60,815 nt of DNA from Flavobacteriales bacterium (GTDB taxonomy: Bacteria > Bacteroidota > Bacteroidia > Flavobacteriales_D > Sanyastnellaceae): the NCBI GenBank assembly GCA_029245065.1, contig JAQWQB010000020.1:1-60815 (forward strand). Reading direction: 5' to 3'. This document shows positions 1-60,815 of this stretch, in pieces. The position numbers and the translations under genes were made by a program. The notes under the pieces are model-generated. The model was not told where the DNA came from, ran no database searches, and was given only the letters and a program-made list of their open reading frames with translations. Position 1 is the stretch's first letter; every line of letters begins with the position of its first letter.

Positions 1-101
1 TATCAGAACGTGGAGGTGAATTGATTTGTCAATTGAAGAAAGACAGAGTGTCTATTAGAGGCAAAGCTGTTAAGTACCTAGAAGGAATTATTGAATTGTG
101 A
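1..101 (+). CDS. PhzF-family protein, C-terminal end (5' truncated)
   Basis: The frame that starts at base 3 is open from the window edge to the TGA at 99-101. It encodes about 32 residues beginning SERGGELICQL and ending KYLEGIIEL. A 'S-RGG-L' stretch followed by a short 'A-V-YLEG' ending is typical of the C-terminus of PhzF-like epimerase/isomerases, which share the diaminopimelate epimerase fold. Nearly all of the protein lies outside the window, so its substrate cannot be judged. The family call rests on this tail only. Confidence 0.6.
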   Translation, partial: SERGGELICQLKKDRVSIRGKAVKYLEGIIEL

Positions 102-195
102 AAAGTAGAAACAAGCCTGTAACACAATGCTCTACTAATAAGACCTGCAATAGTCCTATTCAAATTCTCACGAGAAGATTTGATGAAAATAACAG

Positions 196-402
196 TTGCT
201 ACTCGGAGACAAAGAAAGGCTTTCTCCATATTTGAATCCTCAGATTATCAAAGTCTGGGTTCGAAATAACATAAGTCGCATCGAATTCAAAATAGCTGCT
301 CAAGAGGGACCGTTGTCTTTGAATCTTCTGGAGGCACTGGTGCAATATAAGCTACAACCATTATTTGAAGGAAAAAAGAAAAACGCAACAAAGCCAAAAT
401 GA
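196..402 (+). CDS. small ORF of unknown function, doubtful
   Basis: This is a 68-codon frame opening at a TTG, with an in-frame stop just upstream (TAA at 190-192), so no ATG start is possible in this frame. An ATG at 183 opens a different frame that closes after about 28 codons. The product would be basic at its end (GKKKNATKPK) and I do not recognise it. The stretch looks AT-rich compared with the flanking genes. It could be a real small gene, the remnant of a frameshifted gene, or chance. No neighbour or regulatory signal argues for it. Confidence 0.2.
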   Translation: MLLGDKERLSPYLNPQIIKVWVRNNISRIEFKIAAQEGPLSLNLLEALVQYKLQPLFEGKKKNATKPK

Positions 403-440
403 ATCAACGAATCAACGTCAGAGCCATCGTTCATGGTTTT

Positions 441-458
441 GGTCGGCTAGTGAGCCGA
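441..458. repeat. 7-bp perfect inverted repeat (hairpin)
   Basis: GTCGGCT and AGCCGAC flank a 4-base loop. It lies between the doubtful ORF and the 3' end of the alpha/beta hydrolase operon, so it could end transcription from the right. Neither side carries a U-tract, so a simple intrinsic terminator is not demonstrated. Confidence 0.4.
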
Positions 459-518
459 CCCTGCGGGCGTTTTCCATGAGTTCACCAACTTAATTTCGAT
501 TTCGCCCTTTGTTCAGAT

Positions 519-1289
519 CTACTCCTTCAAAAACGCCAACGCACGCTCATTGAAAATCAAGTGATTCTCAATATTGCAGATGTGTCCGCATTTCTCGAGG
601 ACGGTGAGGTCTACGTTTTTGTGTACTTGGGCGAACTTTTGAGCTGCTCCCAAGAACACGTGGTCTTGGTCTCCCATGACCACCAAGCTGAGCTTCTCAA
701 CTGGCTTGTAGAAGTATTCGCGCAAGCTTCTGAAGAAATGCTTGTACAACCCAACCCACTTCAAGTATTCATCGCGGGTGAGCTTTTGGAACTGACGCAT
801 GAAAACACGACGTGAAAAGCTGTGGTTCTTTCGCGGAAGTACAATCCATGAAAAGATGGAATACAATGAACGGTAAGGAAGGATGTAGTTCAACGCTTTT
901 GCCGAGTGCACAAAGAAATGCATCTTTAATGATGCCTTGAAAATGCCCCCAGCCATGACCATGCGGTCTACTAAATCTGGACGTTGAATGGCGATGCGCT
1001 GCAAAATGACACTGCCCAGAGATAACGACATAAAGTGCGCTTTCTTGATGCCAAGGTTATTGATCACCTCCAATACATCGCTGGTTACGACGTCAAAATC
1101 ATAGTTATCAAAATGGGGAGCGATGTTCTTGCTCTTCCCATGGTCGCGTAGATCTAATAGCAACAGGTTAAAATGCGGCGCAAATGCCTGGATTTGATAG
1201 TTCCATGTTTCGATGGCGCCACCAGCTCCGTGAATGAACACAAGCCATTCCTTCGCGTTTTCCTGTCTATGAATTTCGTAATGCAACAT
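519..1289 (-). CDS. alpha/beta-fold hydrolase
   Basis: The 256-residue protein has the standard alpha/beta-hydrolase layout. The oxyanion-side motif HGAGG is at about 20-24, DLRDHGKS at 46-53, a nucleophile elbow SLSLG at 88-92 with Ser90 as the candidate nucleophile, an acid in MGDQDHV, and the terminal His in CGHI. The usual first Gly of the elbow is Ser, a mild deviation. The ATG at 1289 was chosen because it lies one base after the TAG of the photolyase gene; an in-frame ATG at 1355 would extend the protein 22 residues into that gene. It is the last gene of the photolyase operon. The substrate is unknown. Confidence 0.8.
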   Translation of the reverse strand: MLHYEIHRQENAKEWLVFIHGAGGAIETWNYQIQAFAPHFNLLLLDLRDHGKSKNIAPHFDNYDFDVVTSDVLEVINNLGIKKAHFMSLSLGSVILQRIAIQRPDLVDRMVMAGGIFKASLKMHFFVHSAKALNYILPYRSLYSIFSWIVLPRKNHSFSRRVFMRQFQKLTRDEYLKWVGLYKHFFRSLREYFYKPVEKLSLVVMGDQDHVFLGAAQKFAQVHKNVDLTVLEKCGHICNIENHLIFNERALAFLKE

Positions 1290-1290
1290 G

Positions 1291-2751
1291 CTATTGATCT
1301 CTTGGCCCCGGATTCGTATGCTCCTTGACAATTCGTTTTCCTTCTTCTTTAACACTTGGATCCTTCCGATGTTTCCAAATGCGGTCTCTCGCCTCTCTGG
1401 CCGCCGTTTCCAAATTGATAATGGGCAACGGATAGCTCTCTCCAGGTACGAAATTTAAGAGTATTGCTTCAATTGGCGGCATTTTCCACGGCTCATGTAT
1501 GTATTCATTAGGAATTGTTGTCAATTCAGGCACCCATTTGCGAATAAAATCGCCTTTTGGGTCCTGATCTTGCGACTGCTTGATGGGATTGTAAATGCGC
1601 ACGGTATTGATTCCAGTCACCCCCGCCTGCATTTGCAACTGTGGATAATGAATACCGGGTTCGAAATCGAGAAAAACAGAAGCCAAATGATACGCCCCAT
1701 CGCGCCAGTGAAACCACAGGTGATGGGTCAAAAATGAAACCAACATGGCACGCATCCGGAAATTGATGTAGCCGGTCTTGTTCAAACAGCGCATACACGC
1801 ATCCACAATGGGAATTCCTGAATGCCCCGTTTCCCAGGCCTTCAACTGCGCTTGGTTCGTATTGCGCGACAGGGAATCATAACCACGATTAACATTCTCA
1901 AACTCCATACGCTCTTCAGATTCGAACTTCTGAATGAAATGACAATGCCACCGAAGCCTCGATGAAAAGGCCTCAAATTGTCTTTTGTAGGGCGAATTCT
2001 TCTTCGCGGCCTTCGCTGACTGGTAAGCTTGCTTGATGGAAAGGTTGCCATACGCCAAGTACGGACTCAACCTGCTGCACCCCGTTCTGCTCTGTTCTGG
2101 CTTGGAAATGGACTTGGCGTAATTCCGAATGCGGTCTGTCAAAAAACTGTTCAAGTACTTGTGGGCGAAGTACTCCCCTCCCGGCTGCATCTCTGGCTCT
2201 TCTGCTAAGGCCGGGTACACAGAACGAGCTCCAACTTCTTCTATTAAAAAAGCCGGACGAAAGGCCTCCCAATCAGGATGATCAAACGGTTGGCTCATGA
2301 ACCAATACCACGACTTCATCCAATCTGCACGCGACGGCAATTTGCGAATGACGCCGTTGCACTGATGCTCTATCCAATGGATATTTTGCTGGGCGAACCA
2401 TGTTTCCATCATAACATCGCGTGCGAAGGTGACGGCTATACCTGTCTCTTCATAAGAGAACACCTTTTTAACCACGAAATCTTTCTGGAGCAACTCAAAA
2501 GCTTCTTCCACTTCGCAATGGGTAACAAGCATTTTCGTTTTGCGCTCCTTTAGCTCTTGATTGATGCTTGTAATGCCCTGCTTGACAAAGTTCCAGTGTC
2601 TGTTAGACAGTTTGGGCACGGCCATCAATGAAGGCTCAAAAACATACAGAAGCACAATGGGTAAACCGGCCTCAATGGCTGCTTTCAGCGGAGCATGATC
2701 GCGTAGACGCAAATCTCTCTTGAACCAAACAACATTGATTTCCGGTTTCAT
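1291..2751 (-). CDS. cryptochrome/deoxyribodipyrimidine photolyase family protein
   Basis: At 486 residues this has the usual length of the family. The N-terminal photolyase fold opens with [16 protein letters not shown] (residues 7-22), and the FAD-binding half contains [14 protein letters not shown] (308-321) and RIYNPIKQ (385-392). Members bind FAD and use blue light for pyrimidine-dimer repair or signalling. Where classical photolyases carry a Trp-x-Trp motif near the flavin, this protein reads [14 protein letters not shown] (370-383), so the electron-transfer tryptophans differ and it probably belongs to a distinct photolyase-like subfamily. The flavin reductase gene ends six bases upstream of its ATG, so the two are co-transcribed. 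Whether it repairs DNA or acts as a photoreceptor cannot be told from sequence. Confidence 0.9.
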
Positions 2752-2757
2752 CGTCCC

Positions 2758-3399
2758 TTACTTTTTACTCAAGAAGGAAGTCGGGGCATCCGTTTTCGCG
2801 TAATTAAGTCTTCCCAACGAAGTGGGCTTGAGGTAGCGGTCTAAACCAGAAATGGTCACCACATTGGCGGCCTCCAAGTCTACAAATCCGTCTTGCGACA
2901 AGAAATCTTCTTCCATCTCCACCCAAGCAATTTCTGCAATGATAAAGCGTGTCCCGTTGTGGGGAATCGGCATGTCTTCAACCAACCTCATCCCAAGTCT
3001 GATGGGCGCTTCGTCAACAGCAGGTGCTCTCCAGTTTTCGACGGCCCGCTCGGTTAAGCCCGTTGCTTCAAACTCCGACTCCTCCCTATCATAACGCGCA
3101 CTGGTTTGGTGTGCTTGCTGAAAGAAGGGCGAAGCAATGTGATTCAGCGAGAACTCCTTCGTTTCAAGGATGTTCTCGTAGGAATGCCTGGTAACACTGG
3201 GCGGACGCATGACCATGCCCAACAACGGTGGATTTGACCCCAAGTGAATGACCGAACTAACAATGGAAAGATTTGCTTGTCCGTCTGCACTTCGTGTACC
3301 TACTAAGTTGGCACTTTTGTACCCACTCAACGCATTGATGAAATTCGCGCGAAAACGCTTTTCCATTTCATCTATTTCGGCACGAAGGATCCGTTTCAT
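2758..3399 (-). CDS. flavin reductase family protein (FMN-binding split barrel)
   Basis: The 213-residue protein resembles flavin reductase-like proteins with an FMN-binding split barrel: YKSANLVGTRSADGQANLS near the start, then SNPPLLGMVMRPPSVT and TKEFSLNH. Such proteins bind FMN and often reduce flavins or act with a partner oxidoreductase. The ATG at 3399 shares its A with the TAA of the SDR gene (TAATG), so translational coupling is likely; an in-frame ATG at 3456 lies inside the SDR gene and is less likely. Its place between an SDR and a photolyase suggests a role in handling the flavin cofactor or a photoproduct, which is inference. Confidence 0.8.
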   Translation of the reverse strand: MKRILRAEIDEMEKRFRANFINALSGYKSANLVGTRSADGQANLSIVSSVIHLGSNPPLLGMVMRPPSVTRHSYENILETKEFSLNHIASPFFQQAHQTSARYDREESEFEATGLTERAVENWRAPAVDEAPIRLGMRLVEDMPIPHNGTRFIIAEIAWVEMEEDFLSQDGFVDLEAANVVTISGLDRYLKPTSLGRLNYAKTDAPTSFLSKK

Positions 3400-4091
3400 T
3401 AGAGTTTGATTGTACTCATTCCTCCATCTACCCCTACTACTTGACCGGTGATCCAACTTGAATTGTCAGACACCAAAAACGCTGCTGTTTGGGCTAGTTC
3501 TTCTGCCGTACCAACACGCTTCATTGGGTGACGCGCATCAGCGGCTTCACGCTTCTTCTCATTGTTGAGCAGCATCTCTGCCAATGGGGTATCGGTGAGG
3601 CTAGGCGCTACCACATTCACTCTAATCTTAGGCGCTAGTTCAGCTGCCAACGATTTTCCTAGTCCTTGAACCGCTGCTTTTGCAGAAGCAATGGAACTGT
3701 GGAATGGCATGCCGTTGTTCACAGCAACTGTTGAGAACAAGACGATTGCAGGGTTCGTCCCTTTCTTCAACAGTTTTAGATTGCGCTGAACATTCATGAA
3801 AGCACCGACGTAATTGACTTTCAGGTCATCCATTACTTGCTCTTCTTTGAGCGATTGAAACGGCTTCAGGGTGATGCTTCCAGGGCAATACACCAATCCA
3901 TCCAGTTCATCTACATGCTCCGACAAATCAACCGCTTCAGCCACCACGTCTTGCACAATGGACGTGTAGTTTCCAGGGGCATCGCTTCCAGAACGGGAAA
4001 CACCTATGACATGATGTCCTTCAATCAATAATTGATTTCGCAATGCTTCGCCAATACCTCGGCTATCTCCAATTACTGCTATGGTTTTCAT
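3399..4091 (-). CDS. short-chain dehydrogenase/reductase (SDR) lacking the catalytic Tyr
   Basis: This is a 230-residue classical-length SDR. The Rossmann nucleotide-binding motif GDSRGIG is at 8-14, and the C-terminal hallmarks RVNVVAPSLTDTPLA and GQVVGVDGG are intact. Ser120 and Lys138 sit where the catalytic Ser and Lys belong, but the residue four before the Lys, normally the proton-donating Tyr, is Ile134 (HSSIASAK). Ordinary SDR catalysis is therefore doubtful. The ATG overlaps the TGA of the small upstream gene (ATGA), and the stop overlaps the flavin reductase start. From memory, similar Tyr-less SDRs occur beside photolyases in other bacteria, which would make this a family trait and not an error. 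Confidence 0.85.
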   Translation of the reverse strand: MKTIAVIGDSRGIGEALRNQLLIEGHHVIGVSRSGSDAPGNYTSIVQDVVAEAVDLSEHVDELDGLVYCPGSITLKPFQSLKEEQVMDDLKVNYVGAFMNVQRNLKLLKKGTNPAIVLFSTVAVNNGMPFHSSIASAKAAVQGLGKSLAAELAPKIRVNVVAPSLTDTPLAEMLLNNEKKREAADARHPMKRVGTAEELAQTAAFLVSDNSSWITGQVVGVDGGMSTIKL

Positions 4092-4255
4092 CCTGCCTTC
4101 AATTTGTCAATTTGCTGTGCGATTTTTTCAGCCTGAGCGGCTAATTCATCCGCTTTCGATCTGTTGGATGAGCTCATTTTAAATGACTCTTCCATAAGTC
4201 GCTTGTACTCTTTCTCGAGTTTTGCAACAGGGTCTTTTTTAAATATTCCAAACAT
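4088..4255 (-). CDS. small charged protein, Lacal_2735/DUF6435-like
   Basis: A 55-residue protein begins MFGIFKKDPVAKLEKEYKRL and is rich in Lys, Glu and Ala with a helical, coiled-coil-like heptad pattern. The start 'MFG-FKK', the LEKEYK-LMEES stretch and the 'NRSKADELAAQAE' stretch match the small Lacal_2735-type family (DUF6435) as I remember it. Its function is unknown. Its TGA overlaps the ATG of the SDR gene, so it is the first gene of the photolyase operon. Being a soluble short helical protein, it may be a partner or assembly factor, but nothing in the sequence proves that. Confidence 0.7.
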   Translation of the reverse strand: MFGIFKKDPVAKLEKEYKRLMEESFKMSSSNRSKADELAAQAEKIAQQIDKLKAG

Positions 4256-4266
4256 GTAAAAAGAAC

Positions 4267-4298
4267 AAAGCAGAGGCGATATGGTTCACCTCTGCTTT
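4267..4298 (-). terminator. intrinsic terminator after valS
   Basis: A 10-bp perfect inverted repeat (AAAGCAGAGG / CCTCTGCTTT) with a 12-base loop follows the valS stop. On the minus strand it is followed by TGTTCTTTTT, giving a usable U-rich tail just before the small DUF6435-like gene. It therefore separates valS from the photolyase operon. Confidence 0.65.
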
Positions 4299-4341
4299 GA
4301 AATGTCTTGGAAGAGGGGCGAAAGCGGCCCTCCCTGCCTGA

Positions 4342-6966
4342 TTATTTTATCGAGGCAAGCTTCTCTTCAATGATTTTGATCTTTGATTCAGCATCTGCCT
4401 GCTTCTTGCGCTCATTGTCTACCACTTGGGCAGGCGCTCCGCTCACAAAACGTTCGTTGGAGAGTTTCTTCTGGACAGAGATTAAGAAGCCTTTGAAGTA
4501 TTCGAGTTCCTTCGTTAGTTTCTCCTTTTCTGCTTCCAAATCAACGGTATCGCCAAATGGAATGAAGAACTCATTCGTGCCAACAAGGAAAGAGAATGAA
4601 TCTTCCACTTTGTCATTCACGAACTCTACTTGAGGCACATTGCACAAGTGCGAAATCACTGGCATGAACGACTTGTTGATGCCTTCGTTGTCTTTGATGA
4701 ACAATTCAATGGCATTTTTCATCGCAATCTGCTTTTCCTTACGGATGCTTCTGACGTTGGTAATGACATCTTGAATCACTTCGAAATCGCTGAGCAATGC
4801 TTCGTTCTTCGCCCCGGCTTCTGGCCAAGAGGCTACCACAAGTGCGTCGTTCGCTTCTTTTCTTTCGCCAAGGAAATGCCAAATCTCTTCAGAAATGAAC
4901 GGCATGAATGGGTGCAACAGACGTAGCACTGTTTCAAACGTATCAACAACCGCGGCTTTCGTTACAGTGTCGATTGGCTGTCCGTAAACCGGCTTCACCA
5001 TCTCGAGGTACCACGAGCAGAAATCGTCCCAAATGAGCTTGTACGTTGCCATCAATGCTTCAGAAATACGGAATTGATCGTACTGACCATTGATCTCTTC
5101 AATAGCGGCAGCCAATCGTGCATTCATCCACTCAATAGCTTTCACAGCCACTTCTGGTTGTGGTCTATCTTCTACTTCCCAACCGTTCACAAGGCGGAAG
5201 GCATTCCAAATCTTATTGGAGAAATTTCGTCCCTGCTCGCATAGCTTATCGTCAAAAGGAAGGTCATTTCCAGCAGGAGAAGTCAAGAGCATTCCCACAC
5301 GAACTCCATCTGCCCCGTACTCCTTCATCAAATCAATAGGATCTGGAGAGTTACCGAGCGACTTGCTCATTTTTCGTCCTTGCTTATCTCTTACAATACC
5401 CGTGTAATAAACATTCTTGAAAGGAAGTTCACCTCGGTATTCGTATCCAGCAATAATCATACGCGCTACCCAGAAGAACATAATTTCTGGAGCTGTCACC
5501 AAGTCGTTGGTCGGATAGTAGTAGTCTACTTCTTCTTTGGTGTAGAATCCGTCGAAAACAGAAATTGGCCACAACCAAGAAGAGAACCACGTATCCATTA
5601 CGTCTTCTTCTTGTTTCAAGTCAGACGCTGTCATAGAAGCATTTCCAGACTTCGTTTGTGCTGCCGTAATGGCTTCTTCCAAGGTCTTCGCCACTACAAA
5701 ATCATCATCTCCTTCGCCATAGAACCAAGCTGGAATGCGGTGTCCCCACCAAAGCTGACGACTAATGCACCAGTCTTTCACATTCTCCATCCAGTTACGG
5801 TACGAGTTCTTAAATTTTGGAGGGAAGAAACGAATGGTGTCATTCATAACGTTGTCCAAAGCGGGCTTCGACAAGTCTTTCATGTCTACGAACCACTGCA
5901 GTGAGAGTCGTGGTTCAATCACCGCATCGGTACGTTCAGAATAGCCCACCTTGTTTTGGTAGTCTTCTTCTTTCACCAACAAATCAGCCTCTTTCAAATC
6001 GATGGCAATTTGCTTTCGCACAGCAAAACGATCCATACCATTGTACTGAGCTGCGTGCTCATTCATGGTACCGTCGTTGTGCATAATATCAATCGTTTCT
6101 AGGTTGTGTTTCGCACCTAGATCATAGTCATTTGGGTCATGGGCCGGCGTCACTTTCAAGCAACCCGTTCCGAATTCCATGTCTACATAATCATCTAAAA
6201 TGATTGGAATCTCTCTGTTCACGAACGGCACAATTGCCTTCTTTCCATGAAGATTCGTGTAGCGTTCATCGTCTGGGTGAATGCAAATTGCGGTATCACC
6301 TAGAATGGTTTCCGGACGTGTCGTAGCAATGGTAAGCCACTCATCAGTTCCCGCCACTTGGTAGCGAACATGGTAGAGTTTACCATTTACTTCCTTATGG
6401 ATTACCTCTTCATCTGAAAGGGCTGTTTTCGCTGAAGGATCCCAGTTGATCATTCGAACACCGCGGTAGATCTTTCCTTTGTTGTAAAGATCAATGAAGG
6501 TGTCAACTACACTTTCGTAGTACTTTTCATCCATGGTGAAGCGCGTACGATCCCAATCGCAACTAGCTCCTAGTTTCTTGAGTTGTTCAAGAATGATTCC
6601 ACCGTGTTTGTGGGTCCACTCCCAAGCGTGCTCCATGAAGGCATCACGTGAAAGGTCGCTTTTCTTCACGCCTTCTTCTCGCAATTTGCGCACTACTTTC
6701 GCCTCCGTTGCAATAGATGCATGGTCTGTTCCAGGCACCCAGCATGCGTTGTAACCGCGCATACGGGCTCTTCTGACCAAGACGTCCTGAATGGTATTAT
6801 TGAGCATGTGTCCCATGTGAAGCACTCCCGTAACGTTGGGAGGAGGAATCACGACGGTGTATGGCTCACGTTCGTCTGGAGTTGATTTGAAGAATTCGTT
6901 CTTCAGCCAGAATTCGTACCATTTGTCTTCGGTTTTCGAAGGGTCGTATTGACTTGGAATATCCAT
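4342..6966 (-). CDS. valS: valine--tRNA ligase
   Basis: The 874-residue class I aminoacyl-tRNA synthetase charges tRNA-Val. The N-terminus [10 protein letters not shown] continues to [15 protein letters not shown], which contains the HIGH-type signature (HMGH, 50-53). WVPGTDHAS follows, and the KMSKS loop ([14 protein letters not shown]) is near residue 530. The editing domain ([15 protein letters not shown]) and the C-terminal coiled coil that contacts tRNA ([16 protein letters not shown]) are present. The start at 6966 was chosen because family members begin a few residues before this point; the frame stays open 50 more codons upstream, but that stretch resembles no synthetase. It is complete and appears to be monocistronic. 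Confidence 0.98.
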
Positions 6967-7507
6967 TGTACCTATTTTTCGCCGAGGCGTATTTTTAATA
7001 AGGTGCAAAGGTCGGAAAAGTTGGGGAGTTAAGCTCCCAATTCGAAAATTGAAATCCGAATTGAACGTCGAATATTGAGTTTCTTTCCACCTTTTTTCTT
7101 CAAAAGGTGGAGCCAAAATCGTGACTCATCACCTTCCCTTCAATTTCTACACTTTACTCCTATTTGAATGCAAACTCACCTTGGATCACCATTGACAGCA
7201 TGACTCAACGCTCTTGGCCAAGGCTTAAACACTGCATTCAAATTTCGGAGTTTCAGCGTGAAATTGTTCGGGTCACGCGATAAAGTCAGCCGCCTTGGAC
7301 GAATTGAGATGGTCAGCCTAAATGGTCTGCTCAACAGCCGACCTACTAGGTGGAAAATTGTTTTCTATGTCCTCATGCCATCTAAGCAGTAGTGCCCTTC
7401 CTTTTATTCGTTACAAGAAACAGCTTTGATAAACTGAGGCTTGAACCTTTATTCCGTGTGTATGAAAAGTGGTTTTTAGTAGTTCTTGAACAGTTGAGGA
7501 GTTTGTC
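6967..7507. other. intergenic region between valS and the alcohol dehydrogenase gene
   Basis: At 541 bases this is the largest gene-poor stretch in the window. The first 60 bases hold the likely valS promoter: on the minus strand the sequence GACCTTTGCACC at 7003-7014 is close to the Bacteroidota -7 element, though no well-placed -33 TTG was found. Both neighbours are on the minus strand, so the rest is downstream of the dehydrogenase gene. I see no tRNA, no convincing ORF and no U-tract terminator. The only structure noted is the long-range inverted repeat entered separately. Confidence 0.5.
7162..7243. repeat. 11-bp perfect inverted repeat with 60-base spacer
   Basis: ATTTGAATGCA at 7162-7172 is matched exactly by its reverse complement TGCATTCAAAT at 7233-7243. 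It lies in the gene-poor gap between valS and the alcohol dehydrogenase gene. It could be a structured RNA stem, a binding site pair or the ends of a small element; nothing else supports one choice. Confidence 0.35.
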
Positions 7508-8668
7508 CTAGTATGCCATCTCTACAATTTTGCGTACCGATTCAGGTGTGACCAATCCGCGTTCACCAGCTCCTTTTATACCACGATCATTGAAGCGCTT
7601 TTCGATTTCTTCTGCGGTCCCTTGGTAATCGTTTGTGTATGCTGAGAGCTTGGTATCTATGCCCAATGACTCATAGAATTCCTTGGTTTTTTGAATTCCG
7701 GCTTTGGCCTTTTCCTCCAGTCCGCCTTCGGTAATTCCCCAAACACGTTCTGCGTATTGAGCGAGCTTTTCTTTCTTCGTTTCGAAGCTGGTGAGGTAAT
7801 GACTTTCAGCGATGATGGCCAACGTTCGCGCATGATCAATTCCATGCAAAGCAGTCAATTCGTGGCCAATCATGTGGATTACCCAATCCGTTGGCACTCC
7901 CTTTTGAATCAATCCGTTCAACGCCAATGTGCATGACCACATAAAGTTGGCCGCCGCCTCGTAGTTTGAAGGATCCTTCATGATACGAGGAGCCACTTCT
8001 ATAATGGATTGAAATACTCCTTCGGCGAATCGGTCCTGAATCAAGGCGCCAATAGGATACGTCATGTATTGTTCCAGCACGTGGGTAAATGCATCTGCCA
8101 ATCCGTTTGCCAATTGCCTTTGCGGAATAGATGCCACTACCGTAGGATCTAAAAATGAGAACTTCGGGAATAAACCTGGTCCGCCCATTGGGAGTTTCAC
8201 CTTCATCGATTTTCGGGTGATGACCGCTCCTGAATTCATTTCCGATCCGGTTGCAGGAAGGGTCAACACGGTACCGAAAGGCATTCCTTTTTCAGTTCGA
8301 ATTCCTTTGGCAAGGATATCCCATGGGTCTTCTCCTTCGTACAATGCCGCTGACGAAAGGTATTTCGTGCCATCGATGACACTTCCGCCCCCAACAGCCA
8401 GCAGGAAATTGATGTCCTTGTCTTTAATAACCGCTAATGCTTCCTTTAAAATGTCGTATTCCGGATTGGCTGGTATTCCACCAAACTCGGTCACAGAGAC
8501 GCCTTCCAACGCTTCCATTACGCGATCGTAAATCCCATTCTTTTTGATGGAACCTCCTCCGTAGAGCATGAGTACTTTGGCATTTTCAGGCAATTCGCTC
8601 TGTAGCTTTTGCAGTTGATCTTTTCCGAAGATTATTTTGGTTGGGTTGACGAATTCGAAGTTATTCAT
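7508..8668 (-). CDS. iron-containing alcohol dehydrogenase, YqhD/butanol dehydrogenase type
   Basis: The 386-residue group III alcohol dehydrogenase reduces aldehydes or oxidises alcohols with NAD(P)H. The cofactor motif AVGGGSVIDGTKY is at 91-103. The metal ligands are recognisable: Asp192 and His196 in GLADAFTHVLEQY, His265 and His279 in the HMIGHELTALHGIDH segment. The spacing matches YqhD, which is NADPH-dependent and acts on short aldehydes. The start at 8668 (MNNFEFVNPTKIIFGK) is where the family begins; an upstream ATG at 8791 would add 41 residues without similarity. It stands alone, with a divergent DUF1573 gene upstream. Aldehyde detoxification is a likely role, but the exact substrate is not shown. 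Confidence 0.9.
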   Translation of the reverse strand: MNNFEFVNPTKIIFGKDQLQKLQSELPENAKVLMLYGGGSIKKNGIYDRVMEALEGVSVTEFGGIPANPEYDILKEALAVIKDKDINFLLAVGGGSVIDGTKYLSSAALYEGEDPWDILAKGIRTEKGMPFGTVLTLPATGSEMNSGAVITRKSMKVKLPMGGPGLFPKFSFLDPTVVASIPQRQLANGLADAFTHVLEQYMTYPIGALIQDRFAEGVFQSIIEVAPRIMKDPSNYEAAANFMWSCTLALNGLIQKGVPTDWVIHMIGHELTALHGIDHARTLAIIAESHYLTSFETKKEKLAQYAERVWGITEGGLEEKAKAGIQKTKEFYESLGIDTKLSAYTNDYQGTAEEIEKRFNDRGIKGAGERGLVTPESVRKIVEMAY

Positions 8669-8994
8669 TTGAGATGCGGGTTTTGAGTTGGGAGTTGCGT
8701 GTATTGAGTGGTGAGGGATGAAAATTCTATGGTGATTTAATAGACCGGGATGTCCGCTTGCGTTCATCCAAATCTCAAGAGTCTGTTTCAATGTTCAAAT
8801 AATGCATCGATAGCAGCAACAATGCTGCACGCAATCTTACAGAAGGTCATTTATCAATCTACCTAAAAACACCCTTTTGGCATGGTTGTTTCAATATACA
8901 ACGAAAAAGAACGCTGTTAATTGATTGTTAAAGTCGGAACTTTAGCAAAAATATGGCGTTACATTTGAGACAACAAAAGAGAAAACCCACTATT
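8669..8994. other. divergent intergenic region (alcohol dehydrogenase / DUF1573)
   Basis: This 326-base gap must carry promoters for both flanking genes. Toward the DUF1573 gene there is a TTG at 8921-8923 and an imperfect -7 candidate GAACTTTAG at 8937-8945, a weak match to the Bacteroidota consensus. A 5-bp hairpin (GCAGC/GCTGC, 8813-8828) is also present. No further gene is supported. Confidence 0.4.
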
Positions 8995-9441
8995 ATGAAA
9001 CAAGTATTTTTAACAGCTATCCTTGCGGTAGCGATGGTATTCGGAGCTCAGGCTCAAGCAGAAGTAACTTCAGGAGCAGTAATCAAATTAGACAAAGAAG
9101 TTCATGATTACGGAACAATCCAGCAAGGTGGAGACGGTGCATGTGAGTTCGTTGTAACAAACGAAGGAACATCTGCATTGACTATCACACGTTGCAAGGG
9201 ATCTTGTGGATGTACTGTACCTAAGTGCGAAAAGGCACCTGTCAATCCAGGAGAGACTTCTACGATTTCTGTGAAGTATGATACCAAGCGTGTTGGTCCT
9301 ATCAACAAGTCTGTAACGATTACTTCTAATGCAACGAATGAGCCAACAAAAGTTATCCGTATCAAGGGAACTGTTGAGGCTTCTGCAGCTGGAGGCGCAC
9401 CTGTTAAGCAGTCTGCTTCTGGAGCACCAGTAAACAAGTAA
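8995..9441 (+). CDS. DUF1573 domain-containing exported protein
   Basis: The 148-residue protein has a clear signal peptide (MKQVFLTAILAVAMVFGAQA) followed by one DUF1573 domain, an immunoglobulin-like fold recognised by the HDYGTIQQGG start and the FVVTNEGTSALTITR strand. It carries a tight cysteine cluster, Cys67, 71, 73 and 78 (CKGSCGCTVPKC), possibly disulfide-bonded or metal-binding. The C-terminus is low-complexity Ala/Gly/Ser/Pro. An in-frame ATG at 8953 lies upstream, but the signal peptide fixes the start at 8995. A second DUF1573 gene follows after 4 bases. The family's function is unknown; members are abundant exported proteins in Bacteroidota. Confidence 0.88.
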   Translation: MKQVFLTAILAVAMVFGAQAQAEVTSGAVIKLDKEVHDYGTIQQGGDGACEFVVTNEGTSALTITRCKGSCGCTVPKCEKAPVNPGETSTISVKYDTKRVGPINKSVTITSNATNEPTKVIRIKGTVEASAAGGAPVKQSASGAPVNK

Positions 9442-9445
9442 GGTA

Positions 9446-9829
9446 ATGCTGAAAAGCACCCTCATTATAATTTGCACACTTTTAAGCTCTGCTACTGTTT
9501 TCGGACAGCTAGCAGAGCTTTATTTTGACCGAAAGGTCCACAAATTTGATCCGGTAACAGAGGGCGAGCAACTATCGCACACCTTCACCTTCACCAATGA
9601 TGGAGACGTCCCACTGATCATTACCAAGTACCAGGTAGAATGCACCTGTACAAAAGTTACCTTCCCTAAAGAACCCATTCCTCCTGGAGGCACAGGTGAG
9701 ATTGTAGTCGATTTCGACACCACTGAAAAAATCGGTTGGCAATACCGCAAGATTCAGCTGTATGCCAATGTGAAAAAGGGTGTTGCTGAGGTGGAGATTC
9801 GGGTGAAGGTGAACGATCGCCTGCGCTAA
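9446..9829 (+). CDS. DUF1573 domain-containing exported protein, second copy
   Basis: The 127-residue protein starts with a signal peptide (MLKSTLIIICTLLSSATVFG) and then a DUF1573 domain (FDRKVHKFDPVTEGEQ, FTFTNDGDVPLIITKYQ). It keeps only two cysteines in the position where its upstream neighbour has four (VECTCTKV). It starts 4 bases after that neighbour's stop, so the two form a transcriptional pair. They look like diverged tandem duplicates; the second lacks the low-complexity tail. The role is unknown, perhaps surface or periplasmic. Confidence 0.85.
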   Translation: MLKSTLIIICTLLSSATVFGQLAELYFDRKVHKFDPVTEGEQLSHTFTFTNDGDVPLIITKYQVECTCTKVTFPKEPIPPGGTGEIVVDFDTTEKIGWQYRKIQLYANVKKGVAEVEIRVKVNDRLR

Positions 9830-9856
9830 AGCTACGGCACTTCGTCACTTCGGTAA

Positions 9857-9882
9857 ACTCAGTGACCTTACTCAGTGACCTC
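9857..9882 (+). repeat. 13-bp tandem duplication
   Basis: ACTCAGTGACCTT is immediately followed by ACTCAGTGACCTC, one mismatch in 13. It sits just downstream of the DUF1573 pair and upstream of the SIMPL-like gene. It may be a simple slippage product or a pair of binding sites. Confidence 0.5.
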
Positions 9883-9993
9883 TCCCCTTCCAGCTCAGGT
9901 TCAATTTGAATAGGCCTCATTCGAATCATTTTACTTCGTGGAATGAACCTTTCCGAAGTACGCGTGTACAGCAGCTCAAAATCTAAAGAAGCT

Positions 9994-11016
9994 ATGACAC
10001 GCACATTCACATTTACCCTTTCCCTTTTTATTTCTGCTCTTGCTTTCGGACAAAGCGCAGGTAATATTCTCTACAACGAAACGAGCCGGTGGTCTGCTCA
10101 AAATATGCAACGTGAATCGTCGTATCAGGCGTCTACTCCCAGTCAAGACCATTTGATCATCAACATTAACGGATTGTTCAATGTGAAGGCAGATTCTTAC
10201 TTAGCCATTTTTCACGCCGTGCAAGTTGGTGAAACAGCTGCGCAGGCAGATTCATTGATGCAGTTGAGGCTAGAAGGATTCACCAACCGTCTTATGAAAC
10301 ATGGGATGAAACGTGAAGATGTTGTACCAGACATGTTGAGCCTGGTTCCTGTTTACGAGGTAGAAGTAACCAAACGACTTTTCACCACCAATTACACAGA
10401 GATTCCGGCTGGGTTCGAAATTCAAAAGAACATCCATGTGCATTTCAAAGACGCCGCCATGTTAGACCGAATTGTGACTGCTGCCGCCATCAATGAAATT
10501 TACGACTTGATCAAGGTCGATTACTACGTGAAGGACCATCAAGCGATGTACGATTCGTTGCGTGACCAAGCCATGGAACTTCTAGAACAACGTATTCAGC
10601 AATTCAAAGACGCAGGCATTACGGTTGATGATCAATGGCGACAGATGACAGACCGCCAAGGGGTGTATTTTCCATTGGAACGTTACGTAACCTATCAGCC
10701 AGTTACCAAAACAAGTATTGAAGCTACTAAGAAGCGAAAGCGCACGGCAGATGAGGAAATTGAAGTTAGACAGAGTCCGACTTTGTACTACAATAAGCTT
10801 CCTTATGGCAGTTACGACTTCATTTTTAATCCGGAGATTATTGAACCAGCCGTGCAATACACTTACAATTTGCAGCTGAAAATTCTGGTTGAAAGACCCA
10901 AAGAGGAACCGAAAGAAGTGAAGGTTCCCGAGCCACAAATAAAGATTGAAACAGAAACAAAGTACATTCTTGTGACACCTGATGGGAATATCAAGCAACT
11001 ACCCGGAGCGAATTAA
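9994..11016 (+). CDS. exported SIMPL-like (DUF541) protein, tentative
   Basis: The 340-residue protein has a signal peptide (MTRTFTFTLSLFISALAFGQ). Its middle part has the pattern of SIMPL/DUF541 domains: an opening strand IININGLFNVKADSY, then ETAAQADSLMQLRLEGF, a GMKREDVVPD stretch, GFEIQKNIHVHFKD and finally QAMELLEQRIQQFKDAG. A charged, Pro/Lys/Glu-rich C-terminal region (RPKEEPKEVKVPEPQIK) follows. An in-frame ATG at 9943 lies upstream, but the signal peptide places the start at 9994. An imperfect hairpin with 7-bp outer arms (TACTTCG/CGAAGTA) lies just before the gene. Function unknown, envelope location likely. Confidence 0.6.
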   Translation: MTRTFTFTLSLFISALAFGQSAGNILYNETSRWSAQNMQRESSYQASTPSQDHLIININGLFNVKADSYLAIFHAVQVGETAAQADSLMQLRLEGFTNRLMKHGMKREDVVPDMLSLVPVYEVEVTKRLFTTNYTEIPAGFEIQKNIHVHFKDAAMLDRIVTAAAINEIYDLIKVDYYVKDHQAMYDSLRDQAMELLEQRIQQFKDAGITVDDQWRQMTDRQGVYFPLERYVTYQPVTKTSIEATKKRKRTADEEIEVRQSPTLYYNKLPYGSYDFIFNPEIIEPAVQYTYNLQLKILVERPKEEPKEVKVPEPQIKIETETKYILVTPDGNIKQLPGAN

Positions 11017-11039
11017 TCTATCCAGTATATTTGGCGGCT

Positions 11040-12128
11040 ATGAGTAAGGCCGCAGATCAACTAAAGAATGCATTGAAGCTTCGCGAAGAACAACATCTTC
11101 TTCGCGAAGCTTCTGTTCATTCAGGCCTGATTGATTTTGCCAGCAATGATTACCTCGGTTTTGCGAAACGTCCCATTCATATAACAGCACCTGCGGGTGC
11201 CGGAGCGTCCAGGCTCATTACCGGATATTCAGCCTCGTTGGAACGGTTGGAGTTTCGCTTGGCTGATGTGTACGAATCTTCACACGCTACCTTGTTCAAT
11301 TCTGGTTTCGAAGCCAATCATGGACTCTTCGACATGCTTACGAGCCAAGGAATACACGTGTTGTATGATGAATTTAGTCATGCAAGTATACGTTCTGGAC
11401 TTACGGGAAAACGCGTAAAAACATGGGCCTTCAAGCACAACTCTGTTGCGGACCTGAAAGAAAAGCTTGGTAAACTTGATGGCCCTGTGGTGGTGGTTAC
11501 AGAAGGTCTGTTCTCCATGAATGGAACCATTGCACCTTTGCACGAAATAGTAGCTCTGAAAAATGAATTTGATTTTGCTCTTGTTGTAGACGAAGCACAT
11601 AGCACAGGAACTTTTGGGCGAGGATTAACGGGCTTATCGGGAATGTTGAACCTCACCGAAGACATCGATATTCGCATCCACACTTTTGGCAAGTCACTTG
11701 GAAGCCAAGGCGCTTGCATTGTAAGTGACGGGACTATTCACGCAGCGTTACAGAACTTTTGCAAGCCGTTAATCTACAGCACAGCTCCTTCCCCCCTATT
11801 TGTTGCAAGTGTTCGCCTTGCGCATGACAGCCTATCGGAACTAGAGTCAAGCCAACGTCAGTTGCATGAAAACATCGCGCACTTTCAACGCCGCATCACA
11901 GAAAACAACACCTTTCAGCAAGGACTTCACGGGCCTATTCAATGGTGGAAAGGGAGCTCAGTGCCTGTGGTCATGAAAAAGACCGAACAGCTTAAAAATG
12001 AAGGATTTGACGTTGTGGCTATCCGTCCGCCTACCGTTCCAGAAGGAAATGAAGGAATTCGCATTTGCCTGCACGCTTTCAATAATTACACGCAAATAGA
12101 TGCGCTGTTGCAAGGTTTCAATGATTAA
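11040..12128 (+). CDS. bioF: 8-amino-7-oxononanoate synthase (biotin synthesis)
   Basis: The 362-residue alpha-oxoamine synthase is PLP-dependent and condenses pimeloyl-thioester with alanine in the first ring-building step of biotin synthesis. Recognisable stretches are FASNDYLGFAK (33-43), GAGASRLITGYSASLERLE (53-71), LVVDEAHSTGTFG (181-193) and the PLP lysine Lys218 in HTFGKSLGSQG. The ATG at 11040 is preferred to an in-frame TTG at 11031. bioD follows 35 bases later, which makes the biotin assignment firmer than for a lone oxoamine synthase. Neither bioA nor a pimeloyl-ACP pathway gene is adjacent; bioB is about 21 kb away. Confidence 0.92.
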   Translation: MSKAADQLKNALKLREEQHLLREASVHSGLIDFASNDYLGFAKRPIHITAPAGAGASRLITGYSASLERLEFRLADVYESSHATLFNSGFEANHGLFDMLTSQGIHVLYDEFSHASIRSGLTGKRVKTWAFKHNSVADLKEKLGKLDGPVVVVTEGLFSMNGTIAPLHEIVALKNEFDFALVVDEAHSTGTFGRGLTGLSGMLNLTEDIDIRIHTFGKSLGSQGACIVSDGTIHAALQNFCKPLIYSTAPSPLFVASVRLAHDSLSELESSQRQLHENIAHFQRRITENNTFQQGLHGPIQWWKGSSVPVVMKKTEQLKNEGFDVVAIRPPTVPEGNEGIRICLHAFNNYTQIDALLQGFND

Positions 12129-12163
12129 CTATTCGTATTTTCAACATCCTTAATCGACTACTC

Positions 12164-12838
12164 ATGGAATATTTTGTGACTGGAATTGGTACTGATGTTG
12201 GAAAAACGGTGGCCTCGGCTATTCTCTGTAACGCCTTAGAAGCTGACTACTGGAAACCTGTTCAAGCAGGTGCTTTGGACAATAGCGACAGTCATTTCGT
12301 TCGTTCGATGCTTCCATCACACTTAACTGTTCACCCTGAAGCTTATAGACTTACTGAACCAATGAGTCCGCATGCAGCGGCGCGAATAGACGGAATTGAA
12401 ATTGAGACCGGCTCGTTGAAATTCCCTTCGCATGAACGCACCTTAATCATTGAAGGTGCGGGAGGATTGCACGTTCCATTGAACGACCGACAGACTTACA
12501 TTGATCTCCTTCCTGTTTGGAATGTTCCTACTATTCTAGTGAGTCGAAACTACCTAGGCTCTATCAACCACACCTTAATGAGTTATGAGCTGCTAAGTCA
12601 GCGTGGAATTCCTATTGCAGGTATTGTGCTGAATGGCCCTGAAAATGACGAAACAGAGCGTATTATTGAGCGCTATACTGGTGCCACTATTTTAGGACGA
12701 ATCCCAGAAGTAGAACATGTAAATGAAGCCTTCATCCGAAATTTAGCATCGGTCTGGAAACTCGATTTAGCAAAGAAGCTGGCGAAGACATTTCCAGTGA
12801 ATGAAGCTATAGAGCGGAAGGTAAGGTTGATGGTTTAG
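12164..12838 (+). CDS. bioD: dethiobiotin synthetase
   Basis: The 224-residue P-loop enzyme closes the ureido ring of dethiobiotin using CO2 and ATP. The Walker A motif is GIGTDVGKT (7-15), followed by YWKPVQAGALDNSDS and the family motif IIEGAGGLHVPL. It follows bioF on the same strand and is likely co-transcribed with it. Its TAG interlocks with the TAA of the convergent CNNM-type gene, a 4-base overlap with no room for a separate terminator. Confidence 0.93.
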   Translation: MEYFVTGIGTDVGKTVASAILCNALEADYWKPVQAGALDNSDSHFVRSMLPSHLTVHPEAYRLTEPMSPHAAARIDGIEIETGSLKFPSHERTLIIEGAGGLHVPLNDRQTYIDLLPVWNVPTILVSRNYLGSINHTLMSYELLSQRGIPIAGIVLNGPENDETERIIERYTGATILGRIPEVEHVNEAFIRNLASVWKLDLAKKLAKTFPVNEAIERKVRLMV

Positions 12839-13890
12839 GCCTTTCCGTCGCTTGCTTTCTTACGAGCAAGTTCTTGAAGATCCGTTACCATATCAGACTC
12901 ATCAACGATTTCATGCCCGAGTATTTCTTCAAAAAGATCTTCCATGGTCACCAGTCCAATGACATTTCCGAATTCGTCATTCACCATGAACAGATGAGAT
13001 TTATTTGCTTTCAACAAACCGAAAAAAGCGATCAAACCAGTCGACTCTGAAATGAACTTCACTTCCCGGGTCAGCTCAGAGAGTTGGGAACTAGCTTTTC
13101 CTTCCGAAGCAGCAAGCAGGACATCATCTTTTAGTACCACTCCAATTACATCGTCTTTGTCCTTGTTATATATGGGAACACGCGAGTGAATCCTTGCGTC
13201 TTTCTCTGCCAAAAAAGCTTCTATTGATTGGTCTTTTTGGGCCATGAATGCTACAATTCTAGGCGTCATGATATCACGCACCGTTTTATCTTCGAGCGTC
13301 AACAAATTCCGAATGATGGTTGACTCTGATGCATCCAACACCCCACTCGACTCGCCTTCTTGCGTAACCTGCATGATATCCGATCTGGAAAGCACAGATT
13401 TCTCTTTTTCCTTTTTCAACGAACGGGTAATTAGTTGAGAGATCCATACCAAGGGAGCCAAAATCCACATCAGCACTCTAATAGTTTTAACGGTGAAAGG
13501 CGAAAGGGCTTTCCAGTTATTTGCACCTATGGTTTTCGGAATGATTTCAGAGAGTATGAGGATAGCCAGTGTCATCACCACAGCGATGATTGACTCATAG
13601 CTCATTTTGAGACCAAAAAGATCTACGAAATTCTGCCCAAAAACTTCGCCTGCCATCGCACCCACACCGATTGCGCCTACTGTGTGTGCAATTGTATTCA
13701 AGGTAAGAATAGCCGAAAGCGGTCGGTCGATGTCTTCTTTGTATTTCGCCAATAATTCACCCGTTGAAGTTCCCTTATTCTTCTGGTCTTTAATGTAACG
13801 AGGAGTGACACTGAGCAACACAGCCTCTAAAATTGAGCAGAGGAACGAAAAGGTAATGGAGAGGATGAAGAAAAATATGAGTGCAGTCAA
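12835..13890 (-). CDS. CNNM/CorC-type membrane protein (DUF21 plus CBS domains)
   Basis: The 351-residue protein has an N-terminal DUF21 transmembrane domain (helices near 5-25, 60-85, 95-120 and 130-150), then a CBS pair (RDIMTPRIVAFMAQKDQSIE and later DEFGNVIGLVTMEDLFEEIL). DUF21-CBS proteins are tied to magnesium or cobalt transport or efflux, though direct transport is debated. The usual C-terminal CorC_HlyC domain is absent. It begins with TTG (13890); no ATG exists between this point and the upstream in-frame stop. A strong -7 element match lies about 75 bases upstream. Confidence 0.85.
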   Translation of the reverse strand: MTALIFFFILSITFSFLCSILEAVLLSVTPRYIKDQKNKGTSTGELLAKYKEDIDRPLSAILTLNTIAHTVGAIGVGAMAGEVFGQNFVDLFGLKMSYESIIAVVMTLAILILSEIIPKTIGANNWKALSPFTVKTIRVLMWILAPLVWISQLITRSLKKEKEKSVLSRSDIMQVTQEGESSGVLDASESTIIRNLLTLEDKTVRDIMTPRIVAFMAQKDQSIEAFLAEKDARIHSRVPIYNKDKDDVIGVVLKDDVLLAASEGKASSQLSELTREVKFISESTGLIAFFGLLKANKSHLFMVNDEFGNVIGLVTMEDLFEEILGHEIVDESDMVTDLQELARKKASDGKA

Positions 13891-13963
13891 ATCGACAGTT
13901 GTTTTAGGTTGGGTCTTAAGATTTGCGCATTCATCTCAAATTTCTCAAGACGAATTCTACGTT

Positions 13964-13971
13964 CAAATATA
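13964..13971 (-). promoter_or_regulatory. candidate -7 promoter element for the CNNM-type gene
   Basis: On the minus strand the sequence reads TATATTTG, an exact match to the Bacteroidota TAnnTTTG element, 74 bases before the TTG start codon. No TTG was found at the expected -33 distance, so this is a partial promoter match. Confidence 0.4.
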
Positions 13972-14010
13972 ACTTTTCATTTACAGAGCACCTTGATCTG
14001 GACTGTTCTT

Positions 14011-15012
14011 TCATTCACCTTGTCCGAAACTATCATCCTCCAACGTTGAAAGGAATGCCACCAAATTGTCTCTTTCACTGAATGTTAACTCAAACGGTTT
14101 GATACGCGCATCTTGATTAGGATGTTGTTGTCCGCCTTGTTCATAGTGCGCAATGACTTCGTACAAGTTAGCGAGAGAACCATCATGCATGTAAGGAGCG
14201 GTTAATGAAACATTCCTCAATGAAGGCACTTTGAACTTTCCTTCATCTTCTGGCCTCAGTGTTAGGTTAGCTAATCCTTCGTCTTGAAATACTTCATACA
14301 GCCCATTGTTGACGATTTCGTAATTGGTGAAATTGAATCCATTGTGGCATGAAATACAATTCGCTCGTTCCGAAGTGAAGATGCGTAAGCCATCTAACTC
14401 TTCATCGGTTAGTTCAAACTCTTCGCCGCCAATAAAGGCATCCCATCTTGATTGATTGGAAACAAGGGTTCGCTCAAAATTGGCGATGGACCTTGTTAGT
14501 GTAAAAGCGGATAGCGGTTGATCATATGCCGCCTGACTCAAGGATTGATAGGTTTCGTCTCCCTCTAACTCGGCAACAATTTCCAAGATGTTCGAATCAA
14601 ATTCGTTGTGCTCCTGAATAGGTACTAATATTTGAGCTTCCAAGGTTGGAACGGACCCTTCGCGCATGAAATAAGGTTGGAAGGCCACGTTTCCCAACGA
14701 AGGTGAATTGCGCGTCCCGGGACGTTGTTCAACTCCAGGGTTCGCAGGCAGGTTCGTTGCGAACCCCAACGAGCGATCATGGCAACTTGCACAGCTAATG
14801 GTGTTATCTGACGACAATCGTTGATCGTTGAATAACAGTTTGCCCAAGGCAATACTTGATGCAGAGAATGGATTTAATTCAGGATAAGACACCGGTGGAA
14901 CGGGTTGATCGATGCCCTGTAATTGAGCATTCAGATAAGATGTAGAGGAGTCCTTACATCCCACCATGGCAGCAAGTAAGCAGGCGAATGCAAATCCTTG
15001 TCGCACATTCAT
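14011..15012 (-). CDS. di-haem cytochrome c peroxidase/MauG family lipoprotein, MbnH-like
   Basis: The 333-residue protein has a lipoprotein signal ending LLAAMVGC (Cys19) and two c-type haem motifs, CASCH at 74-78 and CISCH at 219-223. The order of motifs (GKLLFNDQRLSSDNTISCASCH, abbreviated here; KFKVPSLRNVSLTAPYMHDG near the end) is that of bacterial di-haem peroxidases and MauG/MbnH enzymes. Its ATG shares a base with the stop of the upstream MbnP-like gene (TAATG), and this pairing is what suggests MbnH. Known MbnH enzymes oxidise a tryptophan of their MbnP partner. An ordinary peroxide-reducing peroxidase is the alternative. It is probably lipid-anchored and faces the periplasm or surface. 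Confidence 0.85.
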   Translation of the reverse strand: MNVRQGFAFACLLAAMVGCKDSSTSYLNAQLQGIDQPVPPVSYPELNPFSASSIALGKLLFNDQRLSSDNTISCASCHDRSLGFATNLPANPGVEQRPGTRNSPSLGNVAFQPYFMREGSVPTLEAQILVPIQEHNEFDSNILEIVAELEGDETYQSLSQAAYDQPLSAFTLTRSIANFERTLVSNQSRWDAFIGGEEFELTDEELDGLRIFTSERANCISCHNGFNFTNYEIVNNGLYEVFQDEGLANLTLRPEDEGKFKVPSLRNVSLTAPYMHDGSLANLYEVIAHYEQGGQQHPNQDARIKPFELTFSERDNLVAFLSTLEDDSFGQGE

Positions 15013-15950
15013 TACTTCACCACCAATTTCGACGTAGTCACTCGTTGTCCTTGTACACAACGAATGAAATAAATCCCAGCAGACAGCTCATTCACAGACA
15101 CTACTGATGTCCCATTCAAAGCGCCATAGGTAGTAACCACTTTGCCCGTTAAATCCAACATTTCCAACTGAAACACGCCTTCCGTCGAAGGAACAACGGT
15201 TACGTTTGCAGTGGCTGGGTTTGGAAAAACAGTGAAAACAGTCTGAGTCAACTCCGTTGAACCGAGGTAAGCATCACTTGAAAAGACCAAGCTTCTCATG
15301 TTCAAAAGAATGTCTACGGCAGGCCCAGTGGTTCCGTGAAGAAAGAGGCCTTCCGACATATCAAGATTGGTGGTCAACTTGAGGTAATCAGCATCTAATG
15401 CAATGTTCGCAATTCCAGAAACTGCCTCCACATTGAGTTCATGGCTTTGATTCATGTAGTTTTCATCTCCCAAAGCATGAATTTCAATCAAGCCGTTCGC
15501 TTCAGCCATTCCTTCGAAGCAAAGAAACTTGTAGCCAGAAGTCCACCCCCAATGCATGGAAGGCGCTTGATTGGCAAGTGGGTGATTGTCATCATAAGAG
15601 GAAGGGTCAAGGTGATTCAGTTCTTCCAACACTCCAATTGAAAAAGAGATGTTTTCAAGCTGATTCACGCTCAAATCCCCCAGGTAGTATCCTTCTGGAG
15701 CTGACGCATCCACTAACAGGGTCAACTCACCTAGGTTAACTGTTTGTCCGCCATCGTGCGTGATCACGACATTGCTGATGTAATACTCTATTCTGCCGAT
15801 GGAAACCTCGTAACCATCGTCTGTCATGGTTGGTGTATTGGCGGTAAACTGGTCTTCTCCAAATAGATGGTTGATGTTTAAGTACACATCTGTTTGGGCC
15901 CACGTAGCAGTGGAAACCAAAAGAACCGCGAAAGAAAGTAACAAGCGCAT
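15012..15950 (-). CDS. MbnP-like protein with T9SS C-terminal sorting domain
   Basis: The 312-residue exported protein begins with a signal peptide (MRLLLSFAVLLVSTATWAQ) followed by an MbnP-like beta domain: LNINHLFG near 24-31, YEVSIGRIEYYISNVVI at 47-63 and the characteristic SMHWGWTSGYKFL at 131-143, with Trp134 and Trp136. In the methanobactin system MbnP binds copper after MbnH turns a Trp into kynurenine. The last 80 residues form a T9SS type A sorting domain (FTVFPNPATANVTV, then LSAGIYFIR). The start at 15950 fits the signal peptide; the frame extends 17 codons upstream. It is followed directly by the MbnH-like gene. Export to the cell surface and a metal-related role are inferences. 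Confidence 0.8.
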   Translation of the reverse strand: MRLLLSFAVLLVSTATWAQTDVYLNINHLFGEDQFTANTPTMTDDGYEVSIGRIEYYISNVVITHDGGQTVNLGELTLLVDASAPEGYYLGDLSVNQLENISFSIGVLEELNHLDPSSYDDNHPLANQAPSMHWGWTSGYKFLCFEGMAEANGLIEIHALGDENYMNQSHELNVEAVSGIANIALDADYLKLTTNLDMSEGLFLHGTTGPAVDILLNMRSLVFSSDAYLGSTELTQTVFTVFPNPATANVTVVPSTEGVFQLEMLDLTGKVVTTYGALNGTSVVSVNELSAGIYFIRCVQGQRVTTSKLVVK

Positions 15951-16038
15951 AGCGAATATATTAGAACCAAAAGGTACGTCAATACCCTCGGTTTTCAGCA
16001 CAAGGATTCTTCTATACTTTTACTTCTAAGGCATAAAA

Positions 16039-16066
16039 AAAGGGCCACTCATAAGAGTAGCCCTTT
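16039..16066 (-). terminator. intrinsic terminator after the TonB receptor/hydrolase pair
   Basis: A stem of 7 plus 4 pairs with one mismatch (AAAGGGC-C-ACTC / GAGT-A-GCCCTTT) and an ATAA loop is followed on the minus strand by a run of seven T. It lies 17 bases past the stop of the hydrolase-fold gene. It is a clear Rho-independent terminator. Confidence 0.85.
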
Positions 16067-16082
16067 CAAAAAGTTTAATTGC

Positions 16083-18068
16083 TTATTGCTTGATGAAACG
16101 CTGCGTAGCAGTAATTCCGTTAGCAGTAACCTGGATCAAGTAAACACCAGTTTCCCAGCTTTCAACGCTCATTTCAACTTGCGTTGCACGAGGCGTAATA
16201 TCGTCTACTAGTTTTCCTTGGATGCTGTATACTTCGATGCGATCGATGTTAGAATTTGCAGATACGTTCACTACAGATGTTGCCGGGTTAGGGAACAACT
16301 GCAATCCGATCAAATCAATTTCCTCAACACTTACGATCGTCTGAGTAATCTCAAGACAGAACTCACCTGTTGCAGGGTCAAGATCAAAGGCTGTGTAATC
16401 ATATCCATCTACCATGATGTAGTACTCAACACCATCTTCTGTTTGGAAATCCAAACCAGAGTAGTAGTTACCACCGTCAAAATCGATGTCTTCGTTACAT
16501 CCTGCTGGACCTAGGTCGTTGCAAGAACCTTCGTAAATAGCGATCTGTGTATCTCCTTCAAGGAAATCAGCTGTACCACCACAGTCACTTGTAGCGATGT
16601 TGTACAACTCACCGTCACCTGTGAAGGTGAACCACACTGTGTTTTCAATACTTGGAGCTTCACCGTTGTTATCATCGAAACAATCGTAACCAATGTCTAG
16701 ATCATCTTCAGCAGATGCTCCTTCGTTAGAGAAGGTCTCAGACATTTGTGTTTCGTTTACTGCTCCTCCAAATAGGTCATTCACGTCAATTGAGCTATCG
16801 CAAAGGTCATTTACTGGACCTCCACCTGCACATGGATTTTCTGGAAGTGCTAGTGCACAAGAAAGTCGAGATGCAGCGTATCCTTGAATTGAATCAATGT
16901 AAGCACGTCCCTTTTCAGCAGAAGCATCAGGGTTCGTCAAGAAACCGTTATCACTGTTTGGGTTTGTTTCTGGATCCCACCATTCCCATGGACCTGAATC
17001 AGCTGGCATTTCAGCTGGGCGGTTGAATGGGAAAAGTCCGTCATAACCATCGTTATTTAGGTTCGCAGCTTGAGACCATACATCATCCAAGTTGCTGTCT
17101 GCCCACACATCGTTAATTCCGAGTGTAGTGCATACTTGTTGAACAATGTAGCTTCCTTGTACTTCTACAACCGGAAGGTTCACTACAGGTACAATCACTG
17201 TTCCTTCTTCATAAGGAGCAAAAGGATCAGTTGGCACGTGGAATGACACCATTGGGATATCGTCAGCATCTAGCCAAGAGATATCTCCCATTGCACCACC
17301 TAGGTTCACACACGCCTGGAAATCAGAATCGTAACCTTCGTGGTTCACGTAACAAAGTGTATCACCATCGAAAGGGTTGATTCCGTATGATGTTCCAAAA
17401 ATATCTCCATTGATGCTTTCAATAACCATAGGGATTAGGTCCTCGGTAATGAACTTAGGAAGAAGGATATCTTCGTATTCATCAAGTGTAGCAGAAGCCA
17501 TAGAGATATACCCTCCTGTTCCTTGACCCCAGACGACGATACGAGATTCATCAATTCCGTAATCATTGTCACCGTCAATAGCGTCTGCTCTGAAGAATCT
17601 TGCAGCAGTACGTGCATCTTGAACACCACGGTAAGCAGCGTTGATCAACGTACTCACACGCTCTTCTTGCGTTTCAGCCAATGGGTTCCATCCTAGACGG
17701 TAATCGCAGCTAGCTACAACATAACCCATACGTGCCATACGAGAGCAAATCTCTACAGCAGCCGAATCTGTTCTCAAACCGCCTGTTCCACCATTTTCTG
17801 GGTGAGGAAGGAAGTTTCCTGTGTGAAAGAATAGGATAAGTGGACGTTCTGTTTCGGTATCCCCTTCAGGCTCGTAGATGTCCATCATTAAGTTCTCAGG
17901 AATTGCTTCACCAAAAATAGCGTAAGCAAGCACTGTTGCATTCGTCCCGTACTGTACCTCGTTGGTTACAGTTACATCATCAAATACCTCTTCGAGGTAT
18001 CGCTGGGCTGAAACCTGCGACACACATGCAAAGAGCATCATCATCGTTAAAGTATAAATCTTCTTCAT
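16083..18068 (-). CDS. secreted alpha/beta-hydrolase-fold protein with T9SS domain, nucleophile lost
   Basis: The 661-residue protein has a signal peptide (MKKIYTLTMMMLFACVSQVSA), an esterase-like region at about 45-300 and a C-terminal T9SS type A domain (LQLFPNPATSVVNV). The hydrolase part has LMMDIYEP, PLILFFHTGNF and RIVVWGQGTGGYISM. The last is the nucleophile elbow, but the expected G-x-S-x-G reads GQGTG (181-185) with Gly183 where Ser should be, so classical hydrolysis is unlikely. An Asp/Asn-rich region (425-580) resembles adhesion modules of flavobacterial surface proteins. It lies 24 bases downstream of a TonB-dependent receptor and shares its terminator, so it may help bind or present that receptor's ligand. 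The ligand is unknown. Confidence 0.8.
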   Translation of the reverse strand: MKKIYTLTMMMLFACVSQVSAQRYLEEVFDDVTVTNEVQYGTNATVLAYAIFGEAIPENLMMDIYEPEGDTETERPLILFFHTGNFLPHPENGGTGGLRTDSAAVEICSRMARMGYVVASCDYRLGWNPLAETQEERVSTLINAAYRGVQDARTAARFFRADAIDGDNDYGIDESRIVVWGQGTGGYISMASATLDEYEDILLPKFITEDLIPMVIESINGDIFGTSYGINPFDGDTLCYVNHEGYDSDFQACVNLGGAMGDISWLDADDIPMVSFHVPTDPFAPYEEGTVIVPVVNLPVVEVQGSYIVQQVCTTLGINDVWADSNLDDVWSQAANLNNDGYDGLFPFNRPAEMPADSGPWEWWDPETNPNSDNGFLTNPDASAEKGRAYIDSIQGYAASRLSCALALPENPCAGGGPVNDLCDSSIDVNDLFGGAVNETQMSETFSNEGASAEDDLDIGYDCFDDNNGEAPSIENTVWFTFTGDGELYNIATSDCGGTADFLEGDTQIAIYEGSCNDLGPAGCNEDIDFDGGNYYSGLDFQTEDGVEYYIMVDGYDYTAFDLDPATGEFCLEITQTIVSVEEIDLIGLQLFPNPATSVVNVSANSNIDRIEVYSIQGKLVDDITPRATQVEMSVESWETGVYLIQVTANGITATQRFIKQ

Positions 18069-18092
18069 AGGTTGACTTTTATGTACTAATTA

Positions 18093-20891
18093 TTAGTTCG
18101 TTTTTAGATCGTATAGGATAGAGAAGTAAGCTAGTCTTCCAACTCTAGGCCCACCGTACGTTTGAAATTGTTCGTTATTCAATAAGTTCGACGCTCCGAT
18201 TTTGAACGTAGTATTAATCGAAGTTACAATATAATTCACTTGAGCGTCTACCAGGTCATAGGTTGGAACCACTCCTGTAAACTGTGGAGACCCTTCAAAA
18301 AGGAAGCCTTGAATCCACTTGTAGTTAATTCCGAAGCCCCAAGTATTTTTCTTTCCCCAATTGGACTTGAGGTCTCTTGCAGAGATCCCGAGGTTGTATT
18401 TGTGCTCAGGTGTGTTAAATGCAGGAATGATCGGATCATCCTCTTCGGCCTCCACTAACTTATTCCATGAATAGTTACCAGAAAGTGAAACGTATTCATT
18501 CAGGTAGTAATTCATTCCAATGCTAAATCCTTGCGTAATCACTTCGTTCACCGAATTTGCTGAATACCTGTAAACCTGGATATCTGTTGGAAGTCCATTG
18601 GTTCCGAACTCCGCATCAATTCCAATGTTGAACCCAATGAAATGCTTGTAAACGCTGCGGTAGTAACCCGCGTCTACGTAAAGTCTGTTCCAAAGTGTTG
18701 TGCGGTATCCTACTTCGAAGGTTTGAACTTGTTCAGGACGAATTGGAGCAATGTCAAAATAGCGCACCGTGTCAGGGTCCTGCGTGTTTCTGTAGTCGCT
18801 AAAACTCTCCAATGTAATGAGGCTGTCTACCCCTTGCAGGTTACCACTTAGAATTGCTGGCCCCACATCGAGGTTCAAGTACTGATCTGCAAGTGTTGGG
18901 TTTCGCAATGCGCTTGACAGACTGAACCTCAGGTAGTCGTTTTCTCCGGGCTTTATGACGGCTGAAAATGCTGGTGACACAACGACATCAAAGTTTTGAT
19001 TCTTGTCAACACGCACCGTGGCGCTCAATATGATTTTATCTTCTTTTAATTTTTCTTCGACCCCTAAGTACCCCCCTACTTCGGAGTTTCTGATTTGAAT
19101 TCCCGCGGTGTCACTAAAGATGGTTCCATCTGAGTTTGGTGTATACAATCGGTAATTCGCCCCGACCCTAATGAGATCTACGAACGATGGTTCGAAGGTG
19201 TATTCTCCATGGATGTGATACAACGACGAACGATCGAAAAAACGTGTTCCTCCTTCCAGTTCATTGTTCTTTGCGCTGATGTACTGATTGAAAAGTGCTT
19301 CGAACTCTGGAGAGCCTGGCTCCAATCTCCCAAGTTCACTGGTTACCCCTGGAATATTTGCATTTCCATTGTTCGTCCAGTTCTCAACTGTTGAATGCCA
19401 GAACGTCAACGAATCATTGTAGAAATTCATCCAAGAATCCAATGAGTCAAAATCAAACTGAGCGCCGTCTGGTGTGAATTCCAATTGAGGAAATCCAAGT
19501 TCTTCCGTGAGATCGGCAATGGAATCATTCCAGTACTTGATGTACACCTGAGACCAGTCGTTGGCGTCTCTTGTTTCGTCAAGCATTCTCAATGCTGTAG
19601 CATACGGATCGTAGGAATTTCCAGCGTCTTCACTGGTCATGTAGGCACGAATGAAGAATTTATTCTCTTTTCGGTACTCAATTCTGTTTTGAAAGAATAC
19701 AATGTCGCGCAGACTAAAACGGTTGTCTCCTTGGTATACCGTTGTTCCGTTTCCGATGTTGAAAGCGTAAATCAGCTCTGGAGAATCGTATTTCTCTTCC
19801 GGCTTCGTGCGAAGGTGAAATGATGCAGATGCCTTGAGGTTCTTCGTGTTGTAGTCTACCAAGTCAGACTCTTTGTATCCTGTTCGGTAGAATGTTCCAA
19901 CGCCTGGATAGTTCCATGGGGCTGATGTCGAAAAGTCCATTGACGCAACGTATTCATCCCCATAGATATTCACGGCATCGTAACGTCCTGGGTTGTCAGC
20001 ATCTACTTGGCTATCGTAAACAGGGTCATAATTATCTGCCTCCCAATCATACGCCTGAAGCGCGTAGTAATTCAGTTTGTAGGCGAAAACATCGTCTCCT
20101 TTTTTATTAGGGATTGCCTCTGCCCAGCGAAATGCGTGTTCAAAAAGAGAACGCTCACCTACTTTCATGCTAAGTGAAAGCCCTTGATAGATGAAGGGGT
20201 TTTTCGTCTCCATATTGATAACACCGTTGAATGCTCCAGGTCCAAAATAGGCTGAACTGGCACCCGCAACGATATCGACGCTTTTCACGTCCAAATCACT
20301 TGCTCCAAGGAAGTTTCCTAGTGAAAAATTTAATCCCGGAGATTGGTTGTCCACCCCGTCAATCAACTGCAATGAACGAACGGGTGAAGTACTGTTAAAT
20401 CCTCTGGTATTAATGATTTTGAATCCCAAACTAGCTGAGGTCATGTCCACCCCTTTTAAGTTTCCAAGGCCTTCGTAAAAGTTTCCACTTGGTGCTTCTT
20501 TAATGGCTAAGGCATCCATACTTTCAACTGTCAAAGGAGCTTGTTTCTGCTTTTCAGAGATTCGCTCTCCCACTACCTCGGCTGCATCAATCATGATTTG
20601 TCCGGCTGAAAGCTTCACATCTACTCGCTCAGAAGCATCGCTCACCACTACTTCTTTGGTGTCGTACCCGATAAAACTGATTTGAAGTGTTACAGGAACA
20701 GATGGCACTTGAAGTTTGAACTCCCCGTCAAAGTCTGTTGTAACTCCAGATGTGGTCCCTTTTATGATCACATTCGCACTGAAAACAGGCTCCCCTGTTA
20801 TAGCGTCTCGCACTTTCCCTCTAAGCGTTTCTTGCGAAAACAGGGACGTACAAAGCAAGCAAGAAAATACAATCGTAAAAAATCTGAGCAT
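18093..20891 (-). CDS. TonB-dependent receptor with carboxypeptidase-regulatory-like N-domain
   Basis: The 932-residue outer-membrane receptor starts with a signal peptide (MLRFFTIVFSCLLCTSLFSQ), then a CarboxypepD_reg-like domain (LRGKVRDAITGEPVFSANV to about residue 95), a plug domain (about 110-230, with VRSLQLIDGVDNQSPG and FGPGAFNGVINMETKNP) and a 22-strand-type barrel ending RVGRLAYFSILYDLKTN. Such receptors import siderophores, oligosaccharides or other large ligands with energy from TonB/ExbBD. No SusD partner gene lies next to it; instead a secreted hydrolase-fold protein follows. The ligand cannot be named from sequence. Confidence 0.93.
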   Translation of the reverse strand: MLRFFTIVFSCLLCTSLFSQETLRGKVRDAITGEPVFSANVIIKGTTSGVTTDFDGEFKLQVPSVPVTLQISFIGYDTKEVVVSDASERVDVKLSAGQIMIDAAEVVGERISEKQKQAPLTVESMDALAIKEAPSGNFYEGLGNLKGVDMTSASLGFKIINTRGFNSTSPVRSLQLIDGVDNQSPGLNFSLGNFLGASDLDVKSVDIVAGASSAYFGPGAFNGVINMETKNPFIYQGLSLSMKVGERSLFEHAFRWAEAIPNKKGDDVFAYKLNYYALQAYDWEADNYDPVYDSQVDADNPGRYDAVNIYGDEYVASMDFSTSAPWNYPGVGTFYRTGYKESDLVDYNTKNLKASASFHLRTKPEEKYDSPELIYAFNIGNGTTVYQGDNRFSLRDIVFFQNRIEYRKENKFFIRAYMTSEDAGNSYDPYATALRMLDETRDANDWSQVYIKYWNDSIADLTEELGFPQLEFTPDGAQFDFDSLDSWMNFYNDSLTFWHSTVENWTNNGNANIPGVTSELGRLEPGSPEFEALFNQYISAKNNELEGGTRFFDRSSLYHIHGEYTFEPSFVDLIRVGANYRLYTPNSDGTIFSDTAGIQIRNSEVGGYLGVEEKLKEDKIILSATVRVDKNQNFDVVVSPAFSAVIKPGENDYLRFSLSSALRNPTLADQYLNLDVGPAILSGNLQGVDSLITLESFSDYRNTQDPDTVRYFDIAPIRPEQVQTFEVGYRTTLWNRLYVDAGYYRSVYKHFIGFNIGIDAEFGTNGLPTDIQVYRYSANSVNEVITQGFSIGMNYYLNEYVSLSGNYSWNKLVEAEEDDPIIPAFNTPEHKYNLGISARDLKSNWGKKNTWGFGINYKWIQGFLFEGSPQFTGVVPTYDLVDAQVNYIVTSINTTFKIGASNLLNNEQFQTYGGPRVGRLAYFSILYDLKTN

Positions 20892-20993
20892 AAGGTTTTA
20901 ATCTAAAGGCCACGACAAAATACTATTTCCTTGAATGGATGCACGCATAATATTGAACTTTTAATCAACGAAACTTTTGGGAAACTTGAGAAC

Positions 20994-21200
20994 TCAGACC
21001 ATTTTTATCGAAACACCCTGAAAATCAACAACATCCCCCGATCTTAGCTTTCGTCTTTTACGCAGTTCAACTTCTCCGTTCACTCGTACTAGTTTGTCTT
21101 CAATGACCATTTTAGCCATTCCACCACTCGGTACCAGGTTTTGCACCTTGAGCAGTTTGTTCAATTCAATGAACTCCTCTGTGAGTGGAAACTCCCTCAT
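20994..21200 (-). CDS. small S4 RNA-binding domain protein (YbcJ-like)
   Basis: The 68-residue protein consists of a single S4 fold: EFIELNKLLKVQNLVPSGG, AKMVIEDKLVRVNGEVE and ELRKRRKLRSGDVVDF. Stand-alone S4 proteins of this size bind structured RNA and some are ribosome-associated. Its ATG shares a base with the TAA of the E1 dehydrogenase gene (TAATG), so it is translationally coupled to that unrelated enzyme. No specific role is indicated. Confidence 0.88.
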   Translation of the reverse strand: MREFPLTEEFIELNKLLKVQNLVPSGGMAKMVIEDKLVRVNGEVELRKRRKLRSGDVVDFQGVSIKMV

Positions 21201-23614
21201 TAGTACAATTCTGGGTAGGTAGTTGGGTCAGCTTCATGCATCATGGCATAAGCTGCTTCGACGATGTCTTCGATATTAGGCTTGGAGAAGTAATCTCCAT
21301 CTGTAGAGTAGGCTGGCAAGTGAGGTTTAGCAGCAAGCGTTACAGGCTGACTATCTAAATGCTTGTAACCACCTTGAACATTCAATACTTGGTCAAGAAT
21401 GAATGCACTCGCCCCACCAGGAACGTCTTCGTCAACCACTAATAGTCTGTTGGTTTTTGCCAATGAAGCAGATGCCGTGTGATCTAGATCGAACGGCAAT
21501 AACGTTTGAATGTCTACCAATTCTACATCTACACCAAGCTCTGTAAGCTGCTTGGCCGCATCTTGACAAAGGTTGAACGTTGATCCGTACGACACAATCG
21601 TCAAATCACTGCCTTCACGTGCTACTTCAGCTTGACCGATAGCCACTTTGAATTCACCAATATTAGTTGGCTTTGGTTCTTTGCTTCGGTACCCATTGAG
21701 ACACTCAACCACAATAGCCGGCTCATCAGACTCGAGCAATGTGTTGTACATTCCTGCTGCTTGTGTCATATTTCGCGGAACGCAAACCCGCACTCCCCGT
21801 ACAGAATTGATGATGGCTCCCATTGGAGAACCACTGTGCCAAATACCTTCTAATCTGTGTCCGCGGGTTCTGATAATGACCGGCGCTTTTTGACCACCGT
21901 GCGTTCTGTATTGCACTGAAGCCAGGTCATCGCGCATAATCTGCAATGCGTAATAGATGTAATCTAAGTATTGGATTTCAGCAATTGGACGAAGGCCACG
22001 CATGGCCATTCCAATCCCTTGTCCCAAGATGGTACATTCGCGAATTCCGGTATCGCTAACACGCAAATCACCGAACATTTCCTGCATTCCTTCCATCGCT
22101 TGGTTCACGCCACCAATTTTTCCCGTGTCTTCACCAAATGTTAGTACTTCCGGGTATTTCTTGAAAATGGCTTCGAAATTCTCTTTCAGAATGATTCTTC
22201 CGTCGACCATCTCTGGCTGATCCTCAAAAGAAGGATCGAGCGGTTCAATGTTCAATGCGTTCTGCGCTGATTGACTGTACAGATTTCCGCTGTAACGGTC
22301 ATTCATCAGTGAATGTAAGCTCTTCATCCAAACAACCAATTCCTGTTTTGCTTGAGACGATTCACCTCTTGTGTAGCGAAGCGCTTTTCTAACGGCCGTG
22401 AAAATGTCTTTGCGAATTGGCTCGAGTGCACTTTCTAAATCGTTTGCAATTTTCGAAATGAAAGCACTATTTGAACTTCCTTCTGCCAGTGACTTTAATC
22501 GAGCAACCGCTTCGTGGTAATCAACATCTACCGAAGCTCTGTATGCAGCCCAAGCCGCTTTTTGTTCGGTACGCACTTGCTTCTTCGTGGACTTACGAAT
22601 CTCATCTAACTCCTCTTGCGTCGCCGCTCCTTCCATCACCAAAAACTTGGCGAATTGGTTGATGCAATCGTAGTCAATTGCCCACTGAAGACGTTCCGGT
22701 GTTTTGTAACGTTCGTGCGAACCAGATGTGGAGTGACCTTGAGGCTGCGTGACTTCTTCAACGTGAATCAACACCGGCACATGACTTTCTCTGCAGTAGT
22801 TAACTGCTTCTTCGTACGTGACCATGAGGTCTGGGTAGCTCCAACCTTTGACCTTGAAAATCTTTAGTCCGTTGCTATCGCCTTCTTTCTGGAAGCCGCT
22901 CAACGCGGTAGAAATGCTCTCTTTTACTGTTTGAAACGCTTTCGGCACTGAAATTCCGTAACCATCATCCCAAACAGACATCGCCATTGGCACTTGAAGA
23001 ACGCAAGCGGCATTCATTGTTTCCCAAAAAGGCCCTTCCGAAGTAGAGGCGTCACCAATGGTTCCAAATGCAACTTCGTTTCCGCCATTTGAAAAACTGG
23101 TCATATCAGCCAATTCAGGGTTCAAGCGGTAAATCTTACTTGCTTGAGCCAGACCTAAAAGTCGTGGCATTTGACCGGCTGTTGGAGAAATATCTGCAGA
23201 GCTATTGTACTGCTCCATCAAGTTCTTCCAATTTCCATCTTTGTCTAAGCTTCTTGTTGCGAAGTGTCCGCCCATTTGTCTGCCACCTGAAGCAGGCTCA
23301 ACATCTACGTCTGGGTGTGCATAGAGGGCTGCGAAATATTCTTGAACGGTCAGCTCGCCGAGCGCGAACATGAACGTTTGGTCTCTGTAGTAGCCGCTTC
23401 TAAAGTCTCCTTTCTTGAACTGTCTGGCCATGGCTAGCTGCGCCACTTCTTTACCGTCTCCAAAAATGCCAAACTTGGCTTTTCCGGTCAGCACTTCTTT
23501 TCGACCAAGCAAAGATGCTTCTCTACTTAGACAAGCAATGCGGTAATCTTCAAGAAGTTGCTCACGTAGTTGTTCATGTGTCATTGATGAATCTGAAGTG
23601 AGTTCTTGTGCCAT
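21200..23614 (-). CDS. fused E1 alpha/beta component of a branched-chain-type 2-oxoacid dehydrogenase
   Basis: The 804-residue protein joins both E1 subunits in one chain. The alpha half (about 15-470) has GYYRDQTFMFALG (74-86), HFATRSLDKDGN and the thiamine diphosphate motif GDASTSEGPFWETMNAA (187-203). The beta half (about 500-804) has VLTFGEDTGKIGGVNQAMEG, GIWHSGSPMGAI and DLTIVSYGSTFNLC. The complex decarboxylates 2-oxoacids, most likely branched-chain ones, and passes the acyl group to E2. No E2 gene is nearby; the E3 (lpdA) lies 7 kb to the right. The start at 23614 was chosen because the upstream frame (to 23746) lacks family similarity. The fused form is common in Bacteroidota. Confidence 0.9.
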   Translation of the reverse strand: MAQELTSDSSMTHEQLREQLLEDYRIACLSREASLLGRKEVLTGKAKFGIFGDGKEVAQLAMARQFKKGDFRSGYYRDQTFMFALGELTVQEYFAALYAHPDVDVEPASGGRQMGGHFATRSLDKDGNWKNLMEQYNSSADISPTAGQMPRLLGLAQASKIYRLNPELADMTSFSNGGNEVAFGTIGDASTSEGPFWETMNAACVLQVPMAMSVWDDGYGISVPKAFQTVKESISTALSGFQKEGDSNGLKIFKVKGWSYPDLMVTYEEAVNYCRESHVPVLIHVEEVTQPQGHSTSGSHERYKTPERLQWAIDYDCINQFAKFLVMEGAATQEELDEIRKSTKKQVRTEQKAAWAAYRASVDVDYHEAVARLKSLAEGSSNSAFISKIANDLESALEPIRKDIFTAVRKALRYTRGESSQAKQELVVWMKSLHSLMNDRYSGNLYSQSAQNALNIEPLDPSFEDQPEMVDGRIILKENFEAIFKKYPEVLTFGEDTGKIGGVNQAMEGMQEMFGDLRVSDTGIRECTILGQGIGMAMRGLRPIAEIQYLDYIYYALQIMRDDLASVQYRTHGGQKAPVIIRTRGHRLEGIWHSGSPMGAIINSVRGVRVCVPRNMTQAAGMYNTLLESDEPAIVVECLNGYRSKEPKPTNIGEFKVAIGQAEVAREGSDLTIVSYGSTFNLCQDAAKQLTELGVDVELVDIQTLLPFDLDHTASASLAKTNRLLVVDEDVPGGASAFILDQVLNVQGGYKHLDSQPVTLAAKPHLPAYSTDGDYFSKPNIEDIVEAAYAMMHEADPTTYPELY

Positions 23615-23705
23615 AATTGATGTAATTGATTCCCTCGAATGGGAGTGCAAAATTAGCTTGAAAACCGCAGAAATGAAAGTCGGCAACCTCCAAGAAATCA
23701 ACTGC

Positions 23706-24623
23706 TTATCGAAGTTCAGCCAATGCGACTGCCAATTGGGCACCAACTTTTGCGTTGTTCTTCACAAGCTCGATGTTGGAAACAAGGCTTTCGCCAGTTG
23801 TTTTTTCCTTAATGAAATTGAGTAGAAACGGCGTGAGGTTTTTACCTGAAACGCTTTGTTCTTTAGCGCTATTCACGGCTTCTTCAATGATTAGCTCCAT
23901 GGCGTTCGCATCCATTGAAAATGCTTCAGGAATAGGATTCATCACCAACACACCCCCCTCCAATTCCAACTGTCGCTTGGTTGCAATTTGACGAGCCAAT
24001 TCTTCAGCTGAGTTGACTGAATTCCCCAATTCTATCCCGCTTGTTCTCGTATAAAAAGCAGGCAATTCAGTTGTTTTATACCCAACTACTGGCACACCGA
24101 AGGTTTCAAGGTACTCCATGGTCTTGGGCAGGTCAAGTATGGCTTTCGCGCCAGCACATACAACCGTCACAGGCGAAGTTGCTAATTCAATCAGGTCGGC
24201 GCTTACGTCCCACGTTTCTTCCACCCCACGGTGCACACCTCCGATTCCACCTGTTACAAACACTTCTATCCCAGCCATGGCAGCTCCAATCATGGTTGCT
24301 GCCACAGTTGTAGCCCCCATTCGTTTTTCTGCCAATGCCTGAGGGAGGTCTCTTCTAGAAAGTTTCATGACGTCCTTTGCTTGCGCGAAAAGAGACAGTT
24401 CCTCAGCTGTGAGACCTATTTTGATTTTGCCATTCATAACGGCTATGGTTGCGGGAATTGCTCCATTCAATCGAATCTCTTTTTCTACGTTGAGGGCCGT
24501 TTCCTCATTTTGCGGATACGGCATTCCATGGGAGATAATGGTGCTTTCTAAAGCAACAACTGGCACTCCGTTCTTCAACGCCTGAGCAACTTCAGCCTTT
24601 ACCTCAATCAATTTAAGATTCAT
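23706..24623 (-). CDS. psuG: pseudouridine-5'-phosphate glycosidase
   Basis: The 305-residue enzyme splits pseudouridine 5'-phosphate reversibly into uracil and ribose 5-phosphate. Family landmarks run in order: VALESTIISHGMPYP (23-37), ATIAVMNGKIKIGL, KLSRRDLPQA, GATTVAATMIGAAMAGI, FVTGGIGGVHRG and NPIPEA. The length is normal. The usual partner, pseudouridine kinase psuK, is not adjacent, so pseudouridine salvage would need a kinase elsewhere. It lies upstream of the E1 gene on the same strand with a 91-base gap, and is divergent from the DUF922 gene. Confidence 0.93.
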   Translation of the reverse strand: MNLKLIEVKAEVAQALKNGVPVVALESTIISHGMPYPQNEETALNVEKEIRLNGAIPATIAVMNGKIKIGLTAEELSLFAQAKDVMKLSRRDLPQALAEKRMGATTVAATMIGAAMAGIEVFVTGGIGGVHRGVEETWDVSADLIELATSPVTVVCAGAKAILDLPKTMEYLETFGVPVVGYKTTELPAFYTRTSGIELGNSVNSAEELARQIATKRQLELEGGVLVMNPIPEAFSMDANAMELIIEEAVNSAKEQSVSGKNLTPFLLNFIKEKTTGESLVSNIELVKNNAKVGAQLAVALAELR

Positions 24624-24673
24624 CTTTCGTCATTTATAGGAACAAAATTGCAACTTCCTAGTTAAAGTGAAGT

Positions 24674-25225
24674 ATGAAACCCTTACTACTTATAATCAGC
24701 CTGCTTTTTACCGTTCAAGAAACGGATACCAAAGAGATTAAATGGACGCCAGACTCTTACTTGACGTGGGACGCCTTCTCCCGTAGAACTGGTCCGCCAG
24801 AACTTTACAAAGCTTTCTCGTACACTGGAATTAGCTACATCATTGATTCCAATGAAGGACAGATTGAAGTTGAGGTCACACCTTATTTCATGCCGGAAGA
24901 GTCTTGGGTTCACATTGATTATTTGAACGAAGAGCTACTGAATCATGAGCAAGGGCACTTTGACATTGCCGCGGTTTATGCCAAGGTGTTGGAACTTGAA
25001 ATGATGAAATTCGAAATTGATGTTGATGCCTTTATGGAACGAGATCTAGCGAAAAAAGCAGAAGCGTTGTTCTATGTGGTTTTCGCCGAAATGGATGATT
25101 GTCAAAAACGCTATGATGCTGAGACAAAACACGGAACAGAGGTAGAAAATCAAGCTAGATGGGATCGTTGGTTAGATCAAAAACTAGGCAGATCAGATGG
25201 TTCTGTTCATAACAGCCCAAAGTAA
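24674..25225 (+). CDS. DUF922-type exported putative metalloprotease
   Basis: The 183-residue protein has a short signal peptide ([14 protein letters not shown]). The motif [14 protein letters not shown] near residues 90-103 contains HEQGH, an HExxH zinc signature, as in DUF922 proteins that are thought to be peptidases. The C-terminal half is helical and charged. It starts 50 bases from the divergent psuG, and its last 33 bases overlap the 3' end of the convergent obg gene, the longest convergent overlap in the window. Substrate and activity are unknown. Confidence 0.75.
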
Positions 25226-26191
25226 ATCTTTCAGCTCTTGAACATGGTAACCCGTTACCGATGAAATAAAGACGGTTTGCACATTTTCAGGCAACTCTTT
25301 CTTCATCTCTTCCATGAGCTCCTCATCAAGCATATCTGCCTTGGTAATTGCCAAGACCCTGTCCTTGATTAACAGCTCTTCATTGAACAATTTCAATTCG
25401 TTCAATAAGACGTCGTACTCCTTTTGGATGTCGTCTGAATCAGCTGGAATCATGAACAACAACGCGGCATTTCGTTCTATGTGACGTAAAAACCGATGCC
25501 CTAATCCTTTTCCTTCGTGCGCTCCTTCGATGATGCCAGGAATATCTGCCATGACGAAAGATTTGTCGTCACGGTAAGAAACCATTCCTAAATTTGGTGT
25601 CAAAGTTGTAAATGGATAGTTGGCAATTTCTGGCTTCGCCTCAGACAGCACAGAGAGCAATGTTGACTTTCCTGCATTCGGAAAACCTACCAACCCAACA
25701 TCAGCTAATACTTTCAGCTCAAGAATTTTCCATTCTTCCATGCCTGGCTCACCAGGTTGAGCGTATTGTGGTGTTTGATTCGTTGGCGATTTGAAATGAT
25801 CATTTCCTCTTCCGCCCTTTCCTCCAGCGACTAGAATTTGCTCTTCGCCATGCTCGTTGATTTCGAACATCACCTCACCGGTTTCAACATCCTTGGCCAC
25901 CGTTCCCAATGGGACGTCTAAGTACTCATCTTCACCTTGTGCTCCGGTTCGAAGCCCACCGCTACCACCTCCACCTTCTCTGGCTTTGACGTGTTTACGG
26001 TACTTCAAGTGCAGGAGTGTCCAGTAGTTTCGATTTCCACGAATGATCACGTGACCACCTCGTCCGCCATCGCCGCCGTCAGGACCTCCTTTGGAGTTCA
26101 AGCGGTCACGATGAAAGTGCATAGATCCGGCCCCTCCTTTTCCAGAACGGCAGCAAATCTTCACATAATCAACAAAATTCTGATTGGCCAT
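25193..26191 (-). CDS. obg: GTPase Obg/CgtA
   Basis: The 332-residue GTPase acts in late assembly of the 50S ribosomal subunit. The glycine-rich Obg fold spans 1-158 ([12 protein letters not shown] and related stretches). The G domain follows with [12 protein letters not shown] (G1), [16 protein letters not shown] (G3) and TKAD (G4). The variable C-terminal domain is absent, as in many Bacteroidota. It lies nine bases downstream of adk, probably one operon. Confidence 0.96.
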
Positions 26192-26200
26192 GGGCGAGGA

Positions 26201-26776
26201 TCAAGCTACTTGATCTATGGTTGCGAAAAGTCTTTCAGCAATCTCTTCGATGCTTCCAACACCGTTGATTCCTTGGTATTTATCTTGATCACGATAGAAT
26301 CCAGCTACTGGAGCTGTTTCCCTATTGTAGACGTCAATTCTATTTTGAATCACTTCTGGATTTGCGTCATCAGCTCTACCACTTGTTTCGGCTCTGTGCT
26401 TCAATCGATCTCTCAATTGATCTTCAGGAACTTCCAATGCAAGCATGTATGTGATTGATGTACCACGGGATGTGAGAAAAGCGTCCAACGCAGCTGCCTG
26501 AGCACTTGTTCGAGGGAAGCCATCGAAAATAAACCCTTTGGCATCTTCTCTTTTGTTCACCTCTGACTCTAGCATTTGAATCGTCACAGAGTCTGGCACC
26601 AATTCACCTTTGTCCATGTAGCTTTTAGCAAGCTTACCCAAATCTGTTTCACCCTTGATATTTGCACGAAAAATATCTCCGGTGCTCAAGTGAGCTAGAC
26701 CATATTTCGTGATTAAGTTTTCAGACTGAGTGCCTTTGCCTGCCCCGGGAGGGCCAAATAGAACGATATTCAACAT
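26201..26776 (-). CDS. adk: adenylate kinase (short form)
   Basis: The 191-residue kinase interconverts AMP, ADP and ATP. The P-loop is FGPPGAGKGTQ (7-17), followed by LAHLSTGDIFR and FIFDGFPRTSAQA. The LID region is short (RAETSGRADDANPEVI) and lacks the zinc-binding cysteines of long forms. An in-frame ATG at 26845 lies upstream, but family members start at MLNIVLFGPPG. It leads the adk-obg pair. Confidence 0.96.
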   Translation of the reverse strand: MLNIVLFGPPGAGKGTQSENLITKYGLAHLSTGDIFRANIKGETDLGKLAKSYMDKGELVPDSVTIQMLESEVNKREDAKGFIFDGFPRTSAQAAALDAFLTSRGTSITYMLALEVPEDQLRDRLKHRAETSGRADDANPEVIQNRIDVYNRETAPVAGFYRDQDKYQGINGVGSIEEIAERLFATIDQVA

Positions 26777-26855
26777 ATGTTTTTGCCGTTTTTCTTTGCG
26801 GAAAAGTGCGAAGATACGAAAGAGCCACCACTGTTTTGGATTCATAAGGAAATGG

Positions 26856-28763
26856 TTATTCGCAAGGAGACCCGTAAGAACCTAAAAACAACAGTAAATC
26901 GGTTGCATTAATAAGCTCATCACCGTTTAGATCTGCTGGGCAACCAGGGTCCGTTATACAAGTTTGCGAAACCTCATCCCAAATGGTTCCTTCCCCGCAA
27001 TAGCCTATGCTGAAAATGCACGAGTTGTCGTCTACAGTAGCCATCGCATTGTAGTTCACAGCGGTAGCATCCGTGCAACCTGAAAAGATGCAAGAACTGT
27101 CGTCAATTTCAGCCAATGGATCGTAATTATCGGCATCTGGGTACGTACAACCTTGCAGCCCAACACATCCAGAACAAGCCACACAGCTTGAAAAACAGTG
27201 AATCGGAATCGTCTCTGGAACCCCACTTGTAATGAATGTTCGTTGGTAACCATTAAAACCATCAAGCACACCACAATCTAGCGGCACTGCCTCTGCTTGA
27301 CTCCAATCGGTCCCATTGACGTACTTGTATTCTATGGATGTACCAGGGGCGAATGATGTCGTATAAACGAACACCTGTCCGCCTTGATCTTCCATGAGAA
27401 TACTCGTTGGATCCCAGCCTTGAAAATCGCCAGCTAAGTGAAGCCCTTCTGGCAACACCGAAGTTTCAGACATGTCAATGATAAACGTAACCTCAAACAC
27501 ACAAGAACCATCGTCGTCAGTGGCTTCCTCATTGTAGTTTGACGCGGTCTCGTCTAGACACCCTAAAATAAATTCTTCACCGCATGCCACGCAAGATGCA
27601 AAGCACAACGTTTCCAATATAACATTGGCTTCTTCGACCACCAAAAAACGGTTTCCGATTTGTTGGCATTCGTTCGGGACCAGTTCTTCTTCGCCCCAGA
27701 TCATGCCATTGATAAACTTGTATTGGATGGTCTGGTTCGCTGCTACAACAAGTGCTACGCTCCAGACGCCGTCTCCTAAATCAATCATTGGGTTGGTAGA
27801 AGTATCCCAACCCTGAAAATCGCCTGCTATGTGCACCCCATCTGGGCTCACGGTTTCGTCAGACATATCGACATTGAATTCAACCGTGAACATGCAGGAC
27901 CCATCATCAACATTCGCCAGCGCATTGTAATTAACCGCTTCTTCAAAAATGCATCCTGGAACGGGTAGTTCGGAACAAACAACACAGTATGAAAAACACA
28001 CTGGATCTAGTACAACCGACATGGTAGGAATTGTCGCAAAACGATTTCCGTTTACCGTGCATTCCGCCGGATTCATTTCATCAGCTCCCCAAACATTCCC
28101 ATTGATGAATTTATATTCCACTTCTTCAAGTGGGTTCAGCGGCAAGGTCAAGGACCAAATCCCCCCACCTTCATCACTCATGGGTGTTGCTCCAGCGTCC
28201 CATCCTTGGAAACTCCCAGCTAGATGAACTCCATCTGGGCTTACGGTCTCTTGCGACATATCCACTTGAAAAGTCACATCAACGGCTTCGAGAGGGCAAG
28301 CTTCACACGAAGCGAAGCAATGAAGAGGAATTACTTCGGCCATTGGGCTAACTGTCCACGCTCTGTTAAACCCTCCAAAACCGTCATCAGCACCGCATAC
28401 TCCCGGAACCGTTTCTTCGAGCCCCCAAGCATTGCCATTGAGGTACTTGTAATTCAACACCTGTCCTGAAGACACCGAAATAGTGAGCTCCCATGTGCCA
28501 TCGCCATTGTCTGTAAGAGCCGTCGTTGACGGATCCCAGTCTTGGAAATCGCCCGTTAAGAAGGCACCCTCTGGCGGCACCGTCTGATCTGACATGTCTA
28601 CCTGAAAAGTCAAATCATAGGTACATGAGGCATCTTCCTCATCTGCTAATGGATCGTAATTGTTTGCGTTCACGTCTGTGCATCCTGGCACAAGAGCGGA
28701 GGTATACGCGGCAGAGAGCTCCAATGTGAAAAGGCTCAGCACCACTAAAATTGATATTCTCAT
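26856..28763 (-). CDS. secreted repeat protein: four CBM-like domains, Asn/Asp repeats and a dockerin-like end
   Basis: The 635-residue exported protein is modular. Four domains that resemble AMPK/CBM48-type glycogen-binding folds lie at about 50-150, 162-258, 293-388 and 424-525, each opening 'VDMS' and containing GDFQGWD or a close variant. Five short GCxDxxAxNYxxxAxxDDxSC repeats lie at about 27, 270, 401, 539 and 563; such repeats occur in flavobacterial surface proteins. The C-terminus (608-635) is dockerin-like: DLNGD at 611-615 then INATDLLLFLG, with Asp/Asn at the calcium positions. No T9SS domain is present. It could bind glucans at the cell surface. The DNA repeats make it liable to recombination. 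Confidence 0.75.
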   Translation of the reverse strand: MRISILVVLSLFTLELSAAYTSALVPGCTDVNANNYDPLADEEDASCTYDLTFQVDMSDQTVPPEGAFLTGDFQDWDPSTTALTDNGDGTWELTISVSSGQVLNYKYLNGNAWGLEETVPGVCGADDGFGGFNRAWTVSPMAEVIPLHCFASCEACPLEAVDVTFQVDMSQETVSPDGVHLAGSFQGWDAGATPMSDEGGGIWSLTLPLNPLEEVEYKFINGNVWGADEMNPAECTVNGNRFATIPTMSVVLDPVCFSYCVVCSELPVPGCIFEEAVNYNALANVDDGSCMFTVEFNVDMSDETVSPDGVHIAGDFQGWDTSTNPMIDLGDGVWSVALVVAANQTIQYKFINGMIWGEEELVPNECQQIGNRFLVVEEANVILETLCFASCVACGEEFILGCLDETASNYNEEATDDDGSCVFEVTFIIDMSETSVLPEGLHLAGDFQGWDPTSILMEDQGGQVFVYTTSFAPGTSIEYKYVNGTDWSQAEAVPLDCGVLDGFNGYQRTFITSGVPETIPIHCFSSCVACSGCVGLQGCTYPDADNYDPLAEIDDSSCIFSGCTDATAVNYNAMATVDDNSCIFSIGYCGEGTIWDEVSQTCITDPGCPADLNGDELINATDLLLFLGSYGSPCE

Positions 28764-28900
28764 GATGAGAAAGTTTAGGTTTGGTTAACTGGTGTTCAAA
28801 ATACACTTTTTCTGTTGGTTCTGCAATTTGCTTCAGGAAACACCCCTTAGCTTTCACAGTTATCAAGCGATTTTTCGAGTGCAAAGCACAATCAAGGTTG

Positions 28901-28908
28901 TACCTTTG
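28901..28908 (+). promoter_or_regulatory. candidate -7 promoter element for the secreted propeller protein
   Basis: TACCTTTG matches the Bacteroidota TAnnTTTG element and lies 16 bases before the ATG at 28925. No clear TTG exists at -33. It supports the downstream start over the long upstream frame. Confidence 0.4.
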
Positions 28909-28924
28909 TCGCAAACCTGTAATT

Positions 28925-29992
28925 ATGAAATCGATTTTTACCCTTAGCACATGCTTCATGTGCCTTCTCTCTTTCGCCCAAACAAAAGGCACGATTGAAT
29001 CATGTGAGTATGATCCAATCAACAACCGCTTCTTTGTTTCAAATAGCTCCAGCATTCTTGTTACCGATGACCTAGGAGAAACCTGGTCTTTCTTTGGTGA
29101 TGGCAGTGCGAATTATGGCAGGGAGGTACTGGGAAACAATCTTTTCGTGATTGACAACCCAAGCATTTACGCTTACGACTTAACTACAGGCGAGGAGACA
29201 ATGGAAATGAATGTTTCTGGCGCACAATTCTTAAATGGCATGGGGTCTGATGGAAACAACACCTTGTATGTGAGTGATTTCAACGGAAACAAAATCTACA
29301 AAATTGATGTCTCTGACTTGGACAACCCTACATCAGAAGTCATTGTTCCGAACACCTCTCAACCCAATGGAATTGTTGTAGACGCGGCGAATAACAGGGG
29401 CATATTTGTTAGTTGGGGCGAAAACCCAGACATCAAGTCGTTTGATTTAGACACGTACGACGTAACAACCTTGGCATCAGGAACTGGACTTAGCTACTGC
29501 GATGGAATTGACATTGACAACGACGGAAACTTCTACGTTTCTTCTTGGCAACCAACGCGCATCACCAAGTTCAACAACGACTTTAGCACAGATGAAATTG
29601 TTTCCGCTTCAGGACTCAATCAACCAGCTGACATTAGCTACGGTTTAGAAGTTGATATTTTGGGTATTGCGAATTCAGGATCCGGACAAGTTACTTTTGT
29701 GACATTTGGAGACAACTCCATTGAGGACTTTGCAATTGATTTCAGCTTGGAAGCATTTCCCGTTCCAGCAACGGATCACATCACTTTCGGCTTTGAGCTC
29801 GAAACATCTGCTGAGGTTTCTGGTCGAATTGTAGACACCCAAGGAAAGGAGCTTATTGCCCTTGAAGAAGCCCACATGAGCGCTGGAAAGCAAACCATCG
29901 AACTTTCTTCTCTTTCCCTCGCGACAGGCGTTTATTTCTTCGAGTTGAAGATTAACGAGACCTTGGTGGTCGAGCGTTTTATGATTGACTAA
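28925..29992 (+). CDS. secreted SMP-30-like beta-propeller protein with T9SS domain
   Basis: The 355-residue protein has a signal peptide (MKSIFTLSTCFMCLLSFAQ), a propeller region of SMP-30/gluconolactonase-like repeats (NTLYVSDFNGNKIYKIDV, QPNGIVVDAANNRGIFVSW, YCDGIDIDNDGNFYVSSW) and a C-terminal T9SS type A domain (LEAFPVPATDHITF, then LATGVYFFELKI). The sequence is open for 48 further codons upstream, but the signal peptide and the -7 element fix the start at 28925. It is probably exported to the surface or medium. Catalytic activity is not shown. Its stop interlocks with that of the convergent ATP-grasp gene. Confidence 0.8.
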   Translation: MKSIFTLSTCFMCLLSFAQTKGTIESCEYDPINNRFFVSNSSSILVTDDLGETWSFFGDGSANYGREVLGNNLFVIDNPSIYAYDLTTGEETMEMNVSGAQFLNGMGSDGNNTLYVSDFNGNKIYKIDVSDLDNPTSEVIVPNTSQPNGIVVDAANNRGIFVSWGENPDIKSFDLDTYDVTTLASGTGLSYCDGIDIDNDGNFYVSSWQPTRITKFNNDFSTDEIVSASGLNQPADISYGLEVDILGIANSGSGQVTFVTFGDNSIEDFAIDFSLEAFPVPATDHITFGFELETSAEVSGRIVDTQGKELIALEEAHMSAGKQTIELSSLSLATGVYFFELKINETLVVERFMID

Positions 29993-30894
29993 TCTTGTCC
30001 TTTTACAAAACGAGTTATTCCATTCGCTAATACCGCTGCGGCTTCGTGGCATTGCCTGAACCATAATTCCGGCTCGATCAATTCGAGTTCCGAAATAGCA
30101 AGTTGATTGGCGTTGTCAAAAACAACGTCAACCCTCGCGTACATCGGTTGTGGGTCACACGCTTTAACGGCTTTTTCGGCAAATGAGATTTGTTCGGGGC
30201 TCGCATCGAAATCTTTGACTGTGCCTCCAAAATCGTCTTGAACACGAAAATCTCCTTTTTTGGCGATTTTATGAACGGCATGCGTGTACTTTCCGTCCAT
30301 GACCATTAAACTAAGTTCGCCGAATTCAACGATGCTATTGATGAATGGCTGCAACATCATTTCTTCTTTCGCAATTAGCTCTTCGAAAATGGCTTCGTGC
30401 TTGGCCAAATTGGCATCCTCCAGTAAGTAGGTGTGTCTTGCTGCTCCTGAAACGGTTGGTTTGAGAACCCATCGACCCCAAGGAGATTTTTCACAAATGG
30501 AGCGCAAAGAATCTGAAGTGCCAACTGGTATGAAAATGGTTTCGACACAATTGACGCCTTTCTTCTCCAAGTCTTCTAGGTAGCGTTTGTCTATGTTCCA
30601 GTGGATAAGTTGAGCGGGGTTAATCAAAACTGTTTGTGTCGAAACGCTTTTTAACCACTTCGAAAATTCTTCAAAGCGATTGAAATAGTCCCATGTGCTT
30701 CGGAACAATACTGTTTTCGTCTTTGACCAATCTACATCAGGGTCAGCCCAGTCTTTTCGTTGAACCTTCAATCCGTTCTTTTCCAAGGCTGTCATCACAA
30801 GCCTATCTTCCGTAAGTACTTGCTCATCGTACCAGTCTGGATTGACTGGATTTACGTAGCGAGATTCCGTTAAAATGGTCACATCAAAATTCAT
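29989..30894 (-). CDS. ATP-grasp domain protein of unknown substrate
   Basis: The 301-residue protein resembles stand-alone ATP-grasp ligases: FRSTWDYFNRFEEF near 75-90, INPAQLIHWNIDKRYL (substrate-side lysine), WVLKPTVSGAARHTYLL (nucleotide-binding lysine), LMVMDGKYTHAVHKIAKKGDFRVQ and finally ARVDVVFDN with ISELELIEPELWF (metal-binding acids). This matches the DcsG/cycloserine-ligase-like group, which joins a carboxylate to an amine or thiol. No biosynthetic partner gene is adjacent. An in-frame ATG at 30921 would add nine residues. The 3' end overlaps the convergent propeller gene by four bases. Confidence 0.8.
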   Translation of the reverse strand: MNFDVTILTESRYVNPVNPDWYDEQVLTEDRLVMTALEKNGLKVQRKDWADPDVDWSKTKTVLFRSTWDYFNRFEEFSKWLKSVSTQTVLINPAQLIHWNIDKRYLEDLEKKGVNCVETIFIPVGTSDSLRSICEKSPWGRWVLKPTVSGAARHTYLLEDANLAKHEAIFEELIAKEEMMLQPFINSIVEFGELSLMVMDGKYTHAVHKIAKKGDFRVQDDFGGTVKDFDASPEQISFAEKAVKACDPQPMYARVDVVFDNANQLAISELELIEPELWFRQCHEAAAVLANGITRFVKGQD

Positions 30895-30898
30895 GATA

Positions 30899-30929
30899 CA
30901 AAGATGTCTCACGGAGTTCAACTTTACAA
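30899..30929 (-). promoter_or_regulatory. candidate promoter of the ATP-grasp gene, possibly leaderless
   Basis: On the minus strand TTG (30929-30927), a 20-base spacer and CATCTTTG (30906-30899) resemble the Bacteroidota promoter. The predicted transcript start would fall on or next to the ATG at 30894, suggesting a leaderless or nearly leaderless mRNA. Confidence 0.4.
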
Positions 30930-30952
30930 CTAAAACCTATGCTCTACTTTCC

Positions 30953-30960
30953 TACCTTTG
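30953..30960 (+). promoter_or_regulatory. candidate -7 promoter element of lpdA
   Basis: TACCTTTG, an exact TAnnTTTG match, lies 30 bases before the lpdA ATG at 30991. No TTG was found at -33. It faces away from the ATP-grasp promoter in the same short divergent gap. Confidence 0.4.
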
Positions 30961-30990
30961 CACTCGTTTGAATCAAGAAGAATCTTACTT

Positions 30991-32379
30991 ATGAAATACG
31001 ATGTTATTGTTCTAGGAAGTGGACCAGGCGGTTACGTTACTGCTATTCGCGCTTCTCAACTCGGTTTGAAAACAGCAGTTATTGAGCGTGAATCGCTTGG
31101 TGGAATCTGCTTAAACTGGGGATGTATCCCTACAAAAGCGCTTCTGAAAAGTGCCAATGTATTTGAATACATCAACCACGCTAAAGACTACGGCATTCAA
31201 GTAAACGAGCCTACCGCTGATTTCGGAGGCATGGTTAAGCGAAGCCGCGACGTTGCAAACGGTATGAGTAATGGTGTCAAGTTTCTCATGAAGAAGAACA
31301 AAATTGATGTCATCATGGGTTCTGGCAAAGTGAAGCCAGGCAAAAAAATTGAAGTTACAGACGACAAAGGTGCAGTTTCTACTTACGAAGGTGGAAGCAT
31401 TATTATCGCTACTGGTGCTCGTTCACGCGTACTTCCAAACCTTCCACAGGATGGCAAGAAAATCATTGGATACCGCGAAGCTATGACCTTAGCAAAGCAA
31501 CCAAAGAAAATGGTTGTTGTTGGTTCAGGTGCCATTGGAGTTGAGTTCGCTTATTTCTACAGCGCCATTGGAACGGAAGTAACTATTGTGGAATACATGC
31601 CGAACATTGTTCCTGTAGAGGACGAAGAAGTGAGCAAGCAATTGGAGCGTACCTTCAAGAAGAGTGGGATTAAAATTATGACCAACTCTGAAGTGACAGG
31701 GGTTGACACCAAAGGCAGTGGATGCAAGGTATCTGTGAAGACGAAAAAAGGCGAAGAAGTACTTGATTGTGATGTTGTACTTTCAGCTGTTGGAGTGGTA
31801 GCGAACATTGAGAACATTGGACTGGAAGATGTTGGTATCGCTACAGACAAAGGCAAATTGATTGTCAACGATTTCTACGAAACGAACATCCCAGGATACT
31901 ACGGTATTGGGGATTGTGTACCTGGACCTGCGTTGGCTCACGTTGCTAGTGCTGAAGGAATCATTTGTGTGGAAAAGATAGCTGGACAAAATCCAGAAGC
32001 ATTGGATTACGGTAACATCCCAGGATGTACTTACTGCTCTCCAGAAATTGCTTCCGTAGGAATGACAGAAAAAGCGGCTAAGGAAGCCGGCATGGACATT
32101 AAGGTTGGTAAATTCCCATTCTCTGCATCAGGAAAAGCCAGTGCGGCAGGACATAAAGATGGCTTCGTTAAGTTGATCTTTGATGCGAAGTACGGTGAGC
32201 TTCTTGGAGGTCATTTAATCGGGGCCAATGTGACAGAAATGGTTGCTGAATTGGTAGCACTCAGAAAACTGGAAACAACAGGACACGAACTGATCAAAAC
32301 AGTTCACCCTCACCCAACCATGAGTGAGGCCATCATGGAAGCTGCTGCAGCTGCATATGACGAGGTGATTCACCTGTAA
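30991..32379 (+). CDS. lpdA: dihydrolipoyl dehydrogenase (E3)
   Basis: The 462-residue FAD flavoprotein reoxidises dihydrolipoamide in 2-oxoacid dehydrogenase and glycine cleavage complexes, passing electrons to NAD+. FAD-binding GSGPGGYVTA (9-18), the redox disulfide in GGICLNWGC (Cys40 and Cys45), the NAD-binding GSGAIGVEFAYF and the C-terminal catalytic HPHPTMSEA are all present. The frame is open for 11 codons upstream, but the family starts at MKYDVIVLG. An intrinsic terminator follows. It may serve the fused E1 at 21200-23614. Confidence 0.96.
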   Translation: MKYDVIVLGSGPGGYVTAIRASQLGLKTAVIERESLGGICLNWGCIPTKALLKSANVFEYINHAKDYGIQVNEPTADFGGMVKRSRDVANGMSNGVKFLMKKNKIDVIMGSGKVKPGKKIEVTDDKGAVSTYEGGSIIIATGARSRVLPNLPQDGKKIIGYREAMTLAKQPKKMVVVGSGAIGVEFAYFYSAIGTEVTIVEYMPNIVPVEDEEVSKQLERTFKKSGIKIMTNSEVTGVDTKGSGCKVSVKTKKGEEVLDCDVVLSAVGVVANIENIGLEDVGIATDKGKLIVNDFYETNIPGYYGIGDCVPGPALAHVASAEGIICVEKIAGQNPEALDYGNIPGCTYCSPEIASVGMTEKAAKEAGMDIKVGKFPFSASGKASAAGHKDGFVKLIFDAKYGELLGGHLIGANVTEMVAELVALRKLETTGHELIKTVHPHPTMSEAIMEAAAAAYDEVIHL

Positions 32380-32396
32380 ACAACCAATAATACTAG

Positions 32397-32429
32397 AAAA
32401 ACGAGAAGGTATCTTCTCGTTTTTTTTTT
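32397..32429 (+). terminator. intrinsic terminator of lpdA
   Basis: ACGAGAAG and CTTCTCGT pair around a GTAT loop, extended by flanking A and T runs, and are followed by nine T. It lies 18 bases after the lpdA stop. It is a textbook Rho-independent terminator. Confidence 0.92.
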
Positions 32430-32441
32430 GACCTTTTTAAA

Positions 32442-33212
32442 ATGAACCTCCGACAAATTGTGTGCATAGCACTCTTTTGTTCTGCTGCTTTATTTACAGC
32501 AGCGCAGCAAGACGCTACGCACGTATATTCACAATCAACTAAATGTAACTTGCTCTTGAGCGGCGCCTCATTTAGCACTTCGTTAGGAGGTTTCATTTTA
32601 GAAAGAACAGTCTCAGGCTATTCAGAAGATTTCATTTCTAATCTAAGCAGGCCCACCTCTTTGAATAGCATTGATCAATTGAGTTTAGATTGGTATGATT
32701 TAGGGTATAAAAAAATGAGCGACGGCTTTCTTCTTGGCAGTGCAGCCGTGCCTTCGTTGCTCTTTTTATCTCCAAAAACCCGTGGACATCGGAAGCAATT
32801 GGTTTTTGAATGGTCTCAAGTCTCAACACTTACAGTTGGTCTGACTTCTTTGACGAAAGTGATTGTTAAAAGAAATCGTCCTTTTCTCTTCAACCCCTCT
32901 GCTCCTATTGGATTAAAAGAAGAGCCGGATGCACAATATGCTTTTTTCAGCGGGCACACTTCTTTGACTGCTGCTTCGTGGTTTTTCTTGGCTCATCATG
33001 TCCAACGGCTAAGCAACAATAGATGGGTCAAAATAGGCACATGGGTTCTTGCGAGCACCATTCCTGCTTTCGTAGGATATGCGCGCATGCGAGCTGGAAA
33101 GCATTACTTTTCTGATGTAGCAACGGGCTATGTGGTGGGCGCTTCAATTGGGTATTTCATCCCACTGTTGCACCAACGTTCCATTTCAAAAAGAGCAAGT
33201 AAAAAGCGTTAA
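32442..33212 (+). CDS. exported PAP2-superfamily phosphatase
   Basis: The 256-residue protein has a signal peptide (MNLRQIVCIALFCSAALFTA) and the three PAP2 signatures: KVIVKRNRPF, YAFFSGHTS (catalytic His) and GYARMRAGKHYFSDV (second His and Asp). Several hydrophobic segments suggest membrane association. PAP2 enzymes remove phosphate from lipids, often undecaprenyl pyrophosphate or lipid A. It begins 13 bases after the lpdA terminator, so it needs its own promoter or read-through. Its TAA interlocks with the convergent bioB stop. Confidence 0.9.
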   Translation: MNLRQIVCIALFCSAALFTAAQQDATHVYSQSTKCNLLLSGASFSTSLGGFILERTVSGYSEDFISNLSRPTSLNSIDQLSLDWYDLGYKKMSDGFLLGSAAVPSLLFLSPKTRGHRKQLVFEWSQVSTLTVGLTSLTKVIVKRNRPFLFNPSAPIGLKEEPDAQYAFFSGHTSLTAASWFFLAHHVQRLSNNRWVKIGTWVLASTIPAFVGYARMRAGKHYFSDVATGYVVGASIGYFIPLLHQRSISKRASKKR

Positions 33213-34294
33213 GATTTAACTTTCGCCTCTTCCTTTTTCACTTCATTTCGTTCAATGGTATGAGCTGGACGACTCCATTTGATACGCTTCTCAGGATCTT
33301 CATTGGATTTGTAGCGCTCATTCACTTTTGGCTGCTCTCCCTTCTTGTAAGGCTCCATTGGCGTAATACCAAGGATGGAGAACAACTCCATATCCTTGTT
33401 AACATCCGGGTTCGGGGTAGTGAGCAATTTATCTCCGGCGAAAATAGAACCCGCTCCCACCATGAAGCAAAGAGCTTGCCCTTCGTCAGACATCTGCGTT
33501 CTTCCTGCTGAAAGACGCACAACAGAATCTGGAATAACAATTCTTGTGGTAGCAATCATGCGAACCATTTCCCAAATGCTAACGGGTGTTTGGTCTTCCA
33601 ACGGCGTTCCTTCAACCGCCACAAGAGCGTTTACTGGAATACTTTCTGGCGGTGTTTCCATTCCTGCATAGGTAGCAAGCATGGCACAGCGGTCTTCAGC
33701 TGTTTCGCCCATTCCAATAATTCCACCTGAACAAACAGAAACACCCGCTTTTCTGACATTCCCAATGGTCTCGAGTCTGTCTTCGTATCCGCGTGTTGAA
33801 ATAATTTCTTTGTAGTACTCCTCAGACGAATCCAAGTTGTGATTGTAAGCATACAGACCTGCATCAGCCAAGCGTTGTGCCTGCTTTTCAGTCACCATTC
33901 CAAGTGTACAGCACACTTCCAAGCCCACATCGTTGATGGTTCTCACCATTTCCAATACGTGGTCAAACTCATGGTCGTCTTTCACATTTCTCCAAGCCGC
34001 TCCAAGACAAAGTCTAGATGAACCAGAAGATTTTGCACGGAGGGCTTGCGCTTTCACGTGAGATAAACTGAGGAGATCTTCGTTTTGAACATCGGTATGG
34101 TACCTCGCTGCTTGCGGGCAATAACCGCAATCTTCCGGACATCCGCCTGTTTTGATGCTTAGCAATGTACTCACCTGTACTTCGTCTGCATTGTGATGCG
34201 CACGATGCACCGTTGCTGCGTCATAAATCAAATTAATCAGCGGCCTATTGTATACTTCAAGGATTTCTTCCTTCGTCCAAACTCTTCTACTCAT
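33209..34294 (-). CDS. bioB: biotin synthase
   Basis: The 361-residue radical SAM enzyme inserts sulfur into dethiobiotin. The 4Fe-4S motif is GCPEDCGYC (Cys52, 56, 59), followed by LCLGAAWRNVKD and YNHNLDSSEEYY, both diagnostic for BioB. The last 25 residues form a charged tail rich in Lys and Glu that exceeds the core domain. An ATG at 34294 is preferred to one at 34354 because the family starts near MSRRVWTKEEI. It lies away from bioF-bioD. A cysteine desulfurase gene is immediately upstream, fitting its need for sulfur in iron-sulfur clusters. Confidence 0.95.
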   Translation of the reverse strand: MSRRVWTKEEILEVYNRPLINLIYDAATVHRAHHNADEVQVSTLLSIKTGGCPEDCGYCPQAARYHTDVQNEDLLSLSHVKAQALRAKSSGSSRLCLGAAWRNVKDDHEFDHVLEMVRTINDVGLEVCCTLGMVTEKQAQRLADAGLYAYNHNLDSSEEYYKEIISTRGYEDRLETIGNVRKAGVSVCSGGIIGMGETAEDRCAMLATYAGMETPPESIPVNALVAVEGTPLEDQTPVSIWEMVRMIATTRIVIPDSVVRLSAGRTQMSDEGQALCFMVGAGSIFAGDKLLTTPNPDVNKDMELFSILGITPMEPYKKGEQPKVNERYKSNEDPEKRIKWSRPAHTIERNEVKKEEAKVKS

Positions 34295-34374
34295 AGTGTG
34301 CGAATTTCTTTCAAAAACTCTCTCCTCACAACCTTTTTCGCCGCAAGTTTTCAAATTTCAATCTGATTGATTAC

Positions 34375-35523
34375 TTAAGCATTGACGTTCACCGCACAAA
34401 GCTTCTCAACCTTTTCCATAGCGAAGTCAATATGTGCTTTGGTGGTGTTTTTAGAAAACGAAAAACGAATGCTTGTTCGGTTCGGTTCAATGGCGTTGAT
34501 TCCGTTCAATACGTGGGAACCTTTTGATGCACCTGAAGAGCATGCGCTACCACCAGAACACGCGACTCCTTCTATGTCCAGCAAAAAAGTGAACATACCT
34601 GCATTCTTGTTTGGCGGAAACATGACGTTTAACACCGTGTACAAACTTTCAGGATTGGCCGAATCACCGTTGAATTTCACTCCTTCAATTCTATTCTCCA
34701 ATTGCTCCTTCATGTACATTTTCACCTCCAAAACATGTGCTTTGTGCGCATCCATATCTTCATAGGCTAGTTCAAGCGCTTTTGCCAGTCCAACGATCCC
34801 TGAAATATTTTCTGTACCACCACGTAAAGCGCGCTCCTGTCCGCCGCCTACAATCATACTATTGATTTTCAGCTTTTTGTTTACGAATAAGAATCCACTT
34901 CCTTTCGGCCCATGTAATTTGTGAGCAGCACACGTAATGAAATCAATGTTCAAATTGGCCAAATCATGCGGAAAGTGCCCCATTGTTTGAACGGTGTCAC
35001 TGTGAAAAATGGCCCCTGCTTCTTTGCACATTTCACCCACTTTTCTAAGCGGCAACACATTCGCGATTTCATTGTTGGCGTGCATCAATGAAACCATGGC
35101 TTTTCCTTCTTGATTCAACAACTCTTGAAGGTGCAGCAGATCGACGTGTCCGTTTCCAGTTAAACGCACAAGGCTAACTCGAACATTTCCTTCTTCCTCA
35201 AGTCGTTGAGCTGTTTTGATAACCGCACTGTGCTCAATCTCGCTTGTAATGATATGGTCACATCCTAGATCAAAAACAGAGGCCTTAATGGCAAGGTTGT
35301 CTGCTTCTGTCCCTCCAGAGGTAAAACAAATTTCTGCTGGTGCGCAATGAAGAAGCCTAGCGATTGATCGACGAGAAGTCTCAATTGCTGATTTAGCTTT
35401 TCGCCCATAACTATGAGACGAAGAAGGGTTTCCGAAGACATTCCCTAGAAAAGGGAGCATGGCCTCCAAGACCTGAGGATCTACCTGAGTAGTCGCTGCA
35501 TTATCTAAGTAAACAGTTTTCAT
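34375..35523 (-). CDS. cysteine desulfurase (IscS/NifS-like)
   Basis: The 382-residue PLP enzyme releases sulfur from cysteine for Fe-S clusters and thiocofactors. It begins YLDNAATTQVDPQVLEAM and has FTSGGTEADNLAIK, the PLP lysine in CAAHKLHGPKGSGFL and the active-site cysteine in GGSACSSGASKGSHVL. The short active-site loop points to the IscS/NifS class and not SufS. It is between glmM and bioB on one strand; the nine-base gap to glmM suggests co-transcription. No iscU is adjacent. Confidence 0.92.
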   Translation of the reverse strand: MKTVYLDNAATTQVDPQVLEAMLPFLGNVFGNPSSSHSYGRKAKSAIETSRRSIARLLHCAPAEICFTSGGTEADNLAIKASVFDLGCDHIITSEIEHSAVIKTAQRLEEEGNVRVSLVRLTGNGHVDLLHLQELLNQEGKAMVSLMHANNEIANVLPLRKVGEMCKEAGAIFHSDTVQTMGHFPHDLANLNIDFITCAAHKLHGPKGSGFLFVNKKLKINSMIVGGGQERALRGGTENISGIVGLAKALELAYEDMDAHKAHVLEVKMYMKEQLENRIEGVKFNGDSANPESLYTVLNVMFPPNKNAGMFTFLLDIEGVACSGGSACSSGASKGSHVLNGINAIEPNRTSIRFSFSKNTTKAHIDFAMEKVEKLCAVNVNA

Positions 35524-35531
35524 TGAACTTT

Positions 35532-36920
35532 TTATTTAGCAATTTCCATCAACTCTTTCATGAAGCGTTGTGCCAATTCATCGGCAGCTGATGCCGTTGG
35601 CGCTTCAGAGTAGATTCGTATGATTGGTTCGGTGTTCGACTTTCTCAAATGAACCCATTCGTTTTCAAAGTCTATTTTCACACCATCAATGGTTGTTGGA
35701 TTGAGTGAAGCGTATTTCGTAGCCATCTGACTCAAAATTCCGTCCACGTCCATTCCTTCTTCCAATTGGATTTTATTTTTAGACATCGCGTAGTTCGGGT
35801 AGCTAGCGCGAAGTGCAGAGATGGACATATCTTTCTTCGCCAAATGCGTCAAGAACAGGGCAATTCCAACAAGGGCATCACGACCGTAATGCAACTCAGG
35901 AAAAATAATCCCTCCGTTTCCTTCACCTCCAATGATGGCATTGGTATCCTTCATCATAGCAACCACATTTACCTCGCCAACGGCTGAAGCTTTGTAGGTT
36001 CCACCATGCTTTTCTGTCACATCTCGCAAGGCTCTTGTTGAAGACATATTACTGACCGTATTTCCGGGAGTTTGGCTCAAAATGTAATCCGCTACAGCAA
36101 CAAGTGTATACTCTTCACCGAACATTGATCCATCTTCACAAACGAAGGCCAGTCTATCAACATCGGGATCAACTACAATCCCGAGGTCCACTCCCTTCTC
36201 CTTGATCAATCCTGCCAAGTCTGTCAGATGCTCTGGCAACGGCTCCGGATTGTGAGGGAAATGACCCGTTGGGTCGCAGAATAGTTTGTGAACCTGGGTA
36301 ACTCCTAATGCTTCTAACAAAGCTGGTACAAAAATCCCGCCTGTTGAGTTCACACAATCACAAGCTACGCTGAAGTTTTTAGCGCGAATTGCTTCCACAT
36401 CAACGAGCGGCATGGCCAAGATGGCATCAATGTGTTTTTGAAGCCATGAGTCGTCCTTCGTGTAAGTTCCTAAGTCATCTACTTCGGCAAATGAAAAGGC
36501 ATCCTTTTCAGCTAACTCCAATACGCGTTGTCCTTCCTCTCCAGAAATGAATTCTCCTTTTCCGTTAAGAAGCTTGAGGGCATTCCATTGTTTTGGATTG
36601 TGGCTTGCTGTCAGAATTATTCCAGCATCTGCCTTTTCAGCAGGCACCGCCACCTCTACTGTTGGTGTTGTGCTCAGGTCAAGGTCAATGACGTCAACTC
36701 CCATTCCACTTAAGGTTCCAACAACCAGGTCCCGAACCATTGCCCCACTGATGCGCGCGTCGCGTCCAATGACAATCTTGATCTTTGCTTTTCCTGTTTG
36801 CTCTTTGATAACAGAGGCAAAAGCAGCAGTGAACCGCACAACATCAATAGGTGTTAGTCCTTCTCCTGGCGCTCCTCCAATGGTACCACGAATTCCTGAA
36901 ATAGATTTTATAAGCGACAT
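35532..36920 (-). CDS. glmM: phosphoglucosamine mutase
   Basis: The 462-residue phosphohexomutase makes glucosamine 1-phosphate for peptidoglycan precursors. It starts MSLIKSISGIRGTIGG, carries the phosphoserine motif LTASHNP (Ser106), the metal site DPDVDR and the sugar-binding GEGNGGI. The terminal RKSNTEPIIRIYSEA is typical. A phosphomannomutase is the alternative; the N-terminus favours GlmM of Bacteroidota. It is the first gene of a run with the cysteine desulfurase. A -7-like TATTTTTG lies on the minus strand at 36950-36957. Confidence 0.9.
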   Translation of the reverse strand: MSLIKSISGIRGTIGGAPGEGLTPIDVVRFTAAFASVIKEQTGKAKIKIVIGRDARISGAMVRDLVVGTLSGMGVDVIDLDLSTTPTVEVAVPAEKADAGIILTASHNPKQWNALKLLNGKGEFISGEEGQRVLELAEKDAFSFAEVDDLGTYTKDDSWLQKHIDAILAMPLVDVEAIRAKNFSVACDCVNSTGGIFVPALLEALGVTQVHKLFCDPTGHFPHNPEPLPEHLTDLAGLIKEKGVDLGIVVDPDVDRLAFVCEDGSMFGEEYTLVAVADYILSQTPGNTVSNMSSTRALRDVTEKHGGTYKASAVGEVNVVAMMKDTNAIIGGEGNGGIIFPELHYGRDALVGIALFLTHLAKKDMSISALRASYPNYAMSKNKIQLEEGMDVDGILSQMATKYASLNPTTIDGVKIDFENEWVHLRKSNTEPIIRIYSEAPTASAADELAQRFMKELMEIAK

Positions 36921-37094
36921 ATCTTCTCCCTAGCTAGGTTTACAAGGAACAAAAATAGCGAATTACCTTCTGGGAACGGCATGAACAGAATCCAATAGCA
37001 CTGTAATTTTTACACCAAATTCATATGGGATTTCAACAATTCGCTTCGGGACTTCTGCCGTTCAACTGTATCTTTAACACCAAACCACAAGTAG

Positions 37095-39653
37095 ATGCCT
37101 CAATTATTCAGAGCCCTTCGTCCGATCAACTCTCCCGTTTTAACTTCATTTGTCTGCCTGCTTTTGCTACTCAGCGCTTGCTCAACGGAGGAAAAGAAAG
37201 AAACCAAAGGATTAGCCAAATTTGAAGAAAAGCTAAAGCCTGCCGAACACCTTTGGAAGCAGCGCGCCTACCCTGACAACCATGTCAACCTAAAGGCCAT
37301 GGATAAACTTGCAACCCAAGTTCAATTGGCAGCCTCTCAAAAAACAGCCGATACTCCTTGGACTCTTGAAGGGCCTACCAACATTGGCGGACGAATAAAT
37401 GCGTTAGAAGTTCACCCTGAAAACTCCGATATCATGTATGCGGGGGCTGCAGCGGGTGGCTTATTCAAAACCACGGACAATGGCACCACTTGGATTCCTG
37501 TAGGCGACACCTTCAGTTACTTGGCAATTAGTCACATCCAATTCGACCCGCAAGATCCGTCTATTGTGTATGTAGCCACCGGGGACCCCAACATCAGTGG
37601 TCTACCACACATTGGAAATGGAATCTACAAAAGCGAAGATGATGGAGCTACTTGGACCAACATTGGACTAAGTGAGCAGCGGATCATCAGCAAAATCGCA
37701 GTTCATCCAACCGAGCAAAACACCCTCTATGCAGGTGCAATGGGATTACCATTTGAAAGAAACAATGACCGAGGGTTTTACAAAACAACTGATGGAGGAA
37801 CCACTTGGGAACAAACCCTTTTGCTGGATGATGACGCTGGAATCACCGACTTAAAAGTAAACCCACAGAATCCCGATATCGTTTTCGCAGCCGGCTGGAA
37901 CCGCATTCGAAACAACCAAGAGTCTGTGATCTACGGGCCTGAATCGCGCATCTACAGGTCAACTGATGGTGCGCTTACGTGGGACACACTAACTGTAGGG
38001 CTGCCAACTGATACCCTGTGTAGAATAGGACTTGAGATGTCTCAAAATGACCCCAACACTTTGTGGGCAATCATCATCAATCAGAGCTATGGAGTTGAGG
38101 GCATTTATAAGACAACGGATGCCGGCGACAGCTGGACCAACCTACTCACCGATCCTTTCGCACTGGAAGGAGCCTTGGGAGGTTTTGGTTGGTACTTTGC
38201 GAAAGTGCGCGTGAACCCTTGGAACGAAGACGAAATTAGTGTACTTGGTGTTGACTTGTGGACGAGCTACGACAATGGTGAAACGTGGGAAATGACAACA
38301 CCTCCTTGGTGGGCTTATGAAGTACACGCCGACAAACACGACATGGTCTACTTATCGGAAGAAACCGTTTTGCTTGCTACAGACGGTGGGCTCTACAAAA
38401 CCACAAATCACTTCAATTCATGGACCGATATTGAAGACATACCAAACACCCAATTCTACCGCATTGCCGTTAACCCTTTCAATCCGGGATATTACACGGG
38501 AGGAGCCCAAGACAACGGTACAACAACCGGAAACGAAGAATTTATAAACGACTGGTTCCGCGACTATGGCGGTGACGGTTTTCAGTGCATTTACGACTAT
38601 GAAAACGACGGCATCCGCTACATGGAAACTCAAAATGGAAATATTGTAGTGGAAATGGATGGTTTTGTAGACAATTTCACCAATGGAATTGACGAAGAAG
38701 ACCGACGAAATTGGGACATGCCATACATCATGAGCTCATGGACCTCATCCATTATGTACACCGGAACACAGCGCATGTACAAGCATGATGGAGCGCCATT
38801 TTCTCAGTGGCTTCCGATTAGCGAAGACCTGACAGATGGAAATATTTTCGGTTCTGGTTTTCATACCATTAGCACCGTAGCAGACGACCCCTTGGATGAG
38901 TACATCGTGTACGCGGGAACAACAGACGGAAATGTTTGGCGAGGAGAATTGCTCGGCGACTACACATGGACTCCATTGTATGATGAATTGCCCGAGCGTT
39001 GGGTAACCAATATCAAAGCGAGTAAAGAAACGCCTAGCAGGTTGTGGGTGAGTCATAGCGGTTACAAAGACAACGACCAAACCGCTCACCTCCACCGTTC
39101 TGATGACGCAGGAGCGACTTGGACTGATGTCACTGGCGACTTACCTGAACAACCTATCAATCACATTGAAACGGTCAATGACACCATCCTTTTTATCGCA
39201 ACTGACTTTGGTGTTTACAACACATTGAACGGAGGAGATAATTGGACACGTATTGGCAACAACATGCCTACCATACCTGTCTTCGACATTGAGGTTGACA
39301 CAGCCCTAAACACCCTTGTTGCGGGAACGTTTGCCCGAGGTATTTGGACCTTCCCAACGGATAGCATTTACACCATTACGGAAGTGGAAGATCCAGACAG
39401 TACAGACAATGTTTTAGAAGCGGTATTCCAGGACTTGCGTGTTTTCCCGAATCCAGCGGAAGACGTTGTTTCTATTCAAGCCCCAGTTGGCTCCCTTGTT
39501 CAGTTGTTCACTATGCAAGGACAGTTGATTTTGGAGGAAAAAATACTGACACCACAACTCCAATTGCCGCTGTCAGCGTTGAAAAGCGGTAAATATGTCA
39601 TGCTCTTTACACTAGAATACAGAAAAACAACTCAAAACCTTGTCAAACTCTGA
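37095..39653 (+). CDS. surface BNR/VPS10-type beta-propeller protein with lipobox and T9SS domain
   Basis: The 852-residue protein begins with a hydrophobic segment ending LLLLLSACS, which reads as a lipoprotein signal with an LSAC lipobox. The body is a run of sialidase/VPS10-like BNR repeats: KTTDNGTTWIPVG, KSEDDGATWTNIG, KTTDGGTTWEQ, RSTDGALTWDTL, KTTDAGDSWTNL and later RSDDAGATWTDV. The C-terminus is a T9SS type A sorting domain (LRVFPNPAEDVVSIQ, then LKSGKYVMLFTL). Carrying both signals is unusual, because T9SS cargo normally has an ordinary signal peptide. It probably acts at the surface in binding or degrading polymers; no catalytic residues were identified. Confidence 0.85.
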   Translation: MPQLFRALRPINSPVLTSFVCLLLLLSACSTEEKKETKGLAKFEEKLKPAEHLWKQRAYPDNHVNLKAMDKLATQVQLAASQKTADTPWTLEGPTNIGGRINALEVHPENSDIMYAGAAAGGLFKTTDNGTTWIPVGDTFSYLAISHIQFDPQDPSIVYVATGDPNISGLPHIGNGIYKSEDDGATWTNIGLSEQRIISKIAVHPTEQNTLYAGAMGLPFERNNDRGFYKTTDGGTTWEQTLLLDDDAGITDLKVNPQNPDIVFAAGWNRIRNNQESVIYGPESRIYRSTDGALTWDTLTVGLPTDTLCRIGLEMSQNDPNTLWAIIINQSYGVEGIYKTTDAGDSWTNLLTDPFALEGALGGFGWYFAKVRVNPWNEDEISVLGVDLWTSYDNGETWEMTTPPWWAYEVHADKHDMVYLSEETVLLATDGGLYKTTNHFNSWTDIEDIPNTQFYRIAVNPFNPGYYTGGAQDNGTTTGNEEFINDWFRDYGGDGFQCIYDYENDGIRYMETQNGNIVVEMDGFVDNFTNGIDEEDRRNWDMPYIMSSWTSSIMYTGTQRMYKHDGAPFSQWLPISEDLTDGNIFGSGFHTISTVADDPLDEYIVYAGTTDGNVWRGELLGDYTWTPLYDELPERWVTNIKASKETPSRLWVSHSGYKDNDQTAHLHRSDDAGATWTDVTGDLPEQPINHIETVNDTILFIATDFGVYNTLNGGDNWTRIGNNMPTIPVFDIEVDTALNTLVAGTFARGIWTFPTDSIYTITEVEDPDSTDNVLEAVFQDLRVFPNPAEDVVSIQAPVGSLVQLFTMQGQLILEEKILTPQLQLPLSALKSGKYVMLFTLEYRKTTQNLVKL

Positions 39654-39753
39654 TTTGGCAAAAGAATTGTGAAACACAGACCAACGCACTAACTTTCTAC
39701 GTTGTGAACAAAGAAGTTTTTGTGTGAATAACAAAATTGGTTGGAAGTAGCGA

Positions 39754-39788
39754 TTAGGTACCCGAATAAATAGATTTGTTAGGTACCC
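39754..39788 (+). promoter_or_regulatory. candidate promoter with flanking direct repeats before the TPR operon
   Basis: A -7-like element TAGATTTG (39771-39778) lies between two exact copies of TTAGGTACCC (39754-39763 and 39779-39788), whose starts are 25 bases apart. Each copy contains the palindrome GGTACC. The layout suits an operator overlapping the promoter of the TPR-comA operon. The ATG follows at 39806. No TTG is found at -33. Confidence 0.4.
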
Positions 39789-39805
39789 ATTGAGTTTTTA
39801 GCTGT

Positions 39806-41218
39806 ATGAGTGAAGAAGAGTGGAGACATCAGGATGAAGGAGAGCGCTTGGCATTGGTAAAGCGCTACGAGGAAATGCTCGCAGAAAATGCGTCGTACTT
39901 TTTCGACATCGACCAATTCGAGTCCATCATAGAATACTATCTGGAGAAGAATAACGTGAATCAAGCGCAGGTTGTGCTGACTTACGCGAACCAGATTTAT
40001 CCAGACAGCACACGATTGATGCTTCGCGAAGCACAACTTCTTGCCAATACTGGCAAACTCAGTAGAGCAATTCCAAGGTTAAAAAACCTCTTGCACTTCG
40101 AACCGCGTAATGAAGAAATTCTTCTTACGCTGGCTTCAATTTTCTCTCAACTCCGTGAACACAAAAAGGCTGTTTTCTACCTCAAAGAGGCCATGAAGCA
40201 TGCAGATGAAGAATTCAGAGACGAAATCTTCATCGAGTTGGCCTTGGAATATGAGAACCTGGAGCGATGGGATTTAGCGATCACCACCTTGAAAGATGCC
40301 ATCAAGCACAATCACGAAAATGAAACCGCTTTGTATGAGTTGGCGTACTGTTTCGACATGTCGAATAGACTGGACGAATGCGTTACCTACTACAAGGAAT
40401 ACATAGATGCTTATCCTTATTCTTTTCCTTCTTGGTATAACCTCGGGAACGTTTTGCAAAAAATGGTTCGCTTGGATGAAGCGTTGGAATCATATGATTA
40501 CTGCCTAGCCATTCAGGAAGATTTCACACCTGCCTATGTCAATAAGGCGAATGCCCTAGTGAAATTAGAACGGTACCATGATGCCATCGATACGTATCAA
40601 GAACTTTTGGAACTTGAACCCGGACAGGCCAGCACACTTTGTTACATCGGAGAGTGCCATGAGCGACTGGAAGAATTAGAGGATGCAGAGAGCTATTACA
40701 GAAAAGCGCTGGAAATAGACGCTCAAATTAGCGATGCTTGGATTGGACTTGGTGTGGTAGAGGATCTTCGCGGAAACCTCACCATGAGCATGAAACATTT
40801 TGAACGCGCTATTCAGTTGGAAGGCGACAATGTTGATTACATTTTGCTCATGTGTACCACCATGAAAAAGCTCGAAATGTTCGTTGAAGCGAAGGAACTG
40901 TATGAAAATGCGGTCCAAATGGACCCTGAAAACACCGAATTGTGGTTGGATTATAGCGACAATGCTTACCGGTCAGGAGACACGGAAGAGACGTTCAAGC
41001 TGCTAAATGACGCCATGACACAGGCAAAAGAAATAATTGAGCTCGAATACAGAAACGTAGCTTACCTTTACCAAAGCAAAAAGAAGAAGGAAGCTTACAA
41101 TAGGTTGGAAGATCTTTTGGCTCGAAGTTTCGAAAATTCGCAATCTTTGCTGGAATATTTACCCGAATTAGAAAACGACCCTGTGGTGATACAACTACTG
41201 GATCTCTATAAGCTTTAA
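39806..41218 (+). CDS. tetratricopeptide repeat (TPR) protein
   Basis: The 470-residue soluble protein is almost wholly TPR helices, with about ten units from residue 30 to 440, for example FYLKEAMKHADEEFRDEIF, SWYNLGNVLQKMVRLDEAL and SDAWIGLGVVEDLRGNLT. It has no signal peptide and no catalytic domain, so it should act as a cytoplasmic scaffold. It begins MSEEEWRHQDEGERLAL. The ComA-like gene starts five bases after its stop, making it the first gene of the five-gene operon. I do not recognise a more exact name. Confidence 0.88.
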   Translation: MSEEEWRHQDEGERLALVKRYEEMLAENASYFFDIDQFESIIEYYLEKNNVNQAQVVLTYANQIYPDSTRLMLREAQLLANTGKLSRAIPRLKNLLHFEPRNEEILLTLASIFSQLREHKKAVFYLKEAMKHADEEFRDEIFIELALEYENLERWDLAITTLKDAIKHNHENETALYELAYCFDMSNRLDECVTYYKEYIDAYPYSFPSWYNLGNVLQKMVRLDEALESYDYCLAIQEDFTPAYVNKANALVKLERYHDAIDTYQELLELEPGQASTLCYIGECHERLEELEDAESYYRKALEIDAQISDAWIGLGVVEDLRGNLTMSMKHFERAIQLEGDNVDYILLMCTTMKKLEMFVEAKELYENAVQMDPENTELWLDYSDNAYRSGDTEETFKLLNDAMTQAKEIIELEYRNVAYLYQSKKKKEAYNRLEDLLARSFENSQSLLEYLPELENDPVVIQLLDLYKL

Positions 41219-41223
41219 TTAAG

Positions 41224-42045
41224 ATGAATTTTGAACTACCCTACCTTCCACCTCGTTCTTCGAAACCAAGGAAGGCCGGATTGAATATGATTATGGACAA
41301 AGGCTTGAGCATTCGCGAAGCCGAAGACCTAATCGAAAGATCTTCTGAATACATTGACTACCTCAAACTTGGATTTGGAACATCCATTGTTACCCCTCGT
41401 TTGAAAGAAAAAATCAAACTCTACAGAGATGCCGGGTTTGATGTCTACTGCGGAGGAACGCTCTTCGAGGCATTTTACGTACGTGGAAAACTAGACGATT
41501 ACAGAAAGTTAGTTGACGATTTAGGAGCCAACACCATTGAAGTCTCTGATGGTTCAATTGTCCTTCCTCACGACGAAAAATGCCGTGTGATTGAGAAGCT
41601 ATCTAAAAGCCACAAAGTACTTTCAGAAGTAGGCTCAAAAGAAGAGGGAATCCTTATCTCTCCGGCAAAGTGGATCAAAATGATGCGCAACGAACTGGAT
41701 GCAGGTAGTATCAAAGTGATTGCCGAAGCACGCGAAAGTGGCACCGTTGGAATTTACCGTCCAAATGGAACCGCACACGTAATGCTCATCAACAAAATTT
41801 TATCGAAAATTGATGGTTCTGACATCCTTTGGGAAGCGCCGAAGAAAGCACAACAAGTTTGGTTCATCAAGAACATGGGCTTTGATGTGAATCTCGGAAA
41901 CATCGGACCGCATGATGTTACTCCATTGGAATGCCTCCGTTTGGGATTGAGAGGAGACACATTCTTCGAGCATCTTCCTGACGATATCGTTCAGGTAGCA
42001 CAGCATAAAAGTGCTGAACAAGCGAAGTCAAAAAAGAAGAAATAA
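41224..42045 (+). CDS. phosphosulfolactate synthase-like protein (ComA family)
   Basis: The 273-residue protein matches ComA, which adds sulfite to phosphoenolpyruvate to give phosphosulfolactate, the first step of coenzyme M synthesis in archaea. Landmarks include NMIMDKGLSIREAEDLIE (21-38), YIDYLKLGFGTSIVTP (43-58), VYCGGTLFEAFYV and TIEVSDGSIVLPHDEK, then GNIGPHDVTPLE. Bacteroidota lack coenzyme M; a link to sulfonate or sulfonolipid synthesis is possible but unproven. It lies between the TPR protein and a rhodanese gene. The last dozen residues are lysine-rich. Confidence 0.85.
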   Translation: MNFELPYLPPRSSKPRKAGLNMIMDKGLSIREAEDLIERSSEYIDYLKLGFGTSIVTPRLKEKIKLYRDAGFDVYCGGTLFEAFYVRGKLDDYRKLVDDLGANTIEVSDGSIVLPHDEKCRVIEKLSKSHKVLSEVGSKEEGILISPAKWIKMMRNELDAGSIKVIAEARESGTVGIYRPNGTAHVMLINKILSKIDGSDILWEAPKKAQQVWFIKNMGFDVNLGNIGPHDVTPLECLRLGLRGDTFFEHLPDDIVQVAQHKSAEQAKSKKKK

Positions 42046-42048
42046 GGA

Positions 42049-42366
42049 ATGAAATCAATTTCAGTTCAAGATCTTAAGGCGAAGCTCGATGCAGGAGACG
42101 ACATCCAAGTAATTGATGTTCGCGAAGCACATGAAGTTCAAATCTGTTCCATCAAAGGGTACCACATACCAATGGGTGAGATTCTTGAAAGAGCAGGTGA
42201 AATAAAAAAAGAAATCCCCGTTGTTATCCACTGTCGCTCAGGAGCACGTTCTGCAGCTGTTATTACAGCGTTAGAAAACAATTTGAGCTTAACCAACTTG
42301 CACAACCTTACTGGTGGTATTTTGGCTTGGGCAACGGAGATAGACACTTCACTAGAAGCCTATTGA
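42049..42366 (+). CDS. single-domain rhodanese
   Basis: The 105-residue protein is one rhodanese domain, with VIDVREAHEVQICSIKG (21-37) and the active-site loop VIHCRSGARSAAV, where Cys62 would carry a persulfide. Such proteins transfer sulfane sulfur to acceptors. It starts three bases after the ComA-like gene and ends one base before the TTG of the PopT gene, so it is inside one operon. The sulfur chemistry of both ComA and rhodanese may be linked, but no direct evidence exists here. Confidence 0.9.
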   Translation: MKSISVQDLKAKLDAGDDIQVIDVREAHEVQICSIKGYHIPMGEILERAGEIKKEIPVVIHCRSGARSAAVITALENNLSLTNLHNLTGGILAWATEIDTSLEAY

Positions 42367-42367
42367 T

Positions 42368-43288
42368 TTGAGTAAAAGAACGCTGAAAGAATACGCGGGT
42401 ATCTCGCTAAGAGGAATGGCGATGGGTGCTGCAGATGCGGTTCCGGGAGTATCTGGTGGGACCATTGCTTTTATTACTGGAATTTATCAAGAACTTCTTG
42501 AAACACTCAGTGGTATAAAGCTATCTCTGTTTAAAGTCTGGAGACAAGAAGGATTTGTAGCTTTTTGGAAAGCTGCAAATTTAAGTTTTGTATTAGCTTT
42601 ATTGATAGGAATTGGAACCGGATTATTATCCATAGCCCGTTTAGTAAATTGGCTGCTTGAAAATGAACTAATCCTATTGTGGTCATTTTTCTTTGGACTT
42701 GTTTTAGCTTCTGTATTTTTTGTTGGGAAGCAAGTTGAAAAATGGAAAACTTCAACCATTCTCACTTTCATCATTGGAGTGGCTGTAGCTTGGGGTTTAA
42801 CTTCTTTGCCCCCAATGGCTAAAGAAGCGTCCAACCTATTCATTTTCTTTTGTGGAATGATTGCTATTTGTGCTATGATTCTTCCTGGTATATCTGGAAG
42901 TTTCATTCTAGTTATTCTAGGTACATACGAAGTTATAATGTCAGCCTTAAGCTCTCTCGATTTTGAAAAACTTTCCCTTTTCCTTGGCGGTTGCTTGGCA
43001 GGAATTCTATCATTCTCTCAGATTCTCAATTGGATGTTCAAGAAACATCCGAACATTACTTTAAGCCTTCTAACGGGCTTTTTACTTGGCTCGCTCCAGA
43101 AGCTTTGGCCATGGCAGGAAAAACTAGAACTACTTCACACCAAATCAGACGGAGAAGAAGTCTACTTGATGGGTAATGTGCTTCCAGGAAATTTCACCGG
43201 AGACCCTCAACTAGTAGGAACCATTATCTGTTTCATAGTAGGTTTCGCATTAATTTTCGCACTGGAACGCTTCTCTAAGAAATCATGA
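42368..43288 (+). CDS. DUF368 family polyprenyl-phosphate transporter (PopT-like)
   Basis: The 306-residue protein has about eight to ten hydrophobic segments and the DUF368 signature MGAADAVPGVSGGTIAFITGIYQELL (residues 19-44, shown in part by MGAADAVPGVSGG). DUF368 proteins have been identified as transporters that return undecaprenyl phosphate across the membrane. The second half repeats the pattern (MILPGISGSFIL), suggesting an internal duplication. The only start fitting the N-terminus is the TTG at 42368, one base after the rhodanese stop; the next in-frame ATG is at codon 17. Its TGA overlaps the aroE ATG. Confidence 0.88.
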   Translation: MSKRTLKEYAGISLRGMAMGAADAVPGVSGGTIAFITGIYQELLETLSGIKLSLFKVWRQEGFVAFWKAANLSFVLALLIGIGTGLLSIARLVNWLLENELILLWSFFFGLVLASVFFVGKQVEKWKTSTILTFIIGVAVAWGLTSLPPMAKEASNLFIFFCGMIAICAMILPGISGSFILVILGTYEVIMSALSSLDFEKLSLFLGGCLAGILSFSQILNWMFKKHPNITLSLLTGFLLGSLQKLWPWQEKLELLHTKSDGEEVYLMGNVLPGNFTGDPQLVGTIICFIVGFALIFALERFSKKS

Positions 43289-44019
43289 AACGATTTGGTC
43301 TGATTGGCAAATCACTTGGGCACTCTTTTTCTGCCAACTATTTCAATGGCCGCTTCCAACGGGAAAACCTTCGTGATCATTTGTACGAACTGTATCCGCT
43401 TGAACGAATTGAGTCTTTTCCCGAGCTCTTGCGGGCTACCCCCGATTTATACGGACTCAATGTGACCATCCCTTACAAAGAATCCATCATTCCATTCCTA
43501 GACGAACTTGACCCAACGGCACAAGCAATAGGAGCGGTCAACACGATTCAATTTGTGAATGGCAAGACGAAGGGGTTCAACACTGATGCACATGGCTTTA
43601 AGGCAAGCATTCGACCCTTTCTTGAGAACAAACATGAACGTGCATTGATCCTTGGAACAGGAGGCGCCGCTAAAGCAGTAGCGCATGTTTTAGAGGAGCT
43701 TGGCGTTACCGTTTATTTCGCTTCGCGAAGCCCTGAAACCCAAAATTCATTCTTCTACAAAGACATCAACGAACCGATCATGAATGCCTGTCTTTTGATT
43801 GTGAATTGCACACCTCTTGGCACGTACCCTGATGTTGAAGACATGCCGGGTATTCCTTCAAATTTAATTGGATCAGATCATTTCGTGGTAGACCTCATTT
43901 ACAACCCCGAAGAAACACGCTTGCTTCGCGAAGCAAAAAGCAATGGCGCAATGGTACTGAATGGTACTGACATGCTGCATTTCCAGGCTGACGAAGCTTG
44001 GAAAATCTGGAATCGTTAG
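43285..44019 (+). CDS. aroE: shikimate dehydrogenase
   Basis: The 244-residue NADP-dependent enzyme reduces 3-dehydroshikimate in the shikimate pathway. Diagnostic motifs run in order: GLIGKSLGHSFSANYF (5-20), YGLNVTIPYKESII (catalytic Lys), AIGAVNTIQF, GFNTDAHGF and the NADP-binding LILGTGGAAKAV. It starts within the stop of the PopT gene (ATGA). It is a little short compared with 270-residue forms, as in many Bacteroidota. Its TAG interlocks with the stop of the convergent small secreted protein. Confidence 0.95.
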   Translation: MKRFGLIGKSLGHSFSANYFNGRFQRENLRDHLYELYPLERIESFPELLRATPDLYGLNVTIPYKESIIPFLDELDPTAQAIGAVNTIQFVNGKTKGFNTDAHGFKASIRPFLENKHERALILGTGGAAKAVAHVLEELGVTVYFASRSPETQNSFFYKDINEPIMNACLLIVNCTPLGTYPDVEDMPGIPSNLIGSDHFVVDLIYNPEETRLLREAKSNGAMVLNGTDMLHFQADEAWKIWNR

Positions 44020-44333
44020 TCGTTCTCTAACTCCTTTTTCCGCTCGCGTATCAACTTGGGAACATCAAGCGTCTGTCCTGCTTCTTCGCCCGTAACAACA
44101 AAAAGCACTTTCTTTTTCCCGTTGTACTTGAAGTACACTTTTTGTCCAACTTTCAACGTCACCCCGCTATTGGACATCGGGCTTAAGTTAGGGTTCATTA
44201 CAGAAGGAATCCACAAAGGGACACTTTTCACAGACGTATTTCTAAGGGTGAACGAAACGCTTTCTTGAGCGGTGAGCGTTGCCGTTGATAAAAAGGCAAC
44301 AAGAATTAGTAGAGCTATTCTCTTCTGGTTGAT
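44016..44333 (-). CDS. small exported protein without a canonical start codon
   Basis: The reading frame encodes a plausible signal peptide (NQKRIALLILVAFLSTATLTAQ) followed by ESVSFTLRNTSVKSVPLWIP and a beta-rich domain with VGQKVYFKYNGKKKVLFVV. An in-frame TGA lies upstream at about 44363, yet no ATG, GTG or TTG exists between it and the signal peptide. The first such codon is GTG at 44231, which would remove the signal. The ATC at 44333 (AAA-ATC-AAC-CAG) sits exactly where ATG would be expected, so coordinates assume it. A sequencing error, a rare ATC start or a lost start are the options. The protein family is unknown to me. Confidence 0.5.
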   Translation of the reverse strand: MNQKRIALLILVAFLSTATLTAQESVSFTLRNTSVKSVPLWIPSVMNPNLSPMSNSGVTLKVGQKVYFKYNGKKKVLFVVTGEEAGQTLDVPKLIRERKKELEND

Positions 44334-44370
44334 TTTGAATAGATAACAGAAGGATCAATCAATTGTTGAC

Positions 44371-44625
44371 TTACTTGATTAACCCATCTATTCCCGGGTC
44401 AATAAAATCAACGTAACTGTCCACTGCTTTCTTTTTATCTACCACTTCTATGTAGTCAATGTAGTCCAGTCCTATGCGTTTCCAAAGTTCCACATACAAC
44501 CCTTCTAAATAATACAACCCGATTTGGAAACTGCCGTGCACACGAGATGCCAAGAAAACGCCTTCTTTTTCCAAGATGCGGTATCTTTCTGCTTTCTTCA
44601 GTTTCTTGAATATCTTTTCATCCAT
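44371..44625 (-). CDS. small conserved hypothetical protein
   Basis: The 84-residue protein begins MDEKIFKKLKKAERYRILEK and continues VHGSFQIGLYYLEGLYVELW. It is basic at the start and acidic near the end, without signal peptide or membrane segment. The frame stays open upstream to 44748, but only this ATG precedes the ordered part. The ATG overlaps the start codon of the divergent beta-mannosidase gene in one CATG. It is 37 bases upstream of the small exported protein and is probably co-transcribed with it. I do not recognise a family name. Confidence 0.65.
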   Translation of the reverse strand: MDEKIFKKLKKAERYRILEKEGVFLASRVHGSFQIGLYYLEGLYVELWKRIGLDYIDYIEVVDKKKAVDSYVDFIDPGIDGLIK

Positions 44626-47134
44626 GATAGCTACGTACAGATTATTACTGTGTCTAACCGGAATTGTTCTCACCTCGCTTGTAAGTGAAGCACAAGTTAC
44701 AAGAACAAGCCTTACAGATATCAATTGGACCTTGACAGATGTGCGCACTGATCGGGTCTACAGCAACGCTTTGGTTCCAGGAAGTGTTCATGAAACGCTT
44801 ATGAATCAACGCCTTTTAAAGGATGTCTACGCTGGAACGAATGCCGAAAAAGCACAATGGGTTGAAAACAAAGACTGGAGCTATACCAGCGATCCATTTC
44901 AGGTATCTGAATCTTACTTAGCCCAAGACAACGTTGAACTCGTATTTGAAAGCATCGATACCTATGCCGAAGTGTATTTCAATGGGGTATTGCTATTTGA
45001 AACCAACAACTACTTTCGGGAATACCGCTTCGACATTAAATCAATGATCAAGCCCGAGGGCAATACCGTTGAAGTATTAATCAAAAGTCCGATCAGGCAA
45101 GGCAACAAGCAAATTAAAGCTTCAAAACACCCACTCCCGGGAGAGGCCATCAGGGCCGTAACGCGTAAACCACAATTTCATTACGGTTGGGATTGGGGAC
45201 CAAAACTCACAACCTCGGGAATTCCGGGAGGAATTTTCATTGATCAGTGGAGTGAATACCGCGTTGAGCACGTTGGGATTCAAACCATTTCTTGCAACAA
45301 AGATCGCGCTGAACTCCAAGTTAGCCTGCACGTTGAATCCCAAGTAAATGCAGAAATCAACTGGGCCTTAAACATGAAATCCAATGGGGAATACATCAAT
45401 GCTGAAGGTCGTTTCAAGCTGAAGAAAGGAACCCATACCATTGATTTTCCTTTAACGGTACAAAACCCCAATTTGTGGTGGCCAAATGGGTATGGAGAGG
45501 CAGCATTGTATGCTTGTGCACTGAAATTGAGTTCAGACAAAATTGCGTCGAAAAGCAGCCATGTTTTTCAAACGGGGATTCGCACTGTGCAACTAATGAC
45601 AGATGCCGATGAATTCGGAAATGAATTCTCTTTCCACGTAAACGGCACCCCTATTTTCATGAAAGGAGCCAACTACATTCCCCAGTCTATTTTTGATGCG
45701 GAAGTAGCGCCTTCAGACACACGCAGGCTACTAAACCAAGCCAAGGAAGTTCACATGAATATGCTTCGGGTTTGGGGCGGCGGCATCTACGAAACCGATT
45801 ATTTCTATGACGTTTGTGACTCATTGGGCATCCTGGTGTGGCAAGACTTCATGTTTGCTTGTGCCATGTATCCTGGCGACAAACTATTTAGACAAAACGT
45901 TCAAGAAGAAGCTAAGCAGCAAGTACTTCGTCTAAAATGCCACCCCAGCATGGCACTCTGGTGCGGGAACAATGAAAATTCAGAAGGTTGGCACCGTTGG
46001 GGATGGCAAACGGGATTAACCGAAAAAGAGAAAAAGAAGGTTTGGAAAAGCTACAAAAACATCTTTCTGAAAGACTTACCAAAAGCGGTTGAATCGCATT
46101 CGAACCTGGATTATTGGGAAACTTCACCCATGCTGGGTAGAGGCGATTCACTGCATAAGTTCATGGGGGATGCCCATTATTGGGGGGTGTGGCACGATGC
46201 TGAATCGTTTGATTCATTGGAAACGAAAGTGCCTCGTTTTATGAGTGAGTTTGGCTTTCAAAGCTTCCCAGAACCAAGCGTCATGGAACGAATTGCTCCC
46301 AAAGCAAGATGGGACAGCATGAATGTGGCGGTACGCTACCACGAGAAGCACCCTCGTGGATTTGAGTTGATCAACACCTACATGAAAAGAGATTATGTGG
46401 TTCCTGGTGCATTTGAAGATTGGTTGTACCTAAGTCAATTGGTACAACGAGACGGCATGATCCAAGGCATACGCGCCCACAGAGCCGCGCAACCTTATTG
46501 CATGGGCACGCTGTATTGGCAACTGAATGACGTTTGGCCTGCTGCAAGTTGGAGCAGCATTGATTCAGAAGGAAATTGGAAAGCCTTGCACTGCGCACTT
46601 AAAGAGGCGTATGCCCCAAGAGCTATCTGGCCCGAGTTACGAGGAGATTCATTGTGCATTCGTATGGTGAACGATTTGCAAGCCATCAATGTGCAAGTGG
46701 AAATGACCTGCATGAGCTATGAAGGGCAATTACTTGAGCAAATTCATTTAACCGAAATCAACTTAGAGCACGGAAGTCATTACCAGCATTTCTCTTCATT
46801 CGACACCCCAAAGAACGCTATTTGGATTCTTGATTGGAGCTTTGGAGAAGAGCAACATACTGTGACATGGTCACCCCATAACTCGAACGAGTTTATCCTC
46901 CCGAAAGTGAGACCTACGTTCAAAATAACACCGAAAAACGGTTCCTATGAGATTGCGTTCAGAAGTGCGAAATACCACAAGGGATTGCGTATCAGCGCCA
47001 ATGCGAATGGGGTATGGAGCGACAATTACATTGACCTCATACCGGGTAGGATTCAGACTGTGACCTTTACTCCTACAGCACCTCTATCAGAGTCGCTTCA
47101 GCTTGATTTCAAAGATGTCAACAGCACGCAATAA
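44624..47134 (+). CDS. exported beta-mannosidase (glycoside hydrolase family 2)
   Basis: The 836-residue GH2 enzyme removes terminal beta-mannose from mannan oligosaccharides. A signal peptide (MIATYRLLLCLTGIVLTSLVS) is followed by the sugar-binding domain (SYLAQDNVELVFESIDTYAE, then HYGWDWGPKL), an immunoglobulin-like domain and the catalytic barrel. The acid/base Glu451 lies in CGNNENSEGW and the nucleophile Glu542 in MSEFGFQSFP. It is complete. An in-frame ATG at 44576 would extend it into the divergent small gene; 44624 fits the signal peptide. No mannan-utilisation partners are adjacent. Confidence 0.9.
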   Translation: MIATYRLLLCLTGIVLTSLVSEAQVTRTSLTDINWTLTDVRTDRVYSNALVPGSVHETLMNQRLLKDVYAGTNAEKAQWVENKDWSYTSDPFQVSESYLAQDNVELVFESIDTYAEVYFNGVLLFETNNYFREYRFDIKSMIKPEGNTVEVLIKSPIRQGNKQIKASKHPLPGEAIRAVTRKPQFHYGWDWGPKLTTSGIPGGIFIDQWSEYRVEHVGIQTISCNKDRAELQVSLHVESQVNAEINWALNMKSNGEYINAEGRFKLKKGTHTIDFPLTVQNPNLWWPNGYGEAALYACALKLSSDKIASKSSHVFQTGIRTVQLMTDADEFGNEFSFHVNGTPIFMKGANYIPQSIFDAEVAPSDTRRLLNQAKEVHMNMLRVWGGGIYETDYFYDVCDSLGILVWQDFMFACAMYPGDKLFRQNVQEEAKQQVLRLKCHPSMALWCGNNENSEGWHRWGWQTGLTEKEKKKVWKSYKNIFLKDLPKAVESHSNLDYWETSPMLGRGDSLHKFMGDAHYWGVWHDAESFDSLETKVPRFMSEFGFQSFPEPSVMERIAPKARWDSMNVAVRYHEKHPRGFELINTYMKRDYVVPGAFEDWLYLSQLVQRDGMIQGIRAHRAAQPYCMGTLYWQLNDVWPAASWSSIDSEGNWKALHCALKEAYAPRAIWPELRGDSLCIRMVNDLQAINVQVEMTCMSYEGQLLEQIHLTEINLEHGSHYQHFSSFDTPKNAIWILDWSFGEEQHTVTWSPHNSNEFILPKVRPTFKITPKNGSYEIAFRSAKYHKGLRISANANGVWSDNYIDLIPGRIQTVTFTPTAPLSESLQLDFKDVNSTQ

Positions 47135-47137
47135 GCG

Positions 47138-48778
47138 CTAGTTGAATTGAATATTTTCTTTGACAACTGTTTCGCCAGTCTTATTCATGGTCATGGTAAT
47201 CTCCTTGGTTGCAGCCATTTTTTTCGAAATAGCCTCTACCTTATAGGTCACACCACCGGGCAAGTTTACGCGCACATTTCCAAGCTTATCTGTCTTCTCA
47301 TCTACCAAAATACGTTGAGACCCGACAGCTAGCATGATGCGCACTTGAGCACCTTTCACGTTTTTACCTGCTGCATCTTGAACGTTCAGAATGAGTGTTG
47401 CATACGAGCTCTTTTCGTATCCTTTTGACAAGAGATCATAATTGGAAACATCCACTTGGTAAATATCTCTTTCACCCAATGCATCTCCATACTCTGCTGC
47501 AATGAATAGCGTCTTGTTGTTTGATGTCAGCGAGAAAGTAGACTCTTCATTCACGGTATTGATTGGGTAGCCCAGGTTGACTGGTATACTCCATTGGCCG
47601 TTCACAAATTCAGATCGAAAAATGTCATAGCCTCCTAATGTCTGATGTCCATTGCTGGCGAAGTACAAGGTTTTTCCGTTCGGGTGAATGAAAACAAACT
47701 TCTCATCCAATTCTGTATTAATCACCTTGCCCAAATTCTTCGGCTTAGACCAGCCATCGGCACCCACTTTTGAAGAAACGTAGATATCTCCTTGCCCATT
47801 TCCTTCAGGGCGTTCGCTGATGAAGTACAGCTTTTCGCCATCTGATGTAATCGAAACTGAACTTTCGAAGTAAGAGGTATTGACTGGCTTTGGCAGTTTC
47901 ATTGGTGCTCTCCAAGAATCTTCATGCACATCATACGAAGCAACGAAAATATCTCCAGCACTGTTTTGGTTGTTGCGGTAAACGTACATCTGGTTACCAT
48001 CAGGCGCAATGGATAAAATAGCGTCATAGGTAGCCGTGTTTACTTCTCCATCAACTCCTCTTGAATTTGCCCAAGATTCTTTTTCATCACTCCACGCAGT
48101 GTAATACACGTCTTCAAAGAACTTGTAATCTCCACCTTCATCGATTTCGCCTCCAACAGAAGTTGATCTTCTTGATGTGAAATATAGTCGCTTCCCATTT
48201 GCGGTAACCGCTGGTGCATATTCATCAAATCGGGTATTCACTTCAGTTCCCATGTTGGCGATGGTCACATTCACTGGGTTCGCCATCATTTCTTTGGCGT
48301 ACTTACACTGTGCCATGAACTGTGCAGCATCTTCTTCGTCCAACGCGCTTTTGCTACCTGACTTGTCTAGAAATTTCTGATAACTAGCAATTGCCTCATC
48401 TAGCTCTGCCAATCTGTGGTGAATTTTACCATAGAAAAAATCAATGTTATCTGCCGCTTTCGCATCGGCCTCAACGGCTTTCGTTAGGTAACGCTTAGCC
48501 AAATCGTACTTCTTCAATCCGTAGTGACAACGTGCTGTCCAGTAAAGAGCGGTTGAATTTTCTGGTTCGATCTCAAGTACCTCACGGTAAATGATCAATG
48601 CACCACGCAAGTTGCTCTCATTGAACTCGTGCTTGGCTTTAATAATTTTTGCTGGCACTGCAGCGTTATCGAAAAACCCTCCAGTATCGTTCGTATCTGG
48701 CAGAAGTATTTCAGTGGCGTTCGCTTGGTAAGCGAAAAAAAGTACAGCTAACGAGCTGATTAGTAGCTTAATTCTCAT
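47138..48778 (-). CDS. exported TPR and PD40 (WD40-like) propeller protein
   Basis: The 546-residue protein has a signal peptide (MRIKLLISSLAVLFFAYQANA), a TPR region at about 45-135, a propeller of PD40 repeats at about 185-430 (NGKRLYFTSRRSTSVGG, DGEKLYFISERPEGNGQG, NGKTLYFASNGHQTLGG) and a C-terminal carboxypeptidase-regulatory-like domain (ATLILNVQDAAGKNVKGAQV). This order resembles PorE/OmpA-type envelope proteins of the T9SS, but the peptidoglycan-binding OmpA domain is missing. It ends three bases from the beta-mannosidase stop. Function is unknown; an outer-membrane or periplasmic role is likely. Confidence 0.75.
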   Translation of the reverse strand: MRIKLLISSLAVLFFAYQANATEILLPDTNDTGGFFDNAAVPAKIIKAKHEFNESNLRGALIIYREVLEIEPENSTALYWTARCHYGLKKYDLAKRYLTKAVEADAKAADNIDFFYGKIHHRLAELDEAIASYQKFLDKSGSKSALDEEDAAQFMAQCKYAKEMMANPVNVTIANMGTEVNTRFDEYAPAVTANGKRLYFTSRRSTSVGGEIDEGGDYKFFEDVYYTAWSDEKESWANSRGVDGEVNTATYDAILSIAPDGNQMYVYRNNQNSAGDIFVASYDVHEDSWRAPMKLPKPVNTSYFESSVSITSDGEKLYFISERPEGNGQGDIYVSSKVGADGWSKPKNLGKVINTELDEKFVFIHPNGKTLYFASNGHQTLGGYDIFRSEFVNGQWSIPVNLGYPINTVNEESTFSLTSNNKTLFIAAEYGDALGERDIYQVDVSNYDLLSKGYEKSSYATLILNVQDAAGKNVKGAQVRIMLAVGSQRILVDEKTDKLGNVRVNLPGGVTYKVEAISKKMAATKEITMTMNKTGETVVKENIQFN

Positions 48779-48791
48779 TTAGGCAATTGCT

Positions 48792-48803
48792 TTAACGTGT
48801 TAA
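48792..48803. repeat. small palindrome upstream of the PD40 gene
   Basis: TTAAC-GT-GTTAA, two 5-base arms with a 2-base centre, lies 14 bases before the start of the PD40 protein gene. It might be an operator, but a match this short can arise by chance. Confidence 0.3.
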
Positions 48804-48922
48804 AAGTAAACGTTTTTTATGGGTCTATTCTATTTTTTGAAGGTCTGAATACGGAATAATCAAAAGCTTACGCACCTACAGCTATTCGACTTACATGCAT
48901 TCCACCTCACGGATAAATAAGG

Positions 48923-48930
48923 TAAATTTG
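48923..48930 (+). promoter_or_regulatory. candidate -7 promoter element of murQ
   Basis: TAAATTTG matches TAnnTTTG exactly and lies four bases before the murQ ATG at 48935, so the message would have a very short or absent leader. A TTG at -33 was not seen. Confidence 0.4.
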
Positions 48931-48934
48931 CATC

Positions 48935-49753
48935 ATGGATGAACAACTCCCGCATACGGAACGCCCAGGCAATCATGCTGACCTTGATACGATGTCGGTG
49001 ACCGAACTTCTAGACCGCATGAATCAAGAAGACCGTTCGGTCCCTCAAACCATTGCTGGTGTTATCCCAAAGATTGTACCATTGATTGAAGAGGTGGCCA
49101 CAAAACTGAAAGCAGGAGGAAGATTGTTTTACATGGGAGCCGGCACAAGTGGAAGACTCGGCGTAGTTGATGCTTCTGAGTGCCCGCCAACTTTTGGCAT
49201 TCTACACGGAGTGGTGATAGGACTGATTGCGGGAGGTGACCCTGCCATTCGAAAAGCCGTTGAATTTGCGGAAGACGACTTGGAACAAGGTTGGAAAGAT
49301 TTACAAGCGAATTCGATTTCATCAAAAGATGTTGTCATTGGAATCGCAGCGAGCGGGAGAACGCCCTATGTGATTGGTGCGCTGCAAAAGTGCCAAGAGC
49401 ATGGCATTTCAACCGGATGCATTACGTGCAATGAAAACACCCAACTTGAAACCGTTGCTGACTTCCCGGTTGTGGCCGTGACCGGTCCTGAATTTGTGAC
49501 CGGAAGTACCCGTATGAAGGCTGGAACAGCTCAAAAACTCATCCTCAATATGATCTCCACTGCGGCGATGATTCAGCTTGGCAGGGTGAAGGGCAACCGA
49601 ATGGTAGACATGCAACTTGCGAACAACAAATTGGTAGATCGTGGAACAAGAATGGTCATGGAGGCCACTACGTTGAACAAAGAAGAAGCAAGGAACTTAT
49701 TAGAAGAACATGGTAGTGTGCGGAAAGCCATTGAAGCACACACGAACAAGTAA
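48935..49753 (+). CDS. murQ: N-acetylmuramic acid 6-phosphate etherase
   Basis: The 272-residue SIS-domain enzyme splits the lactyl ether of MurNAc 6-phosphate during recycling of cell-wall sugars. The signatures are ADLDTMSVTELLDRMNQED near the start, FYMGAGTSGRLGVVDASECPP, GIAASGRTPYVIGAL and finally TGSTRMKAGTAQKLILNM. The catalytic Glu region ESEC is represented by DASECPP. A cytoplasmic location is expected. The next gene follows by five bases, so the two are an operon. Confidence 0.95.
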   Translation: MDEQLPHTERPGNHADLDTMSVTELLDRMNQEDRSVPQTIAGVIPKIVPLIEEVATKLKAGGRLFYMGAGTSGRLGVVDASECPPTFGILHGVVIGLIAGGDPAIRKAVEFAEDDLEQGWKDLQANSISSKDVVIGIAASGRTPYVIGALQKCQEHGISTGCITCNENTQLETVADFPVVAVTGPEFVTGSTRMKAGTAQKLILNMISTAAMIQLGRVKGNRMVDMQLANNKLVDRGTRMVMEATTLNKEEARNLLEEHGSVRKAIEAHTNK

Positions 49754-49758
49754 CAACA

Positions 49759-50340
49759 GTGCATAATTTAGAACCGTTTTACAATTGGCGCAATTACTAC
49801 ATTGCGAGTGAAGACCCACTTTCGCCGTTCTTTGAGCGAGAGTACAATGAGTTCCAATACCATGAAAAGGTATACGACCATTACATTCACCCACAATGGG
49901 ATAATATTGGATCGTCTACCCTATTTGCAAAAGTCATTTATGCCGACTATTCAGATCGCGTTGCGGTAATTGAGCTCATTGGCGAATGGAACGACTGCCT
50001 GCACAATGACATCATGATTTTTAAGCGAGAAATCATTGAACACATGATGTTAAATGGCATCGTGAAATTCATTCTAATTGGCGAAAATGTACTGAACTAT
50101 CACAGCTCTGATGATTGCTATTACGAAGAGTGGTTCGAAGAAGTAGAAGACGAAAATGGCTGGATTGCTCTGCTTAATTTTCGCGAGCATGTTTTAGAAG
50201 ACTTCATGGAAGCAAATGTTGACAGCTACTTTGTGCTTGGCGGCGAATTGGACGACATCACCTGGAGGACCCAAACCCCTATGTTGTTGACCGCCAAAAT
50301 TTCAGACATGGTAACCAAACGTCTTGGCCCCGTTTATTAA
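49759..50340 (+). CDS. conserved hypothetical protein downstream of murQ
   Basis: The 193-residue protein starts at a GTG five bases after murQ, with no ATG near the N-terminus. It is acidic, soluble and rich in aromatic residues (FYNWRNYYIASEDP, YEEWFEEVEDENGW). No signal peptide or membrane segment is visible. I do not recognise a domain. Its position suggests co-expression with murQ, but a muropeptide role is not shown. Its TAA interlocks with the stop of the convergent NUDIX gene. Confidence 0.75.
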   Translation: MHNLEPFYNWRNYYIASEDPLSPFFEREYNEFQYHEKVYDHYIHPQWDNIGSSTLFAKVIYADYSDRVAVIELIGEWNDCLHNDIMIFKREIIEHMMLNGIVKFILIGENVLNYHSSDDCYYEEWFEEVEDENGWIALLNFREHVLEDFMEANVDSYFVLGGELDDITWRTQTPMLLTAKISDMVTKRLGPVY

Positions 50341-50783
50341 ACTTCTTCCTTCAACATTTTCACCACCACTTTATCTATCGGAAAGGTCATCTCCTCTTCC
50401 GTGAGCGCCGTAATTGATTTCCACCGGAATGTTTCTTCGCGTTCATTAAAATGAATGAAATCAAATGGTTTGTCGCTGGTGCGAAATCGTTGAGCTTCTT
50501 TCAATTCAGCCAAGTAATACACGGAAATCATTTGGTCTGAAGGGCGAAACACACTTGGCTGACAGAAGTCTGTGGTGTAGTAATGTCCTAACACATTTAC
50601 CTCTTGACCTAACTCCTCTGCGGCTTCTCGTTCGATACATTCTAGGAGTCCTTCCCCATATTCCAGTCCACCACCAGGGAACTTTGTAGCATGATTTCCT
50701 TGTAAAATTTCATCGCTCAATAACACCTTTCCATCCTCAATGATGAGCATGTAGCCTCTTACATTAAATCGGTTCATCTTCAT
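50337..50783 (-). CDS. NUDIX hydrolase
   Basis: The 148-residue enzyme contains a complete Nudix box, GGLEYGEGLLECIEREAAEELGQE (about 38-61), with the REx-EE-G core intact, so it should hydrolyse a nucleoside diphosphate linked to another group. The substrate is unknown. Its ATG overlaps the TGA of mnmD (ATGA), so it is the last gene of a three-gene operon with mnmD and the TIGR02757 gene. Confidence 0.88.
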   Translation of the reverse strand: MKMNRFNVRGYMLIIEDGKVLLSDEILQGNHATKFPGGGLEYGEGLLECIEREAAEELGQEVNVLGHYYTTDFCQPSVFRPSDQMISVYYLAELKEAQRFRTSDKPFDFIHFNEREETFRWKSITALTEEEMTFPIDKVVVKMLKEEV

Positions 50784-51448
50784 GACTTCACTCCTCTTAG
50801 CATGTGTCTTTTCCCAGGAGGTCCTGGCAATCGTTCAACGGTATATCCTGCTTCCGTAAGGTCTCGCCTCACTTGTCCTTTCGCGCAGTACGTCACAAAG
50901 ATGCCACCTGGAGCCGTTAGCTCATAGACTTTTCGCAACAACTCAAGCGACCACAGTTCGGGTTGTGATGCGGGGCCAAAGGCATCAAAATAGACCAAAT
51001 CAAAGCGTTTTTCTGACTTAAACTCTTCTATTGCCACTTGGTGTTTCAGTAGTGTAAATTGTTCGTCTAGGGCAACCTCTTCGCCCCACTTAGCCCTGTG
51101 TATCTCTGAATAAAAGTCCGCCAAAGCAGGAATTAACGCCGTATAGTTGAGCAAGGCTATCTCTTCTTGGTGCACTGGAGAAGTTTCAAGTGCTGTGTAG
51201 TGAACAGAGGCTTTAGTAGATGAAATGGCATGTTTGGTCACCAGGGCATTCAATCCTGTTCCGAAGCCTATTTCCAGAATAGAAACTTGCTGTTGGGTGA
51301 CCAACTTCTCATTCAATCCTTTCCCCACAAATACATAGTCAGATTCTTGCAATGCACCATGACGAGAGTGGTAAGTATCTTCCATCTCTATGATCTCTAA
51401 CGTATGAGATCCGTCAGCCGTTTTAATCACTCTTCTTTCCATGCTCAT
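50780..51448 (-). CDS. mnmD: tRNA 5-methylaminomethyl-2-thiouridine methyltransferase (MnmD-type)
   Basis: The 222-residue SAM-dependent protein is the stand-alone form of the methyltransferase domain of MnmC, which completes mnm5s2U at the wobble position of tRNA. The N-terminus has DTYHSRHGALQESDYVF and the SAM site EIGFGTGLNALVT. The motif FDAFGPASQPELWS is strongly diagnostic, and APGGIFVTYCAKGQVRRDL follows. The FAD oxidase half of MnmC is absent, as in other Bacteroidota. Both ends overlap neighbours by four bases. Confidence 0.9.
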   Translation of the reverse strand: MSMERRVIKTADGSHTLEIIEMEDTYHSRHGALQESDYVFVGKGLNEKLVTQQQVSILEIGFGTGLNALVTKHAISSTKASVHYTALETSPVHQEEIALLNYTALIPALADFYSEIHRAKWGEEVALDEQFTLLKHQVAIEEFKSEKRFDLVYFDAFGPASQPELWSLELLRKVYELTAPGGIFVTYCAKGQVRRDLTEAGYTVERLPGPPGKRHMLRGVKS

Positions 51449-52242
51449 TTGGTTTCATATACCCCCAACCCGAAAAGAGCGAAGTCGTATTTAATCGGAT
51501 CTTGAGGGTCCAGCTCTCGCAACACACTTGTGACTTCTGCCACTGCCTTCCAATCGTTTTGTTTTCGCTCAAGCAATCCCAATTGCCTTGCTACATTCCC
51601 CGTATGTACATCTAAAGGAAGAAATAAATTAGCCGGAGCGATTGTTCTCCAAAGGCCCAAATCTACTCCATTGGCGTCTCGTCGGACCATCCATCTCAAA
51701 AACATGTTGATGCGTTTTGCGGTAGATCCTTTCACCGGATTCGCCACGTGCTTTTGGGTTCTTGCAAGGTGTTCTAGTTCGAAAAAGACGTTTCGAAAGT
51801 GAAGAATGGCATGCGTTGTTTCAGAGGCTGTTTGGAATCCGTGCGCAAACACCGCTTCCATTCCGCCATGGTTTAAGTAGATGTTTTTCAGCGCTGATAA
51901 AAAATAAAGGAGGTCTGTATCATTGAATGTTCGGTGAACAAATCCTTCCATTCGCCTCAAATCTTGGTCGGTAGCATTCAAAATGTAGTCATGCGGAGCG
52001 TGGTCCATGCGCTCTATTAACGAGTGCGCATTTCGAATAATGGTGGCGCGTTGTCCCCATGCAATGGTAGCGGCCAAAAACGCTCCAATCTCCTTATCTT
52101 CCTTGGACTTAAGAAGGTGTGGTATTTGCACAGGATCGTCTTCAACGAAGTTGTTTCGATTGTACAATTCTACCTTTTCGTCCAAGAATTCCTTGAGCTT
52201 TTCTTGCGATGAAAACTGAGTTGTTGTTAAAAGACGTTTCAC
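51445..52242 (-). CDS. TIGR02757/DUF2400 family protein
   Basis: The 265-residue protein matches the TIGR02757 family, common in Bacteroidota and of unknown function. Family stretches include VEDDPVQIPHLLKSKEDKEI, IGAFLAATIAWGQRATII and RRDANGVDLGLWRTIAPANL. The helical layout recalls HhH-GPD-like DNA glycosylase folds, which is only a structural hint. It starts at GTG (52242). It leads the operon TIGR02757-mnmD-NUDIX, with ATGA overlaps. It is divergent from the BatA-like gene. Confidence 0.85.
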   Translation of the reverse strand: MKRLLTTTQFSSQEKLKEFLDEKVELYNRNNFVEDDPVQIPHLLKSKEDKEIGAFLAATIAWGQRATIIRNAHSLIERMDHAPHDYILNATDQDLRRMEGFVHRTFNDTDLLYFLSALKNIYLNHGGMEAVFAHGFQTASETTHAILHFRNVFFELEHLARTQKHVANPVKGSTAKRINMFLRWMVRRDANGVDLGLWRTIAPANLFLPLDVHTGNVARQLGLLERKQNDWKAVAEVTSVLRELDPQDPIKYDFALFGLGVYETK

Positions 52243-52258
52243 TTCCCTCCTATTCTGT

Positions 52259-52287
52259 TTGCTAGATGCAAAAATGCGCTAACTTTG
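52259..52287 (+). promoter_or_regulatory. promoter of the BatA-like/dihydroorotase operon
   Basis: TTG (52259-52261), an 18-base spacer and TAACTTTG (52280-52287) match both parts of the Bacteroidota vegetative promoter. The ATG follows eight bases later at 52295. It is the best promoter match in the window. Confidence 0.6.
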
Positions 52288-52294
52288 TGGCTTA

Positions 52295-54337
52295 ATGAAA
52301 TTCGCACATCCGGAAATACTTTGGGCTCTACTAGCATTGGCAATTCCGATCCTTGTTCACCTTTTCAATTTCCGAAAGTTTCGACGCGTTCAGTTTTCCA
52401 ACGTGGCCTTTTTGAAAGAGGTACAACAAGAAACGAAATCTAAATCCAAGCTTAAGCACCTACTCATATTAGCTAGTCGTTTACTGGCTATTTTATTCAT
52501 TGTCTTCGCATTTGCCCAGCCATTTATTCCTTTGGACGACCAAACAACGGCAGGAGCTCAGCGAACGGTATCTGTGTATGTAGACAACTCCTTTTCTATG
52601 GAAGCGGTTGGCCCAGAAGGACGATTGTTAGACTTGGCCAAAGAAAAAGCCGCCGAAGTGATTGGCGCCTACCAGGCAACTGATAAGTTTCAGCTGTTGA
52701 CGAATGATTTTGAAGGGAGACACCAACGCTTTCACAGCCAAGAAGACATTCTTGAAATGATCGATGAAATTCAAGCATCGGCCTTCACTAAGAACGTCAG
52801 CGAGGTGGTTGAAAGGCAACAAGACCTGTTGCTCAAAAACCCTGAAGGCGAATTGAGCAGCTATTTATTTACCGATCTTCAAAAGAGCACGCACGCGTTG
52901 AAAGAGTTTGTTCCAGACAGTTCATTGAACATTCGCTTTTTGCCTGACGCAGCAAGTCAAACGGCTAACATTTATGTAGATAGCATCTGGTTTGACACAC
53001 CCGTAAGGCTGCTAAATGCACCTGAGCGACTGAATGTGCGTATTCGCCACAACGCAGCAGAAGCACTAGAGAACATCCCAATGTCATTGGTGATCAATGG
53101 CCAACAAAAAGCCATTGGAAGCTTCAACCTGGTGCCTGGATTAGCTACTGATACTGCACTTTTCTTCACCACAACAATTCCCGGATTGAAGGAATGTGAA
53201 GTACAACTGGACGATCACCCTATTTCTTACGACGATAATTACTTCTTCGGCTTTAACGTTGCGAGTCAAGTTGCCGTGTTGCTTGTGAAAGGAAATTCGA
53301 ATGGAGCGGCTTTCAAAACCATCTTTAGTAACGATCCTTTCTACAAGCTATCTCAAGCTGAGTTACAGCAGATCAACTACCGTGAGATCAATCAGTTTGA
53401 CCTTGTCATTCTAGACCAACCGGCTTCAATTTCAAGCGGTTTGGTGCAAGAACTAAGTCAGTTCGTCTCCAGCGGGGGAACCGTTCTGCTCATTCCTGAT
53501 AAAAATGCAGACAAAGCCTCCTATAATGAGCTTCTGCTGGCATTGAACGCACCTGTGATTACGCAGAAAAGAAGCTTGCAAACCAAGGTAGCTGAGATTG
53601 ATTTGGACAGCTACATCTACGAGGGAGTTTTTGATCGAATCCCAACGAATATTGATTTGCCGAAGGTTCAACAGTTCTTCGCTTTTGATCAATTCACCAC
53701 CACGAAAGAACGCAGTTTGCTGACACTCCAAGATGGAAGCCCTTTCTTCATGGGAATCGCGTCAGGCAATGGACAACTTTATGTAAGCGCTGTTTCCTTG
53801 TCGCCCGAACAAAGCAATTTTTCTCAACATGCGATTTTTGTTCCAACGGTATTGAGAGTAGCGGAATACAGCCATACGTCTGACCGCATGGATTACATCA
53901 TTGGAGAATCGAACACCATTGAATTGAACCGCGTTCAAATGGAGGGAGATGCCACGTTTAGGCTAACTCACAAAAATGGGAACGAGTTCATTCCAAAGCA
54001 TCGCAATGTGCGAAACAAGGTGGAAATTTTCCTAGAAGGAGAAGGAATGACAGCGGGGAATTACACCCTTTCTTTGGGAGATTCAACCCTGTTATCTACT
54101 GGCTTCAATTTCGCAAGAGAAGAGTCCGAATTGGCCGCATGGACCAATGCAGCATGGGAAGAAGAATTGAGCCTTGCCGGCTGGAATAGAAGTACTGTAT
54201 TAGACACTGACTTAAAGACCGTAGCTACAGTTGTTGACCAATTGGACCAAGGCAGAACACTTTGGACTACTTTTATCTGGTTAGCTTTGGCTATGTTAGT
54301 GCTTGAATTGTTGCTCATTAAATTTTGGAAATCCTGA
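52295..54337 (+). CDS. BatA-type N-terminal membrane and von Willebrand-like domain protein
   Basis: The 680-residue protein starts with the BatA N-terminal region: FAHPEILWALLALAIPILVHLFNF (residues 3-26) and a second membrane segment at about 55-75. A von Willebrand A-like domain follows with the metal-site motif VYVDNSFSMEAV (about 98-109). A long beta-rich part with GSVI-like strands fills the middle, and a final hydrophobic segment (LWTTFIWLALAMLVLELLL) anchors the C-terminus. Family members occur in Bacteroidota and act in envelope or aerotolerance complexes; the exact role is unknown. The dihydroorotase-like gene starts inside its stop (TGATG). Confidence 0.85.
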   Translation: MKFAHPEILWALLALAIPILVHLFNFRKFRRVQFSNVAFLKEVQQETKSKSKLKHLLILASRLLAILFIVFAFAQPFIPLDDQTTAGAQRTVSVYVDNSFSMEAVGPEGRLLDLAKEKAAEVIGAYQATDKFQLLTNDFEGRHQRFHSQEDILEMIDEIQASAFTKNVSEVVERQQDLLLKNPEGELSSYLFTDLQKSTHALKEFVPDSSLNIRFLPDAASQTANIYVDSIWFDTPVRLLNAPERLNVRIRHNAAEALENIPMSLVINGQQKAIGSFNLVPGLATDTALFFTTTIPGLKECEVQLDDHPISYDDNYFFGFNVASQVAVLLVKGNSNGAAFKTIFSNDPFYKLSQAELQQINYREINQFDLVILDQPASISSGLVQELSQFVSSGGTVLLIPDKNADKASYNELLLALNAPVITQKRSLQTKVAEIDLDSYIYEGVFDRIPTNIDLPKVQQFFAFDQFTTTKERSLLTLQDGSPFFMGIASGNGQLYVSAVSLSPEQSNFSQHAIFVPTVLRVAEYSHTSDRMDYIIGESNTIELNRVQMEGDATFRLTHKNGNEFIPKHRNVRNKVEIFLEGEGMTAGNYTLSLGDSTLLSTGFNFAREESELAAWTNAAWEEELSLAGWNRSTVLDTDLKTVATVVDQLDQGRTLWTTFIWLALAMLVLELLLIKFWKS

Positions 54338-55590
54338 TGCGTTGGCTCGTTAAATCTGCACAAATTGTTGACCCAGGTGGCAAACACCACGGTAAGAAAA
54401 GAGATTTATTGATTGAGGATGGAGTAATCACTTCCATCAAAGCCTCTATCAAAGACAGCAAAGCAGAAAAAATTGCTTTTACGAACCTACACGCTTCACC
54501 AGGGTGGATTGATGCCAAAGTCAATTTTAGAGATCCCGGTTCTGAAGAAAAAGAAGGGCTTCTCAACGGACTAGATGCGGCAGCTTGCGGTGGCTTCACC
54601 CACGTTGTTTTAATGCCTTCAACTTCGCCAGTAATAGACAATAAAGGACAGATTGAATACGTACTTCATCGTTCTGATGATCACTTAGTGCGTATTCTTC
54701 CCACGGGTAAAATTTCAAAAGGGGGCGAAGGAAAGCAACTTGCCGAATTGTACGATATGTTCAAAGCAGGGGCAGTAGCATTTTCAGAAGACGGCCCTAT
54801 AGCACGCGGCGAACTCATGCGCCGGGCGTTGGAATACAGCAAGAATTTTGGTGGGGTTATTTGCAGCACGCCACAGGAAGAAAGCATTGCAGACAAAGGA
54901 GTCATGCACGAAGGACTTACAAGCACTACGAACGGCTTGAAAGGAATTCCTTCAATGGTTGAAATCATTCGCCTAAAACGGGACATTGAACTCCTTCGAT
55001 ATACCGGAGGGTCACTTCACGTTATGTCTATTTCTTGTGGCGAATCGGTTAAGATTATCAAAGAAGCTAAAAAGGAAGGGCTAGCGATTACGTGCGGAGT
55101 AGCAGCGCATCACTTGTACTTTAACGACACTGATCTAGAAGGCTTTGACGCCAACTTAAAGGTGATGCCTCCTATTCGATCTAAGCAAGACCAAAAAGCG
55201 TTGTTGAAAGGAGTCAAAGAAGGAACGATTGATGTGATTTGCTCGGATCACCAGCCCGAAGACATCGAGCATAAAAAACTTGAGTTCGAAATTGCCAACT
55301 TTGGAATAGGGGCGATTGAACAAACATTCGCTGCGGCCAATAGTCTAGACATTGAACTTGACACGTTAATTTCGAAACTGACGGTAGCTCCGAGGGCTGT
55401 TTTTAATCTTGAGCCATCCCACATTGAAGAAGGCGCACAAGCAGACATCACCTTTTTCGACCCTACCGCTTCAGAAGCTGTGACGTCCGATTCGTTAACA
55501 AGTCTGGCTTGGAATAATCCATACATCTCCCACACCTTGACTGGAAAAGTTCAAGGCGTTGTACTCGGAGGCCGTACCGTTCTACGTTGA
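54337..55590 (+). CDS. dihydroorotase homologue lacking metal ligands (PyrC'-like)
   Basis: The 417-residue amidohydrolase-fold protein aligns with class I dihydroorotase along its whole length. The metal motif, normally D-x-H-x-H-x-R, reads DAKVNFR (59-65): Asp59 and Arg65 remain, while both His are Lys61 and Asn63. The later His of the 'HIAHVS' motif is Ser (LHVMSIS). AAHHLYF and SDHQPED are kept. Without these ligands hydrolysis is unlikely. Inactive dihydroorotases are known in other bacteria as partners that stabilise aspartate transcarbamoylase, which is the best hypothesis here. The start at 54337 overlaps the BatA-like stop. An active enzyme must be elsewhere. Confidence 0.88.
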   Translation: MRWLVKSAQIVDPGGKHHGKKRDLLIEDGVITSIKASIKDSKAEKIAFTNLHASPGWIDAKVNFRDPGSEEKEGLLNGLDAAACGGFTHVVLMPSTSPVIDNKGQIEYVLHRSDDHLVRILPTGKISKGGEGKQLAELYDMFKAGAVAFSEDGPIARGELMRRALEYSKNFGGVICSTPQEESIADKGVMHEGLTSTTNGLKGIPSMVEIIRLKRDIELLRYTGGSLHVMSISCGESVKIIKEAKKEGLAITCGVAAHHLYFNDTDLEGFDANLKVMPPIRSKQDQKALLKGVKEGTIDVICSDHQPEDIEHKKLEFEIANFGIGAIEQTFAAANSLDIELDTLISKLTVAPRAVFNLEPSHIEEGAQADITFFDPTASEAVTSDSLTSLAWNNPYISHTLTGKVQGVVLGGRTVLR

Positions 55591-55591
55591 G

Positions 55592-55909
55592 TTAAGCTTG
55601 TCCTTGTGGACCTCCAAAGTTCATTGGAATACTGTGCTCAGGGCCTTTGATATCGCTGATAGGTCCGTGCTGTGCTTCGTATTTACGAATGTTTTCTTGC
55701 ATGGCTTTCATCAGTCGCTTTGCGTGCTGAGGAGTCACGATAATTCTAGACTTCACTTTCGCTTTGGGTACACCTGGCATCACACGGATAAAGTCTACTA
55801 CGAACTCCGAAGGAGAATGCGTAATAACTGCAAGGTTTGAATATACTCCTTCTGCTGCTTCCTCTGATAACTCAATATTCAGTTTGCCTTTCTTCGTGTT
55901 CGCTTCCAT
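55592..55909 (-). CDS. DUF3467 domain-containing protein
   Basis: The 105-residue protein is a single DUF3467 domain: GKLNIELSEEAAEGVYSNL, FVVDFIRVMPGVPKAKVKS and IIVTPQHAKRLMKAMQENI. Function is unknown; it is soluble and lacks export signals. The ATG at 55909 is preferred to an in-frame TTG at 55927, because a -7 element overlaps the latter. Its stop lies one base from the dihydroorotase-like gene. Confidence 0.92.
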   Translation of the reverse strand: MEANTKKGKLNIELSEEAAEGVYSNLAVITHSPSEFVVDFIRVMPGVPKAKVKSRIIVTPQHAKRLMKAMQENIRKYEAQHGPISDIKGPEHSIPMNFGGPQGQA

Positions 55910-55924
55910 GGTGTTGATTTTAGT

Positions 55925-55932
55925 CAAATGTA
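55925..55932 (-). promoter_or_regulatory. candidate -7 promoter element of the DUF3467 gene
   Basis: On the minus strand TACATTTG matches TAnnTTTG, 15 bases before the ATG at 55909. It overlaps an alternative TTG start, which argues against that start. No TTG lies at the -33 distance. Confidence 0.45.
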
Positions 55933-55947
55933 CAAATTCTATGCGGG

Positions 55948-56646
55948 TCAGAGAATGGTCTTCAATTCAAGTAATGACTGAATTTCGAACTTCAAATCGT
56001 GATCATGCTTTTCACTTGATGGATTAAAATACACTTCAGACATCCCAACATTCTTCGCTCCCAATACGTCTGCCTCCAGATTATCACCAATCATAAAGGC
56101 TTTTGTTACGTCGGCCCCAACGTGTGAAGCGCTGCCCAGGAAAGCCTTGGGATGTGGTTTTCGTACGCCAATAAACTCGCTTGTAATGACGTGATCAAAG
56201 AAAGGAGACAAACCAGACTCTTTCATTTTAATCCCTTGTACTTCTTCAAATCCGTTGGTCAAAATATGAAGGGGATATCCTTTCGTTTTGAGGTAATCCA
56301 ACAACTCCATTGTACCCGGGACTAAAGCTGTTTTATACGGGGAGCGTTCCAAGTATTCTGACGCCATTTCTTCGTTCAAGGATTCATCTTGAATGTCGAA
56401 TTTTGCAAGTGAATTGCCAAAGCGAATGGTGCGAAGCACTTCCTTTTTCATTTCCCCGTTTCGGTACAGACGCCATGCACGCTCATTCTCTTTTTCATAA
56501 ATAGCGATGAATTCATCGAACGATGTGACACCTTTTCCTTGAAGATTTAATGTTTCAAAAACTTCCTTGAGGGCAATTCTGGAATTCGTTTCAAAGTCCC
56601 AAAGCGTATGGTCTAGATCGAAAAAAAGGTGTTGACGCGCTGTCAT
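55948..56646 (-). CDS. yjjG: YjjG-type HAD-family pyrimidine nucleotidase
   Basis: The 232-residue HAD phosphatase dephosphorylates noncanonical pyrimidine nucleotides. Motif I is FFDLDHTLWDFETN, motif II LHILTNGFEEVQ and motif III IGVRKPHPKAF with MIGDNLEADV. The sequence LWDFETNSRIAL is typical of YjjG. It lies upstream of the DUF3467 gene and overlaps the membrane protein stop by four bases (ATGA), so upp, the membrane protein and yjjG form an operon. Confidence 0.9.
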   Translation of the reverse strand: MTARQHLFFDLDHTLWDFETNSRIALKEVFETLNLQGKGVTSFDEFIAIYEKENERAWRLYRNGEMKKEVLRTIRFGNSLAKFDIQDESLNEEMASEYLERSPYKTALVPGTMELLDYLKTKGYPLHILTNGFEEVQGIKMKESGLSPFFDHVITSEFIGVRKPHPKAFLGSASHVGADVTKAFMIGDNLEADVLGAKNVGMSEVYFNPSSEKHDHDLKFEIQSLLELKTIL

Positions 56647-57083
56647 GGCATAATGTTTTTGAACAACACGGCAAGGCTAGTAAGCGCAATGGACCACAAG
56701 AAGAATCCAAAGATTACTTTTGGAACCATGTGCTTTTCATGGGTGAAATATTTTGTTGCAAGCAGTGTTGTGATTGGCACAGATAAAAAGCCACCAATCA
56801 TCAAAAGCCCTTTCAAGCCAAATTTGTTTTTAATACGAACGAGTCTTCTTCTGCTGTTCGAAAACACCTTCGACCCTCTTCTATTAGCTCGTTTCGATAA
56901 GTACTGGAATAGTTTATCTCCAAAAAATGAGATGACGGTTATTCCAATGGCTGCACCTGAAGTGGATACCAAAACCGTTTCAACAAACCCCTTGTCAGAT
57001 GCAAGCACCATTATCCATGGGAGTGCTAGAAACTTAACTACTGCCAGAAGCCACCAGCCTAAAAGTTCTGCTAAATATTCCAT
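56643..57083 (-). CDS. small membrane protein of unknown function
   Basis: The 146-residue protein has hydrophobic segments at about 5-28, 36-57, 93-112 and 122-143, with a basic loop (KRANRRGSKVFSNSRRRLVR) in the middle. It is probably an inner-membrane protein. I do not recognise a family. The ATG shares a base with the upp stop (TAATG) and its own stop overlaps yjjG, so it is translated with two pyrimidine-metabolism enzymes. A transport role is possible but unsupported. Confidence 0.75.
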   Translation of the reverse strand: MEYLAELLGWWLLAVVKFLALPWIMVLASDKGFVETVLVSTSGAAIGITVISFFGDKLFQYLSKRANRRGSKVFSNSRRRLVRIKNKFGLKGLLMIGGFLSVPITTLLATKYFTHEKHMVPKVIFGFFLWSIALTSLAVLFKNIMP

Positions 57084-57733
57084 TAAGTATCTTTCCTTCC
57101 GAAGGCTAAATCACCTGCATCTCCAAGTCCTGGAACGATGTAAGCTTGCGCCGTAAGTTCTTTGTCGACTGCTCCAGCCCAGAATGTCACATTCGACGGC
57201 ATTACCCCTCTTAGGTGATCTATTCCTTGGCTGCTAGCAATAACCGATGCAATGTGAATGTGTTTCGGCTCACCTCGTGAACGAAGCGCCTTGTATACAC
57301 ATTCGATGCTTGCTCCCGTAGCAATCATAGGGTCAGCAATTACAACTGTTTTTCCCTCAATAGACGGACAGGAAACATACTCTACTTCGATTTCAAATTC
57401 TCCTCCTTTGTGATACCTTCTGTAAGCAGAGATAAAAGCGTTTTCGGCTTGATCAAAGTAGTTTAAGAAGCCCTGATGAAAAGGGAGTCCGGCACGAAGG
57501 ATGGTTCCGATTAGTGGCTCTTCAGAAGGCAAACTCATATCGAGTTCACCTAAAGGAGTTACAATTTCTCTTGTTTCATACGAAATCGTCTTGCTCAATT
57601 CGTAGGCCATAATTTCGCCAATACGCTCCAAATTTCTTCTAAAGCGCATGCGGTCTTTTTGAATTGCTTCGCTTCGGATTTCAGAAATAAATCTATTGAG
57701 AACTGAATTTTCTTTGCCTAATTCTTTCACCAT
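57083..57733 (-). CDS. upp: uracil phosphoribosyltransferase
   Basis: The 216-residue salvage enzyme converts uracil and PRPP into UMP. The PRPP loop is VVIADPMIATGASI, preceded by GTILRAGLPFHQGFL, and the uracil site AYIVPGLGDAGDLAFG is at the C-terminus. It is complete and starts an operon with the membrane protein and yjjG. A psuG gene elsewhere in the window could supply uracil. Confidence 0.95.
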   Translation of the reverse strand: MVKELGKENSVLNRFISEIRSEAIQKDRMRFRRNLERIGEIMAYELSKTISYETREIVTPLGELDMSLPSEEPLIGTILRAGLPFHQGFLNYFDQAENAFISAYRRYHKGGEFEIEVEYVSCPSIEGKTVVIADPMIATGASIECVYKALRSRGEPKHIHIASVIASSQGIDHLRGVMPSNVTFWAGAVDKELTAQAYIVPGLGDAGDLAFGRKDT

Positions 57734-57834
57734 AACATCGGGAGATTGCTCATCGAAAGTTAAGCAGAATGATACAGAAAAAGCACAAAAATTAGTGGGT
57801 TAACAGATGTTTAGATAAGCATCTCGTTATCAGC

Positions 57835-59124
57835 TTACTCTGCACAATCTGAGAGGGCTTTCTGGTACACTTTACTCCAACCTTTCCATCCCCATTTCTC
57901 ACTGATTGATTCGTTGTGCCAGAGGATAATCATTTGTCCATTCACTTCACGAACAGTTTTGGCAAGCGCTGCAATTCGTTCTTCGCCTTGGTCTGGTGTC
58001 AACATCAAATACCTACTTAGCGTAGCATCCATGACCGCGAAAGGATGAACAACCAGTTTGGTCTACAATTCTCTTTCCAAATCATACCATGAAAAGGGTG
58101 TGCAAGTACTTGCTCTGAAACCCGGTTGCGACGCATACCCCATAGTATGATCTTCTTTGATTCCTTGATCTATGAGTCTGCGGTAGGTTTCTGGAAAATT
58201 CAAGATTAGAAAATGCTGTCTGCTGAGCTCCACATTTTTTCGCGAAATCAAAGCCAACCGTTCTACTTCTTGCTTCAATCGCTTGGGATCTGAATTGCTC
58301 TGAAAACCAGGATGAATACCAATTGCGTAGTAATCTCCCAATCTGCGAATCAATTGTTGGAGCGGTTTACTCTTGAACGAAACTCCTTTGTCATTCAAGC
58401 CATAATCTGCCAAGAGGAAGAAATAGATGGCTTTCACACCGTACTTTTCATGCAGCTCATGGAGTTTGTCATAGGTATCAAAAGGGTCCTCTTTTCCTCC
58501 TAAAACAGATTTCATTCGTTCTCCAAGGTTGCTGAATTCCCCGCTTGTGATGTCCTTCGCCATTCCTCCCAACGTTCTCATCAGCCCTTTGTGTTGATAA
58601 GCAAAAGCACTGTCTACATCGATGGTAGAGAAGAATCTGTACTTCTTCTTGGTGGCGGAAAGATCCATCTTCAAATGGGCCGCAAGCTGCTTCACCCACT
58701 GGTCAATAAGCGGCTGACTTAAAAAGCCCGACTGATATGCAAGGGACTCCTCTGCAAGGAATCTTCCGTAATGGTCTGATCGATGTGGCTGATACTCTTC
58801 ATACCTTGAAATCAGGTAAAAAGAAGCACTGAACAGGTCAAATGGCACCTCACCTTTTGTTGGGAAGATAGTGGCTAAGCCCTCCCACTCGCCTTGTTTT
58901 ACAGCAATCTCTTTGACACCTTTTTGCCTGATAAGGCCATGTGGTATCATCTGCACACCAGGTGCTTCAGCATTTTTGGAGTAATTGATCACTTGTCCAT
59001 CAAATGCTTCTACCTCATCTAGTTTTGTGGTTAAACGCCACGGCACTCCCATTACATCCTCGAATATGAATCGAAGAATGTACTTCAAGCGGTTACTTGA
59101 ATATGAGGCGTAGACAAGAATCAT
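57835..59124 (-). pseudogene. polysaccharide deacetylase (DUF7033-type) interrupted by an in-frame TAG
   Basis: Two pieces in one frame form a protein of 429 codon positions: 353 residues from the ATG at 59124, an amber codon at 58065-58063, then 75 more codons to the TAA at 57837-57835. The first piece has DUF7033-like sequence (FLISRYEEYQPHRSDHYGRF), the NodB-type Asp motif STIDVDSAFAYQ and GIHPGFQSNSD, ending in GFRASTCTPFSWYDLE. The second begins TKLVVHPFAVMDATL and ends WHNESISEKWGW, which is the usual end of these proteins and contains the final catalytic His. The frame is intact on both sides, so a single nonsense change, read-through or a sequencing error is indicated. It lies two bases from wecB. 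Confidence 0.8.
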
Positions 59125-59126
59125 TC

Positions 59127-60266
59127 TTACAAGTGGGTTGTGATCATTTCACAAATGAACGAAGACGCTTTTCCATCCCCAAAAACCTGAGGAAACTCAT
59201 TGAACTTCTTGTTCAAGGAGGTTGAAAAAACACGTCGCATTGCCTCTCCCGTCTCAAAACTTAACTCAGCACTACCATGCGCCACTAGCTCGGTCCATTC
59301 CGTTTCTGTTCTGATGACTACACTCGGTTTCTTAAAGAAGTAAGCTTCTTTTTGAACACCGCCAGAATCGGTCACCACGAGAGAACAATTCTTTTCGAGC
59401 CAAATCATTTCAAGGAAAGACACTGGCTCAATTACGTGAATTCGAGGATTCGAGGCGAACGCGTTGTAATGGTCAGCACTTTCTTGCATCAGCCTGTTTT
59501 TCGTTCGCGGGTGAAGAGGAACAACTAGCTCGATTTCTTCCTCATTCGCCAACCAAGCTAAATCATCTAGTATGGCTTTTAAACGATCAATATCGTCGGT
59601 GTTATAAGGTCTGTGGATGGTTACCAGGACAAACTTATCTGTGGTTAACTGAAATGCATCAGCCTGAATAGTTCGACTTGCTTTTTTAGAGAAGTACAAT
59701 GAATTGTCGTACATAACATCTCCACAGTGGAATACACCGGGGTTGTCAATGGAAATCACTCCTTCGTTCTTCGTCGAAAACCCTTCATTTTTAAGGTTAT
59801 CAAACCCTGTAGTAGTGGGACTGAAGAGCAAGGTAGAGGCGTGATCGCAAGCTATTCTGTTGATCTCTTCAGGCATGGACTTATTGAAAGACCGGAGGCC
59901 GGCTTCAACGTGCACTACTGGTATGTGCAGTTTCGCAGCTGCCAAGGCTCCTGCAAGCGTTGAATTGGTATCACCGTAAACCAACAAGGCGTCAATTTTA
60001 TCCTTCAGCAACACTTCCTCAATTCCAGAAAGCATCTTTGCTGTTTGCGCTCCATGCGAACCGGAACCAACATCTAATTGATGATCAGGTCTTGGAATTT
60101 CAAGTTCATTGAAAAACACATTCGACATCTTCTCATCGTAATGCTGGCCCGTATGAAGAATGACTTCATTCAGTTCAGTCGAAAAGCCTTCCCGAATGGC
60201 ACGTGAAACAGCCGCAGCTTTGATAATTTGAGGTCTCGCCCCGATAACAGTTAAAATATTCTTCAT
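59127..60266 (-). CDS. wecB: UDP-N-acetylglucosamine 2-epimerase (non-hydrolysing)
   Basis: The 379-residue enzyme makes UDP-N-acetylmannosamine for surface polysaccharides. It starts with ILTVIGARPQIIKAAAV and has ILHTGQHYDEKMS, VYGDTNSTLAGALAA, HVEAGLRSFN and PEEINRIACDHAS in order, with TDSGGVQKEAYF near the end. It is complete. The deacetylase gene follows it by two bases, so the two probably belong to a polysaccharide operon, although no glycosyltransferase is visible in this window. Confidence 0.94.
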   Translation of the reverse strand: MKNILTVIGARPQIIKAAAVSRAIREGFSTELNEVILHTGQHYDEKMSNVFFNELEIPRPDHQLDVGSGSHGAQTAKMLSGIEEVLLKDKIDALLVYGDTNSTLAGALAAAKLHIPVVHVEAGLRSFNKSMPEEINRIACDHASTLLFSPTTTGFDNLKNEGFSTKNEGVISIDNPGVFHCGDVMYDNSLYFSKKASRTIQADAFQLTTDKFVLVTIHRPYNTDDIDRLKAILDDLAWLANEEEIELVVPLHPRTKNRLMQESADHYNAFASNPRIHVIEPVSFLEMIWLEKNCSLVVTDSGGVQKEAYFFKKPSVVIRTETEWTELVAHGSAELSFETGEAMRRVFSTSLNKKFNEFPQVFGDGKASSFICEMITTHL

Positions 60267-60269
60267 AAT

Positions 60270-60815
60270 CTACAGTAGTCCTTCGTCTGCGAAGCTAAAG
60301 TACGCCCCTTCGCCAATAATTATGTGATCTAGCACGGGCAAATCTAAAAAATCGCCTGCGTTCTTCAATTTTCGAGTGATTTCTCGATCAGCTTGACTCG
60401 GGTTCAAATTCCCACTTGGGTGATTGTGAGCGATGATAATTGCGGCAGCTCTGCCCAACAATGCTTCTTGAAAAATGATCTTCGCATCAGCCACCGTTCC
60501 TGCGAGCCCACCTTTAGACACCATGATCTTATTCATGACCCTGTTCGCTCTATTCAATGTGAGCACCCAGAACTCCTCGTGAGAAAGGTCCATAAGATTA
60601 GGGTTTAAGATCGAAAAGGCATCTTTTGACGAACGGATCTGTGGCTTAGAGACTACTGAAAGTGCATTCCTACGCCTTCCCAACTCAACCGCGGCCGAAA
60701 TCTGTATGGCCTTGGCCTCTCCGATCCCCCTAACTTGGGTTAAGTAATTCGGTTTCAGCTTAGCAAGTTCATTCAAATCGTTTCCGGCTAAGTCCAAGAC
60801 ACTTTGCGCTAAGTC
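60270..60815 (-). CDS. radC: RadC/JAMM-family protein (5' end outside the window)
   Basis: At least 181 residues are present and the frame runs off the right edge. A helix-hairpin-helix part (LTQVRGIGEAKAIQISAAVE) is followed by the JAMM metal site HNHPSGNLNPSQAD and a GAYFSFADEGLL end, which together define RadC. The historical role in DNA repair is disputed; the JAMM domain suggests a metalloprotease or nuclease-like activity. It ends three bases before wecB. Confidence 0.92.
   Translation of the reverse strand, partial: DLAQSVLDLAGNDLNELAKLKPNYLTQVRGIGEAKAIQISAAVELGRRRNALSVVSKPQIRSSKDAFSILNPNLMDLSHEEFWVLTLNRANRVMNKIMVSKGGLAGTVADAKIIFQEALLGRAAAIIIAHNHPSGNLNPSQADREITRKLKNAGDFLDLPVLDHIIIGEGAYFSFADEGLL

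Follow-up and report, generated by a model that had tools for sequence, protein, structure and literature searches.

A pair of overlapping genes in a Flavobacteriales bacterium encodes an MbnP-family protein that ends in a type IX secretion (T9SS) sorting domain and, directly after it, an MbnH-like dihaem lipoprotein. We read this pair as a Bacteroidota version of MbnP/MbnH. Sequence and fold establish the identity of both proteins, their conserved residues, the tail and the operon. By the window we mean the whole stretch of DNA that was analysed, 60,815 nucleotides in length.

The two genes and their products

The MbnP-family gene lies at 15012..15950 on the reverse strand, with its ATG at 15950, and encodes 311 amino acids plus stop. 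The MbnH-like gene, of the kind we call Arg-type, follows on the same strand at 14011..15012 (333 amino acids plus stop). The junction reads TAATG (15010..15014, reverse strand), with one base common to the mbnP stop and the mbnH start, an overlap already reported in the initial annotation of this DNA.

The first product opens with a type I signal peptide (residues 1–18, ending TWA before Gln; 15897..15950, reverse strand), which we judged by eye from the translation and which has no lipobox. Gln19 is near-invariant, at least 90% across 77 aligned proteins. The MbnP domain, matched by PF20243 at 88.7 bits (cut-off 27), spans residues 20–200 (15351..15893, reverse strand), and a T9SS type A sorting domain runs from residue 241 to the end (15015..15230, reverse strand), scoring 44.9 bits with PF18962 (cut-off 27) and 49.7 bits with TIGR04183 (cut-off 23). 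TIGR04052, the MbnP equivalog model with its four-Cys motif, gave 40.5 bits against a cut-off of 140, which fits with the absence of the four cysteines of the methanobactin type from the window protein in an eight-row alignment. Structures of both proteins were predicted with AlphaFold2 from alignments of the window protein and its relatives. The MbnP model (mean pLDDT 92.6, pTM 0.72) matches Methylosinus MbnP (7l6g_D) over residues 18–228, with Z 17.1 and an rmsd of 2.6 over 200 aligned residues. Ranks 2–25 of the fold search concern the tail region only; there residues 237–311 resemble T9SS cargo tails of known structure (8qb1, Z 11.8; 8glk, Z 11.6), so that two profiles and a structural match now stand behind the sorting domain that had been proposed for this protein.

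The second product carries a CCP_MauG domain. Among NCBIfam models TIGR04039, the MbnH family, fits the protein best, with 246.5 bits where its cut-off asks for 362.85; the MauG model TIGR03791 gave 181.2 bits. A phmmer search of the PDB put MbnH (6e1c) first at 1.7e-43, and the predicted structure (mean pLDDT 91.2, pTM 0.85) has the same protein as its best fold match (Z 34.0, rmsd 2.2, 300 residues), ahead of peroxidases at Z 30.4 and lower and of MauG at 28.4. Solved MbnP and MbnH are thus the closest folds of the two predictions. The description of a lipoprotein with two CxxCH motifs holds too. The lipobox cysteine is Cys19 (14956..14958, reverse strand), followed by K-D-S-S-T, a partial surface-lipoprotein signal by the rule of PMC5080379, and the haem-binding motifs are CASCH at residues 74–78 (14779..14793) and CISCH at residues 219–223 (14344..14358), both on the reverse strand. 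Cys74, Cys77 and His78, and likewise Cys219, Cys222 and His223, occur in all 70 aligned enzymes, namely that of the window and 69 relatives, taken as the first enzyme after each MbnP.

Other residues place the enzyme more closely. Tyr290 (14143..14145, reverse strand), present in 69 of the 70, sits at the axial haem ligand position, where it corresponds to Tyr294 of MauG and replaces the axial Met of bacterial cytochrome c peroxidase; a Parabacteroides peroxidase has Met there. Pro131 and Glu137 (both 70/70) and Gln127 (67/70) align with residues that the accessible part of PMC6405878 places in the distal pocket of MauG and BthA. Arg117 (14662..14664, reverse strand) occupies the inter-haem position, aligned with the Trp of MauG and of the Parabacteroides peroxidase. 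The same comparison with proteobacterial MbnH is less sure than that with MauG, because in three references the Trp falls in the Arg117 column in one alignment and one residue earlier in another.

Relatives of the pair

The T9SS-tailed MbnP with its dihaem partner is also found in many relatives of the source bacterium. PF20243 matches in 111 of the 114 genomes of the window's family. A scan of GTDB species genomes returned 391 pattern matches. In 361 of them the DNA codes for a relative of the tailed query, and we fetched the best 80 of these 361. These best 80 come from Flavobacteriales, Saprospiraceae, Chitinophagales and others, among them the isolates Phaeocystidibacter luteus, Cryomorpha ignava and Aureispira sp. 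Seventy-six were analysed; the other four, with MQWGW, fell to a motif filter and were inspected later. An open reading frame bearing CxxCH lies directly downstream of MbnP in 71 of the 76 loci. Of the five without one, three have a record that runs no more than 640 bases past the MbnP gene, and two have a longer one.

All 80 fetched loci carry M-x-W-G-W (76 MHWGW, 4 MQWGW), and both the MbnP and the T9SS tail profiles match (E up to 0.001) in all 77 proteins of the 76 loci plus the window, though the counts for tail, MHWGW and His158 are partly made so by construction, because the alignment used to rank the best 80 of 361 has tails in it, one of the two search patterns is MHWGW itself and the other holds His158. 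A less biased set, picked within the window's family by PF20243 and frame length, has MHWGW in 20 of 20 tailed-length proteins (the window's included), and PF18962 matches nine of the ten of these that sit in our alignment A1. In a tree of 48 MbnP domains the 25 tailed rows form one group with support 92 (24 of them with 95); the window lies inside it and the untailed rows outside.

Some loci are curious in their own right. Tandem MbnP genes, one with MFWTWN and one with MHWGWNP and both untailed, precede two dihaem enzymes at L066:2157-3724 and L067:5192-6816. An open frame of 633 amino acids at L055:4613-6514 includes an MbnP domain with MHWGW. MbnP/dihaem operons also turn up in bins labelled Poseidoniaceae archaeon (L083), Rhodospirillaceae (L085) and Euryarchaeota (L103), which are probably misbinned Bacteroidota contigs.

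Route to the surface and the two enzyme types

The sequence of events we favour has, taken whole, somewhat better than even odds. MbnP would be made with its signal peptide and cross the inner membrane, after which the T9SS would take it by its C-terminal tail to the cell surface, or release it. MbnH, as an outer-membrane lipoprotein, would use peroxide to reach a high-valent dihaem state and in that state would turn Trp134 of MbnP into kynurenine by oxidation. Together with His158 and probably Met132, the site thus modified would hold one Cu(I) outside the cell.

Surface display of the window MbnP is predicted from its tail, and we think it likely. The T9SS gene we searched for, that of the translocon protein SprA, is present in the source genome as two fragments, each on a contig of its own. 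The partner enzyme is harder to place. The accessible text of PMC5080379 gives the surface-lipoprotein signal of Capnocytophaga as C-X-K-(D/E)2-X, and this exact motif does not follow the lipid cysteine of the window MbnH, where the sequence is C-K-D-S-S-T. We compared 59 dihaem lipoproteins of tailed loci (the window's included) with 47 other putative lipoproteins from the same loci, using a loose lipobox rule that admits false lipoproteins into both sets: Lys at +3 occurs in 31/59 against 5/47, an acid at +4 in 42/59 against 10/47, an acid at +5 in 33/59 against 8/47, and the exact motif, which is rarer, in 16/59 against 3/47. Among the untailed MbnPs of the family, 28 of 45 have a lipobox, several with CKKDEE-like starts; this set of 45 includes two tailed proteins that the tail rule overlooked. 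The same rule picks out one of the 76 tailed MbnPs and two of 19 in a second tailed set, none convincingly, for in the second set two rows are not MbnPs and both matches lie inside hydrophobic segments. Since lipoboxes occur mostly in untailed MbnPs, we infer that the lipid anchor and the T9SS tail are alternative routes to the surface. Surface display looks like a common theme, because the dihaem partners often carry a surface signal and the untailed MbnPs are mostly lipoproteins.

The order of events could nevertheless be different. MbnH on the inner leaflet might oxidise folded MbnP in the periplasm, with the T9SS then exporting the finished copper or apo protein. The T9SS moves folded proteins, which counts for this order, as does the incomplete surface signal of the window MbnH. 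Methanotroph precedents point both ways in the accessible part of PMC3912023: CorB is mainly periplasmic with CorA at the surface, whereas SACCP and MopE are both found at the surface. In the window's clade many of the partner enzymes do carry surface-signal residues, and we regard periplasmic modification as the most serious competitor, though a tentative one.

The inter-haem arginine raises a second question, namely whether the window enzyme is the one that acts. Under a wider criterion (an open frame of at least 250 amino acids with two CxxCH motifs near the MbnP gene), 72 of the 76 loci have one or two MbnH-like genes and four have none. Fifty of the 76 operons combine one Trp-type enzyme with one Trp-less enzyme (48 Arg, 1 Thr, 1 Ser), 15 have a Trp-less enzyme alone (10 of these with more than about 1.5 kb of sequence beyond) and seven have a Trp-type enzyme alone. 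Arg is the residue in 62 of the 65 Trp-less enzymes. The gene order is MbnP, Arg, Trp in 38 loci and MbnP, Trp, Arg in 10; the window operon has the Arg type only. Elsewhere in the same genome, contig C49 encodes a second, untailed MbnP with two enzymes, one having Met at the inter-haem and Phe at the axial place and the other having Trp, and contig C89 (L211:3561-4694) has a lone Trp-type MbnH-like gene on a long branch. PF20243 finds no match on contig C89, and its enzyme could serve the window MbnP in trans.

It is conceivable, then, that the Arg-type MbnH does not oxidise Trp at all and is a structural or electron-donating partner, with a Trp-type paralogue doing the chemistry, in trans if it lies outside the operon (C89 or C49 here). 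The 50 mixed operons speak for this, as do the Trp-type genes elsewhere in the source genome and the description of MauG as needing its inter-haem Trp, given in the accessible part of PMC6405878. The same text reports that BthA, with Ser at the inter-haem place, still forms bis-Fe(IV), so that an inter-haem Arg is compatible with the chemistry. All 122 genes, of either type, encode Pro131 and Glu137, and the 15 operons with only a Trp-less enzyme, like the seven with only the Trp type, also count against a division of labour, which we consider unlikely.

The dihaem tree answers another doubt. Had the enzyme been an ordinary peroxidase, it might have grouped with cytochrome c peroxidases; it falls instead inside a clade of 23 Trp-less, MbnP-linked Bacteroidota rows (starred in our tree), and it carries the axial Tyr of MauG and MbnH. 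The Trp types form another group of 25 rows, one of them with Ala. The Bacteroidota clade does not join proteobacterial MbnH in the tree, and a topology holding the two together is not rejected (AU p 0.096). One that forces the window protein into a group with two bacterial peroxidases is weakly rejected (AU p 0.039). An ordinary peroxidase is ruled out by the axial Tyr and the gene pairing; the AU test adds little weight.

A candidate copper site and its setting

The initial annotation pointed to an HWGW segment, which we find at residues 133–136 within MHWGW, residues 132–136 (15543..15557, reverse strand). Met132 is a candidate copper ligand, Trp134 the candidate kynurenine, and Trp136 the second Trp of the WxW. 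We aligned eight MbnPs, from the window, Methylocystis parvus, Ideonella, Pseudoalteromonas, Deinococcus and three Bacteroidota. The Methylocystis parvus reference (L153) sits on a plasmid in a true methanobactin operon with mbnA, mbnB and mbnC, and the window protein is 21% identical to it. Invariant in all eight are the start Met, Tyr57, Gly68, Gly106, Asn112, Pro124, Met132, Trp134, Trp136, Gly139, Phe142 and His158, so that the Trp and the candidate ligands, whose conservation had been proposed as a check, do align with MbnP of a methanobactin operon. A 2021 PNAS paper on MbnP reportedly describes a copper site made of one His, one Met, solvent and a kynurenine derived from the first Trp of the WxW. 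We take Met132 and His158 (15477..15479, reverse strand; invariant in three alignments) as the putative ligands, because they are the only Met, besides the start, and the only His common to all eight. By analogy with the Methylosinus proteins, conversion of Trp134 to kynurenine by the window MbnH seems fairly probable, and we give the same credence to Cu(I) binding by the MbnP so modified.

Other histidines could contribute. His65 and His205 occur in 77 of 77 tailed-clade proteins, and His205 also reaches at least 90% in a set that mixes tailed with untailed proteins. His133 occurs in 77 of 77 as well, but is Gln in the four loci first dropped; these four, with MQWGW, weaken the case for it as an essential ligand. 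Might MbnP then bind copper, or another metal, through His and Met alone, with MbnH as a surface peroxidase? The retention of His65, His205 and His133 in the tailed clade would allow such a site. Against it, Trp134 and Trp136 are present in every tailed protein inspected, the dihaem pairing is nearly fixed and the axial residue is Tyr, not Met; we find this reading quite improbable. A relative at L007:1405-2148 retains the first Trp, as MFW, and has lost the second Trp of the WxW. The idea that an ordinary cytochrome c peroxidase has come to lie by accident next to a secreted protein with no connection to it draws on the large size of the dihaem superfamily and on good matches to peroxidase structures (Z 30.4 and lower), and is ruled out by the adjacency conserved in 71 of 76 loci, with the MbnP fold, the axial Tyr and the tree position against it too.

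We then looked to the neighbours. A copper transport gene (CusA/CusB, CopA or an HMA motif) occurs in the fetched flanks of 12 of the 76 tailed loci and a small HYC_CC_PP-like gene in 31, against 1 (an HMA motif) and 0 in 40 control regions; the copper and HYC profiles took their seeds from the tailed loci themselves, HMA is a plain motif, and the controls come from the window's family only while the named loci come from several. Within the family, 20 long-frame loci (19 of them tailed) have one copper gene and three HYC_CC_PP genes, and the other 20 loci have none of either. Representatives were confirmed as CusA/CzcA family (763.8 bits), copper P-type ATPase (614.8 bits) and HYC_CC_PP (3/3), and a Deinococcus MbnP/MbnH pair adjoins copC and copD. 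Four profiles and two motifs found no copper or HYC_CC_PP gene in the 60.8 kb window. The HYC_CC_PP family (NF047658) consists of small Cys-rich proteins, seen near tailed operons at L091:7313-7729, L124:7057-7563 and L143:7473-7937, and they might be a copper-related partner. Judging by kinship and by the neighbours in some relatives, a role in copper tolerance or handling seems likelier than one in uptake, because the named transporters are of the efflux type. Upstream of the pair and on its strand lie a BD-FAE-like hydrolase with a T9SS tail (16083-18068) and a TonB-dependent receptor (18093-20891). Neither belongs to the unit: the receptor has a relative in 1 of the 76 named loci and in 0 of the 20 family long-frame loci, and the hydrolase in 0 of those 96 and in 1 of the 40 control regions.

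How does the pair compare with known systems? It resembles MbnP/MbnH of Methylosinus and Methylocystis in both folds, in the positions of the WxW, Met and His, in gene order and overlap, and in the enzyme's axial Tyr and distal Gln, Pro and Glu. It differs in having a T9SS tail, HWGW and an inter-haem Arg, in lacking the four-Cys motif, and in coming from a genome without an MbnB-family gene. The initial annotation had noted that methanobactin genes are missing; for one key family this extends genome-wide, PF05114 (MbnB family) giving 0 matches in the whole source genome and positives in 2 of 14 control genomes by the same search. Methylocystis MbnB and MbnC proteins used as queries found no match either; that search had no positive control, so the absence of MbnB rests on PF05114. 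Two dihaem MbnH genes, in Methylocystis parvus (L153:5884-7044) and Ideonella dechloratans (L159:2246-3517), are mis-annotated as 'methanobactin export MATE transporter MbnM'; both carry CxxCH motifs and align with MbnH.

Finding a pair away from methanobactin genes is no novelty. Such pairs have been published since 2013 as GenProp0940 (PMC3621798), a conserved pair without methanobactin genes like ours, and the accessible part of that paper makes no mention of a T9SS-tailed clade, a partner with a lipoprotein signal or an Arg/Trp enzyme pair. Surface kynurenine copper proteins are described in the accessible parts of PMC3912023 and PMC3423442, and dihaem partners in the former. As described there, MopE/SACCP and CorA/CorB of methanotrophs are likewise surface copper(I) proteins with kynurenine from Trp and a co-transcribed dihaem protein; they differ in a copper site of two His and kynurenine, and no T9SS tail is named. 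MbnP is reported to have no marked sequence similarity to MopE/CorA (PMC3621798, accessible part), and these are absent among the fold matches listed. BthA of Burkholderia shares with the window enzyme a MauG-like axial Tyr and a replaced inter-haem Trp, and differs in having Ser in place of Arg and, in the text seen of PMC6405878, no mention of an MbnP-like partner. In the open-access literature, subscription papers aside, we found no report of MbnP with type IX secretion, of Bacteroidota MbnH with copper or of a kynurenine-based copper site in Bacteroidota, so the T9SS-tailed MbnP is apparently an undescribed variant.

Against the reading of the pair as a Bacteroidota MbnP/MbnH we count the inter-haem Arg, the incomplete lipoprotein signal, the window without a copper gene found, the single copper gene among the family's 20 long-frame loci and none among its other 20, TIGR04052 and TIGR04039 scores below their cut-offs, the four absent cysteines and a tree in which the enzymes stay apart from proteobacterial MbnH. 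A wider picture, which we offer as speculative, is that many Bacteroidota possess an extracellular kynurenine copper site, in which MbnP delivered by the T9SS is finished by surface dihaem lipoproteins, Trp and Arg paralogues acting together in most lineages and singly elsewhere, as in the window. The Trp/Arg enzyme pair is a natural test of whether long-range Trp oxidation needs an inter-haem Trp, a point that BthA raised. If true, our reading would put a protein modification driven by peroxide at the cell surface or close to it, and would add to the kynurenine-based copper sites of methanotrophs an exported form that occurs across several groups of Bacteroidota.
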